A stretch of DNA of 49,561 bases from Melioribacteraceae bacterium (GTDB taxonomy: Bacteria; Bacteroidota; Ignavibacteria; Ignavibacteriales; Melioribacteraceae), in assembly GCA_021740785.1 (NCBI GenBank), contig JAIOZI010000035.1:1-49561 (forward strand). Reading direction: 5' to 3'. Of the stretch, positions 1 through 49,561 are shown one piece after another. The translations under genes and the position numbers were made by a program. The notes beneath the pieces were generated by a model. It was given only the letters and a program-made list of their open reading frames with translations, had not been told where the DNA came from and did not search any database. The stretch's first letter is position 1. Each line of letters starts with the position of its first letter.

Positions 1-244
1 TCGATGCTTCGCTAGTGGTTGTCTTTTCAATTTTCAAGCTTTTGCCCATTGATACGAATTGATCTGTTGCCCAGGTTAATGTTGCTCCACCCGGCTCGGC
101 TCCTTTCGTCCAATACGACGGTAAATCTTGCTCGAAACTACCGACTTCGTTAATGCCGCTCTGAGCATTTAACGAGATAAATCCTAGTAAAAGGATAATT
201 AAAAACCCATGTACCCACTTAAAGGTTTTAATTAATTTCAGCAT
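1..244 (-). CDS. Secreted protein, N-terminal part only (cut by window edge)
   Basis: The reading frame starts at ATG 244 and runs off the left edge, giving 81 codons. A strong Shine-Dalgarno (AGGAGG) lies just upstream, inside the end of the dehydrogenase gene, which it overlaps by 17 bp. The first ~28 residues form a signal peptide (basic start, LIILLLGFISL core, cleavage near NAQ). The mature start (SFEQDLPSYWTKG...) resembles the opening of a carbohydrate-binding-like beta-sandwich found at the front of secreted Ignavibacteria proteins; this is a resemblance by eye, not a search. It is the third gene of the LacI-dehydrogenase operon, which suggests a role with extracellular glycans. The C-terminal domain and the true function lie outside the window. 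Confidence 0.72.
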   Translation of the reverse strand, partial: MLKLIKTFKWVHGFLIILLLGFISLNAQSGINEVGSFEQDLPSYWTKGAEPGGATLTWATDQFVSMGKSLKIEKTTTSEAS

Positions 245-1268
245 AACTCCTCCTCTTGTTGTTTGTTAATTGAGATTTAATAACATTGGAACGATTATCT
301 CTTTTAAAAATATCATTGATATTCTTCAGCGGGATTTGATTTGAGACTAATCTGGAAACATCTATTTTACCTGTAATCAACAGGTTTACTGCTCTTTCAA
401 AAGTAAACGGGTTTAAAAACGAATTGTGAATTTTTATTTCTTTCCTGAATAATTCATGCAGATTTAGATTAACATATTCATTTGATTGTGCGAGACCGAA
501 AATAACTACGCATCCGCCTTTATTCACTAGGTTAACAGCTAGTTCAACAGATTCACTACTACCTACACACTCAATTGCAACATCAGATCCACCGTGTGTA
601 AATTCATCAATAATCTCTTTTATATTATTTTCAACCGGCGATAGAGTTAAATCGGCTCCGTACTTTTTTGCCATATCTCTTTTGAATTCAACAGGCTCAA
701 TAACAACGATTTTCGAAGCGCCGGAAAGTTTAGCGAGTTGCATCATCATCAGACCAATTGATCCGCCGCCAATTATTACTACCGAATCACCCGGCTGTAT
801 TTCTGCCTGATGAATTCCCCTCAAACAACAAGAAAGCGGCTCGGCAAATGCAAGCGCTGAAAGATCAGAATTTTCAGGTAATTTATAAATTTGAGAAGAT
901 GGAACAATTGAATACTCAGCAAATCCCCCGTTTAAAGTTACACCGAGCGCTTGATGATTTTCGCAGAACTGCACAAGCCCTTTTCTGCAAAATCTGCAAT
1001 AACCACAATAAATATTTGGATCGATTGCTACTTTATCACCGGCGGAAATGTTATTAACATCATTAGCTTTATCGATTACCGTACCGGAGTATTCATGTCC
1101 TAAAATAACCGGAATTTCAGCATGGGCATTGCCGTTAAGAATATGAAAATCAGTTCCGCAGATTCCGCAATAGTTCACCTCGATAAGCACTTCACCTTGC
1201 TTCAGTTTCTCCAATGAATATTCTTCAATGTTGAGAAAACTTGATCCATTATAGACTGCAGCTATCAT
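228..1268 (-). CDS. Zinc-dependent medium-chain alcohol/polyol dehydrogenase
   Basis: 346 aa, a normal length for MDR-superfamily sorbitol/threonine-dehydrogenase-like enzymes, which oxidise a sugar alcohol or similar hydroxyl using NAD(P). Visible features are the catalytic zinc site (CGICGTD with C37, then GHEY with H58/E59), the four-cysteine structural zinc lobe (C88, C91, C94, C102), and the Rossmann motif VIIGGGSIGLMMMQLA near residue 165. The gene starts 7 bp after the LacI-type regulator stop and overlaps the next secreted-protein gene, so the three are co-transcribed. The substrate cannot be read from sequence; the operon context suggests a carbohydrate or polyol. A family-level call is secure, the specific enzyme is not. 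Confidence 0.9.
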   Translation of the reverse strand: MIAAVYNGSSFLNIEEYSLEKLKQGEVLIEVNYCGICGTDFHILNGNAHAEIPVILGHEYSGTVIDKANDVNNISAGDKVAIDPNIYCGYCRFCRKGLVQFCENHQALGVTLNGGFAEYSIVPSSQIYKLPENSDLSALAFAEPLSCCLRGIHQAEIQPGDSVVIIGGGSIGLMMMQLAKLSGASKIVVIEPVEFKRDMAKKYGADLTLSPVENNIKEIIDEFTHGGSDVAIECVGSSESVELAVNLVNKGGCVVIFGLAQSNEYVNLNLHELFRKEIKIHNSFLNPFTFERAVNLLITGKIDVSRLVSNQIPLKNINDIFKRDNRSNVIKSQLTNNKRRSYAEIN

Positions 1269-1275
1269 ATAGCCT

Positions 1276-2292
1276 TTATATTTTTCTTGTTGATTTACGA
1301 ATAATTAATTCCACCGGAACAAGGACTATTTTTGATTTTGTTTCTTTATTCTGTATCGATTCTTTCATTATCTTAAATGCCTCAGCGCCGAGATCAAACT
1401 TTGGTACTCTTATTGTTGAGAGAGGCGGATCCAATAATAAGTCTGCTTCAACATCATCAAATCCGATAATAGAAACATCATCGGGTATCGAATAACCGTT
1501 ATCTTTTAAGTAGTGCATCACCCCGATAGCCATTGCGTCGTTACAAGCAAATACTGCGGTTATATTTTTATTTTTTGTGAAAATACTTTTTGCCGCATCA
1601 TATCCATTCTGCCTATCCGGGTAGGGGGATATTGTGTGTATAATATTCTTATTGAAATTAATTCCAGCATTATCAAGAGCACGCGTGTACCCTGTGAGGC
1701 GGTCTCTTATACTCGGATGAGAAATATCACCGCCGATAAATGCAATTTTTTTATGTCCATATTCAATTAAATGATTTGTAGCGAGAAGACCGCCATGAAT
1801 GTTATCAATCAAAACGACAGGATATTTTTGTCTTTCCGGTTTATAATCAACAAAAGTTAGGGGAAGTTTGTATTCGGATAATTTTGAAAGGAGTTCTTCA
1901 GGGACTTTACCTGCAACAATAAGTCCATCTATACTCCGCTCAAGAATAAATCTGGGAAGAGAATTATTATTATTGTAAGTAGAAGGAACAGTTGCGAGTA
2001 ATATATAATAGTTGGTATTGCCTGCTTCAAATTCAGAACCAAGAAATATTCTGGTATAAAAAGGTTCTGTTCGTAAAAAGTGATCGTCTGTTAAGAGGAA
2101 ACCAATGTTACCGGTTTTCTGTGATACAAGATCGCGAGCTGATTTTGAAGGGTGATAATCGAGTTCTTTGATTACCTTTAGTACTTTTCTCTTTGTTTCA
2201 GGTGATATTCGATTATTGCCGTTAATTACTAGTGACACTGTGGCGGTTGAAACTTTCGCTTTAAGAGCTACATCTTTAATGGTAACTGCCAT
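1276..2292 (-). CDS. LacI-family transcriptional regulator
   Basis: 338 aa. The N-terminal LacI helix-turn-helix and hinge are clear (IKDVALKAKVSTATVSLVI, then LDYHPSKSARDL). A periplasmic-binding-protein-like sensor domain fills residues ~60-335 (GNIGFLL, VDYKPERQKYPVVLIDN, IAFIGGD, FACNDAMAIGVM, DDVSIIGFDD). It is the first gene of an operon with a zinc dehydrogenase and a secreted protein. Its own promoter is flanked by two identical operators (TTAATCGTTTAA and its reverse complement), a typical arrangement for an autoregulated repressor that releases DNA on binding a sugar. The effector is unknown; a sugar or polyol is inferred from the family and neighbours. Confidence 0.95.
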   Translation of the reverse strand: MAVTIKDVALKAKVSTATVSLVINGNNRISPETKRKVLKVIKELDYHPSKSARDLVSQKTGNIGFLLTDDHFLRTEPFYTRIFLGSEFEAGNTNYYILLATVPSTYNNNNSLPRFILERSIDGLIVAGKVPEELLSKLSEYKLPLTFVDYKPERQKYPVVLIDNIHGGLLATNHLIEYGHKKIAFIGGDISHPSIRDRLTGYTRALDNAGINFNKNIIHTISPYPDRQNGYDAAKSIFTKNKNITAVFACNDAMAIGVMHYLKDNGYSIPDDVSIIGFDDVEADLLLDPPLSTIRVPKFDLGAEAFKIMKESIQNKETKSKIVLVPVELIIRKSTRKI

Positions 2293-2304
2293 CGATTTAC
2301 CCGT

Positions 2305-2316
2305 TTAATCGTTTAA
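2305..2316. promoter_or_regulatory. Proximal LacI-type operator (O1)
   Basis: TTAATCGTTTAA, a near-palindrome with a central CG as LacI-family operators have. It sits 13 bp upstream of the regulator's start codon and just downstream of the predicted transcription start. It is an exact reverse complement of the sequence at 2412-2423. Confidence 0.65.
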
Positions 2317-2325
2317 CTAATTATC

Positions 2326-2354
2326 AATATAATTATGGAATTGGCTTTTGTCAA
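2326..2354 (-). promoter_or_regulatory. Sigma-70-type promoter of the LacI-dehydrogenase operon
   Basis: Reading the minus strand, TTGACA (2354-2349) is followed after exactly 17 bp by TATATT (2331-2326). That is a near-consensus -35/-10 pair, placing the transcription start near 2319, immediately before O1. Confidence 0.7.
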
Positions 2355-2411
2355 GTATTATTTTTCCCCATGAATAAAGCTTATTGCGACCTACATCTCC
2401 TATTTGTTAAG

Positions 2412-2423
2412 TTAAACGATTAA
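2412..2423. promoter_or_regulatory. Distal LacI-type operator (O2)
   Basis: TTAAACGATTAA, the exact reverse complement of O1. The centres of O1 and O2 are 107 bp apart, close to ten helical turns, with the promoter between them. This geometry suits repression by a looped tetramer or paired dimers. Confidence 0.6.
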
Positions 2424-2491
2424 TTTATTCTTCTTTTTGAGCTGTATTACCTCCAATTAAATATGAATTCTTTTGACATTTATCCATAATT

Positions 2492-2548
2492 AAAAATGAT
2501 TTCAATAAATCATTTATCCCCTTTAGCGGCAAAGCTAAAATCATTTTT
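2492..2548. repeat. Nested, mutually exclusive inverted repeats
   Basis: AAAAATGATTT (2492-2502) is perfectly complementary to AAATCATTTTT (2538-2548). Its core AAATGATTT (2494-2502) is also complementary to AAATCATTT (2507-2515). A further 6-bp hairpin TTTAGC/GCTAAA (2522-2527/2534-2539) lies inside. The first arm can therefore pair with either of two partners. Confidence 0.5.
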
Positions 2549-2979
2549 CAACGTATCCTTTATCTTGATATAATCACTTTCCACATTATCATAAATATTC
2601 TGTTATAGATGAAGTGAAAGATTTTTATCTAATCAAGTCAATGGTTACATAAAGATAGGTTTGTGCGGAAACGTTTAGAAATATTTCGTCAGCAATTTTA
2701 GTTTACTTGTTGTGATGTTTAATCAGAAAATAATTGCTGCTAATTATTTAGTTTGATAACAGTTCTAAGAAAAATGTGTTTTATACTTTTTGATATGTGA
2801 ATAAATGACATATCAATCACAAATTCACTTATTCTCATTAAATATATATGATACAAAAACGGTCAAAGATATAAGATACAAAGTGATTTCAAGAAAAGTA
2901 TAAAGGTATATTGAATATTCAATGAACAATTAACAATTGGATAAAAGTGTGAAGGGAAATCAAGTTTTAATAAATTATC

Positions 2980-3071
2980 GGTAAGGAGCCGCACACTATG
3001 AGGTGGGCTGCTAATTGGGGAGTCAGATCACTTCACCGAGTTTAATGCGGTTTTTGGTGCGACCCCTTACC
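2980..3071. mobile_element. MITE-like 92-bp element with 15-bp imperfect terminal inverted repeats
   Basis: The left end reads GGTAAGGAGCCGCAC. The right end, read on the opposite strand, is GGTAAGGGGTCGCAC; the two match at 13 of 15 positions. The element is more GC-rich than its surroundings and contains no ORF. No clear target-site duplication is visible directly at the ends. It may be a miniature transposable element or the joined ends of a lost insertion sequence; a structured RNA is the alternative. Confidence 0.45.
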
Positions 3072-3294
3072 AAAAAATAAATTTTATTCTGCTTCTTATT
3101 ATACCAAAACAAATAAATCTTGTTTCTAGTTTCCTAAAATACTAAAAAAATAATTATAAATCTGACCGGTAATAATTCATTTCAAGTATAAAAATATACT
3201 CGGTCATTAATACCGATCAGAATTGTCTCTTCTTGCCCACGAAGCCCTCGCCGGCAAATGTAATGATCATATTTTTTTATTAATATTTTACTCA

Positions 3295-6066
3295 TTACTT
3301 AATTAATACCATCTTTTTAACATCGATAAAATCATTCGCACGGATTTTGTAATAATAAATCCCGCTTGATAAATTCGAAGCATCAAATTTTACATTATGA
3401 TGACCTGTACCTAATGATTCATTTAGAATCTCTCCAACTTTTTCTCCGATAGCGTTGAATACAATAATCTCCACTTTAGAATCTTCAGGTAAATCAAAGC
3501 TAATAATTGAGGATGGATTAAACGGATTCGGATAATTCTGATAAAGCAAGTAGTTAGAAATTACCGCATCATTGCTTACGCTTACTATCGAATCTCCGGC
3601 AACAAACATGTAGGTACCGGATCTCACCCAGTTCCAGTCCTCATCATTCTGATCAATTATAAAATAATAAGTCGAACCTGTTGTAAGATTATCTAAAGTC
3701 AGTGAATGCTCGAGCACAAATCCTTCCGGTTCCATTGCTTCAAAAGGAAAACCGCTCGATGTATCGTTCTCGGCATAGAAGATAAATCCGTTTGCAGGTA
3801 CTGTTGTCTTCCAATCAATTTGAGTATCGGTTTCGCTGATGTTTGTCATCTCAACATCGTATATTTCAAATGGCGGAGGAGTTGACTGACCAACATAGAT
3901 TTTTCGTGACGATGCACCGTCAACTATACACTGATACATACCGAAATTATCTTCCGAAAGCCCGGTGTTAATGGTAAGCTGATTTGTAGTCTCACCATCG
4001 ATATCAGTTCCATCCTTCTGCCATTGATATTCGGTACCTGTTAATTCTGATTCGAATACAGTAGAAAAACTGCTGTATGTTCCGGCAGGTAAAAGAATTT
4101 TTTGATCTTCGGTACCAACCAATTTTGTTAATGCTGCGCCATAATTTCCGTCATTGATAAGATCGCCGTAGACGAAAAAGTTTATATCGTAACTCGAGGG
4201 ATAAATCAATCCATGATTTGTAAAATTACCGTATGAATTAACCGATGAGTTTCCCATGTTGGTTAAAGTATCGGCGTTAATTACTTCGCCATAAAATGAT
4301 GTTCCGGTACCGTTAACCACAGAATATCCTTTCAACACAACATCATATAAATTACATCTTAAATAGAAAGATTGAAAAAAATCACCGCTCATATGGATAG
4401 CGTTTCCGCCGCCGGTAATTTTAGTTGTAATATCGGCAATATTCGATCCGACTCTTACATTTTCAAGATACAAATCGTAACCGTTTGATAGATCAATATT
4501 CTGAGCAACGATATTGTTGAGGCTAGACTTCAAGTAAAGATCACTCGCTGCTATTACATTGCTTTCAAGCGCATTGAATCCGGGATAAAAATCAATCCAA
4601 TTTCCGTTAAGTGTAGATAAATTATGGTCATTAGTACCCATAAAATTTAGAGTGTTAACCTGGCAAAGACCATCATTGACAAAATCATTATAAATGTTAA
4701 ACGATACCCTGTAACCGTTCTGCATCATAATTTCACCGCTATTGGTAAAGTTTCCGAATACATCAACATAGCGTTCATGGTTAGCATATATCGTATCGAT
4801 GTTAGTTACTTCACCGTAAAAATCAACATCTGCACCAATTACGGAAAGACCTCTCAGATAAACATCATAGAGTTCGCAATATTCATAAAATGAATTAATA
4901 CCGCCGCTCATAAAAATCGAATTTCCTGCCCCGGTAATTTTTGTTTTTATGTCTGCAGAAGTCCAGCCTAACCGCAGGTTATTTAAGTAGAGATTGTAAC
5001 CACCGCTTAAATCAATATCTGCGGCAACCAGATAATTTAAATTTGCCATTAAATAAAGATCACTTGCAGCAATTACTTTACTTTCCATTGCGTTGAATTC
5101 GGAAAAAAAGTGAATCCAATTCTCGCCAGAAGTTGTAACATAATGATCGTCGGTTCCGAGAAAATTTATATCATCAACTTCACAAATCCCATTGTTAACA
5201 AAATCATTCCAAAGATTTAGAGAAACTCTATAACCGCTGTTGATAAGTATTTTACCGTTATTCGTAAAGTTTCCGTTTACATCAACATAACGGTAATGAT
5301 TTGCAACCAACGTATCCGTGTTTACCATTTCACCGTAGAAATCAACATCCAATCCTATGATTGAATAGCCCGTAAAATTAACGTTATATAAATCGCACCT
5401 TTCATAATAGGGCGTGTTACCGCTCATATGAATAGAGTTTCCGCCCCCGGTAATTTTGGTTCTAATACCCTCGTTGGTAAAGTAATAGTCACTTCCTATT
5501 CTAACATTTTTGACGTATAAATCGTAACCGCCCGAAATATCGAATTCGGTGACCACTAAATTCGGGAAAGCATTTGCAGTTATATAAATATCAGAGGTTG
5601 CAACCACCCTGGATTCAAATGCAAAAATGTGATTATAAGGATCAAAGATTACACCGGGTGCAGTACTCAGATGATGATCAGCCGTACCGGTAAATGTTAA
5701 ATCCCCCGTCCAATCAGCATTAATCGTAAGATCACCACCTATTTCGATTTCAAAATTTGCTCCGGCTGTACTATTCAGTGGTCCATCCATAATTACATTT
5801 TCGGTTATTTTAATTGTACTGTTCCAGCCGTCTTCAAGACTGCCGTCGGCTGTAACGTACAGATTTCGAATTGTTGGGACATCAAAATTAAGAATTACCG
5901 GTCCTTGTATCACAACCGAATCCGTGCTTGTTGGAACATCCTCCCCTATCCAAGTTGTTTGATGCTCCCAGTTTCCACCAACAGTTGTGGAGTATATTAC
6001 TTGTGCTTTAAGCTCTCCGCTTAAGAAAATTGTTAATAGAATTAGTATCATTTTTGAATAACTCAT
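3295..6066 (-). CDS. T9SS-exported tandem-repeat protein with Ig/FN3-like and sorting domains
   Basis: 923 aa, starting at an ATG with an AGGAG ribosome site. A signal peptide (residues 1-~21, cleavage near LKAQ) is followed by a lead-in (~22-126), three tandem repeats of 173-177 residues (127-303, 304-476, 477-650), an Ig-like segment (~660-745, YQWQKDGTDI, GMYQCIVDG), an FN3-like domain (~750-840), and the type-A C-terminal sorting domain (~845-923, YQNYPNPFNP...SSGIYYYKI). The repeats look beta-helical (ITGGGNSIHMSG, GNFTNNG). It is the last gene of the cargo operon, 31 bp after its neighbour. A cell-surface or secreted structural/adhesive role is likely; no catalytic motif was recognised. 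Confidence 0.88.
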   Translation of the reverse strand: MSYSKMILILLTIFLSGELKAQVIYSTTVGGNWEHQTTWIGEDVPTSTDSVVIQGPVILNFDVPTIRNLYVTADGSLEDGWNSTIKITENVIMDGPLNSTAGANFEIEIGGDLTINADWTGDLTFTGTADHHLSTAPGVIFDPYNHIFAFESRVVATSDIYITANAFPNLVVTEFDISGGYDLYVKNVRIGSDYYFTNEGIRTKITGGGNSIHMSGNTPYYERCDLYNVNFTGYSIIGLDVDFYGEMVNTDTLVANHYRYVDVNGNFTNNGKILINSGYRVSLNLWNDFVNNGICEVDDINFLGTDDHYVTTSGENWIHFFSEFNAMESKVIAASDLYLMANLNYLVAADIDLSGGYNLYLNNLRLGWTSADIKTKITGAGNSIFMSGGINSFYEYCELYDVYLRGLSVIGADVDFYGEVTNIDTIYANHERYVDVFGNFTNSGEIMMQNGYRVSFNIYNDFVNDGLCQVNTLNFMGTNDHNLSTLNGNWIDFYPGFNALESNVIAASDLYLKSSLNNIVAQNIDLSNGYDLYLENVRVGSNIADITTKITGGGNAIHMSGDFFQSFYLRCNLYDVVLKGYSVVNGTGTSFYGEVINADTLTNMGNSSVNSYGNFTNHGLIYPSSYDINFFVYGDLINDGNYGAALTKLVGTEDQKILLPAGTYSSFSTVFESELTGTEYQWQKDGTDIDGETTNQLTINTGLSEDNFGMYQCIVDGASSRKIYVGQSTPPPFEIYDVEMTNISETDTQIDWKTTVPANGFIFYAENDTSSGFPFEAMEPEGFVLEHSLTLDNLTTGSTYYFIIDQNDEDWNWVRSGTYMFVAGDSIVSVSNDAVISNYLLYQNYPNPFNPSSIISFDLPEDSKVEIIVFNAIGEKVGEILNESLGTGHHNVKFDASNLSSGIYYYKIRANDFIDVKKMVLIK
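4117..5688 (-). repeat. Three ~174-residue tandem protein repeats (coding)
   Basis: Within the 923-aa cargo protein, units begin at GTADHH, GTDDHY and GTNDHN. They share the order 'SDLYL...DLSGGYDLYL...TKITGGGNSIHMSG...LYDV...DFYGE...YVDV.GNFTN.G...NDFVN.G'. A fourth GTEDQ start follows at residue 651 but diverges into the Ig-like domain. Confidence 0.85.
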
Positions 6067-6097
6067 TCTATACTCCTATTTTTATTAAACAAGTCAA

Positions 6098-8251
6098 TTA
6101 CTTCAGCAACAGCATCTTACGAATCAGAACATTAGTATCAGTTTGAAGCGTGTAAAGGTATATTCCACTTGCTAATTGTGAAGCATCGAAAACTATTCTA
6201 TATTCACCTGCTTTTTTAAATTCATTTACCAGCGCAGAAATTTCCTCGCCAATTGAGTTGTAAATCTTGAGCTGAATGAAATTATCTTCCGGGATCGAAT
6301 AACTAATTATTGTAATTGGATTAAACGGATTCGGATAATTTTGATATAATTTATAATCAGTTACAATTTCACCCGAAGATTTATTTTCTTTCACATCAAC
6401 TACACCGCCGTTAGATGTATGAATGATTCCATCCTTAGCCGCCCACATATTCGATCCGTCCTGCACATGCAGATCAACAATAGGACCAATTATATTCCAA
6501 GTGCCACCGCCGTCATTCGATTTGTAAAAGATTCCTTGAAAGTAAACATAAACGCTCGACGTACTTTTCATAATAATCTTGTTACGATAAAACAAATCTG
6601 TACTGCCGTTTCCGTTGAATAGAGATGGAGTCACATCAGTCCATGTATCGCCGCCATCCGCAGATTTTATTATAGTGTTTAATCCGACGGCAAAACAAAC
6701 ATTTTCACCATAACTCATAACTGCGTTGTACGAATCATAAGGAGTTCCGGGTGTGCGGCTGTCCCAAAGCAATCCACCGTTCGTGGCTTTAAGAATTGTA
6801 TTATTATCACCGACAGCCCAGCCGGTATTTTCGTCATAAAAATAAATACCTCTGATGGATTGGGAATTGGAACTTATTTGTGGACCCCACGTTTCTGCGC
6901 CGTCGAGAGTTTTATAAATGCTACCCAAATATCCTGCAGCCCATCCGTATGTTTCATCAACGAAATGGAAATCGAAAGGATTATTTTCGAATGTATAATG
7001 GTCCCAAGATAATCCGCCGTCAGTAGTTTCTAAAAATCTTGGCGCTGAAGTAGTTGCATCCAACTGCATATAACCGATTCCAAATCCTTTATTGCTCGTT
7101 AGGAATTGAAATTTCCGAATATCATTTAGTTTTTCTTCGCCATTGTTATGAATAAAATCAAATGCTTCCCACCTTTTCCCGTCGGTTGTTTTTAATAACT
7201 GTTTATAATTCGATGCCCAGCCTTCGGCATTATTTTCGCGCAAATACATATAGTTGATGCTATAATCATATTCTTTAAAATCATCACCGCCATTAGTTGT
7301 TGCAAAAAGCTGCATTCCTGCGGTTGAATTAGACCAACATACAATTCCCCTGCTCTCATCAGAGAATACTGCTTTTCTTGCTAGATTAGTCCCTTCGTAG
7401 GTAAGGCTCCAGTTTTCAGCATGATTTGTAGATTTATATAAACTTCCGTTTAAGGTCATATAAACCACACCATTTACGAGATAAGAAAAATGGGAAGCCG
7501 ATCCAGATAAGCCGGTTTCTAGCGTCTCCCAAGTTGATCCACCGTCGGTAGTTCGATAAATGTAGCCTGCATTTCCTGCAATCAATAGACCTTCATTATC
7601 ATTAATAAATTTGATATCATAAGGAACACCGAGTAGACCGGCATCAACGTCCGTCCATGTTGAACCCATATCAGTAGATTTAATGAGAAAACTTGAACCG
7701 CCGCCTGCCCAAATTATATTGGATTCCGTTATTTCAATTGCTTCGAATAAACTTGATGATTCGTAAATCAGTTCCCAACTATCTCCGCCATCTGAGGTTT
7801 TAATTAAAATACCGGTATATACTCCTGAATCGTAAGCCATACCAACAACAAAACCGATTTCGGAATCGACAAATTTTACATCTTTGAATTGAACCCAAGA
7901 AAATGGTAGAGAAGGATTCTTGCCATGCCAAATTGTACCGCCATTAGATGTTTTTACAATTAGATTTGGATTACCAACGGCATAACCATACATCGAATTC
8001 GGGAAATGTACAGCATTCAAATTTTCTTGGGGATACTCCTCATTAATGTCTCGATTAAATCCAGGATGAAATCCCTCCCAAGATTTACCAACATCAGTTG
8101 AAATCCATATTCCGTTACCTACTGCAACAGCTTTATTCCATTGAATAAAATGTATATCGCGGACATATTTCGGCGTTTGATAATACCACCCTTCTTGAGC
8201 AAATGCAGTAATTGTGAATAGCGATATTAGAAGCAATATTAATCTTTTCAT
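6098..8251 (-). CDS. T9SS-exported BNR/YCF48-type beta-propeller protein
   Basis: 717 aa with ribosome site GAGGAA. The signal peptide is MKRLILLLISLFTITAFAQ. Residues ~25-620 carry many Asp-box/BNR-like turns of the form S/T-x-D-x-G-x-x-W (ISTDVGKSWEG, KTSDGGDSWELI, RTTDGGSTWETL, KSADGGDTWTDV), typical of YCF48/sialidase-like beta-propellers. Residues ~640-717 are the type-A sorting domain (YQNYPNPFNPITIISYSIP...ASGIYLYTL). Asp boxes are structural, so a sialidase activity should not be assumed. It lies in the cargo operon, 20 bp after the preceding gene. Confidence 0.88.
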   Translation of the reverse strand: MKRLILLLISLFTITAFAQEGWYYQTPKYVRDIHFIQWNKAVAVGNGIWISTDVGKSWEGFHPGFNRDINEEYPQENLNAVHFPNSMYGYAVGNPNLIVKTSNGGTIWHGKNPSLPFSWVQFKDVKFVDSEIGFVVGMAYDSGVYTGILIKTSDGGDSWELIYESSSLFEAIEITESNIIWAGGGSSFLIKSTDMGSTWTDVDAGLLGVPYDIKFINDNEGLLIAGNAGYIYRTTDGGSTWETLETGLSGSASHFSYLVNGVVYMTLNGSLYKSTNHAENWSLTYEGTNLARKAVFSDESRGIVCWSNSTAGMQLFATTNGGDDFKEYDYSINYMYLRENNAEGWASNYKQLLKTTDGKRWEAFDFIHNNGEEKLNDIRKFQFLTSNKGFGIGYMQLDATTSAPRFLETTDGGLSWDHYTFENNPFDFHFVDETYGWAAGYLGSIYKTLDGAETWGPQISSNSQSIRGIYFYDENTGWAVGDNNTILKATNGGLLWDSRTPGTPYDSYNAVMSYGENVCFAVGLNTIIKSADGGDTWTDVTPSLFNGNGSTDLFYRNKIIMKSTSSVYVYFQGIFYKSNDGGGTWNIIGPIVDLHVQDGSNMWAAKDGIIHTSNGGVVDVKENKSSGEIVTDYKLYQNYPNPFNPITIISYSIPEDNFIQLKIYNSIGEEISALVNEFKKAGEYRIVFDASQLASGIYLYTLQTDTNVLIRKMLLLK

Positions 8252-8271
8252 TTTTTCCTCTTATTATAAGT

Positions 8272-10311
8272 TTATTTTATCAACAGCATTTTACGTGTGA
8301 ATATTTTTGCATCTGTAATTAGAGCATATATGTAAACACCGCTTGCTAATTGTGTTCCGTCAAACTCTACATTATAATTTCCTGAAATTTGATTTTCATT
8401 AACCAGGTTAGCTACATTCTCACCGAGTAAATTATAAACAGCTAGTTGTACGTTAGAATGAACAGGAAGCGAATATTTTATACTCGTAACCGGGTTAAAC
8501 GGATTCGGATAGTTTTGTGATAAACCAAACTCAGTAGGAATATTTTCAAATTTGCTGTTAACATCGGAAACAGGATCTATTGTTTTGAAAAGCCCGAGAC
8601 CTAATGTACCCGCGTACATTATTCCTCCTCCAGCAAGACCTAAACATAAAGTCTCTTTTCCTGCGCCAGGAATGCCAACGCCTGAAATAAAGTCACTCCA
8701 GTTTGTGCCATTGTTAGTGCTTTTGGAAATACCCCAATTATGTGCGGCGTAAATGTTACCATCGTTGTCTGTTATCAAAGCATTTATATGTGCCGAAATC
8801 CAGCCGGCATCTTCCCATGTAGCGCCATTATCTGTTGAACGTTTTACATTTCCTCCGCTTAGTCCTATAAAAATTTCACCGTTACTTCCTATAGTAATAG
8901 CGCGGCAGCGATTGTATTCTATTTTTGTCCACGCTATATAATCGGTAGCCGATGTAAATACACCACCGTCGCAAGCGGCAATATATTTGTTCATCTGCGG
9001 ACTGTAAGCTATATCATAAACAGCGCCGGAAAGATCATTTGTGCCGCTGTTCCAGTTATTATTTGACTCGAGAAGATAAAATGATGCGTCCCCGCCGCCG
9101 AAAGTTTCCAGAGAGAATCCCCTTGCACTAGTTATTAATGAATATATTTTTGCTGTTGCGGGAAGAACCGACTGCCATGTCGTTCCATAATCGGTTGATT
9201 TAAATGCACCCTGGTTTGTTGCGGCAAACAGGTTATGATCAACATCAAAAACAAGATCGTTTATAACTAAGTTTGTTAAACCAGAATTTATCTGCGAAAA
9301 ACTATTGCCGTTGTTAGTGGATTTATAAACTCCGTATCCACCGGTACCAAGATAAAGATTATTAAATTGGTCGAAGGTAATTGCGGTATAATTTGTATGA
9401 CCGATTTGTACATAAATAGCATTATCTAAAATATTTGGTGCTTTATATATTCCATTGTAGAGTGAAGCAGCGGTAACATCCTGCAAATCGGTAATTTCAA
9501 AATCCATCGCGGAATTTTTTAACCAGTTCGCACCCTTATCGGTCGTATAAAATATTCCGCTCTGTGTACCGATTCTAATTTTTTCATTTTTCATAGCATA
9601 ACAATTAACCTCGGTATTCGTTAGCCCGTTGTTCCGCTGTTCCCAAGATTTAGTAGAATCCCCAACTTCATTGTAGTTTATAAAAAAACATCCATACTCT
9701 GAAGTTATCATTAACACATTTTCGCTAGCGTAATAGCCAACTCTGGTGATGCCTCTTATTCCAGATATTGGCAGACCATTGTTAAAATCATTCCACGTAC
9801 CACCGCTATCAGTGGAAAACCTAAATCCTTCGTTTGTTACTATGCCCCACCAACCTACGTATATTCCGGTAAGGTCATTTATATCTGTGAGTGAGTTTAA
9901 CGCAAATCCGCTCCAGGTTTCGCCGTTATCAGTTGATAAAAACATTCCGCCGGCAGAAGCCGCATATAATTCGGCTGAAGAATAACCGAAACGAAATTTA
10001 TGAACCCTGCTGCTCAAGGAAGGTGATTTTGTCCAGTTTACTCCATCACTTGAATAATAAACTCCATTCTCAACAGCCGCCAGATAATTTGACCCCGCCT
10101 GAGTAATATCATTTATTTTATTTCCTTTTAATCCGATGAATTCCCATGTATTTACGCCGGTTTGTGCATAAATACCGTCGTCTGTACCCACCCAGCCGCC
10201 GTTAACGCAATAAATTTCTTTATTAACCGGCCCATCTAATGCATCCCATATTTGCTGCGCAAATGTGAAAGATGTAAAAAAGACAAATAAACTCATCATT
10301 AATGTTTTCAT
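8272..10311 (-). CDS. T9SS-exported BNR-type beta-propeller protein
   Basis: 679 aa from ATG 10311, preferred because GGAG sits 7 bases upstream; an in-frame TTG 12 bases earlier is the alternative. A signal peptide (MKTLMMSLFVFFTSFTFAQ) is followed by repeated Asp-box turns (FLSTDNGETWSG, FSTDSGGTWNDF, YTTDKGANWLKN, KSTDYGTTWQSV, RSTDNGATWEDA, KSTNNGTNWSDF). These suggest one or two propellers over residues ~20-600. The final ~80 residues are the type-A sorting domain (SQNYPNPFNPVTSIKYSLP...ASGVYIYAL). It has the same architecture as its neighbours and is probably a diverged paralogue of them. Exported to the surface or medium; ligand unknown. Confidence 0.88.
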   Translation of the reverse strand: MKTLMMSLFVFFTSFTFAQQIWDALDGPVNKEIYCVNGGWVGTDDGIYAQTGVNTWEFIGLKGNKINDITQAGSNYLAAVENGVYYSSDGVNWTKSPSLSSRVHKFRFGYSSAELYAASAGGMFLSTDNGETWSGFALNSLTDINDLTGIYVGWWGIVTNEGFRFSTDSGGTWNDFNNGLPISGIRGITRVGYYASENVLMITSEYGCFFINYNEVGDSTKSWEQRNNGLTNTEVNCYAMKNEKIRIGTQSGIFYTTDKGANWLKNSAMDFEITDLQDVTAASLYNGIYKAPNILDNAIYVQIGHTNYTAITFDQFNNLYLGTGGYGVYKSTNNGNSFSQINSGLTNLVINDLVFDVDHNLFAATNQGAFKSTDYGTTWQSVLPATAKIYSLITSARGFSLETFGGGDASFYLLESNNNWNSGTNDLSGAVYDIAYSPQMNKYIAACDGGVFTSATDYIAWTKIEYNRCRAITIGSNGEIFIGLSGGNVKRSTDNGATWEDAGWISAHINALITDNDGNIYAAHNWGISKSTNNGTNWSDFISGVGIPGAGKETLCLGLAGGGIMYAGTLGLGLFKTIDPVSDVNSKFENIPTEFGLSQNYPNPFNPVTSIKYSLPVHSNVQLAVYNLLGENVANLVNENQISGNYNVEFDGTQLASGVYIYALITDAKIFTRKMLLIK

Positions 10312-10338
10312 TATAAACTCCAAATCGTTTTGATACTT

Positions 10339-12846
10339 CTATTTCAGAAGCATCATTTTTTTTGTTATAAAATTACTGCCGTATGTAATTTTATAAAAAT
10401 AAATTCCGCTTGATATTTCTCGGTTGAAGGATGATGTTTCAAATTTAACCTCATAAGTTCCCGCGGTTTTTTCTTCGTTAACGAGCGTGGCGATTTCATT
10501 GCCGAGCACATCGTAAACTTTAAGAATTATGATTGATGATTGATTATTTATGATTTTGGGCACCGAATATTTTATTGTGGTGGATGGATTAAATGGATTC
10601 GGATAATTTTGTTCTAATACAAAATCAGTCGGTATGTTTAAAGAATTTTCTACTGTAACGATTACAACTTCTGAGTATTCAAAACTACCATCCAAATCTA
10701 TTTGCTTTAATCGATATTGAATTGTTTCTCCGTTAGGAGATTCATCAATAAAATTATACTTCTTCGGTGAATTTGAATTCCCGGCACCTTCGACGAAGGC
10801 AATAGTTTGCCAAGTTGCCCCGGCGAAGTCCCTATTTTCGGGACGAAGACGGGCTCTTTCAATCTCAAATCCATAATTATTAACTTCTGTAGCCGTTTCC
10901 CATGCCAGGTTAACATTGCCGTTTATTAGGTTTGCTGTGAATGTGGTAAGTTCAACCGGCATACCTCCATCTTCCGAATGTAAAATTGTCCCATAACCAC
11001 CAACCATCCAGCCTTCTAAGTTGCTAAGGAAGAATACGTCACTCAAGTTATTCGTTGTACCGGATGAGTGTATTTCCCATGTTGATCCGCCGTCCGATGT
11101 CAGTAATAACTCACCATTGTTTCCACACACCCAACCTGTGTTAACATCATAAAAGTGAATACTATTTAGTCTATTTGTTGTTCCACTAGTTTTCAGAGTC
11201 CAACTTGAGCCGGAGTTCGTTGTTTTATAAATTTCCCCAGCATCTCCAACAATCCATCCGGTAGAACTATTTATAAAATATACATCCAGGAAATCTGCAG
11301 TTGCATCAACTATCAATGTTGCCCATGTTGATCCCCCATCCGTGGATTTGGAAAATACACCTGAAATACCAACAGTAAAAAAAAGGCTGGAACTTAGACA
11401 TTGAACAGCAGTTAAATCGGATGCGCCACTAATTGTATTTGTCGTCCAATCAGTCCCCCCATTCGTTGTATTTGCGTAAAAGCTACCTGACCCAACAGTG
11501 CAGCCAAAATTCGAATCATAAAAATCAATTGCATAAAACGCCACCCCTGTTGGTAAAATCCAATTATAGTTTTTATAAGACCAATTACTTCCGCCATCTG
11601 TTGTTTTATATATTTGAGCTGCATAGGGATGAGAGTTATATCTTCCAACCAACCATCCTAAATTCATAGAATGGAAATAACTACCCCCGAATTGAACAGT
11701 TCCACTGCCGACAGAAATCTCCGTCCAATTTTCACCACCATTAGTAGTCTTGATAAAGGAGTTATATGACCCGGCTACTCCTGAACTTGTATTAATAAAT
11801 TGAATATCGAATAGAGCGGAGTTATTAGCTAAATCGCTTTGATATATTTTTGACATGCTGGTACCATTGTATAACCAAATCACACCTCCAATTCCAGCAA
11901 AGAAAACAAGATTAGGATTATATACATCCAGACAATTAAATTGATTTCCCGCAACATAGTCTGCAATTTTCGTCCAACTTGCACCACTACTAGTAGTTTT
12001 ATAAACCTCTCCATTTTGATTTGTAATATAACCGGTAACATTGTCGGAGAATTCTATATCCAATAGATAGCTGGCTACAGCGTTGCTGACAATACTCCAG
12101 CTATCGCCCCCATCAGTTGACTTTAAAAACTTATTATAATATCCAATTGCATAAATTGTATTAAGGTCAACGGCATCTAGAGCCGGAATAAAATCAGAAG
12201 AAATTCCCGGTACTTGCGCAACCCAAGTTTCACCTCCATCTGTCGTCTTATAAATCGTGGTTCCACCGCATACCCAGCCGACATTTACAGAATAAAAATC
12301 AATCCCACTTAATGAATTACTCGAACCTGAGATTGACACTTCAGTCCAGATATTCCCTCCATCAGTAGTCTTTAAAACAACAGAGAACCAAGTTGTTATT
12401 TCTGATACGTAGTAATAATCCCCAATAGCATAACCATTATTTCCATCAACAAAATACACTTTGTTCAAATTTTGTGTAACACCACTAGTTTTCTGTGTCC
12501 ACGAGTTTCCTGCATCAGTAGTTTTTAGTATTGTGCCTCCATCCCCAACAACAACACAATTATTCTCATCTAAAGTAAAAACACCATTTAAATTTTCAGT
12601 CGTTCCGCTTTCCTGAACTGTATAGTTTGTTAATAAAACCTGCCGTAAAATTGTACCTCCTTCACCTACTGCCCAAGAATAATTATAGTTACTATTCATA
12701 TAACTGATATCATTTAGCGTATTCCCTTGCGGAAGAGGATTCTGCCATTCCCACTGACCTTTTGCGGTTGTTGAAAGGATCAAAAGAATGAAAATCCTTA
12801 ATAATATTTTCATGATTATGTATTTAAAACAAAATTCGCTTTTCAT
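10339..12846 (-). CDS. T9SS-exported YCF48/BNR beta-propeller protein with FN3-like linker
   Basis: 835 aa from ATG 12846, chosen because a strong GGGAGG ribosome site precedes it. An internal ATG at 12813 begins the hydrophobic signal core and lacks one. Residues ~35-630 form propeller repeats with Asp boxes (KTTDAGNSWTQK, KTTDGGETWVAQ, KSTDGGDSWSIV, TSDGGSTWEIHS). Residues ~635-735 are an FN3-like domain (VELTTFTANL...VNLAWETATE), interrupted by a short GC-rich insertion coding for RLRPENRDFAGA. The type-A sorting domain ends the protein. The start overlaps the zinc-ribbon gene by 23 bp, indicating translational coupling. Confidence 0.87.
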   Translation of the reverse strand: MKSEFCFKYIIMKILLRIFILLILSTTAKGQWEWQNPLPQGNTLNDISYMNSNYNYSWAVGEGGTILRQVLLTNYTVQESGTTENLNGVFTLDENNCVVVGDGGTILKTTDAGNSWTQKTSGVTQNLNKVYFVDGNNGYAIGDYYYVSEITTWFSVVLKTTDGGNIWTEVSISGSSNSLSGIDFYSVNVGWVCGGTTIYKTTDGGETWVAQVPGISSDFIPALDAVDLNTIYAIGYYNKFLKSTDGGDSWSIVSNAVASYLLDIEFSDNVTGYITNQNGEVYKTTSSGASWTKIADYVAGNQFNCLDVYNPNLVFFAGIGGVIWLYNGTSMSKIYQSDLANNSALFDIQFINTSSGVAGSYNSFIKTTNGGENWTEISVGSGTVQFGGSYFHSMNLGWLVGRYNSHPYAAQIYKTTDGGSNWSYKNYNWILPTGVAFYAIDFYDSNFGCTVGSGSFYANTTNGGTDWTTNTISGASDLTAVQCLSSSLFFTVGISGVFSKSTDGGSTWATLIVDATADFLDVYFINSSTGWIVGDAGEIYKTTNSGSSWTLKTSGTTNRLNSIHFYDVNTGWVCGNNGELLLTSDGGSTWEIHSSGTTNNLSDVFFLSNLEGWMVGGYGTILHSEDGGMPVELTTFTANLINGNVNLAWETATEVNNYGFEIERARLRPENRDFAGATWQTIAFVEGAGNSNSPKKYNFIDESPNGETIQYRLKQIDLDGSFEYSEVVIVTVENSLNIPTDFVLEQNYPNPFNPSTTIKYSVPKIINNQSSIIILKVYDVLGNEIATLVNEEKTAGTYEVKFETSSFNREISSGIYFYKITYGSNFITKKMMLLK
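10817..10854. repeat. GC-rich palindromic element inside a coding region
   Basis: Nested complementary arms: GTCCC (10828-10832) with GGGAC (10840-10844) around a 7-base loop, and CCCG (10819-10822) with CGGG (10850-10853) outside, separated by GAA-containing internal loops. The composition is unlike the flanking AT-rich gene. The element adds about 12 residues to a conserved FN3-like domain without breaking the frame. Confidence 0.6.
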
Positions 12847-13042
12847 TTTTATTCCCTCCCGGATACTCTTCACCACAAAATTTACAATGATGCGCGTAAG
12901 GATTTGTAATCTCTTTTTTACAACTAGGACAATTCTCAATCAACTTGGAGCCGCAAATGGAGCAGTACTCATCCGGCTCTAAAGTGTTGCAGAAAAAATT
13001 GCAATCCGGACATAATTTGTAAGTGTAGTTTGCTTTATTCAT
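12824..13042 (-). CDS. Small double zinc-ribbon protein
   Basis: 72 aa from ATG 13042 (MNKANYTYKLCPDC...); an in-frame ATG at 13075 has no ribosome site. It contains four paired-cysteine knuckles: CPDC (with a following C), CSICGSKL, CPSCKKEI and HCKFCGEEY. These fit two zinc ribbons of the kind used for protein or nucleic-acid contacts. It is the first gene of the T9SS-cargo operon and overlaps the next gene by 23 bp. Its role is unknown; a regulatory or accessory function for the operon is only a guess. No signal peptide is present, so it should be cytoplasmic. Confidence 0.72.
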   Translation of the reverse strand: MNKANYTYKLCPDCNFFCNTLEPDEYCSICGSKLIENCPSCKKEITNPYAHHCKFCGEEYPGGNKNEKRILF

Positions 13043-13241
13043 TTTTCCCAATTTGTATTTTAATAAAATGTTCAAAAGATGTACCGGATAATCGATCGGA
13101 TTATATCTTTACAAAACAATCACTTAATCCATTTTTTATTGCTCATTCTTTTTGTGATGTGTTGCATAACTGTGTATCATTGATACCCTGCAAAGCTACA
13201 TATCTGGAGCTTATTATCACTTTTTTATCTATATTCGTTTT
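13043..13241. promoter_or_regulatory. Divergent intergenic control region
   Basis: The 199-bp gap lies between the cargo operon (minus) and the kinase gene (plus). On the minus strand a perfect TATAAT (13105-13100) sits about 60 bp before the zinc-ribbon start, overlapped by an inverted repeat ATAATC-N5-GATTAT (13088-13104). On the plus strand TTGCAT...TACCCT is a weak candidate for the kinase gene. No sigma-54 -24/-12 (GG-N10-GC) promoter was found here on either strand. Confidence 0.35.
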
Positions 13242-16200
13242 ATGAGAAAGTTTGCCTTTATATTGTTTTTAATTTTAGCCGCTATTTGTACCGCTCAAAG
13301 TGAATTAAGAATTAAGTGGGAAACTCTGAAATCACCTGCTAATTCAAGTCTAACAATCCTCAAAGGAAGCAGCATCTCGGATTTTTGGGTCTATGACCAA
13401 AAAGGAACTATTTATCATCATTTTGAGAATGAGTGGCGCAGTTATTTCCCCGATCTAAAAGAACAGATTACAAGTAATAGCTTATTCAAATTTATTGATG
13501 ATAGTTTTATACTATTTGCATGGGATACTGACTGGCGTACACACATAAAATATTTCGAAGATGGTAAATGGACGAGTGAAAATTATATATGTAATCTTCC
13601 TTTGCAGGGGATTATTAATATTGATGATCAAAACACTTACGCTTACGGCAACTTTGGAACATTTCTAAAGTTCGAAAATAATACTTGGAAAGAAATCGAA
13701 ACTCCGTTTGAAAATCATATTCAAGCTACAGCATTTATTTCACCGCATAGCATTTGGCTGGGAACAAAGTATGACGGCATTTATGAATATGACGGTCAGA
13801 AATTTAAATTTTACCCGTTTGATGATGGCAACAACTATAGCGTTCTTACCTTGAATTATACAGAAGAATTCGGACTTGAAGCAATAACCTCGATTTCAAA
13901 AATTTTTCGTTTAGATAACGGAAAGTTTGTTGAAATTCCAAGATCAAAAAGTAGTTATAAAAATTCAAGAGGAATGAATATTGAGCAGTACCACCAAACA
14001 CTTTTAACTGATATCGCTGGAAATATTCATTTTATATTTCCTCCTGAAAAATTCAAAGTCCGCGGCAGTAAATATTTAGATGACGGAACTGTAATCATCA
14101 CATCAATTGACGGGCAAATTCGATACGGTTTACCTCAGGATGATAATTTCTTTTATAACGGCGCTAGGATTTATAACGTGCAGGGAAATGCTGATGCATC
14201 AACACTTTTTGGAGCGGTTCTGGATTTGAATAACGATAATCAGAATGATATTTTTCTTCTACAGACATCACGATTTTTTTCAAAAATTTTCTGGGTAAAC
14301 GATCCAGGTCAAGCTTTTATTGATGTTACTCAAAGCAGCAATATCATTAAAATAATTCCTTCAACAACTACCTCAATTGTATTCGGCGATCTTAATAAAG
14401 ATTTTCATCAAGATTTTACAATTTGTATTACGGATACCTCCGGAAGCAGAGTTGAAGTATATTTTTCCGACGGCAGCGGCGGATTTGAACTTTCCTCGAT
14501 AATTATACTTCCAATGGAATTTTCCGAATTGTATCCTAATTCTATTTCACTATTTGATTATGACATTGACGGTGATCTGGATATTAATCTTACATTTTAT
14601 TACGGAACAAATACCCAACGCGGAACAAACGTCATTCTTGAAAATTCATTCTGGGGAAATTTTTCTGTTATCGATACGGCTTTAACGAAGGCTGCCAACG
14701 GTTGGAATAGACAGTCAATCGATTTTGATGCAGATAATGATAACATCAATGAAATGTTCATCTCCACATATTGGGGAGTGAATAAATTTTTGGTAAAAGA
14801 GGGTAATTTATTAAAAGATAAATTTGATGAGCGGATGGATAAAATCGAAAGAAACGAGTCCGACGGCAATGGGGTTTTTGATTTCGATTTAGATGGTGAC
14901 CTTGACATTTTTGTATTAACTACAAAGAGTTTTATTGAAGTTTATCAGAATGACGGGAACGGGATGTTTTCGGAAATTTCGGCTGAGTTATTCGATGATT
15001 CTCTTCGTACAAAAATTATTTTACAACAGGAAAAAGCCAGTATTAATTTCGGCGATTTTAACAATGATTCCTACGTAGATATTTTTTGCTCCTACACTAT
15101 GAGTGAAACATCCCAAAACCTTCTGCTGATTAGTGATTCCGCAAAGTACTTCGTTGATAAAACCGAGCAATATGAACTTCATAAAAACTATGTTCATGGA
15201 TCGCTCGTCGCAGATTTTGATGGTGATGGTGACATTGATATTTACGGTTATCGTAATGAAGAAAATTTGCTTTTGCTCAACAATTTAAACGACAGGAATT
15301 TTCTTCAAATTAAGCTCGTTGGTGTCAAATCAAATACGGATGCTATCGGTTCCAAAGTATGGATATATAGGTCCGGGCACTTGAATGATCATGAATACTT
15401 AGCCGGATTCAAACAGCTTGGAACAACGGAATTTGGAATTAAGCATCAAAATTCATTCATAATGCATTTCGGACTAAGCGCAAAGTTCAACTACGATATT
15501 AAAGTTCAATTCTACGGCGGCGAAGAGAAAATAATTGAAAATGTAAATCCATCGCAGCTAATAACAATAAAAGAAATTGAAGGACCGGCAGCGTTCGCAT
15601 ACCAGGTTCCGGCTAATCTTTACAGAATTTTTAGCAGCACAAATGTTCAATTTTATCTTATTACTTTCATTCTTGGAATGATCACTCTTTTTATTGGAGT
15701 TAGAATCGGCATTGAAAAATTCAAATGGGATATAAAACTGTCGCTAGCCCTTGTTGTCGTCAACACAACAATTTTTTGGATTATCCTTTTGCTGACTCAA
15801 AATTCAGTAAACGAATTGATAAAGTATGCACTTCCTTATACAGTTGTGTTTGTAGGAATTGCATTACCGAATTTATTATTTATTTGGATGAACCGTAACG
15901 AACGCACCAAATCAATTGAAGAATACGAAGAAGAGCTTCTGAGTATTGTTGTAAACTTTTCACATGGTGAGTGGGCATTACGAAATTTAAACAGTCTAAA
16001 ACTCTTGTGTGAGAATGTATCGACGCATGTTAATAAAGAGAGCAGATTCCAAGAAACTCTGCTTGAAAGAATTAAAACTTTCACCGAGTTAACCTTGCCG
16101 AACATAAAAAAAATTATTTCACTTTCACGGTCGATCGGTTATAACTATGAGAAAATTGATGAACTAAAAAAATATTCGGATAATGTTGAACTCCAATGCT

Positions 16201-16760
16201 ACTCGATAAAAAATGATAGACCGGGTATTAAAAAATGCAGGATGATTTCGGAATCTATTACAAAAATTAAAAATGACATTTCCGAGATCGCGAGTTTTAT
16301 TAAAACGAAATTCTCTTGCACACCGGAAGAAATAATAAATGATGTTTCCAATGAATTTACCGATACATTTACTAAGCAAAATATCGAACTGATAAAATCG
16401 AAATCTTATATTGATAAATACAGGGTTTTAATTAGAGGCTTTGAATTAGCCGATATACTTGATAATGCAATTCAGAATGCAATTGATTCATTTGATAAGA
16501 ATAGTAAAAATTTTATAGAAATTACCTTGTACCGATCAGCGCCTAAAATATTGATTGATATCCGGAATAACGGGAACTCGATACAAAAGGAAAATTGGGA
16601 TAAAATATTTGAAGCCGGCTACTCTGAAAAACAAAGTACGGGTTTCGGACTGTTCAATGCGCGAAAAGCTTTATCAAAATACGGTGGCAGAATATTTGTA
16701 AAAAACAGCAGTGAAGAAAACGGAACAACTTTTACAATTGAATTAAACGAAGGCAAATGA
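13242..16760 (+). CDS. Sensor histidine kinase with propeller, FG-GAP/VCBS and UnbV/ASPIC ectodomain
   Basis: 1172 aa. Signal peptide 1-19 (cleavage after CTAQ). Residues ~30-300 resemble two-component-regulator propeller repeats (IWLGTKYDGIYEYDGQKF at 171-188). Residues ~320-690 carry seven Asp-rich calcium-loop-like motifs (DLNNDNQND 328, DLNKDFHQD, DYDIDGDLD 439, DFDLDGDLD 547, DFNNDSYVD, DFDGDGDID 658) as in FG-GAP/VCBS propellers. Residues ~685-780 match the UnbV/ASPIC fold. Three membrane helices follow (~803-822, 833-852, 862-883), then a helical region with a possible H-box (NFSHGEW, H908) and an HATPase_c domain: N box DILDNAIQNAIDSF, G1 DIRNNG, G2 GFGLFNARK. One base separates it from the response regulator. 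No ribosome site is visible. The ligand is unknown. Confidence 0.88.
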   Translation: MRKFAFILFLILAAICTAQSELRIKWETLKSPANSSLTILKGSSISDFWVYDQKGTIYHHFENEWRSYFPDLKEQITSNSLFKFIDDSFILFAWDTDWRTHIKYFEDGKWTSENYICNLPLQGIINIDDQNTYAYGNFGTFLKFENNTWKEIETPFENHIQATAFISPHSIWLGTKYDGIYEYDGQKFKFYPFDDGNNYSVLTLNYTEEFGLEAITSISKIFRLDNGKFVEIPRSKSSYKNSRGMNIEQYHQTLLTDIAGNIHFIFPPEKFKVRGSKYLDDGTVIITSIDGQIRYGLPQDDNFFYNGARIYNVQGNADASTLFGAVLDLNNDNQNDIFLLQTSRFFSKIFWVNDPGQAFIDVTQSSNIIKIIPSTTTSIVFGDLNKDFHQDFTICITDTSGSRVEVYFSDGSGGFELSSIIILPMEFSELYPNSISLFDYDIDGDLDINLTFYYGTNTQRGTNVILENSFWGNFSVIDTALTKAANGWNRQSIDFDADNDNINEMFISTYWGVNKFLVKEGNLLKDKFDERMDKIERNESDGNGVFDFDLDGDLDIFVLTTKSFIEVYQNDGNGMFSEISAELFDDSLRTKIILQQEKASINFGDFNNDSYVDIFCSYTMSETSQNLLLISDSAKYFVDKTEQYELHKNYVHGSLVADFDGDGDIDIYGYRNEENLLLLNNLNDRNFLQIKLVGVKSNTDAIGSKVWIYRSGHLNDHEYLAGFKQLGTTEFGIKHQNSFIMHFGLSAKFNYDIKVQFYGGEEKIIENVNPSQLITIKEIEGPAAFAYQVPANLYRIFSSTNVQFYLITFILGMITLFIGVRIGIEKFKWDIKLSLALVVVNTTIFWIILLLTQNSVNELIKYALPYTVVFVGIALPNLLFIWMNRNERTKSIEEYEEELLSIVVNFSHGEWALRNLNSLKLLCENVSTHVNKESRFQETLLERIKTFTELTLPNIKKIISLSRSIGYNYEKIDELKKYSDNVELQCYSIKNDRPGIKKCRMISESITKIKNDISEIASFIKTKFSCTPEEIINDVSNEFTDTFTKQNIELIKSKSYIDKYRVLIRGFELADILDNAIQNAIDSFDKNSKNFIEITLYRSAPKILIDIRNNGNSIQKENWDKIFEAGYSEKQSTGFGLFNARKALSKYGGRIFVKNSSEENGTTFTIELNEGK

Positions 16761-16761
16761 T

Positions 16762-18150
16762 ATGAAAACCAGTTTGTTAATAATTGACGACGATAAAGAA
16801 TTTGTATCCGACTTTATGCTCCTTTTGGAAAGTGATTATGAATGTATTCATACAACAGATCCGGCTAAGGGTTTGGAGATGCTTAACACAAAAAGTCCGG
16901 ATGTCATTCTTCTTGATCTCATGCTCGGGCAAGGTGTAAGCGGTTTGGATATTCTGAAAAAAATACAGACAATCGATGAAGACATCCCTGTAATTATGAT
17001 TACCGATTACGGCTCAATTGATACAGCCGTTGATGCAATACATCTGGGTGCATTCGATTACATTTCCAAAACTCCCAATCTGAATGAACTGAAAATTATA
17101 ATTGAAAAATCAATAAGCAGAAAAAATCTCGTATTCAAAAACCGTTCATTAGAGATCGAATTAAATAGATCATTTGATAATATAATCGGTAGCAGCAGCG
17201 CTATTCAATCCGTGAAAGAAAAAATTAAACTTTTTTCTCAGAATGATAATATCGTTTTAATTACCGGTGAGAGCGGTGTCGGGAAGGAATTGGTTGCAAG
17301 ACAAATTCATCAAAAAAGTAATAGAAGAACCAAACCTTTCATAGCAATAAACTGTGCGGCTATTCCGAAAGAATTGACTGAAAGCGAATTGTTCGGACAC
17401 GAAAAGGGATCATTTACAGGTGCGGATAAAAGGAAACTCGGTAAGTTCGAACTTGCTTTAGACGGCACAATTTTTTTGGATGAAATTGCTGAATTAGAAC
17501 TTTCTGCTCAAGTAAAGCTCCTGAGAATCCTTCAAGAAAAAGAGTTTGAACGCGTGGGCGGAACAACAACAATAAAAACAGCGGCTCGTGTAATCGCTGC
17601 AACAAACCGGGATTTAAAATCTCTATTAAAAGAAGGAAGATTTAGAGAGGATTTATATTACCGGCTTGATGTCCTGCCGATCTTAGTTCCTCCTCTCCGT
17701 GATAGGAAAGATGATATTCCTAACCTCACCGATTATTTCACAAAAAAATACTGTATAGATTTGAAGATAGATGAAAAATTTTTTGATGATGATGCTAAGA
17801 AAAAATTAATGAATTATAACTGGCCGGGTAATATAAGAGAACTCCAGAATTATATTACAAGAACATTGCTTATTACAAAAGGAAAGTTAATTACTGCAGA
17901 TAAAATAGAACTTACAAAAGAAAACAACAATGTAAATGAGATCGGTTTTGATAAAATACCCGAGACTTGGGAAGAGATGGATGAAATGAGAAAGGATGCT
18001 GCCGATAGAGCAAGCCGCACTGTTGAAAAAATATTTTTAGAAAATCTTCTCAAACGTTTTGATGGCAACATTTCGAAGGCTGCTGAGCATATCGGTATTA
18101 ATAGAACAAACCTTCATAGGATGATAAAGAAATGTAATTTGGGAGAATAA
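16762..18150 (+). CDS. NtrC-family sigma-54-dependent response regulator
   Basis: 462 aa in three parts. The receiver domain (1-~120) has acidic residues D10/D11, phospho-acceptor D52 (ILLDLML) and a conserved lysine in ISKTP. The AAA+ domain (~142-370) has Walker A GESGVGKE (169-176), the sigma-54-contacting loop GSFTGA (216-221, a common variant of GAFTGA), and Walker B TIFLDE. The C-terminal Fis-type helix-turn-helix (~437-460) reads GNISKAAEHIGINRTNLHRM. It activates sigma-54 promoters when phosphorylated, presumably by the kinase encoded one base upstream. Target promoters were not found nearby. It ends at a strong bidirectional terminator. Confidence 0.95.
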   Translation: MKTSLLIIDDDKEFVSDFMLLLESDYECIHTTDPAKGLEMLNTKSPDVILLDLMLGQGVSGLDILKKIQTIDEDIPVIMITDYGSIDTAVDAIHLGAFDYISKTPNLNELKIIIEKSISRKNLVFKNRSLEIELNRSFDNIIGSSSAIQSVKEKIKLFSQNDNIVLITGESGVGKELVARQIHQKSNRRTKPFIAINCAAIPKELTESELFGHEKGSFTGADKRKLGKFELALDGTIFLDEIAELELSAQVKLLRILQEKEFERVGGTTTIKTAARVIAATNRDLKSLLKEGRFREDLYYRLDVLPILVPPLRDRKDDIPNLTDYFTKKYCIDLKIDEKFFDDDAKKKLMNYNWPGNIRELQNYITRTLLITKGKLITADKIELTKENNNVNEIGFDKIPETWEEMDEMRKDAADRASRTVEKIFLENLLKRFDGNISKAAEHIGINRTNLHRMIKKCNLGE

Positions 18151-18151
18151 G

Positions 18152-18186
18152 TTATGGGTATAGATTTTATTAACCTATACCCATAA
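18152..18186. terminator. Bidirectional terminator between response regulator and suf operon
   Basis: A perfect 12-bp stem, TTATGGGTATAG (18152-18163) with CTATACCCATAA (18175-18186), and an 11-base loop. It lies between two convergent genes and serves either direction. Confidence 0.8.
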
Positions 18187-18190
18187 AAAT

Positions 18191-18685
18191 TTATTGAGAA
18201 GAGTTAACAGATTTATATCCTTCAATGAAATTATTATAATCGCCGTTCAGTTTATCGTAAACAAAATTTTCCGAACCCAATAAATCCTGCAGAGTAAGAT
18301 TATTGACCACATGATCGACAGCATCTTGAACAATTTTCCATAATGATCTGATAGAACAATCTATTGTATTAGTACAAATCGGCATTGAACCGGAATGGGT
18401 TTCACAGAAAGATTTATCAAATAATCTTCCGCCTAGAACACCTAAAGCATCACCTATAAAGATTTCCTTCGGAGGACGTGTTAATGTATAACCGCCTGAC
18501 TGTCCCCTCTCGCTATCCAGAAAACCGCCAATTCTGAGTGTGCGCAGAATCTTTGCAACGTTATGCTGTGAAATTCCTTCGGCTGCACTTATTTCCGGAA
18601 TCGTAAGAGCTCGCTTCTGATTATAATACTTCCCGATTTGTATCAAGCATCTTAAACCATACTCTTCTTGAGCGCTAAATTTCAT
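18191..18685 (-). CDS. Rrf2-family iron-sulfur transcriptional regulator
   Basis: 164 aa. An N-terminal winged helix (MKFSAQEEYGLRCLIQIGKY, LTIPEISAAEGISQHNVAKI) is followed by the cluster-binding region with three cysteines (C-x9-C-x5-C: FCETHSGSMPICTNTIDC). This fits IscR/SufR-like Rrf2 proteins, which sense Fe-S cluster status and adjust assembly genes. It is the last gene of the suf operon, 22 bp after the bacilliredoxin, so it probably feeds back on the sufB promoter. The spacing of cysteines differs from E. coli IscR (5 residues twice), so the exact subfamily is uncertain. Confidence 0.88.
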   Translation of the reverse strand: MKFSAQEEYGLRCLIQIGKYYNQKRALTIPEISAAEGISQHNVAKILRTLRIGGFLDSERGQSGGYTLTRPPKEIFIGDALGVLGGRLFDKSFCETHSGSMPICTNTIDCSIRSLWKIVQDAVDHVVNNLTLQDLLGSENFVYDKLNGDYNNFIEGYKSVNSSQ

Positions 18686-18707
18686 TTAATTTATTCCGAT
18701 CGTTCAA

Positions 18708-19253
18708 TTAGTTATTTACTTCATTTAAAGGAATTTTTGATCCGCATGCACGCGCGTGAACAAGCTTCGCGTATGCCTCCTCGCTTATCGAGGGACCTTC
18801 GTTATTACAGTGTTCCTCGTACTTCTCTATTAACGCTTCCGAAATCTCTTCAGGAGTTCTGCCTTCGATGTGATGCCGGGGCATAGTAAATAAAACTTCA
18901 CCATTTTTCACCAAAGCCATAAACGGTGAAGAAGGCGGAAAGTTTTCTAAATATTTTTGTCTAAGAAAATCTATTGCATCCCTGTCTTGACCCGCAAAAA
19001 CCGTTATGAATTTATCTGGAATAACATTATTCTGTAATGACAATGTAGCTCCCGGTCTAGCGCTTCCTGCCGCACAACCGCAAACTGAATTAATCATCAC
19101 TAAAATTGTTTTGTCATTTTTCTCCCCAAGAATTGATTCAACCAATTCGGGAGTTGTTGCTTCCTCAAATCCTACGTAAACCAGTTCATCACGCATTGGT
19201 TGAACTGCTTCGGGATCATACAATGGAGGTCTTGTGTTATTTATTTCAATCAT
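18708..19253 (-). CDS. BrxA/BrxB-type bacilliredoxin
   Basis: 181 aa, thioredoxin-like DUF1094 family. The hallmark CGC motif is at C58-G-C60 (MINSVCGCAAGSARP). The family removes bacillithiol or similar low-molecular-weight thiols from oxidised proteins. It sits in the suf operon after the SufT-like gene, with ribosome site AAAGGA. The length is longer than the ~145-aa Bacillus proteins because of a C-terminal extension (~150-181, CNNEGPSISEEAYAKLVHARACGSK) with two more cysteines. Placement with suf genes suggests redox protection of Fe-S assembly. Whether this organism makes bacillithiol cannot be told here. Confidence 0.88.
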   Translation of the reverse strand: MIEINNTRPPLYDPEAVQPMRDELVYVGFEEATTPELVESILGEKNDKTILVMINSVCGCAAGSARPGATLSLQNNVIPDKFITVFAGQDRDAIDFLRQKYLENFPPSSPFMALVKNGEVLFTMPRHHIEGRTPEEISEALIEKYEEHCNNEGPSISEEAYAKLVHARACGSKIPLNEVNN

Positions 19254-19277
19254 TCTTAATCCTTTCTTTAATACTTA

Positions 19278-19598
19278 TTATAAGAAACCCAATTCAAATT
19301 TTGCTTCTTCCGACATCATATCTTTATCCCACGGCGGATTCCAAACCAAGTCGACGTAAACATCGTTTACACCCGGAACATTTCCAACTCTGCCCTTTAC
19401 ATCACCCGGTAAACTTCCTGCAACCGGGCATGCCGGAGAAGTTAAAGTCATTTTTATATATACGTTAGCTTCTTCATCAATTTTTATTTCGTAAATCAAA
19501 CCCAGTTCATAAATATCAACCGGTATTTCAGGATCGAAAACTGTTTTGAGTGCACTAACTATTTGCTGTTCCATTTTACCTTTATCAAATTCTTTCAT
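19278..19598 (-). CDS. SufT-like / MIP18 (DUF59) Fe-S assembly factor
   Basis: 106 aa from ATG 19598, preferred because AAGTGAG lies upstream; a GTG directly after the sufS stop (19610) is the other option. The DUF59 pattern is clear: VFDPEIPVDIYELGLIYEI, then MTLTSPACPVAGSLP and VDLVWNPPWDKDMMSEEAK. These small proteins help deliver or mature Fe-S clusters and usually sit beside sufS, as here. The conserved cysteine in SPACP is present. Confidence 0.9.
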   Translation of the reverse strand: MKEFDKGKMEQQIVSALKTVFDPEIPVDIYELGLIYEIKIDEEANVYIKMTLTSPACPVAGSLPGDVKGRVGNVPGVNDVYVDLVWNPPWDKDMMSEEAKFELGFL

Positions 19599-19610
19599 AA
19601 AAATACTCAC

Positions 19611-20873
19611 TTAACTAAACATTCTTTTTACTTTAATTAATCCGTCATGCAGTTTATCAATTTCTTCCTTGGTATTGTAAAATGCGAATGATGCTCTTGA
19701 AGTTGCCGGTAAATTATATCGTTTCATAATCGGCTGAGTGCAATGATGACCGGTTCTCAGCGCTATTCCGTCAGTATCTATTATAGTACCGATATCATAA
19801 GGATGAATTCCATCTATTGTAAACGAAATAACCGGTGTTTTCATTTTGGCTGTACCGATAATTTTCAGCCCATCGATTTCAAGCAATCTTTCTGTAGCAT
19901 AATCGAGCAAACCTTTTTCGTGCAAAACGATCTCTGAATTATCAAAACTATCGATATAATTTATTGCCGCGCCGAGACCGATACCGCCGACAATGTTTGG
20001 TGTGCCTGCTTCGAATTTATTCGGCAGATCGTTGAAGGTAGTACCTTCAAATGATACTGTTCTAATCATATCGCCCCCACCTTGATACGGCGGCATAATT
20101 TTTAAGAATTCTGTTTTACCGTAAAGAACACCGATGCCAGTTGGTCCGAACATTTTATGTCCGGAAAAAACATAAAAATCGCAATCCAGATCTTGCACAT
20201 CAACTTTAGTATGAGGAACCGCCTGTGAGCCGTCAATAAGAACCGGCACTCCGTTATCGTGTGCTGTTTTTATAATTTCTTTAACCGGGTTAATTGTTCC
20301 CAGCGTATTGGAAATATGAACAATAGAAACCAGCTTTGTCTTTTCGGTGAAGAAATCAGAAAGATTATCCAAAATTAATTCACCGTCATCATCAATTGGA
20401 ATCACTTTTATTTTGATGTTGTTATTTTTTGCAACTATTTGCCAAGGAACAATATTAGCATGATGTTCCATTTCAGATAAAATCACCTCGTCTCCGTCAT
20501 TAAGCAATCCCCCGCGGTACATTGATGTAGCGACAAGGTTTATAGCTTCGGTTGCGCCGCGAACGAAAATAATTTCAGAAACCGAGAGAGCATTAATAAA
20601 CTCTTTAATCCGGAGCCGGGCATTTTCAAAAGATTCTGTGGCAAGTTCACTTAGGAAATACAAACCCCTATGAATATTTGCATTTTCAAATGTGTAATAA
20701 TTTTTAATAGCTTCTATTACGGAGTTTGGTTTTTGAGTTGTTGCGGCATTATCAAGATAGACTAATGATTTTCCGTTTACGGTACGATGAAGCAGAGGAA
20801 AATCCGCACGAATCTCATCTATATTAAAGATTCTCTTAGATACCTCAACTATTTCTTTATTTTCCACAAGCAT
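19611..20873 (-). CDS. sufS: SufS cysteine desulfurase
   Basis: 420 aa, class-V PLP enzyme that strips sulfur from cysteine for Fe-S cluster building. PLP lysine K240 is in the FSGHKMFGPTGIG motif. The catalytic cysteine C378 is in RTGHHCTQP, typical of group II (SufS) enzymes. YLDNAATTQKP starts the fold near residue 39. It lies between sufD and the SufT-like gene and follows sufD by 23 bp. Confidence 0.96.
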   Translation of the reverse strand: MLVENKEIVEVSKRIFNIDEIRADFPLLHRTVNGKSLVYLDNAATTQKPNSVIEAIKNYYTFENANIHRGLYFLSELATESFENARLRIKEFINALSVSEIIFVRGATEAINLVATSMYRGGLLNDGDEVILSEMEHHANIVPWQIVAKNNNIKIKVIPIDDDGELILDNLSDFFTEKTKLVSIVHISNTLGTINPVKEIIKTAHDNGVPVLIDGSQAVPHTKVDVQDLDCDFYVFSGHKMFGPTGIGVLYGKTEFLKIMPPYQGGGDMIRTVSFEGTTFNDLPNKFEAGTPNIVGGIGLGAAINYIDSFDNSEIVLHEKGLLDYATERLLEIDGLKIIGTAKMKTPVISFTIDGIHPYDIGTIIDTDGIALRTGHHCTQPIMKRYNLPATSRASFAFYNTKEEIDKLHDGLIKVKRMFS

Positions 20874-20896
20874 ATCAACAAAATAATTTATAAATG

Positions 20897-22243
20897 TTAG
20901 TATTTGGATATATCTGTAATTTCGACTCTCTGAAGATGTTCGAAAATAAGATGATTCAATTGTTCCTTAACTTCCTCTATCTTCACATTGTCAACCACAT
21001 CATTTGCGAAAGCTCTAATCAACATCGACTTTGCCAAATCATCGGGTATTCCCCTTGAACGAATATACATATAGGCTTCTTCATCAAGACTGCCGACAGT
21101 TGCACCGTGCGAACATTTTACATCATCAGCATAAATTTCCAACTGTGGTTTTGAATCTATTGTTGCGGTCTTAGATAACAGAACCGCCTTATTTGATTGA
21201 TAAGCATTTGTTTTTTGAGCATCCTGACGAACCATAATTTTACCGCTGAAAACACCGCGTGCTTTGTCGTCTAAAATTGTTTTGTATAATTCATTACTTT
21301 GGCAATTAGGTTTGGCATGATCAACAAATGTATGTGTATCAACATGTTGATTTTCACGGGCGAGATTCAAACCGTAATAATTGCATTCCATAAATTCGCC
21401 TTCCAGCTCGGAGTTTATATCACTCCTGACTAATAAACCGCCGAATGAAAACGCTGTATGGCTGAATACACTCTTCCCCTTCTGATTAATATCAGTTCTA
21501 TCGATATGATATGAGTTCGTATTTTCGTGTTGAGTTTTGTAATAATCAATTATTGCACTTTCATCAGCAAAAATTTCCGTAACAGTATTAGTAAAATATG
21601 GTACATCGCCATAGCCGGCATAGTTAGCCAGTATTTTAGCTTGTGCATTTTTCCCGGCAATTATTAAATTTCTAGGTAATGACAATACTTTATCTGTACC
21701 GTTTCCGCCTAAATAAACCAATTGAATTGGTCTTTCAAGAATTATACCGTCCGGTATAAATATTACAGCGCCGTCAACACCGTAAGCATTATTTAATGCA
21801 TTAAATGCGTTTTGAACCTTTGTAAGTGTATTGAATTTATCCTTAATTAAATCGGGATTATTTTTTATCACGTTATTGAGACTATCAACAACAGCCCCAC
21901 TCGGAAGTTTACCTACTTTAGATAATTCATCATTAAACAAGCCGTTGACAAAAACCAGAATATCGCATTCAAAATTTTCAAAAATATATTTGCGTAGATC
22001 TTCAGAATTAATTTTAGGATTTTCAAATGAATATGTCGGGAGAAAATCATTTTTTAACAATGGTGCGACATTAGTGTACTTCCATTCTTCATCCCGTGTT
22101 GTGGGAAACTCCATTTCATTCAATCTATTTATTGCATCTTTTCTTATTGTATGAACGAATGATTCGGATTGACCATTGAGCTTGCTTTCGAACTTCTCAA
22201 AGTTGGATACATACCATTCGTTCGGTCTAGTTTTATTATTCAT
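20897..22243 (-). CDS. sufD: SufD, Fe-S scaffold complex subunit
   Basis: 448 aa. It has the SufB/SufD beta-helix core (residues ~170-410) with the family signature VDTHTFVDHAKPNCQSNELYK and SKPQLEIYADDVKCSHGAT, ending in a helical tail. It pairs with SufB and SufC in the SufBC2D scaffold. The ribosome site AGGAGG overlaps the sufC stop region; the start is 17 bp after sufC. Confidence 0.95.
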   Translation of the reverse strand: MNNKTRPNEWYVSNFEKFESKLNGQSESFVHTIRKDAINRLNEMEFPTTRDEEWKYTNVAPLLKNDFLPTYSFENPKINSEDLRKYIFENFECDILVFVNGLFNDELSKVGKLPSGAVVDSLNNVIKNNPDLIKDKFNTLTKVQNAFNALNNAYGVDGAVIFIPDGIILERPIQLVYLGGNGTDKVLSLPRNLIIAGKNAQAKILANYAGYGDVPYFTNTVTEIFADESAIIDYYKTQHENTNSYHIDRTDINQKGKSVFSHTAFSFGGLLVRSDINSELEGEFMECNYYGLNLARENQHVDTHTFVDHAKPNCQSNELYKTILDDKARGVFSGKIMVRQDAQKTNAYQSNKAVLLSKTATIDSKPQLEIYADDVKCSHGATVGSLDEEAYMYIRSRGIPDDLAKSMLIRAFANDVVDNVKIEEVKEQLNHLIFEHLQRVEITDISKY

Positions 22244-22259
22244 TTCTTAAATGTCCTCC

Positions 22260-23024
22260 TTATGCGGATTCGGTTTCTAATTGTTCATCTTTAATCCAAT
22301 CGTAACCTTTTTCTTCAAGCTCAAGCGCTAAATCTTTACCGCCGGATTTAATTATTCTCCCCTTATAGAGTACGTGTACATAATCCGGAACGATATAATT
22401 CAACAAACGTTGATAGTGTGTAACTAATAAAACTGCATTTTTATCGTTGCGGAAAGCATTTACTCCTTCGGAAACTACCTTTAATGCATCAATGTCTAAA
22501 CCGGAATCCGTCTCATCCAATAATGCAAGTTTGGGATTAAGCATAAGCATTTGGAAAATTTCATTTTTCTTTTTTTCTCCGCCGGAGAATCCAACGTTTA
22601 CTGCGCGGCTGATCATTGCCGGATCCATTCCGAGAATCGAAGCTTTCTGTTTCATTAAATCCAAGAATCCTTTTGCAGTTATTTCCTCTTCCCCTTTGTG
22701 TTTTCTTATTTCATTCAATGCGGTTTTCAAAAATGTAGCATTTGTTATTCCCGGAATTTCAATTGGGTATTGAAATGCGAGAAACACGCCTTCTCTTGCC
22801 CTTACATCAGGGTCCATTTCCAGAAGTTCTTTTCCTTCATAAATTACTTCACCTTCTGTAACTTCAAAATTTTCATTGCCCGCGAGTACATTTGCTAATG
22901 TACTTTTCCCGGAACCGTTCGGACCCATAATTGCATGAACTTCACCGGCTTTAACTTCAAGATCAATTCCTTTCAGAATTTCTTTGCCATCAATATTCGC
23001 ATGTAAGTTTTTTATCTTAATCAT
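22260..23024 (-). CDS. sufC: SufC, Fe-S assembly ATPase
   Basis: 254 aa ABC-type ATPase. Walker A is GPNGSGKST, the signature is FSGGEKKKNEI, and Walker B is LALLDETDSGLD, which matches SufC. It powers the SufBC2D scaffold. Preceded by AAGGAAATAATA and placed between sufB and sufD. Confidence 0.97.
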   Translation of the reverse strand: MIKIKNLHANIDGKEILKGIDLEVKAGEVHAIMGPNGSGKSTLANVLAGNENFEVTEGEVIYEGKELLEMDPDVRAREGVFLAFQYPIEIPGITNATFLKTALNEIRKHKGEEEITAKGFLDLMKQKASILGMDPAMISRAVNVGFSGGEKKKNEIFQMLMLNPKLALLDETDSGLDIDALKVVSEGVNAFRNDKNAVLLVTHYQRLLNYIVPDYVHVLYKGRIIKSGGKDLALELEEKGYDWIKDEQLETESA

Positions 23025-23059
23025 TATTATTTCCTTTTGTTTTCGTTTTCAAGCTTTTA

Positions 23060-24505
23060 TTAACCGACGCTGCCTTCAAGACTTATTGCAAGAAGCTTCT
23101 GTGCTTCGACTGCAAATTCCATCGGTAATTCATTAAACACCTCTTTACAGAAACCGTTTACTATCAAATTAATTGCGTCTTCTTCCGATAATCCTCTTTG
23201 CTGAAGATAAAAAATTTGATCTTCACCAACTTTCGATGTGGTTGCCTCATGTTCAACGGTTGCATTATCATTATCGATTTCAAGATACGGGAATGTATGT
23301 GCGCCGCATCTATCGCCCATCAACATAGAATCACATTGTGAAAAATTTCGTGCGCCGTCTGCGTTTTTACCAACCTTTACCAATCCTCTGTAAGAGTTGT
23401 TGCTTCTGCCGGCAGAAATTCCTTTTGAAATAATTGTACTTTTTGTGTTTTTACCGATATGAACCATCTTTGTGCCGGTATCAGCCTGCTGATAATTATT
23501 TGTAACGGCTACAGAATAAAACTCGCCAATGGAATTATCTCCTTGAAGAATGCAGCTTGGGTATTTCCAAGTAATCGCTGAACCGGTTTCTACCTGTGTC
23601 CATGAAATTTTTGAATTCTTTCCTCTGCATGCGCCTCGTTTAGTAACAAAATTATAAATTCCGCCCTTTCCTTCTTTGTCACCCGGGAACCAATTTTGTA
23701 CTGTGGAATATTTGATCTCTGCATTATCAAGCGCTACGAGTTCTACTACTGCTGCATGAAGCTGATTTGTATCACGCATCGGGGCTGTACATCCTTCGAG
23801 ATAGCTGACATAAGAATCATCTTCAGCAATAATCAACGTTCTTTCAAACTGACCTGTATCCATCGCATTAATTCTAAAATAGGTAGATAATTCCATCGGG
23901 CAGCGGACACCTTTAGGAATATAAACAAATGAACCGTCGCTGAATACGGCAGCATTTAGGGAAGCATAATAATTATCCGTGTATGGTACAACCGATCCTA
24001 AATATTTTTTTATTAAATCGGGATGATCTTTGATTGCTTCTGAAATTGAGGAGAAAATAATTCCTTGCTCTTTTAGAGTTTCTTTAAAAGTTGTTGCGAC
24101 AGAAACCGAATCAAAAACCGCATCAACAGCAACTCCGGCTAAACGTTTTTGCTCTTCGAGCGGAATTCCTAATTTTTCAAATGTGTCTAGTAATTCAGGA
24201 TCTACTTCATCCATGCTATCCAATTGCGGCTTTTTCTTTGGGGCTGAGTAATACCGGATATTCTGAAAATCAATTTTGGGATATTTTACATGTGCCCAAC
24301 TAGGTTCTTCTAAACTCAGCCAATGTTTGTATGCTTTCAATCTCCACTCGGTCATCCAGTCTGGTTCATTCTTCTTCGCTGAAATGAACCTAATTATATC
24401 TTCATTCAATCCTTTCGGGGCTTCATCAGCATCGATTTTTGTATTCCAACCATATTTGTAATCGGATTGGGTTACATCATCGATGATTTTCATTTCATCA
24501 GTCAT
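23060..24505 (-). CDS. sufB: SufB, Fe-S scaffold subunit
   Basis: 481 aa, the usual SufB length. Visible signatures include [55 protein letters not shown], and a C-terminal [19 protein letters not shown]. It is the first gene of the suf operon with ribosome site AAAGGAG and a candidate promoter at 24531-24561. It acts as the scaffold on which clusters form in the cytoplasm. Confidence 0.97.
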
Positions 24506-24530
24506 TAAATCTCCTTTCGAATTTGAACTG

Positions 24531-24561
24531 TAAACCTAATCAATCTGGAAAAAAATGTCAA
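24531..24561 (-). promoter_or_regulatory. Candidate suf operon promoter
   Basis: On the minus strand TTGACA (24561-24556) is followed after 17 bp by TAGGTTTA (24538-24531), a weak -10 that also resembles the Bacteroidota TAnnTTTG element. The sufB start is 26 bp downstream. Confidence 0.45.
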
Positions 24562-24565
24562 GATT

Positions 24566-24586
24566 AAGATTGATATTTGTAATCTT
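24566..24586. promoter_or_regulatory. Inverted repeat just upstream of the suf promoter
   Basis: AAGATT (24566-24571) and AATCTT (24581-24586) with a 9-base spacer, placed 4 bp upstream of the -35. It is a candidate site for the operon's own Rrf2 regulator; this is inferred from position only. Confidence 0.35.
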
Positions 24587-24705
24587 TTCTTTATAAACAG
24601 CAGTTTTTTCGAGAATGTTCAATAAGTAAACTTTTTTTTTGCTAAAATGACTTATTACCAAACTGGAATTTTTATCATCAATTTGAAAAAATGGAAGCGG
24701 TGTAA

Positions 24706-25455
24706 CTAAACTTGAGGTTTTCCAACTGTGTTTCTCTGACGCACAATCTCGTATAAAATCACACCTGTTGCAACCGATACGTTTAATGATTGAATTTTAC
24801 CCAGCATCGGTATCGAAACTAAAAAATCGCAGTTCTCTGCAACTAATTTATGCAGACCTTTTTCCTCATTCCCAACTATTAAACCGACCGGCATTTTGTA
24901 ATCAACTTCGGTATAATGCTGTGTCCTTTCGCTTAAATATGATCCGACTACCCAAAACCCCTCATCCTTAATTTGCTTGATTGCCTGATTCAAATTATGA
25001 ACTTTGCAAATCTTCAAATGAGAAAGTGCCCCGGCTGAAGTCTTCTCAACAGTTTCGGTAATTGGTGCGGAATTGTGAGTTGTAATTATTACTCCATCAA
25101 CTCCCGAAGCTTCGGCGGTTCGTAATATTGCTCCAACATTATGCGGATCTTGTATTGAGTCTAAAAGAAGAAGCAGCGGAAATTTTGATGATTTGGCGGA
25201 GGAAATTATTTCTTCAAGAGAGTAATAATTTTGAGAGGACTTTATTGCAATTATGCCCTGAGAATTTTTGCCTTTTTCAATTTCTTTGAATTTTTTTGTG
25301 GAGAGTTCGGAAAATTTAATGCCTTTTTTCTTAGCCAGGTTTTTTATTTTATAAATTATACTTCCCTGCTGTCCGAATGAAATATAAATCTGCTCTAATG
25401 GTATGTCTGATTCAAGCGCTTCAATTACAGGTTTTCTGCCAATTATGAATTGCAT
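24706..25455 (-). CDS. rlmB: SpoU-family rRNA 2'-O-methyltransferase (RlmB type)
   Basis: 249 aa. An N-terminal substrate-binding domain (FIIGRKPVIEALES, FSELSTKKFKEIEKG) is followed by the SPOUT knot fold with motifs LLLDSIQDPHNVGAILRTAE, LIVGNEEKGLH and IPMLGKIQSLNVSVATGVIL. These are the three SpoU motifs. It is predicted to methylate a ribose in 23S rRNA (G2251 in E. coli RlmB). It follows the hypothetical gene at 25462 by 6 bp in the hisS cluster; TrmH-type tRNA methylation is the less likely alternative. Confidence 0.9.
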   Translation of the reverse strand: MQFIIGRKPVIEALESDIPLEQIYISFGQQGSIIYKIKNLAKKKGIKFSELSTKKFKEIEKGKNSQGIIAIKSSQNYYSLEEIISSAKSSKFPLLLLLDSIQDPHNVGAILRTAEASGVDGVIITTHNSAPITETVEKTSAGALSHLKICKVHNLNQAIKQIKDEGFWVVGSYLSERTQHYTEVDYKMPVGLIVGNEEKGLHKLVAENCDFLVSIPMLGKIQSLNVSVATGVILYEIVRQRNTVGKPQV

Positions 25456-25461
25456 CTATAA

Positions 25462-25974
25462 TTATTCCTCGAAAGTAAAGCGATCTTGATCAACTTCAAA
25501 TTTGGCAAAGAGTCTGTTATTCTTTTTCTCAGGCTTGAATTCGCGCAGTAACTTAATAGTCCGTGCGACAGTGTTAAAAGAATAAACTGCTGAATTAATG
25601 CTGCCGTCCTGTTTAACAACATTAACCGTAACTTCACCAAGCAAATCATCAAAACGAATTTCGGAACGTGCCGGTTTTACATTAGCCACAACATTGGATT
25701 TGGCTTTCAATCCCATCAACACAATAAAGATTGATTTCTTATCACGAATCACATCATACGTAATTTCATAAGCAAAGCTTGTGAATTCAACTACTGTCTC
25801 AACCGAGATAGTAAAATACTGCCGCTTAGCGGTGCTGTCATAATCGAAATAAGTTTTTACAATGTATTCCAACTTGTCAGGCTTCTTTTGAGGTATGGCT
25901 TTAATAGCAGCTTCGGCTTTTTTCTTCCTGGTCTTCGGGATTTTCGGAATTTCATCGGGATTTTTTAACGGCAT
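25462..25974 (-). CDS. Hypothetical protein between hisS and rlmB
   Basis: 170 aa, not recognised. A lysine/proline-rich N-terminus (residues 1-~35, PKIPKTRKKKAEAAIKAIP) precedes a mixed alpha/beta region rich in alternating hydrophobic strands (EYIVKTYFDYD, YFTISVETVVEF, FIVLMGLKAKSNVV). There is no signal peptide or membrane helix. Its ATG follows directly after the hisS stop and it ends 6 bp before rlmB, so it is co-expressed with translation-related genes. The basic N-terminus might contact RNA, which is speculation. Confidence 0.75.
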   Translation of the reverse strand: MPLKNPDEIPKIPKTRKKKAEAAIKAIPQKKPDKLEYIVKTYFDYDSTAKRQYFTISVETVVEFTSFAYEITYDVIRDKKSIFIVLMGLKAKSNVVANVKPARSEIRFDDLLGEVTVNVVKQDGSINSAVYSFNTVARTIKLLREFKPEKKNNRLFAKFEVDQDRFTFEE

Positions 25975-27237
25975 TTACTCACCAATAATTTTGCTGATAA
26001 TTGTTGAAAGATCTTCCAGATTTATATTCTGCTGTTCACCGTCGGACATATTTTTCAAAACAACTTCATTCCGTTCATATTCTTCCCCCCCGATAAACAG
26101 TACATACTTTGCATTAAATTTGTTTGCTTCCCTCATTTGAGCTTTTACACTTCTCTGCAAATAATCAAGTTCAACAACCAAATCATTCCTGCGTAAAATT
26201 AAAGAAAGATTATACGCTGCATTCTGCAATTCTTTATCCAATCTTACCAAGTATAAATCGATTGATTCTGTAGGTAGATCAAGACTTTTTTCATTTTCAC
26301 ATGCGAGTAAAATTCTCTCAATGCCAGCGGCAAACCCTACCCCGGGAATTGCGGTGCCGCCTAATTGTTCCGAGAGTCCGTCATATCTTCCGCCTCCGCA
26401 CAATGCACTTTGCGATCCGACTGATCCGCTGAGTATCTCAAATGTTGTGTGCGTGTAATAATCCAAACCGCGCACCAGTTTAGGATCAATTTCAAACGGA
26501 ATCTGAGCATGAAGCAATATTTGTTTTACCTTTTCAAAATTCTCCAAGCTATTGTCGTCCAGATGTTCAATAAGTAAAGGTGCGTCTTCCATTATTTTCT
26601 GATCGTTTTCCGCTTTGCTGTCAAAGATGCGAAGGATATTTGTTTCAAATCTTTTCTGACTATCTTCGGACAAATTCTTTAAATGGGGTGTTAAATATTC
26701 CCTTAAAATATTTTTATAATTTTCCCGCGAAACCGGAACTCCAAGCGAATTTATTTTTACGGTAAGATCATTTAATCCTAAGGATTTTAGAATGTCATAA
26801 GCGATTACAATCATTTCCGCATCCAATGCTGGATTATCGCTGCCGATTGCCTCGGCGCCGAATTGATGAAACTGCCTGTATCTGCCGGCTTGCGGTCTTT
26901 CCTGTCTGAACATTGGAGAGATATAATAGAGTTTATTAAGTCCTTGTTTTTTATCAAGCGAATGCTCATTTAATGCGCGAACTACTGAAGCCGTCATTTC
27001 CGGTTTCAAGGTTACACTAGTTTCACTTCTGTCGATAAACGTATACATTTCCTTGCTTACAATATCCGTCGCCTCTCCGATACCTCTTGCAAAAAGTGAA
27101 GTCTCCTCAAAAACCGGTGTACGAATTTCCTTATAATTGAAACATTCCATTATATATGAAACAATCATTTCAAGATAATGCCACCGAGCAATTTGATCGG
27201 GTAAAATATCCTTTGTACCTGTAATAGCTTTAATCAT
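25975..27237 (-). CDS. hisS: Histidyl-tRNA synthetase
   Basis: 420 aa class II synthetase. Motif 2 is FRQERPQAGRYRQFHQFGAE, the histidine-specific signature is LVRGLDYYTHTTFEI, motif 3 is GVGFAAGIERILLA, and the C-terminal anticodon-binding domain occupies ~325-420. It charges tRNA-His. It is the first gene of a hisS-hypothetical-rlmB cluster and is not linked to the his biosynthetic operon ~14 kb away. A short near-palindrome (CTACCTAATTAGTAG, 27248-27262) sits 10 bp upstream of the start. Confidence 0.97.
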   Translation of the reverse strand: MIKAITGTKDILPDQIARWHYLEMIVSYIMECFNYKEIRTPVFEETSLFARGIGEATDIVSKEMYTFIDRSETSVTLKPEMTASVVRALNEHSLDKKQGLNKLYYISPMFRQERPQAGRYRQFHQFGAEAIGSDNPALDAEMIVIAYDILKSLGLNDLTVKINSLGVPVSRENYKNILREYLTPHLKNLSEDSQKRFETNILRIFDSKAENDQKIMEDAPLLIEHLDDNSLENFEKVKQILLHAQIPFEIDPKLVRGLDYYTHTTFEILSGSVGSQSALCGGGRYDGLSEQLGGTAIPGVGFAAGIERILLACENEKSLDLPTESIDLYLVRLDKELQNAAYNLSLILRRNDLVVELDYLQRSVKAQMREANKFNAKYVLFIGGEEYERNEVVLKNMSDGEQQNINLEDLSTIISKIIGE

Positions 27238-27475
27238 ATTATAATTTCTACCTAATTAGTAGCATCAATCATTGTTTTTTTCAGTAAAACGAAATTACAA
27301 CAAAATCGAGTGTAATACAATTTTACTTTTCTGCTATCAAACAATATATCCAATGTTTTCAACTTTGCATAAGGAGAATAATTCTATTGATTAACAATCC
27401 TCTTTTGAATATTTTCAATATATTAAAAGCCAAATAAAACTAATTGGAATTAATCAAAATAATATGGAGGAAAAA

Positions 27476-27619
27476 ATGGCTAGGAATGAAAAGACCTCTA
27501 AGCGTGTTGCGACAAAAGCATCAAAACTCCTTAGAAATCCTAAATCCTCAAAGACTGTTAAGAGTGTTGCAGCCTCAGCCTTAACTCAAAGGCCCGATAA
27601 AAAAAAGGGCAAAAAGTAG
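27476..27619 (+). CDS. Small basic protein of a widespread uncharacterised family
   Basis: 47 aa with a good ribosome site (TGGAGG, 5 bases before ATG 27476). It is very rich in Lys/Arg/Ser/Ala: MARNEKTSKRVATKASKLL, then NPKSSKTVKSVAASALTQ and a KKKGKK tail. Proteins of this pattern are familiar as short hypotheticals in many bacteria, but I know no assigned function. The composition is histone-like and could bind nucleic acid. It stands alone in the accessory patch, followed by a broken ORF. Confidence 0.72.
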   Translation: MARNEKTSKRVATKASKLLRNPKSSKTVKSVAASALTQRPDKKKGKK

Positions 27620-27723
27620 ATTTCACTTTATCGTTTTATCTTTGATATCGGGCAGATCGACTTGAGCAGTTTCTTTGATTATCCTCAAGTTTAGGAAAGG
27701 AAATAATTGAGCAGGTGGATGAT

Positions 27724-27909
27724 ATGAATGTCCATAATCATATAGTTATTCACGATCACCAGCTAAGAGCTGAATTCCAAAGAATGATTAAATCCGGCAT
27801 GAAGGTAAAAGATGCTTGAGAGCAGTTAGCAATTAAAATCCTAACCGGTCCGGACGGAAGGTGCTACATGCTCAGTATGAAAGCAATTGAGAAAATAATT
27901 TACCGGTAA
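27724..27909 (+). pseudogene. Small ORF interrupted by one in-frame TGA
   Basis: ATG 27724, preceded by AGGTGG, opens 31 codons (MNVHNHIVIHDHQLRAEFQ...GMKVKDA). It then meets TGA at 27817-27819, and the same frame continues for 29 protein-like codons (EQLAIKILTGPDGRCYMLSM...) to TAA. A single CGA-to-TGA change would restore a 61-residue protein. The most likely reading is a nonsense-mutated gene. Readthrough or selenocysteine is possible in principle, but no supporting hairpin was recognised. Confidence 0.5.
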
Positions 27910-27929
27910 AACGCCCAAGTTTGACCTAG

Positions 27930-28076
27930 GTGCCACGAGCTAAGAAAACACACAAGCATCTCCATACCTCGGCCCGATTAATCAATATTAGCACACGAAA
28001 ATTAAAGGATGTGAAGAAAAATAATCATACCAAGGACTCAAATCAGTTCACAGAATTCATTGAAAAGGAATTCTAA
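27930..28076 (+). CDS. Possible small basic ORF (GTG start)
   Basis: An open frame of 48 codons from GTG 27930, coding a basic, histidine-rich sequence (PRAKKTHKHLHTSARLIN...FTEFIEKEF). There is no clear ribosome site and the start codon is weak. It may be a degenerate remnant of accessory DNA rather than a live gene. Confidence 0.25.
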   Translation: MPRAKKTHKHLHTSARLINISTRKLKDVKKNNHTKDSNQFTEFIEKEF

Positions 28077-28123
28077 AAAATTTAATTTATATATGTATTC
28101 ACCAATACTTAGGAATAGATCAA

Positions 28124-28729
28124 ATGAAATCAACCGATATAATTGATACTCTCATCCTATTCAATGAAAAAGCTGAGATATTAAAAACAAGCAGATACTT
28201 CAAAGAAATATTAAAAAGCGGCAGTAGCCTTAATATCTCTGTTGAAGCCTGGGGAAAAATTACGGTTGATCTAAAAGGTCCAGATGATGAATCTATCAGG
28301 TCTTTTGCTTTAACCTTTAGATTTTTTATTCAAGACAATGAAAGATGTTCCATTAGGAACATTTCCGATATATATAGGGAATCCATTATCCCTCAATTAA
28401 TAAGGATTGAATTCCAAAAGCACTATACTGAAATTCAATCATTTCTTAAGACTGAGTCACTCTTAAAAGTAAACAAAAAAAGAATCGATTATAAAAGTAT
28501 CCTGGAAATATTTTTTTATGGTAATTTAGCTCATGCAAATAAAGTGAAAAAACAAATTTTTGATTATTGGATGAAAGATATAATTAAGAAAGGGATTTAT
28601 ATTTCAGATTTTCATATTATACTATCCACGATGCTTAAATTTATACTCTTCGTTTACGAAAAAAATACTGAGATTATTAGGTTTATTGAACAACAATCTG
28701 AGGATAAAAAAATATCCAAGGGGATTTAA
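28124..28729 (+). CDS. Hypothetical protein
   Basis: 201 aa, not recognised. ATG 28124 is preceded by AGGAA. There is no signal peptide or membrane helix. The sequence has a strand-rich first half (SLNISVEAWGKITVDLKG, ALTFRFFIQD) and a helical second half (YRESIIPQLIRIEFQKHYTEI). It overlaps the upstream region of the lipoprotein gene, whose start is 4 bp after this stop, so the two are likely co-transcribed. It belongs to the accessory patch near an integrase stump, so horizontal origin is plausible but unproven. Confidence 0.65.
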   Translation: MKSTDIIDTLILFNEKAEILKTSRYFKEILKSGSSLNISVEAWGKITVDLKGPDDESIRSFALTFRFFIQDNERCSIRNISDIYRESIIPQLIRIEFQKHYTEIQSFLKTESLLKVNKKRIDYKSILEIFFYGNLAHANKVKKQIFDYWMKDIIKKGIYISDFHIILSTMLKFILFVYEKNTEIIRFIEQQSEDKKISKGI

Positions 28730-28733
28730 TTAT

Positions 28734-29444
28734 ATGAAAATACTCTTAGTTACTTTTGTGATTTCAATTCTTTTTATTTCTGGTTGTAATCAAAAGTTGA
28801 AATTTAATGAGATCAAGGTCGGTATGACGTATAATGAAGTCGAGAATATTATTGGGAAACCAATTTCTCAAACTCGTGGAGCTAATGAATTGCGCTACGA
28901 TTTAGATAATATACCTTATGAAATACTTTCTAGAATCAGACAAGATGATCTAACAACAAACCTTGATACCAATCGTTGGATTGTACCACACGAAATAAAA
29001 ACCATTGGTAATCTTATTTATATCAGTTGGCATTACGATGAATTTAAGACTGATACATTTTATACCGTACTGGATGAGTATAAGACGGTAGCAGATACAA
29101 CATTTAATAAATACCCGGTCTATTTCATTGATAATATTAGGGTCTCTAAACATGATTATGATAAATCGGACGGCTACGAGTATAGATTACATGACAACAA
29201 ATTAGTAGACAAATCCCTTTATGATGCCTATAAAAAGGCAGGCTATTATAAATTGCCGCCGCCCCGGAGAGTTTCGAAAACAATTGAATATCGTGATGAT
29301 ATGAAGATCAACTACATTGAAGTCAAAGATTCAGTTGAAAATCTTTATTATGAAGTGGAGTATCAATACTGTATTATTTTTGATGCCTCGAGTGGCCGTG
29401 TTACAACTAGCGGATATTTTCCACTTTACTTGAAGAAGTTATGA
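28734..29444 (+). CDS. Lipoprotein with SmpA/OmlA-like N-terminus
   Basis: 236 aa from ATG 28734, chosen because AAGGGGA sits 9 bases upstream and the lipoprotein signal follows at once (MKILLVTFVISILFISGC). The lipobox LFISGC predicts lipidation at C18. The mature start NEIKVGMTYNEVENIIGKP is the SmpA/BamE-like 'KxGMxxxxVxxxxGxP' module, a small outer-membrane-associated fold. The rest, residues ~60-236, is not recognised and rich in Tyr/Asp. It ends at a convergent terminator. Confidence 0.72.
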   Translation: MKILLVTFVISILFISGCNQKLKFNEIKVGMTYNEVENIIGKPISQTRGANELRYDLDNIPYEILSRIRQDDLTTNLDTNRWIVPHEIKTIGNLIYISWHYDEFKTDTFYTVLDEYKTVADTTFNKYPVYFIDNIRVSKHDYDKSDGYEYRLHDNKLVDKSLYDAYKKAGYYKLPPPRRVSKTIEYRDDMKINYIEVKDSVENLYYEVEYQYCIIFDASSGRVTTSGYFPLYLKKL

Positions 29445-29480
29445 AGAGCTAGAAAATTAAGTAGTGATGCTCTTCAATAA
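29439..29480. terminator. Convergent hairpin between lipoprotein and small Cys-protein genes
   Basis: TGAAGAGC (29442-29449, containing the lipoprotein stop) pairs perfectly with GCTCTTCA (29469-29476), with a 19-base loop and AT-rich flanks (ATAATTAT). It separates two convergent genes. Confidence 0.5.
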
Positions 29481-29708
29481 TTATAGGTCCTTGATTTTGT
29501 TAATTTCACGTGGATATTTGCATTCACTGGTATTAAAAAATATGCAGAATGATGCATCACACTCTGTCTTGTATTCCTTTAAACAATACTTCTTAAATAA
29601 CAACTGATCAATATCACTTTTTAGTTTTTCGTATTTTTTAAAAATTGCCTCATTATCTTTGACAAATAATTTCAACTCTTCCAATTTTGATTCAACATCA
29701 TGCTTCAT
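29481..29708 (-). CDS. Small helical protein with cysteine-rich tail
   Basis: 75 aa, not recognised. Residues 1-~38 predict a charged amphipathic helix (ESKLEELKLFVKDNEAIFKK). The tail has four cysteines (YCLKEY...TECDASFCIFF...SECKYP) that could bind metal. It starts 2 bp after the thymidylate kinase stop, so it should be co-translated. Function unknown. Confidence 0.6.
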   Translation of the reverse strand: MKHDVESKLEELKLFVKDNEAIFKKYEKLKSDIDQLLFKKYCLKEYKTECDASFCIFFNTSECKYPREINKIKDL

Positions 29709-29710
29709 AA

Positions 29711-30412
29711 TCAGTTAGAATTTATTTCAAATTTTTTACTAGTATAATTGTAACCAAATAAATCCTGCTGTTCTCGAATAGTTAAAAGATAGGGGGACAT
29801 TATTGAATTCATAATGTTTTTAATATTGCTAAATACAACTTCTTCGTTTGGAGTACTATCAATTAATTGTATATAGGGAGCTTGTAATTGCTGAAATATT
29901 TGTCTTGATTTTTCCAATGCATCTTCTTTTTCAAAATGATTTGGTGTATCCCCTCTTGAATATTGAATTCTCCTAAGTCCAATATTAACTGCACAATCAA
30001 GAATGATTACAATATCTGGGATAATTGCAATTTTTTCATTTTCTTTTAGTATATACTTGGGGTCTAAACCTAGGGCGCCCTGGTAAGCGACCGAAGAAAT
30101 AAAGTAGCGATCAATAATAACTAATTTTTTTTGATCTAATGCAGGTTTAATATTAATTTCACAATCCTCTTTTCTGTCCTCGATAAATAATTCTAACTCA
30201 TATTCAGGTGATATATTATCGCGTCCATTTTTGGCTAACCCCCTAATCATTTGTCCATATTTGCCATCTGTAGGCTCTTTAAATTTAGCGACATGTAACC
30301 CTTTATTCTTATAATATTGATGAAGCATATTTACTTGTGTAGTTTTCCCTGCTCCATCGATTCCCTCTATAGCTACTAATATTCCTTTACTCAAAGTATA
30401 TTTAATTGACAA
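29711..30412 (-). CDS. Thymidylate kinase-like nucleotide kinase
   Basis: 233 aa. The P-loop is GIDGAGKTTQ (17-26), the DR motif is DRYFISSVAYQGALG, and a LID-like segment (RIQYSRGDTPNHFEKED) follows. This fits dTMP kinase, which makes dTDP for DNA synthesis. Location in an accessory patch with a small Cys-protein and an integrase stump raises the possibility that it is an extra copy rather than the housekeeping tmk; the rest of the genome would decide. The C-terminal ~25 residues exceed the usual length. Confidence 0.85.
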   Translation of the reverse strand: MSIKYTLSKGILVAIEGIDGAGKTTQVNMLHQYYKNKGLHVAKFKEPTDGKYGQMIRGLAKNGRDNISPEYELELFIEDRKEDCEINIKPALDQKKLVIIDRYFISSVAYQGALGLDPKYILKENEKIAIIPDIVIILDCAVNIGLRRIQYSRGDTPNHFEKEDALEKSRQIFQQLQAPYIQLIDSTPNEEVVFSNIKNIMNSIMSPYLLTIREQQDLFGYNYTSKKFEINSN

Positions 30413-30553
30413 TTCTACTCCATAAAAAATTAATTTAATGCCTTCCTTGTTTTTCCTTTTATTAAATATATGAATATGAATTCAAACCCACAAATTTAAA
30501 ATCGCTCATTAATTTACTCAATCTTCGGATTCAACTCTCGTTATGCATTAATT

Positions 30554-30826
30554 TCATGAAGTATTCTCAAATAAATCAATTTTGCTGCTTTTCATCTGAT
30601 CATAATTGTAGTTTAGCTCTCTCCATTGAAATTCTTTATCGAGCCTAATTTTTTGAGCTAACTCCATAATTCTATTAGGCTCTTTTACTGGATCCTTGGG
30701 CTGGAAATATAAACCCAATGATTCATATTTTCTTGGATGCCCTTTCTTGAAATAGCTTAAATAGAGAGCGATCTTTACATGCTTCCCGTTTCTCTTGATT
30801 TTTTTTTGGATAACCTTAACAGCCAT
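30554..30826 (-). pseudogene. Truncated tyrosine integrase (arm DNA-binding domain only)
   Basis: 90 aa with ribosome site GGAAGTG. The sequence KRNGKHVKIALYLSYFKKG...RKYESLGLYFQPKD...RIMELAQKIRLDKEFQ resembles the N-terminal arm-binding domain of Bacteroidetes tyrosine recombinases. The core-binding and catalytic domains (R-H-R-Y) are absent: the frame stops soon after and nothing downstream resembles them. It is best read as a stump left by loss of a mobile element. A stand-alone DNA-binding regulator is the alternative. Confidence 0.6.
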
Positions 30827-30849
30827 TAGTACACTTCCATTGATCTGAA

Positions 30850-30891
30850 GAGTAACATTTATTGTTACTCATTATTAATGTAGTAACATTT
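30850..30891. repeat. Repeated AGTAACA sites upstream of the integrase stump
   Basis: GAGTAACA (30850-30857) and its complement TGTTACTC (30863-30870) form an 8-bp palindrome with a 5-base spacer. AGTAACATTT at 30851-30860 recurs at 30882-30891, 31 bp away. The three copies in front of an integrase gene resemble arm-type or regulatory binding sites. Confidence 0.45.
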
Positions 30892-30955
30892 TGGTAGCAC
30901 GTTTTTTCTAAACTGCTTATTACCAAATAAAAAGATATGGGACATTATAGTAAAC

Positions 30956-30980
30956 AGAAGCCAACAATATCAAGGCTTCC
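30956..30980 (-). terminator. Possible weak terminator after the EIIA gene
   Basis: GAAGCC (30957-30962) and GGCTTC (30974-30979) form a 6-bp stem with an 11-base loop, ~55 bases past the EIIA stop. The downstream T-tract is poor (TGTTTACTATAAT). Confidence 0.25.
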
Positions 30981-31034
30981 CTTTGAGTCGAGTTCGATTA
31001 GTATTGAAGTAACTTAGATTAAGAATCTGTTGAT

Positions 31035-31508
31035 CTACCTAATTTCGAAGTGTTTATTTTCCTCTTCCGAAAAGATTGATAATATTTCTTCGGAAGACTT
31101 TGCCTCGGACAAACTTTTGCGGAATTCCTCTTTGTTCATCATTCTTGATATTCTGCTTAATAATTTTATATGGGGACCCACTAAATTTTCTTTCCCTACC
31201 AATAGAAAAATGAGATTAACAGGATTCTGATCAAGAGCATTAAAATCAATAGGTTCTGAAGTTTTGGCAAATGCGGCAATCATTTCTGTTACGCCGTTAG
31301 TTTTAGCATGTGGAATTGCAAATCCCTGTCCAACCCCTGTAGACATAATCTTTTCTCTATCATGAACAGCATTTCTAACTACTTCCAAATCTAAAACTCT
31401 ATCGTCATCTGCGAAAAGATCAATAATTTCATTAATTATCTCGGTTTTATCTATCTTTTCAAGATTTGGAATTATCCTCTCAACTTTTAGTATGTCGCTT
31501 ATTTTCAT
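31035..31508 (-). CDS. PTS EIIA (PtsN/fructose type) domain protein
   Basis: 157 aa single EIIA-2 domain. The phosphorylatable histidine H67 is in GFAIPHAKT. Other signatures are DRVLDLEVVRNAVHDREKI and NLIFLLVGKENLVGPHIKLL. With no EIIB/EIIC beside it, a PtsN-like signalling role is more likely than sugar transport. It is divergent from the SDR-like gene. Confidence 0.9.
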   Translation of the reverse strand: MKISDILKVERIIPNLEKIDKTEIINEIIDLFADDDRVLDLEVVRNAVHDREKIMSTGVGQGFAIPHAKTNGVTEMIAAFAKTSEPIDFNALDQNPVNLIFLLVGKENLVGPHIKLLSRISRMMNKEEFRKSLSEAKSSEEILSIFSEEENKHFEIR

Positions 31509-31676
31509 ATTTAATCAGCTCTATCTTTTTATAGGTACAAACTCAAATTTAGTTAAATCACATGACTAATTAAAATAATTTATTCGATGACCACAGACGA
31601 ATCCTATTTCTCTTGCCTCGTTATTTCTTAAAATGTAACTTTAACATTCAAACAAAAATGAATTGATGAGGAGTTT

Positions 31677-33377
31677 ATGGATATTCAAGGAAAAGTAGTA
31701 TTGGTAATGGGCGGTTGGGGTTTGGTAGGTAATGCTCTTACTCGTAAGCTCATGGTAGAAGAGCCAAGACAAATTATTATTTCATCATTAAGAAAAGAAG
31801 AAGCTCTAGAACAGGTGAACAATTTAAAGAAAGATTACCCCGATATGCCGGATGATTATTTTGTACCGTGGTGGGGAAATATTTTTGTTAGGTACGAATT
31901 TAAGGATGAGAACAGGTTCGAAATATTGAAGGACCCGGATAAGCGAAAAGTGCTGATGCATGATTTTATGGATGAAATGACACCCGACATACTGGAAAAT
32001 TCTTCCGTTTACAAATTAATAACTGAACACAATCCTGATGTAATTGTTGACTGTATTAATTCCGCAACGGGAATTGCATACCAAGATATTTACACAACCT
32101 ATCACAACATTAAAAAAACAATTAACAACAATCCAACTGTTGAAAATCTGGCTGAAGAAACAGAGAAATTACTTTGTACACTTTACATCCCGCAATTAAT
32201 AAGGCATATTCAATTGATGTACGCATCAATGAATAAGGCTAAGACAAAAATTTATATTAAAATCGGAACAAGCGGAACCGGCGGAATGGGTCTCAACATT
32301 CCTTACACACACAGCGAGGAAAAACCTTCAAGAGTATTGCTGAGCAAGTCATGCGTTGCCGGCGCACACACACTACTTCTTTTTCTAATGGGTAGAACTC
32401 CGGAAGGAGCAATTACAAAAGAAATTAAACCTACCGCGGCAATTGCTTGGAAGCGAATCGAATTCGGAGAGATAACAAAAGGCGGTCAGCCGATAAAACT
32501 TTATGAAGTTCCTTTTGATCAGACTACCAAATTGGAAGGCAGCCTTTCACTTCAATTGGAAAATGAATTTCCCGCAACCGGTGAAAATTTAAAATCCGTA
32601 TTCATTGATACAGGTGAAAACGGAACTTTCTCTCGCGGAGAATTTGAAGCAATTACTACACAGGGTCAGATGGAATACGTTACTCCCGAAGAAATTGCAG
32701 AAGATGCAATATTCGAAATTAAAGGAGGCAATACCGGGCATGATATCATCAACGCGCTAGACAACGCAACATTGGAACCGACATACCGCGCCGGTTACCT
32801 TCAGCATTCAGCAGTATCTAAATTAAGACAATTGGAAAAACTAAACGATAAAGATAGTGTTGCATTCGAGCTGCTCGGACCTCCGAGACTATCAAAACTT
32901 TTGTATGAAATTTATCTCATCAAAAAGGTTTATCCGAAATTTAAAGAGATAATCAATGCCGATCACAAAGAACTCTCTGCGAAAATTGTTGATATAATTA
33001 AATCAAATGATCAGTTAAGAAATGAAATTACTTCTATCGGGATGCCGATCTTACTTCCGGACGGTAAATCTTTAATAAGGGGAAACAAAATAAAAATTCC
33101 CCCGTTCCGCGGTGAAAATGAATATGAGGTTACTGATGAAAAAATCGAGATTTGGGCTCATGACGGATGGATAGATTTAAGAGAAAAAAATATGTTGAAA
33201 TGGCAGAAACGATTGCAAGAGATTGTCGATATCTCAGAAGCAATACCTGAAAGCGATACCAGTTCTCACTTTGTTAGAACGAAACAATACTGGAACGAAT
33301 TTGATGAAATTGATATCGGTAAAGTTGTCGGCTGGCTTTTTATAGATGAAGAACACGGGAAAAGGATGAAAGCATAA
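31677..33377 (+). CDS. SDR/epimerase-like NAD(P)-binding protein, function unknown
   Basis: 566 aa with a strong ribosome site (GAGGAG). The N-terminus has a beta-alpha-beta NAD(P) site (VVLVMGGWGLVGNALTRKLM, residues ~7-26). A second stretch IYIKIGTSGTGGMGLNIPY (~198-216) resembles an SDR active-site strand, but no YxxxK was confirmed. The remaining ~350 residues are not recognised; residues ~355-375 (GGNTGHDIINALDNATLEPT) and a charged C-terminus show no membrane helix. It is about twice the length of a typical SDR. No operon partner is present; it ends at a strong convergent terminator. Confidence 0.7.
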   Translation: MDIQGKVVLVMGGWGLVGNALTRKLMVEEPRQIIISSLRKEEALEQVNNLKKDYPDMPDDYFVPWWGNIFVRYEFKDENRFEILKDPDKRKVLMHDFMDEMTPDILENSSVYKLITEHNPDVIVDCINSATGIAYQDIYTTYHNIKKTINNNPTVENLAEETEKLLCTLYIPQLIRHIQLMYASMNKAKTKIYIKIGTSGTGGMGLNIPYTHSEEKPSRVLLSKSCVAGAHTLLLFLMGRTPEGAITKEIKPTAAIAWKRIEFGEITKGGQPIKLYEVPFDQTTKLEGSLSLQLENEFPATGENLKSVFIDTGENGTFSRGEFEAITTQGQMEYVTPEEIAEDAIFEIKGGNTGHDIINALDNATLEPTYRAGYLQHSAVSKLRQLEKLNDKDSVAFELLGPPRLSKLLYEIYLIKKVYPKFKEIINADHKELSAKIVDIIKSNDQLRNEITSIGMPILLPDGKSLIRGNKIKIPPFRGENEYEVTDEKIEIWAHDGWIDLREKNMLKWQKRLQEIVDISEAIPESDTSSHFVRTKQYWNEFDEIDIGKVVGWLFIDEEHGKRMKA

Positions 33378-33390
33378 TATAACAATTCAA

Positions 33391-33427
33391 ATCCGGTCGG
33401 GTTCGTATAAAACGAATTCGACCGGAT
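33391..33427. terminator. Convergent terminator
   Basis: ATCCGGTCG (33391-33399) pairs with CGACCGGAT (33419-33427); the inner arm TTCGT/ACGAA (33402-33406/33412-33416) extends the stem through two G-U pairs, with a 5-base loop. It lies between the SDR-like gene and the LOG-family gene. Confidence 0.82.
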
Positions 33428-33443
33428 AATAAAATCGTCCCAA

Positions 33444-34136
33444 CTAAAAATTCGTTGTAAATTCTTTTCCCTTGTGAAATTCATACATTATATTTGCCGC
33501 TTCTTCAGGATCATCAGTAACGGAAAAAAGATTCATATCATCCTGACTTATATATCCTTCAGCCAGCATCTTTTTCTTTACCCAATCAATTAATCCTTCC
33601 CAATGTTCTTTTCCCATAAGCACTACAGGAAATTTAGCTGTCTTTCCCGTTTGAATTAGTGTAAGTACTTCGAAAAATTCGTCAATTGTACCAAAACCTC
33701 CCGGTAACAGAATATATCCCTGAGCGTATTTAAACATCATTGTTTTGCGAACGAAGAAATATCTAAAATTAATAAGTTTATCCCGGTCAATATATTTATT
33801 TGCACCCTGTTCATGAGGCAGAATAATATTTATACCACAGGAACTCCCTTCTGCATCGGACGCGCCTTTATTTGCAGCCTCCATAATTCCGGGTCCGCCC
33901 CCTGTAATAATGCCGAATCCTTTATTTACAATCGATCTTGTAGTTTCAACAGCGAGTTTATAATATTTATGTTCGGGTTTCGTTCTAGCCGAACCAAATA
34001 CACATATACTTGGAAGAATATTGCCCATCAATTCGAATCCATCAACGAATTCAGCCATAATTCTAAATATCCGCCAAAGGTCTTCTTGTGAATTTTTTAA
34101 TTTTGTCTGTGAGATCTGTTCGAGTTTTACAGCCAT
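33444..34136 (-). CDS. LOG-family protein (TIGR00730, cytokinin-riboside phosphoribohydrolase-like)
   Basis: 230 aa from ATG 34136, chosen because GGAGAA lies 7 bases upstream. The LOG/'lysine decarboxylase-like' signatures are present: CVFGSARTKPEHKYY, GFGIITGGGPGIMEAANKGA and LPGGFGTIDEFFEVLT (PGGxGTxxE). Family members hydrolyse nucleotide 5'-monophosphates to base and ribose phosphate. The exact substrate in bacteria without cytokinins is uncertain. Confidence 0.88.
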   Translation of the reverse strand: MAVKLEQISQTKLKNSQEDLWRIFRIMAEFVDGFELMGNILPSICVFGSARTKPEHKYYKLAVETTRSIVNKGFGIITGGGPGIMEAANKGASDAEGSSCGINIILPHEQGANKYIDRDKLINFRYFFVRKTMMFKYAQGYILLPGGFGTIDEFFEVLTLIQTGKTAKFPVVLMGKEHWEGLIDWVKKKMLAEGYISQDDMNLFSVTDDPEEAANIMYEFHKGKEFTTNF

Positions 34137-34233
34137 ATTATTTCTCCAATTGTAAATCAAAAACTAAATAATAATTATAATTTTGTTGAAGTCAAATAAA
34201 ATTGGCGTGGAATTAAAGATCAAAATGAAGGAA

Positions 34234-34755
34234 CTAATTGAGCTGTGCTGTTAGACGCATACGTTTTATTCTTGCGTGGTGAAATGATTGATTTAACTTA
34301 ACCGCCTCGTCATAATATTCAATTGCTTCATACCATCTTCCTAACTTTTCAAAAGCTTTACCGAGACTATAATAAATTCTAAACCTTTTAGCGTAATGTT
34401 CGTCCTCTAATGCTTCGAACAGCCAGAATAATGATTCCTCATAATTCCTAAGTTCAATATTGTATGAGCCTATGTCACTATATGCATCGGTGTTTTTTCC
34501 ATCAAGGTAGATTGCGGATTTACATTCGGTAATCGCTTTTTCAAATTCACCTTTCATAGCGAATAATCGACCGAGATAAATATAAGCTCTCGCGGTAGGA
34601 TAAATCTCAATCGAAGTTCTCATATTTTCAATTGCCTCATCTATCTTGCCGTCTTCATTAAGAGTTATGGCTTTTTGAATCAGGTCCTGAGCAATATTTA
34701 CTTTTTCTTTTTCTATCATTTTAATTCGTTCTTTTTTCAGATGTAACACATGCAT
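34234..34755 (-). CDS. Tetratricopeptide-repeat protein
   Basis: Up to 173 aa. Four TPR-like helix pairs are visible from about residue 20 (AITLNEDGKIDEAIENMRTS, AYIYLGRLFAMKGEFEKAIT, AYSDIGSYNIELRNYEESLF, YYSLGKAFEKLGRWYEAIEY). There is no signal peptide, so it is probably cytoplasmic and a protein-protein adaptor. The start is uncertain: ATG 34755 and ATG 34719 are both in frame and neither has a clear ribosome site. It follows the small membrane protein by 25 bp. Confidence 0.82.
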   Translation of the reverse strand: MHVLHLKKERIKMIEKEKVNIAQDLIQKAITLNEDGKIDEAIENMRTSIEIYPTARAYIYLGRLFAMKGEFEKAITECKSAIYLDGKNTDAYSDIGSYNIELRNYEESLFWLFEALEDEHYAKRFRIYYSLGKAFEKLGRWYEAIEYYDEAVKLNQSFHHARIKRMRLTAQLN

Positions 34756-34780
34756 AATTGGAGAAGTTCAATCCCCAATA

Positions 34781-35281
34781 TTAATTTGCTGCTGTCTTTG
34801 GATAATAAAAACCCGCCTCTTTTGCTTTTTGTTCAATTTCGTTATTACCCTTTTCCGAATTAACATCACTATTTAAAATTGTGAACCGGGGTTTCCTTTC
34901 ATAATATTTGCGAATCATGTTCTGCTTTTCTGTTAAACTGACTTCTGATTTATCTCTCAATTCGGACTTGGATGATTCCTTTACAACTTTTATTCCGAGA
35001 TCGGTTTTTATCTTTGTCTTAGCAGTATTTATATGATAAACTTCAGCGTGATTATTTTTCCTTTTAACAACCGGGTTTTTACTTCTGATTTCCTTTTTTT
35101 CACTCGATCTGGATTTATGTATATTTTTATTGCTGTCGGCAATCATTGTTCTATTGATATTCGAGTTCTTCACAGATTTTCTGTTTTTGAATTTTGAAAT
35201 TGAATATGATACTACAACTATAATAAAAAGTAATACCGACATATACAGCAGCGCATACCCAATTATTGATACCAATTCCAT
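34781..35281 (-). CDS. Single-pass membrane protein with charged cytoplasmic tail
   Basis: 166 aa. One N-terminal membrane helix (residues ~5-28, IIGYALLYMSVLLFIIVVVSY) is followed by a long basic, low-complexity tail rich in Lys/Ser/Asn (KNRKSVKNSN, SSEKKEIRSKNPVVKRKNN). No domain is recognised. It is likely co-transcribed with the TPR gene downstream. Membrane anchoring of the TPR partner is conceivable but untested. Confidence 0.68.
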   Translation of the reverse strand: MELVSIIGYALLYMSVLLFIIVVVSYSISKFKNRKSVKNSNINRTMIADSNKNIHKSRSSEKKEIRSKNPVVKRKNNHAEVYHINTAKTKIKTDLGIKVVKESSKSELRDKSEVSLTEKQNMIRKYYERKPRFTILNSDVNSEKGNNEIEQKAKEAGFYYPKTAAN

Positions 35282-35400
35282 TTACTTCCCTTTCCTTTTA
35301 AATAAAGCATCTAAGATAATTAGTCAATTATAATGCCAGCTTAAAACCGGGATTATCACCGGTAAATGCAGCTCCGATTTTAATCATGTGTTCGATTCTG

Positions 35401-35446
35401 AGAATAAGTTTTTTTTGAAACACACTTCATTTATGAAACTTATTCT
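35401..35446. repeat. 11-bp perfect inverted repeat in the divergent spacer
   Basis: AGAATAAGTTT (35401-35411) and AAACTTATTCT (35436-35446), separated by 24 bases, sit ~120-160 bp upstream of the gene at 35577. A second small hairpin ACCGG/CCGGT is at 35346-35363. Confidence 0.5.
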
Positions 35447-35576
35447 TTATCAAAATTGGTTGGTATAGTAATTTGTATATTACAGTGCAATTACTAAAAT
35501 TTTTGAAACAAACATCTTTCATTTTTCGTCTAACATCTACTGAATACTTCAAAAATGAGGGATAATGGAGCTTATA

Positions 35577-35993
35577 ATGAAGATGAGTATTTTGGACCGA
35601 AGCAATTATTTTAAAGGTCTATTACTTTTGGTTGCCAAAGATGCTGTTGTAACCGAACCGGAAAAAAAATTAATGACTTCAATCGGTCATACTTTAGGAT
35701 TCGAATCAAAATTTTGCAATGAAGCAATTCGCGATATACTTTCAAATAAACATATTTCACCGGAACCACCCAAATTTAGTAATGATTCGATCGCACGGAC
35801 TTTTCTCAAAGACGGTTTTCGCTTAATTTTATCGGATCCGGGAATTGATGAAAGAGAGTTGGTTTGGCTTAAATCCGTTGCCGAAATGAATAATATTCCA
35901 ATAGAATGGTTCGAACAAGAGTGGAATCAAACTGAAAAATCACATGATAATTTTTCATACGACTCAAATCTGGAATTGGAAAAATTTATCTAA
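35577..35993 (+). CDS. Hypothetical protein, possibly TerB-like
   Basis: 138 aa from ATG 35577, supported by GGAG 7 bases upstream; ATG 35565 (GAGGG upstream) is an alternative. It is predicted all-helical (YFKGLLLLVAKDAVVTEPEKKLMTSIGHTLGF, ERELVWLKSVAEMNNIPIEWF). The pattern of acidic residues between helices resembles TerB-like or calcium-binding helical folds, but I would not assign the family. It is cytoplasmic by lack of a signal. It lies 26 bp before the tricorn-like protease gene. Confidence 0.62.
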   Translation: MKMSILDRSNYFKGLLLLVAKDAVVTEPEKKLMTSIGHTLGFESKFCNEAIRDILSNKHISPEPPKFSNDSIARTFLKDGFRLILSDPGIDERELVWLKSVAEMNNIPIEWFEQEWNQTEKSHDNFSYDSNLELEKFI

Positions 35994-36019
35994 ACTCACA
36001 AACTAAACCGGGGATAAAC

Positions 36020-39000
36020 ATGAAAAGAATTTTGTTCTTTTTTTCACTTTTGCTTTTTTTTGCTTCAGTCAATTCAACAGCGCAGCAAGAAGCTCGATTA
36101 CTAAGATTTCCAACCATTTATGATAATCAAGTTGTATTTACTCATGCTGGAAATCTTTACACAGTACCCATCTCGGGCGGGATCGCACGCAAACTTACTA
36201 ATGATATCGGTGTTGAAATATTTCCAAGATTTTCACATGACGGGAAATGGATTGCATTCACAGGTCAGTATGACGGCAATACTGAAGTTTATGTTATGCC
36301 ATCTCAAGGAGGAGTTCCCAAAAGATTAACTTATACTGCAACTCTCGGACGGGATGATGTGTCTGACCGAATGGGACCAAATAACCTTGTAATGGGCTGG
36401 ACGCATGATAACAAAAATATTCTTTTCCGTTCACGTATGAAGGAGTTCAACAGTTTTAAAGGTCATTTGTTTTTAGCGCCTTTTGACGGAAGTCTGCATA
36501 ATCAATTACCTCTGCCAAGAGGCGGATTCGGCTCCTATTCTGAAGACGATTCCAAACTGGCTTACAACAGGATATTCAGAGAATTTAGAACTTGGAAACG
36601 CTACCGCGGCGGGATGGCAGACGATATTTGGGTGTATGATTTCAATACGAAAGAAACTATTCAGATCACGGATAACCCCGCACAAGATATCATTCCGATG
36701 TGGCATAAAGATAATATCTATTTTCTCTCCGACAGAGATGAAAATTTTAGAATGAATCTGTATGTCTATAATCTAACCTCAAAGGAAAATAGAAAACTTA
36801 CAAACTTTACAGATTTTGACATCAAATTCCCTTCGCTTGGGAACAATGCAATAGTTTTTGAAAATGCAGGTTACATTTACAAATTTGATTTATCTACGGA
36901 ATCTTTGACAAAAATTGAAGTAAAATTCGCCGAGGATTTTGCTATCAGCAGATCTAAAATTGAACAAGTTGATGATAATCTATCAAACTATGAAATCGCA
37001 CCGGATGGCAAGAGAGCTTTATTCGGGGCGCGTGGTGATGTTTTCACTGTACCGGCAGAAAAAGGATACACAAGAAATTTAACTTCTTCTCCCGGTGTGC
37101 ATGAAAGAAATTCAAAATGGTCTCCGGATGGAAAATATATCGGTTACGTTTCCGATAAAACCGGGGAAGATGAAATTTATATTATTCCTCAAGACGGAAG
37201 CGGGAAAGAAATTCAGTTAACAGATCAAGGCGGTTCTTATAAATACGGTATCGCATGGTCACCGGATAGTAAAATGATTTTATGGACTGATAGAGAAAAC
37301 AAAATCAAATATGTCAACATCGAATCAAAAAACGTTACTACTGTTTTGGAACATGATAGAGGCAGAGGGTTGAGAGCTTCTTGGTCACCAGACAGTAAAT
37401 GGCTTGCCTTCTCTTTGCCGGAAGAAGTCGGCATGGATAAAATATATATCTATTCTTTGGATGAAGAGAAAATGTACCCCATAACAGAAGGCTGGTATGA
37501 TTCAAGGAGTCCAATTTTCAGCAGTGACGGTAAATATTTAATTTTTATTTCCGGGAGAGATTTTAATCCTATTTACAGTTGGACTGAGTGGAACCATGCT
37601 TACCGGGATATGAACGGAATTTATCTAACGTTATTATCAAAAGAAACCAAATCCCCTTTCGAACCGGTGAATGATGAAGTTGAAATCAAAGATGAGAAAA
37701 AAGATTCAAAAGATAATGATGAGAAAAAAGATGATAAAAATTCAAAACCGGAAGATGAAGATATAGTAATTGATTTGGATGGAATTCAGAACAGAATTTT
37801 AAAACTTCCTATTGATGCATCAAGTTACTTTAATCTTGGTTCGGTAGAAAATAAAATTTACTATCAAAGAAGAGGGTCGAAAGATTCTAAAACAAAATTA
37901 TTGATGTACGATTTGGATAAACAGAAAGAAACAGAACTTGGTGAAATCAACGGTTATGAAATTTCTTCCGATAATAAAAAAATGATCGTATCACAGAATA
38001 GGTCGTACGCAATAATTGATCTCCCTTCAAAAAAGATTGAAATCAGCGATAAACTTGACCTCTCGGATTTAAAAGTTAATCTCGATCTAAAACAAGAATG
38101 GGCGCAAATTTTTGAGCAGGCATGGCGGCAAATGCGCGACTTTTTCTACGTACCGAATATGCACGGTGTTAACTGGGCGGGTATGAAAAAACAGTATAAA
38201 CCGCTGCTAAAAAATGTTAATCACAGAATTGATTTAAGTTATGTAATCGGCGAAATGATAAGTGAATTGAATGTCGGTCATGCTTATGTAAGCGGCGGAG
38301 ATTACCCGAAACCAGAGAGAATACGAACAGGTCTGCTAGGCGCTGAATTTGAAAAGGATTCACAAACCGGGTATTTTCAAATCAAGGAAATTATTGACGG
38401 ACAGAATTGGAGTAATTCACTTCGGTCACCTTTAACCGAAATCGGTGTTGATGCAAAAGAGGGAGATTACATAGTTGAAATCAACGGAAAAGCCACTAGT
38501 GAGATTAAAAATATTTACTCCGAACTAGTCGATAAAGCCGGCGAGCAAGTGCCGATGAAAATTAATTCCAATCCATCCTTAGATGGAGCGCGTGATGTGC
38601 TGGTTGTTCCGATCAGTAACGAACATCCACTTTATTATTACAGTTGGGTTCAGAATAATATTAAAAAAGTAAACGAAGCCACCGATGGAAAGGTCGGCTA
38701 CATTCACGTTCCCGATATGGGTGCGAACGGGCTTAATGAATTCGTTAAGCATTTTTATCCGCAGTTAAGAAAAGAAGCTTTAATTATAGACGTGCGCGGC
38801 AACGGCGGCGGAAATGTTTCGTCAATGTTGATCGAAAGATTGAACCGTGAGATTGCAATGGTTGGTAATATGCGCGGTAACCCTACAAGTCCGGACCCGG
38901 GCGCTTTGATACTGGGACCGAAAGTATGTTTGATCGATGAATTTTCAGCTTCGGACGGAGATATATTCCCTTACCGGTTCAAGCAGTATAATATGGGTAA

Positions 39001-39289
39001 ATTAATCGGGAAAAGAAGCTGGGGCGGCGTTGTCGGAATTGCCGGTTCAACTCCGTTTGTTGACGGCGGCTCACTTAATACTCCCGAGTTTGGATTGATT
39101 GATAAAGACGGCAAAGAGTGGATTGTTGAAGGTTACGGGGTTGAGCCTGATATTGTTGTCGATAACGATCCGGCTTTAGAATACCAGGGAATAGATCAAC
39201 AGTTGAACAAAGCGATTGAAGTAATTTTAGAAGATTTGAAAAATTATAAATATAAGCTTCCGGATAAACCTCAATACCCGGAAAAATAA
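36020..39289 (+). CDS. Tricorn-type protease (S41 family), exported
   Basis: 1089 aa. Signal peptide 1-~22 (FFSLLLFFASVNSTAQ). N-terminal PD40/WD40-like repeats (FPRFSHDGKWIAFTG, SKWSPDGKYIGYVSDKTG, IAWSPDSKMILWTD, ASWSPDSKWLAF) build the two propellers of tricorn. A Lys/Asp-rich linker is near residues 548-580. A PDZ-like domain precedes the S41 core. Catalytic candidates are H754 (NVGHAYVSGG) and Ser 978 (FSASDGDIFPYRF), by alignment from memory with tricorn H746 and S965; the DVRGNGGGN motif and VEPDI glutamate are also present. It degrades peptides, probably in the periplasm. A rho-independent terminator follows. Confidence 0.92.
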   Translation: MKRILFFFSLLLFFASVNSTAQQEARLLRFPTIYDNQVVFTHAGNLYTVPISGGIARKLTNDIGVEIFPRFSHDGKWIAFTGQYDGNTEVYVMPSQGGVPKRLTYTATLGRDDVSDRMGPNNLVMGWTHDNKNILFRSRMKEFNSFKGHLFLAPFDGSLHNQLPLPRGGFGSYSEDDSKLAYNRIFREFRTWKRYRGGMADDIWVYDFNTKETIQITDNPAQDIIPMWHKDNIYFLSDRDENFRMNLYVYNLTSKENRKLTNFTDFDIKFPSLGNNAIVFENAGYIYKFDLSTESLTKIEVKFAEDFAISRSKIEQVDDNLSNYEIAPDGKRALFGARGDVFTVPAEKGYTRNLTSSPGVHERNSKWSPDGKYIGYVSDKTGEDEIYIIPQDGSGKEIQLTDQGGSYKYGIAWSPDSKMILWTDRENKIKYVNIESKNVTTVLEHDRGRGLRASWSPDSKWLAFSLPEEVGMDKIYIYSLDEEKMYPITEGWYDSRSPIFSSDGKYLIFISGRDFNPIYSWTEWNHAYRDMNGIYLTLLSKETKSPFEPVNDEVEIKDEKKDSKDNDEKKDDKNSKPEDEDIVIDLDGIQNRILKLPIDASSYFNLGSVENKIYYQRRGSKDSKTKLLMYDLDKQKETELGEINGYEISSDNKKMIVSQNRSYAIIDLPSKKIEISDKLDLSDLKVNLDLKQEWAQIFEQAWRQMRDFFYVPNMHGVNWAGMKKQYKPLLKNVNHRIDLSYVIGEMISELNVGHAYVSGGDYPKPERIRTGLLGAEFEKDSQTGYFQIKEIIDGQNWSNSLRSPLTEIGVDAKEGDYIVEINGKATSEIKNIYSELVDKAGEQVPMKINSNPSLDGARDVLVVPISNEHPLYYYSWVQNNIKKVNEATDGKVGYIHVPDMGANGLNEFVKHFYPQLRKEALIIDVRGNGGGNVSSMLIERLNREIAMVGNMRGNPTSPDPGALILGPKVCLIDEFSASDGDIFPYRFKQYNMGKLIGKRSWGGVVGIAGSTPFVDGGSLNTPEFGLIDKDGKEWIVEGYGVEPDIVVDNDPALEYQGIDQQLNKAIEVILEDLKNYKYKLPDKPQYPEK

Positions 39290-39295
39290 TTCATT

Positions 39296-39329
39296 AAAAA
39301 AGGGCGCTTTTAAGGCGTCCTTTTTTTTT
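39296..39329 (+). terminator. Rho-independent terminator of the tricorn-like gene
   Basis: Stem AGGGCGC (39301-39307) with GCGTCCT (39315-39321) including one G-U pair, a 7-base loop, and a run of nine T's. Confidence 0.88.
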
Positions 39330-39393
39330 GAACCTTACCACTATTAAATCGAAAGTATTATATTTCCATCCTCTTTTTCGATAATAAAAATTG

Positions 39394-40182
39394 ATGAATT
39401 TAAATAGAGAAGAAATATCAAAACCTCTTGTTGATGATCATGATGAAATTGCCGGGAACCATGAACACATTCATGATTTCTACAGCAGGTTTCTTAAAAA
39501 TGAGCGCGATATAATCGTCTGGCTGCCTCCTTCATATTATAACTGCATGCGGCGTTACCCTGTTTTATATATGCATGACGGTCAAAATTTATTCAGCCCC
39601 TCAACTGCTTTTATCGGAGTCGATTGGCAGGTGGATGAAACGGTTTCAAAATTGATATACAGCAAAGAGATTGAAGAAATTATTGTTGTCGGAATTTATA
39701 ATACACGCGATCGGCTGAATGAATATAATCTTTTCACTCACCCGGGAATTCTCTATTCCAACTTTATTATTAATGAACTCAAAACATTTATCGATGAAAA
39801 TTATAGAACCAAGAAAGATAGAAAAAATACGGCGGTTGCAGGATCATCGTTAGGCGGGCTATATTCATTCCAGTTGATTTGGAATTATTCAAATGTTTTC
39901 GGGAAAGCCGCATGCCTTTCAAATTCATTTTGGGTTGATGATAAAAAAATTTTTAACCATGTTGAAGTAAATGATAAGCCGGATATTTGCAAGTTATATG
40001 TTGACTGCGGATGCAAAGAAACAGAACTGATTCATGATAACATTAACATGTTCAGAAAATTACGCGGCATGGGATTCGCAAAAGATAAAATAAAATTCTA
40101 CCTTGAAAAAGAAGGGAAACACACAGAAGGTGATTGGGCAAAACGTTTTAATATTCCGTTAAAATTTTTATTTGGTATTTAA
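39394..40182 (+). CDS. Esterase-D-like alpha/beta hydrolase
   Basis: 262 aa from ATG 39394; a TTG directly before it is a weaker start. The nucleophile elbow is GSSLGGLYS (Gly-x-Ser-x-Gly), and the fold includes RRYPVLYMHDGQNLFSP and a C-terminal histidine (EGKHTEGDWAKR). This is the putative-esterase family (PF00756), whose members hydrolyse acyl esters or siderophore esters. There is no signal peptide. The stop is 1 bp before the cupin gene, so they are co-transcribed. Confidence 0.88.
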   Translation: MNLNREEISKPLVDDHDEIAGNHEHIHDFYSRFLKNERDIIVWLPPSYYNCMRRYPVLYMHDGQNLFSPSTAFIGVDWQVDETVSKLIYSKEIEEIIVVGIYNTRDRLNEYNLFTHPGILYSNFIINELKTFIDENYRTKKDRKNTAVAGSSLGGLYSFQLIWNYSNVFGKAACLSNSFWVDDKKIFNHVEVNDKPDICKLYVDCGCKETELIHDNINMFRKLRGMGFAKDKIKFYLEKEGKHTEGDWAKRFNIPLKFLFGI

Positions 40183-40183
40183 T

Positions 40184-40690
40184 ATGAATGAAGAAGCTAA
40201 AATGTTAATTGAAAAACTTGGATTAAAAGAACATCCCGAAGGCGGTTATTTTAATGAAGTTTATCGATCAAATGAAAGTATTGCAAAAATCTCATTGCCG
40301 GAGAGATACAGCGGCAGCAGAAATTTCGGGACTTCAATTTATTTCATGCTGACAGGCAATCAATTTTCGAGTTTCCACAAATTAAAATCAGATGAAACTT
40401 GGTATTTCCATTCAGGTTCTCCAATCATAATCTACATCATTAATGAAGATGGAATGCTATCGACAATAAATCTCGGGTTGAATATTACCGGTGATGAAGT
40501 TCCTCAGTACACAATTAATAAAAACAGTTGGTTCGCAGCAGAGTTAAAAGACAAGAACAGTTTCGGATTAATTAGTTGTGCGGTTTTCCCGGGTTTTGAT
40601 TTCGATGACTTTCAGCTCGGCAGGCAAATAGAATTAATAAAACTCTTTCCACAACATTCGGAATTAATAAAAAAGTTTACAAATCAATAA
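40184..40690 (+). CDS. Cupin-fold DUF985 protein
   Basis: 168 aa from ATG 40184 (MNEEAKMLIEKLGLKEHPE). It matches the DUF985/cupin_5 pattern: LKEHPEGGYFNEVYRS, FGTSIYFMLTGNQFSSFHKL, DETWYFHSGSPI and the tail VFPGFDFDDFQLGRQ. The function of this family is not firmly known; it is a small beta-barrel, possibly sugar- or metal-binding. It starts 1 bp after the esterase stop. Confidence 0.87.
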   Translation: MNEEAKMLIEKLGLKEHPEGGYFNEVYRSNESIAKISLPERYSGSRNFGTSIYFMLTGNQFSSFHKLKSDETWYFHSGSPIIIYIINEDGMLSTINLGLNITGDEVPQYTINKNSWFAAELKDKNSFGLISCAVFPGFDFDDFQLGRQIELIKLFPQHSELIKKFTNQ

Positions 40691-40768
40691 ATCCCTCGCT
40701 TATTTGCATCTGAGCTTTTATAATGTTATGCTTTGACCCGCTATTAATGTTGAAAAAGTGAGGTAAAT

Positions 40769-41293
40769 ATGAATAACAGAATTGAACTAGTGAAAGGTGA
40801 CATAACCGAGTGTAAAACCGAAGCGATTGTAAATGCAGCAAATAATTCGCTTTTAGGAGGCGGAGGAGTTGATGGTGCAATTCACAGGGCAGCCGGACCA
40901 AAATTGATTGATGAGTGTAGAAGTATCGGCGGTTGTCCCACCGGTGAAGCCCGCATCACAAACGGATATAACTTAGAGGCAAAATATATCATCCATACAG
41001 TCGGACCTGTTTGGTATGATGGCAATAAAAATGAAACAGAAGATCTCGCAAAGTGCTATGTAAATTCGCTCCAGTTGGCAAAGGAAAAGAATATTAAAAC
41101 TATTGCCTTTCCATCAATAAGCACGGGGATTTACCGCTTCCCTATTGATAAAGCATCGAAAATTGCATTAAGGAAGGTAAATGAATTTTTAGATAATGAT
41201 GACTCAATCGAAAAAATAATTTTTGTCTGCTATAGTGAAGAAGACTATAAAGTTTATGAAGAGGGCATTAAAAATATTTATCAAGATAAATAA
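40769..41293 (+). CDS. Macro domain protein (ADP-ribose-binding/hydrolase)
   Basis: 174 aa single macro domain. Signatures are [35 protein letters not shown], and [17 protein letters not shown]. This fits YmdB/MacroD-like proteins that bind ADP-ribose or remove O-acetyl-ADP-ribose and mono-ADP-ribose. Ribosome site GAGG lies upstream. The stop codon abuts, without any spacer, the stop of the convergent EamA transporter. Confidence 0.93.
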
Positions 41294-42184
41294 TCACTTC
41301 AGGAATAAAATTGAAATACCGGCAACTGCGATTACCGCACCGAAAATTGCAGTTGGTGATAGTTTTTCTTTATAGTAAAATCTTACCATCGGCAGCATAA
41401 CAATAGGAACTGTAGCCATCAGCGTAGATGCAATACCAACATATGTGTTGTTAATTGCAATCATTGAAGCAGTAATTCCGAGATATGGACCTAAAATTGA
41501 TGCCGCAATTGTATGCTTCAATGCATACGGATCATTTTTAAACATTCGTACAGGATTTTTAAATTTCCCCATCGAACGAAAAATGATGTACATCAGAACA
41601 GTTGCTGAGAATAATCTAATAAATGAAACAGTGAATTCATTTAACGGCGATTCATTAAATGCCTGCTTTGCAAAAATCAGTCCGGTTGCTTGTCCGGTTG
41701 CTGCTATAATGCCGAAAACGATTCCCTTAAAATTGAAATGTGAACCGGTATTCCGATTCGGGTTTCTTTCAAGCACTACAAGTGAAACACCAATAACCGT
41801 GACAAAAATTCCAACAACTCCCCAAACCGATAAGTATTCATCGAGAAAGATAAATGCAAGCAGTGCAGCAATCGGAGGGGCGAGAGACATCAGCAGCATA
41901 CCAAGCCGCGGACCGATAAGTTGGAATGATTTGAACAAAGCCGTATCACCGATTATTAATCCCAGTACTCCGCTAATCACAAGGTAAATTAATTGGCGGT
42001 CGGAAATATCAAAACTTGCGCCGACTAACAGAGTTGTCAGTAAAAGAAGAATCGAAGCCATAAACATTCGTGAAATATTCACGGCTACCGATCCAATACG
42101 AATAGTTGCTTCGGTCAATACAATGGAATTGGCTGCCCAAAACAACGCAGCAGATAAAGCGGCAATCTCACCAATAAATATCAA
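41294..42184 (-). CDS. EamA/DMT-family transporter
   Basis: 296 aa with about ten membrane helices in two EamA halves (GEIAALSAALFWAANSIVL start; second half GIVFGIIAATGQATGLIFA). The drug/metabolite transporter superfamily exports or imports small metabolites. It starts with TTG, which overlaps the HisIE stop as TTGA, so it is the last gene of the his operon. An amino-acid exporter role is possible by context only; the substrate is unknown. Confidence 0.88.
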   Translation of the reverse strand: MIFIGEIAALSAALFWAANSIVLTEATIRIGSVAVNISRMFMASILLLLTTLLVGASFDISDRQLIYLVISGVLGLIIGDTALFKSFQLIGPRLGMLLMSLAPPIAALLAFIFLDEYLSVWGVVGIFVTVIGVSLVVLERNPNRNTGSHFNFKGIVFGIIAATGQATGLIFAKQAFNESPLNEFTVSFIRLFSATVLMYIIFRSMGKFKNPVRMFKNDPYALKHTIAASILGPYLGITASMIAINNTYVGIASTLMATVPIVMLPMVRFYYKEKLSPTAIFGAVIAVAGISILFLK

Positions 42185-42801
42185 TTTTGTTTTCTCTTAT
42201 CTTGATGTCTAGTAAGTAAATTATTAACAACCTCATTCCATTCAATATTCTTTTCTGCGAGCAGTACAAACAAATGAAAAATCAAATCAGAAGTTTCATC
42301 AATTAATCTAAGATTGTCATCATTTTTGGATGCAATCACTGTTTCAATACTTTCCTCACCAACTTTTTGAGCAATTCTGTCAATCCCTTCTTTAAAGAGT
42401 TTGGTTGTGTATGAATTTTCCGGCATTTCAATTTTCCTGTTTCTAACCAGCTCAAAAAGTTCATTTAAAAATCCGGATTCACTTCTATTTATGCCAAAAC
42501 ATGAGTATTGATCTTTATGACATGTATTCCCTTCGGGCAAAGCATATATTAACAACGAATCATTATCACAATCAATTTTTAGATCAACAAAATTTAGAAA
42601 ATTCCCTGATGTCTCTCCCTTTGTCCATAACGCATTTTTTGTTCTGCTGAAAAATGTAACGTGTTTAGTCTCAATTGTAATGTTGTAAGCCTCCTTGTTC
42701 ATGAATCCAAGCATCAACACTTTCCCGGTTGAGTAATCAACAATAATCGCCGGGACTAATCCATTCATTTTATCAAAATTTATTTCGGCAGTATTAATCA
42801 T
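42181..42801 (-). CDS. hisI: HisIE, bifunctional phosphoribosyl-AMP cyclohydrolase / phosphoribosyl-ATP pyrophosphohydrolase
   Basis: 206 aa. Residues ~1-105 are HisI (VLMLGFMNKEAY, TFFSRTKNALWTKGETSGN, CDNDSLLIYALPEGNTCH). Residues ~110-206 are HisE (ELFELVRNRKIEMPENSYTT, GIDRIAQKVGEESIETVIA). It catalyses steps 2 and 3 of histidine synthesis. The start overlaps the hisF stop as ATGA. Confidence 0.96.
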   Translation of the reverse strand: MINTAEINFDKMNGLVPAIIVDYSTGKVLMLGFMNKEAYNITIETKHVTFFSRTKNALWTKGETSGNFLNFVDLKIDCDNDSLLIYALPEGNTCHKDQYSCFGINRSESGFLNELFELVRNRKIEMPENSYTTKLFKEGIDRIAQKVGEESIETVIASKNDDNLRLIDETSDLIFHLFVLLAEKNIEWNEVVNNLLTRHQDKRKQN

Positions 42802-43553
42802 AACCTGATTTCTATCCCCTTATTGATTAAGAATGATTTTAGATCGCCGATTTTCATTTCACCATAATGAAACAACCCGGCGGCTAAACATGCATCTGTT
42901 TCAGCTTTATGGAATGCTTCGTAGAAATGCATCATGTTTCCGGCGCCGCCCGAAGCAATGATTGGGATTGTAACTTCTTCGCCCAATTTTTTTAGAAATT
43001 CCAAATCATAACCTGAACGAGTTCCGTCTTTATCCATCCAAGTAAGCAATATTTCTCCCGCTCCTCTTTCGCAGACTTCAATGCACCAACTCAAACCATC
43101 TAAGGAAGTTTCTTTTCTTCCCCCTTCAACATAAACTTTATAATTATCACCTGATTTCTTAACATCAATAGCCGCTACAATTGCCTGGCTTCCGAATCTT
43201 TTTGATGCTTCGTCAATTAACCCGGGAGTTTTAACAATCGATGAGTTTAATGATACTTTATCCGCTCCGGCTTTAAGAATTTCATCAATCTCATCAGAGG
43301 ATTTAATTCCGCCTCCAACTGTAAATGGAATTCTGATCACTTTTGCAACTTGTTTAACGAGATCAATCAAAATATTTCTTTTTTCTTGAGTTGCTGTGAT
43401 ATCGAGAAATACAAGCTCATCCGCACCTTCGTCCGAGTATCTTTCGGCAAGTTCAATTGCTGAACCGGCATCTTTCAGATTAATGAAATTAATTCCTTTC
43501 ACGACCCTTCCGTCTTTCACATCCAAACATGGGATTATTCTTTTAGCCAGCAA
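42798..43553 (-). CDS. hisF: HisF, imidazole glycerol phosphate synthase cyclase subunit
   Basis: 251 aa TIM barrel. [19 protein letters not shown] with the catalytic aspartate in [40 protein letters not shown]. It makes imidazole glycerol phosphate and AICAR with ammonia from HisH. The start overlaps the hisA end by 11 bp. Confidence 0.97.
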
Positions 43554-44262
43554 AATTTTTTATCTCCTCAAGTGATATTTTATTCTCATAAATTGCTTTT
43601 CCAACAACAACTGAATGGATGTTCATATTACTGAGTTCGATCAAATCATTAATTGATGAAACACCGCCGGAAGCTGTCAAATTTATGTCCGGGAATTTTT
43701 GCATTATCGTTTTGTATAATTTAGTATTAGTTCCGCCCAGCATGCCGTCTTTACTTATATCAGTACATAGGAAATTATTAAGTCCTAGAGATTGACAATA
43801 TTCAATATGATTATAAATAGAAATTCCGGTATCGACTTTCCAACCCTTTATTCGAACGGTCTCATCTTTTGAATCGACTGCAACTATGAGTTGATCAGAC
43901 CCGGTTATTTGGACACACTGTTCAAACAGGTTTTTATCGGTTATCGATAATGATCCGACTATAAGTTTTTCAACACCAATCTTAACGAGCTGTTCAATAT
44001 CTTTGATATCTCTTATACCTCCGCCAAACTGAATTGATATGTTAAAAGTATTTTTTATTTCCGTAAGTAATTCAAGCGTTGAAATTGAATCATCCTTCGA
44101 GGCAATTAAATCAATAATGTGTATGTGCCTGAAACCATAATCATAAAACTGCTCAATTTGTTGAAGCGGAGAGAACTTATAAAATAATTTGGAATCGTAA
44201 TCCCCTTCGGAAAGTCTTACTACTTTATTATCAATTATGTCAATAGCAGGGATGATCAACAT
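43543..44262 (-). CDS. hisA: HisA, ProFAR isomerase
   Basis: 239 aa TIM barrel. [36 protein letters not shown], and [20 protein letters not shown]. It catalyses the fourth step. The start overlaps the hisH end by 7 bp, as throughout this operon. Confidence 0.96.
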
Positions 44263-44843
44263 CTTTCTATAAAATTCCTCAGCAATAGAATGCCGTTTTT
44301 ACCAGATTTTTCAGGATGAAATTGAACCCCGAAGAAATTATTTTTATTTACGGCTGAACTAAAATTCACATCATATTCACTCGTTGCGATTGTATATTTG
44401 TTTAACGGCACATAAAAGGAATTAGCAAAATAAAAATATTCACCCGATTCAATACCCGAAAACAAAGGATTCTCCCTTTCGACTTGAACTCTATTCCAAC
44501 CCATCTGCGGTACTTTTACATTTGCACTTTTAAATTTCTCTGTGTCGATATCAATTATTCCCAATCCCGAAACATTCCCTTCGATTAACCTATTACAGAA
44601 TATTTGCATCCCCAGACAAATCCCGAGTAACGGACGGTTAAGAATCCGCAGCAGGTTTATAAGATTAAGCATGTGAAGTTTTCTTACTGCCGAAGAAGCT
44701 TCACCAACACCGGGAAATATTATTTTATCGGCTTTGCAAATTTTACCCTCTCTGTTTGTAATCTCAAACTTTTCTCCTATTTCTTCAATTGCATTTGCAA
44801 CCGAAGCAGTATTACCGGCACCGTAATCAATTATAGCAATCAT
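44256..44843 (-). CDS. hisH: HisH, imidazole glycerol phosphate synthase glutaminase subunit
   Basis: 195 aa class-I glutamine amidotransferase. The nucleophile cysteine is in LLGICLGMQIF; the His/Glu pair is in FGVQFHPEKSG. It supplies ammonia to HisF. The start overlaps the hisB stop as ATGA. Confidence 0.97.
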   Translation of the reverse strand: MIAIIDYGAGNTASVANAIEEIGEKFEITNREGKICKADKIIFPGVGEASSAVRKLHMLNLINLLRILNRPLLGICLGMQIFCNRLIEGNVSGLGIIDIDTEKFKSANVKVPQMGWNRVQVERENPLFSGIESGEYFYFANSFYVPLNKYTIATSEYDVNFSSAVNKNNFFGVQFHPEKSGKNGILLLRNFIERC

Positions 44844-45709
44844 AGCGCTCCCTTTGTGGTTGGCAAATTACCTTTTGCTCTCTCATCAATTCTCAAGGCT
44901 TCATTGATTGCTTTTGCAAAAGCCTTAAAAATTGATTCGATTTTATGATGATCATTTTTCCCTTCAGCTTTTATAAATATGTTTGCGCCTAAACTTTGCG
45001 AAACCGACTTAAAAAATTCTTCCGTCAATTCTGTCGGGAAATCACCAACCGTTTCCCTGTTAAACTTACAATTAAAATTCAAGAACGGTCTGCCGCCTAA
45101 GTCAACAGCGCAGCTTGCAATCGAATCGTCCATCGGAAGCATAAACCCGAAACGTTTTATCCCGGATTTGCTTCCTAACGTTTTATTCAAACACTCACCG
45201 AAAACCAATCCAACATCCTCAACCGTATGATGTTCATCCACATTTAGGTCACCATTAACTTCCAATTTTAAATCAATATTTCCGTGCCGGGATATCTGTT
45301 CCAGCATGTGATTAAAAAATCCTATTCCGGTATCACCACCAAATATACCGCTTCCGTCAATATTCATTTCGAGTTTTATTTCTGTCTCTTTAGTTTTTCT
45401 TTCGACTCTTGACGTTCGATCTAAACTAATCAATTCATCAACAAATTCATTAAAATTATTATACTGCTTATCATTATCGATATGAACTTTATCATTCTTT
45501 TGCGTAACAATTAATCCTTCGGAAATATTTAAAGCGGCATTCTGTAATTTGATTCCCTCCGATTTTAAAATCTCATTAATAAGAGGATTCGTGTTATTCG
45601 AATATAAATCAAAATCACTAAGATATAATCTTTTGAGTCCACTTATCAATCCGAAAGAACAATCATTTTTAAAATTCACTAGTGATTCATCAATAAATAT
45701 TTTTTTCAC
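44840..45709 (-). CDS. hisB: HisB, imidazoleglycerol-phosphate dehydratase with degenerate N-terminal HAD-like segment
   Basis: 289 aa. Residues ~98-289 are a full IGPD: FNHMLEQISRHG, DEHHTVEDVG, DDSIASCAVDLGGRPF, and SVSQSLGANIFIKAEGKNDHHK. The first ~95 residues sit where bifunctional HisB enzymes have a histidinol-phosphatase HAD domain, but they are too short. The start (MKKIFIDESLVNFKN) lacks the catalytic DxDGT; only LKRLYLSDFDLYSNN and NEILKSEGI recall the fold. Dehydratase activity is expected, phosphatase activity is not. It overlaps hisC and hisH by 4 bp each. Confidence 0.93.
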   Translation of the reverse strand: MKKIFIDESLVNFKNDCSFGLISGLKRLYLSDFDLYSNNTNPLINEILKSEGIKLQNAALNISEGLIVTQKNDKVHIDNDKQYNNFNEFVDELISLDRTSRVERKTKETEIKLEMNIDGSGIFGGDTGIGFFNHMLEQISRHGNIDLKLEVNGDLNVDEHHTVEDVGLVFGECLNKTLGSKSGIKRFGFMLPMDDSIASCAVDLGGRPFLNFNCKFNRETVGDFPTELTEEFFKSVSQSLGANIFIKAEGKNDHHKIESIFKAFAKAINEALRIDERAKGNLPTTKGAL

Positions 45710-46752
45710 AATATCTCCTCAAGCGCTTCGATGAATAATTCGTTCTCCTTTTCAGTCCCGACCGAAACACGCAGGCATTCAGCCAGCATCGGTTGAGTAC
45801 TTCTATTTCTTATAATAATATTCCGTGCCGTAAGCTTTGTGAAAACCTCATCAGCGTTACTACATTTGAATAGAATAAAATTTGCATCCGAATTAAATAC
45901 TTGTACATATTCAAATTGATTTAACCGCATAACTAATTTTTCTCTCTCTGCAATAATTGAATTAACAAAATCATCCTTCACTTGTGCTTTTTGAATTGCA
46001 GTATTAATAGCATCCATCGTAAGTTTATTTATTGAATAAGGCGCTTTTACTTTGAATAGGATATCTATAATAAACTCGTTCGCAATACAATAACCTGCAC
46101 GAATACCGGCTAAGCCCCAAGCTTTTGAGAATGTTCTTAGAAGAATTAAATTCGGAAAATTCTCAACGATATCAATCGAAGATTTATCAGCGGCAAAATC
46201 AATATATGCTTCATCGATAACAATAATCCCTTCAAAATTACCGGCAAGCTTAACAATATCTTCTCGATCAAGAATGTTTCCAGTCGGATTATTCGGTGAA
46301 CAGAGAAATATCATTTTAGTTGAATCATCTATTTGTGCAAATATTGATTCGGTATCAATTTGGAAATCGTTTGTAAGCAGTACCTTTCTAACGGAAATAT
46401 TATTTATGTCGGATTGAACCTCATACATACCGTAAGTGGGTTGCGGGATTATTACATTATCAATTCCGGGATTACAAAATATTCGTATCAGGAGATCGAT
46501 AATTTCATCGGAACCTACACCGAAAAATATCTTTTTGATGTCAACACTCAAATAGTTTCCCAATGATTTTCTAATTGAAAGCTGAAACGGATCCGGGTAA
46601 CGGTTAAGCTGCAACTCCTCATAGTCAAGTAAAACAGAGCCAATGCTGTTTTCATTTGCATCCAGTAAAATTCCGCTTTGATATTTACTTCGTGCCGACG
46701 AATACGGTTTTAATTTTAGTATATTTTCTCTTACTAATTTTTCCAAATTCAT
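45706..46752 (-). CDS. hisC: HisC, histidinol-phosphate aminotransferase
   Basis: 348 aa fold-type I PLP enzyme. PLP lysine is in LLRTFSKAWGLAGIRAGY; other motifs are DANENSIGS, VGSDEIIDLLIR, FLCSPNNPTGN and IVIDEAYIDF. It converts imidazole acetol phosphate to histidinol phosphate. The start overlaps the hisD stop by 4 bp. Confidence 0.96.
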   Translation of the reverse strand: MNLEKLVRENILKLKPYSSARSKYQSGILLDANENSIGSVLLDYEELQLNRYPDPFQLSIRKSLGNYLSVDIKKIFFGVGSDEIIDLLIRIFCNPGIDNVIIPQPTYGMYEVQSDINNISVRKVLLTNDFQIDTESIFAQIDDSTKMIFLCSPNNPTGNILDREDIVKLAGNFEGIIVIDEAYIDFAADKSSIDIVENFPNLILLRTFSKAWGLAGIRAGYCIANEFIIDILFKVKAPYSINKLTMDAINTAIQKAQVKDDFVNSIIAEREKLVMRLNQFEYVQVFNSDANFILFKCSNADEVFTKLTARNIIIRNRSTQPMLAECLRVSVGTEKENELFIEALEEIL

Positions 46753-48029
46753 AGTCTCACCTTTACGGCTGCGGCATGAGCCTGCAGTTTCTCTGTCTCG
46801 GCAAGAGTGATAACCGAATCGGCAATATTACTCAATCCCTCCTTCGTTAGCTCTTGAAACGAAATACTTTTCATGAATGATTCAACAGTTACCCCACCAA
46901 TAGATTTTGCAAATCCATAAGTTGGAAGTGAGTGATTTGTTCCGGATGCATAATCTCCCGCACTTTCCGGTGAATATTTTCCGAGAAAGACAGAACCTGC
47001 ATTTATAACTTTATCAGAATATTTATCAGCTTGCTCAATGTTTAATATCAAATGCTCGGGCGCAAAATTATTGCTGAATTCAAATGCTTCATTTAGATCA
47101 TCAACTAGGAGAATAAAAGAATTCTTAACGGATGATTTAATAAATTCCTTTCGCTCGAGTTTGTCCGTCTGCTTAAGTAAATCTCTCTCTACATTCACAA
47201 TTAAATTAGAAGAATTTGTAACTAGAATTGCTTGAGAATCATTTCCGTGTTCGAGTTGAGACAGCATATCTGCAGCAACGAATGCTGAGTCTGCACTGTC
47301 ATCTGCAATGATCAATACTTCGCTTGGACCCGCGGGCATATCAATACTGCAGCCGTCAGGGTCTTGACTTACAATCATCTTCGCATTTGTTACAAATTGA
47401 TTACCGGGACCAAATATTTTATCAACTTTTTCGAATTCACCCGAACCATAAGCCATCAGTGCAATTGCCTGCGCGCCACCCAAAATATAAAACTCATCCA
47501 CATTGCATATATGAGCCGCATAAAGTAACGCCGGATTTACATCTCTGGACGAAGATGGCGAGCAAACTACTTTTCTTCTGCATCCGGCAATGGATGCCGG
47601 AATTCCAAGCATCAGCATTGTTGAAGGCAGAACTGCCGTACCTCCCGGTACATACAATCCTACATTTTCAATCGCTCTGAATTCTCTGCTGCAAATTACT
47701 CCCGGAATTGTTTCCACTGAATAATTTTTTGGAAATTGCAGCTCGTGAAATTTTTGTATATTCACCGCCGCTTTATCAATTGCCCTTTTAACTTTCTCAT
47801 CTATTAACTCATCCGCCTTTGCAAGATCATCTTTTGTTAATAAAATATTTTCTTCTGTTAACGCATCAAACTTCCGTGCATACTTCAAAGCTGCTTTCAA
47901 GCCATTTTGCTTTACATCGTTAACAATCACTTTTGTAGAAGAAGTTACTGATTCGTCCTGAAGCGCATTTCTTTTTATAAGATTTGATTTCTCAGATTTG
48001 CTCATATTTTTATAGATATATTTTTTCAT
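46749..48029 (-). CDS. hisD: HisD, histidinol dehydrogenase
   Basis: 426 aa zinc-dependent enzyme for the last two oxidations. Signatures include YVPGGTAVLPSTMLMLGIPA, IFGPGNQFVTNAKMIVS, DMPAGPSEVLIIADDSA, FAPEHLILN and YASGTNHSLPTYG. The start overlaps the hisG stop by 4 bp (ATGA). Confidence 0.97.
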   Translation of the reverse strand: MKKYIYKNMSKSEKSNLIKRNALQDESVTSSTKVIVNDVKQNGLKAALKYARKFDALTEENILLTKDDLAKADELIDEKVKRAIDKAAVNIQKFHELQFPKNYSVETIPGVICSREFRAIENVGLYVPGGTAVLPSTMLMLGIPASIAGCRRKVVCSPSSSRDVNPALLYAAHICNVDEFYILGGAQAIALMAYGSGEFEKVDKIFGPGNQFVTNAKMIVSQDPDGCSIDMPAGPSEVLIIADDSADSAFVAADMLSQLEHGNDSQAILVTNSSNLIVNVERDLLKQTDKLERKEFIKSSVKNSFILLVDDLNEAFEFSNNFAPEHLILNIEQADKYSDKVINAGSVFLGKYSPESAGDYASGTNHSLPTYGFAKSIGGVTVESFMKSISFQELTKEGLSNIADSVITLAETEKLQAHAAAVKVRL

Positions 48030-48886
48030 GATATCATATTCTCAATTGGTAATGAAAGAATTCCCGATGCTCCATTCATTTTTAACTCGTCAATAATCTC
48101 CCAAAATTTGTCAGTCGGAATTACTGCATGTACCGCAAGTGAAGTTTCATCCGCGAGAGGTAAAACGGTCGGACTCTTTAACGACGGGATTATTTTTGTT
48201 ACCGATTCAAGTGATTCTTTCGGGATGTTCATCATTATATATTTCGACTTTCTTGCGGTGAGTGATGAATCAATTCGTTTTAGCAAATTATTATACAAAT
48301 CCGATTTCGAATTATTTAGTGAATTATTTTTTATCAATACCGCTTCGGATTCAAAAATGCACCACCGCTGTTTCAATTTGTTAAATTTCAGTGTGTTGCC
48401 GGTTGAAACCAAATCGCAAATGAAGTCAGCAATTCCTACTGAGGGAGCTATCTCAACAGATCCGCTGATTTGAATTACCTTTGCTGATATTTTATTCTCA
48501 TCGAGAAACTCAGATAAAATATTCGGGTGCGATGTTGCAATTGATTTACCGCTTAATTCTTTCAATGCATCAAGCTGAATATTTTCAGGTGATGCCAGCA
48601 TCAACCTGCATTTACTGAAACCCAATTTTCTTTCGATCGATAAATTACTTCTCTTTTCCCTCACAACATTTTCTCCCACAATTCCGATATCCGCAACTCC
48701 GTCTTGAACATATTCCGGTATATCATCATCGCGAAGGAATAAAATATCAAGATCAAAGTTTCTTGCAGAGACAAATAATCTTTCGTTATAATTCTCTATC
48801 TCCAGACCGCAGCGTTTTAATAATTCGAGAGACTTGTCCGCGAGTCTCCCCTTTTTCTGCACAGCAATTTTCAAGTGTCCGTTCAT
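48026..48886 (-). CDS. hisG: HisG, ATP phosphoribosyltransferase (long form)
   Basis: 286 aa from ATG 48886, chosen because AAAGGAG sits 7 bases upstream; an earlier in-frame start would lie inside the terminator. The N-terminus is KIAVQKKGRLADKSLELLKR, followed by DLVSTGNTLKFNKLK, the phosphate-binding motif of the family. The length and C-terminal ~75 residues (KYIMMNIPKESLESVTKIIP...) match the long form, whose ACT-like domain gives feedback inhibition by histidine. It begins the pathway and the operon, downstream of a His-rich leader and terminator. Confidence 0.96.
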   Translation of the reverse strand: MNGHLKIAVQKKGRLADKSLELLKRCGLEIENYNERLFVSARNFDLDILFLRDDDIPEYVQDGVADIGIVGENVVREKRSNLSIERKLGFSKCRLMLASPENIQLDALKELSGKSIATSHPNILSEFLDENKISAKVIQISGSVEIAPSVGIADFICDLVSTGNTLKFNKLKQRWCIFESEAVLIKNNSLNNSKSDLYNNLLKRIDSSLTARKSKYIMMNIPKESLESVTKIIPSLKSPTVLPLADETSLAVHAVIPTDKFWEIIDELKMNGASGILSLPIENMIS

Positions 48887-48905
48887 TTCAACTCCTTTAA
48901 AACAA

Positions 48906-48932
48906 AAAACCCCGACGAATTCGCCGGGGTTT
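48906..48932 (-). terminator. his operon attenuator terminator
   Basis: In the mRNA, AAACCCCG (from 48932-48925) pairs with CGGGGTTT (48914-48907), and the run continues UUUUUUGUUUU, just ahead of the hisG ribosome site. CCGGCG in its 5' side (48927-48922) is also complementary to CGCCGG in the leader (48972-48967), an alternative antiterminator pairing. Confidence 0.88.
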
Positions 48933-48956
48933 AAAATCAAAAATATGTATTTCTAG

Positions 48957-49028
48957 TTATATCGCTCCGGCGCACCCATATAGTGAATTATGATGATGAT
49001 GTAATATTGCCGAAGTAGTTTTGTACAT
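48957..49028 (-). CDS. hisL: his leader peptide with four consecutive histidine codons
   Basis: 23 codons from ATG 49028 to TAA 48957, preceded by GGAAG. The peptide begins MYKTTSAIL, then four CAT (His) codons in a row, then NSLYGCAGAI. The codons after the His run contain the CGCCGG segment that can pair with the terminator's 5' arm. This is the standard layout of a ribosome-mediated attenuator: stalling at His codons leaves CGCCGG free to block the terminator, while a ribosome that reaches the stop covers it. Confidence 0.9.
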   Translation of the reverse strand: MYKTTSAILHHHHNSLYGCAGAI

Positions 49029-49049
49029 TTCTTCCAAAAAAAATTTCAA

Positions 49050-49080
49050 CAAAAATACAATGTTTTTAATTAAATGCAAA
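49050..49080 (-). promoter_or_regulatory. his operon promoter (Bacteroidota type)
   Basis: On the minus strand TTTG (49080-49077) is followed after 19 bp by TATTTTTG (49057-49050), matching the -33 TTTG / -7 TAnnTTTG pattern of Bacteroidota. The leader ATG is ~22 bp further on. Confidence 0.6.
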
Positions 49081-49561
49081 ATCAAAATTGATAATGTAGG
49101 ACAGAATCGATTTGAGAGAATAATCAATAGACGCTACGGATTTAAAATTGATTTTAGTATACCCTACAGTAGTATTTTCGGCAACATAAAAGAACAACTT
49201 TGCGACAGAAAAACAAATTTTCTTAACATATACAAAGGAATTACCGATTGAATAATACCTTCAATACCGAAAGGAGTAGTAAAATTACCGTATAAAACAA
49301 TAACTTAGCTAAAAGTGGATGTCGTTGAAAAAAAGCGAGAAATTACATATTTGCTTTTGCAATCAACAACAATTTTGTTCTAATTATGTTTATTGCCATC
49401 TTTTGAAAAGATGAGCTATATCTTTTAACCCAACTTGGCCATTAGCAGCAAAAAACCAGTGAAAATCGAGGAAGGTGGCTGCCAAACAATGCGATTATGC
49501 TCCAAAAACGTTGTTGGTGATGCTGTTTCGTGATTGTAGTGAGGTACGGTACTTGTTTCTC
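49081..49561. other. Spacer at the right edge with no supported gene
   Basis: AT-rich. A 63-codon plus-strand frame (from ATG 49060) has no ribosome site and overlaps the his promoter. A minus-strand frame is open from the window edge for 39 codons and then stops. The last ~130 bp are GC-richer and may belong to a neighbouring gene or element beyond the window. Confidence 0.4.

Follow-up and report, generated by a model that had tools for sequence, protein, structure and literature searches.

Ribosome-mediated attenuation of the his operon is a textbook mechanism, usually taught from the Proteobacteria. The his leader of Escherichia coli and Salmonella carries a run of seven consecutive His codons, and in the E. 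coli leader mutually exclusive 1:2, 2:3 and 3:4 pairings are found together with an intrinsic terminator before hisG.

According to the available text of a paper of 2010, demonstrated cases of leader-peptide systems were, ermC apart, confined to the Proteobacteria and the Actinobacteria, and that paper added the Firmicutes (PMC2965389). Candidate his attenuators in the Firmicutes are described, in the available part of a later study, for the Bacillus cereus group, the Peptostreptococcaceae/Lutispora and the Erysipelotrichales (PMC9413887). For the Bacteroidota, the accessible passages of one paper give strong clues that amino-acid operons of Flavobacterium psychrophilum are under leader-peptide attenuation and report a structured 5' element, without an Rfam match, before hisG in the Flavobacteriaceae (PMC9723704), and those of another mention leader-peptide-like sORFs in Bacteroides thetaiotaomicron (PMC7366714). 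The Bacteroidetes his leaders may already be included in the comparative survey of Lopatovskaya and others (2010). Among the literature matches listed, none describes a his leader in the Ignavibacteria.

The window analysed here is the whole stretch of 49,561 nucleotides from a Melioribacteraceae bacterium, in which an initial annotation had proposed a complete histidine attenuator. The anatomy of the leader region, the complementarity of its arms, their conservation and the co-variation of segments 2 and 3 were observed directly and point to classical ribosome-mediated transcription attenuation of the his operon, a reading to which a probability of about 0.92 is assigned. The operon is probably switched on when histidine is short.

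Organisation of the leader region

The gene hisG (48026-48886, minus strand), identified by matches to TIGR00070 and TIGR03455 as the long form with the C-terminal domain, starts with the ATG at 48886 and is the first gene of hisGDCBHAFIE, an operon situated at the window end on the minus strand. It is followed with short overlaps by hisD, hisC, hisB, hisH, hisA, hisF and hisIE (42181-48029, minus strand; NCBIfam matches and ORFs). A possible DMT-type transporter gene (42184-41294, minus strand), whose match to TIGR00950 is below the cut-off, lies 3' of hisIE, again with a short overlap.

A putative promoter read from the sequence upstream of hisG (49050-49081, minus strand) comprises TTTTG (49081-49077), a 19-nt spacer and TATTTTTG (49057-49050), a TAnnTTTG-type site which we take to be the Bacteroidota promoter type. 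The presence of such a promoter, proposed in the initial annotation, was borne out in the Ignavibacteriales set (L001-L081, L111-L114 and L134-L145), which consists of the family and the order of the window together with the best named hits, some of them labelled just Bacteroidetes or bacterium: 40 of 68 loci have the pattern TTG-N17-23-TAnnTTTG within 150 nt 5' of the His codons, as against 1% of mononucleotide shuffles.

The leader ORF (48957-49028, minus strand) encodes the 23-residue peptide MYKTTSAILHHHHNSLYGCAGAI from an ATG to the stop TAA at 48959-48957, and contains the four consecutive, putatively regulatory His codons CAT CAT CAT CAT (48990-49001, minus strand, read from the sequence). 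Segment 1, CTTCGGC (49009-49015, minus strand), corresponds to codons 5-7 and lies 5' of the His codons; in the minimum-energy folds of the window leader it is paired with GCCGGAG (48971-48965). This segment, which had been missed in the initial annotation, thereby pairs with the leader stretch around CGCCGG, and with its addition all four segments of a classical attenuator are present. Segment 2, CGCCGGAG (48965-48972, minus strand), close to the leader end and 6 to 13 nt 5' of the first base of the leader stop, has either segment 1 or segment 3 as its partner. Segment 3, AAACCCCGGCG (48922-48932, minus strand), is the 5' arm of the terminator, and the CCGGCG within it (48927-48922) is the exact reverse complement of CGCCGG in the leader (48972-48967), with which it would form the antiterminator. 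The intrinsic terminator hairpin formed by segments 3 and 4 (48907-48932, minus strand) has 11 pairs and a loop of 4, and is followed by the U-tract TTTGTTTT (48899-48906, minus strand). The leader with its CAT codons, the hairpin with its U-tract and the complementary arms were all thus found where the initial annotation had placed them.

The terminator hairpin has a folding energy of -18.6 kcal/mol; its shuffles average -7.25, and none of 200 was as good. The two alternative pairings of the window, each taken alone, are not unusual for their composition: the 1:2 hairpin is equalled or bettered by 28 of 200 shuffles, and the antiterminator fold, in which CGCCGG pairs with CCGGCG once segment 1 and the 3' arm are excluded, by 34 of 200. 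The window has no Rfam match of any family at the gathering score, including His_leader (RF00514), and seven other loci scanned likewise gave none. A T-box or a riboswitch before hisG was also considered, and was ruled out by the absence of Rfam matches at gathering scores in the window.

As we infer from the sequence, RNA polymerase would start at the TAnnTTTG promoter and a ribosome following it would translate the leader. When His-tRNA is plentiful, this ribosome would reach the stop codon and cover segment 2, the 3:4 terminator would form, and the transcript in the cell would end within the U-tract, at about 48906-48899. When His-tRNA is scarce, the ribosome would stall at the four CAT codons and cover segment 1, leaving segment 2 free to pair with segment 3, so that no terminator would form and hisGDCBHAFIE would be transcribed in response to the histidine shortage. 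In the absence of translation, the predicted role of the 1:2 pairing would be to keep the terminator on.

The leader and the hairpin might instead act on the translation of hisG, by re-initiation or by sequestering of the start site, rather than on termination. In the available text of PMC4833913, re-initiation at leader ORFs near structural genes is put forward as a means of raising translation, in the Bacteroidetes too; the distance of 70 nt between the leader stop and hisG is, however, far from the peak of 11-14 bp given there for the Bacteroidetes. A larger fold contains a weak A-U hairpin that takes in the hisG start region, and both the Shine-Dalgarno-like AAAGGAG (48892-48898, minus strand, read from the sequence) and the ATG of hisG lie outside the terminator hairpin, which itself ends in a U-tract. 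Moreover, a fold-based terminator detector, which replaced a simple scanner and was applied to the non-identical upstreams with a leader, found a terminator between the leader and hisG in 67 of the 68 Ignavibacteriales-set loci, all except L141. Control at the level of hisG translation is therefore regarded as improbable.

Conservation of the leader and co-variation of its arms

The occurrence of His leaders in relatives was examined with an automatic rule requiring an ORF of 6-60 codons with at least three His in seven codons. The rule overlooks leaders, such as L138 and L249, with a frame that stays open further upstream, and its results move slightly with the upstream length used (L107, L116); the family and order, named and phylum-sample sets of loci overlap. 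Within the family and the order of the window, 42 of 58 genomes carry this hisG, and a His-rich leader precedes it in 40 of these 42 by the automatic rule (own genome counted in both), in agreement with the expectation in the initial annotation of a His run in orthologous upstreams. The two genomes missed by the rule are represented by L138, where a leader is seen by eye, and L140, which is without one. Among the named loci 74 of 80 pass the rule, including L082, whose ORF has probably arisen by chance. The best 51 named loci (L031-L081) show HisG identities of 58-68% and are mostly labelled Ignavibacteria, Ignavibacteriales, Melioribacteraceae or plain Bacteroidetes, and some leader peptides are common to the family of the window (f1) and named Melioribacteraceae loci (L002/L039, L004/L031).

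In the phylum sample a hisG match was obtained in 103 of 118 genomes (own genome counted), falling into a near type of HisG with E-values below 1e-77 (59 genomes) and a distant type with E-values above 1e-37 (44 genomes). By the leader rule, a His leader is present in 52 of the 59 near-type genomes as against none of the 44 distant-type genomes, which indicates that the leader goes with the Bacteroidota-type hisG. In the available text of PMC8305728, hisA of Ignavibacterium and Melioribacter is said to resemble Bacteroidetes hisA and is described as a possible case of transfer; a joint inheritance of the operon and its leader would agree with this. The near-type loci failing the rule are L114 (the same place as L138), L116, L133, L156, L157, L161 and L165.

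Two of these, L157 and L161, from genomes of the same class as the window, have a gene for a TrpR-related protein of the YerC/YecD type (TIGR02531) directly upstream of the leaderless hisG, and the his genes of the Firmicutes are regulated by HisR, which belongs to the TrpR family, according to the available part of PMC9413887; a DNA-binding regulator, not the ribosome, could accordingly be imagined as the main control. No ORF of the YerC/YecD type is situated between the window promoter and hisG, however, and the leader anatomy requires no protein, so that such control is judged very unlikely at this locus. In L093, a hisG without a His leader and with a YerC/YecD TrpR-related gene directly upstream was also noted by eye. 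An exchange of the attenuator for a repressor is possible in L157, L161 and L093, judging from this gene order.

It may also be asked whether the hairpin merely terminates background transcription, with the His run there by accident. Four consecutive CAY codons are found at 21 sites on both strands of the 4.85-Mb genome, in many frames, as against 4 sites for the reversed control pattern. Against an accidental run, a short ORF with at least three His in seven codons, no more than 300 nt away, was found in 161 of 217 hisG upstreams and in 107 of 4340 dinucleotide shuffles, and at least four His in 135 of 217 upstreams and in 7 of 4340 shuffles, the 217 upstreams including duplicates between the sets. 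A chance origin of the His leaders as a set is excluded by this comparison. Segment 2, in addition, tracks the terminator arm across lineages, as detailed below, and an accidental run, to which next to no probability is given, appears in effect refuted by the comparison with relatives.

Pairing of the arms was examined in 101 of the 133 non-identical leader loci; the 32 left out comprise L082 and 31 in which the simple scanner detected no terminator. The mean energy of segment 2 with its own segment 3 is -13.3 kcal/mol, compared with -9.5 for swapped and -7.5 for shuffled partners, and none of 10,000 permutations was as low as the own pairing. In 99 of the 101 loci the own 2:3 pairing beats the mean of its own shuffles, with p at or below 0.05 in 75 and above 0.05 in 26. 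The same holds when the loci are divided: for the 62 loci of the Ignavibacteriales set the own pairing averages -12.8 against -11.05 kcal/mol swapped, and for the 39 others -14.1 against -9.3, with 0 of 10,000 permutations as low in either case. These permutation tests, the within-set test apart, ignore the tree. The 1:2 pairing is mildly favoured: it beats the mean of its shuffles in 72 of the 101 loci, and p is at or below 0.05 in 28. The arms vary with lineage and change in step, as in CGCCGG/CCGGCG, GTACCGG/CCGGTAC and GTGTCGG/CCGACAC, and further in GGTAGGCC with GGGCTTAC and CTCAAGCG with CGTTTGAG. The co-variation of terminator and antiterminator arms, named in the initial annotation as a check, was in this way found.

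Segment 2 is located about the leader stop, its end falling from -11 to +7 of the leader stop (5-95% range) and its start at a median of 14 nt past the His run. By this geometry, segment 2 would be masked by a terminating ribosome, as the initial annotation had suggested for CGCCGG from the position of the stop codon, and would be free on a stall at the His codons. Endings in AG-L or CRR are frequent among the leader peptides and probably arise as by-products of segment 2.

Leaders without an intrinsic terminator and other operons

The simple scanner found a terminator in 102 of 133 loci and overlooked some bulged or differently spaced hairpins (L013, L015, L033). Beyond the Ignavibacteriales set, the fold-based detector found terminators in 9 of 9 loci of family f21, in 3 of 3 of f16 and in 19 of 19 other named loci, L082 included. 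By the same detector no intrinsic terminator was found in any of the 31 f13 loci (L103, L119, L146, L152 and L248-L276) or the 33 f23 loci (for example L098, L101, L121, L124-L127, L129-L131, L147, L148, L279 and L281-L297) with a His leader, nor in L155 and L162 (f28), L169 (f29) and L123; the third f28 locus, L120, has one by the simple scanner. Family f13 presumably represents the Sphingobacteriaceae, its leaders being like those of the named Mucilaginibacter loci L103 and L104, and f23 presumably the Balneolaceae, given a leader common to L115 and the Aliifodinibius locus L098.

The f23 leaders contain many His codons, and the spacer to hisG is C-rich and G-poor (means 0.25 and 0.10), a composition that would suit Rho loading. 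Among the f13 loci, 23 of 31 have a small hairpin 3' of the leader stop, with the loop UACGU (17) or UACGC (6) and a stem that shows changes on both sides; the other eight have similar hairpins with a different loop, readable in four (L152, L259, L271, L273), and in many f13 loci a hairpin is built from the His codons and the bases following them. A 19-base pattern of the small f13 hairpin, searched with at most 2 mismatches, gave one site each in 19 of the 31 chosen f13 genomes, while its reversed control gave 5 sites. All 19 sites are located just before hisG, one per genome, which does not support the motif as a general attenuation element.

It is tentatively suggested, with somewhat less than even confidence, that the His leader and the Bacteroidota-type hisG travel together while the output of the leader has been exchanged, and that control in f13 and f23 goes through Rho or another factor. 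In a Rho-dependent output, a stalled ribosome would shield the Rho site. Amino-acid-specific his leader control through Rho or another factor was not encountered among the literature matches listed.

Other operons of the same genome were also inspected. The region upstream of trpE (L240, contig C45) contains a leader ORF, MVMINNKGTYNSKTSWSNWAWWWFMS, in which five Trp codons occur. It spans -241 to -163, counted from the first base aligned to TIGR00564, and a GC-rich hairpin with a T-run is seen by eye between this leader and trpE. The region is likely to be a trp attenuator, and the Trp-rich leader suggests that attenuation is probably not limited to his in this genome. No His run was noticed upstream of hisS (27228-26020, same window) on a reading by eye only. 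In this genome leuA gave no match and ilvB no match over the cut-off, so that the branched-chain operons offered no comparison.

Comparison with known his attenuators

The statement in the initial annotation that such control is seldom documented in the Bacteroidota is fair, although not absolute, since the available text of PMC9723704 hints at attenuation before hisG and is, among the literature matches listed, the nearest earlier report. That text describes no His leader or arms for its element and no Ignavibacteria, and the word 'histidine' is absent from the main text. The Firmicutes cases of PMC9413887 resemble the present locus, as far as the available part of the paper describes them, in their short leaders, each with a run of three to five His codons, followed by attenuator, terminator and antiterminator structures; they belong to another phylum, and 'bacteroid' is absent from the main text of that paper.

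The present analysis extends textbook his attenuation, as the preferred reading, to the Ignavibacteria and many other Bacteroidota, a group with hardly any description of it, and many genomes would gain leader annotations. The terminator-less leaders of f13 and f23 make Rho-linked or other leader control in the Bacteroidota directly testable. In comparison with the his leader of E. coli and Salmonella (RF00514), the window has four His codons, a Bacteroidota-type promoter and other arms, and is without an RF00514 match at the gathering score; it shares with that leader the run of His codons in a short ORF, the mutually exclusive 2:3 and 3:4 pairings, and the terminator before hisG.
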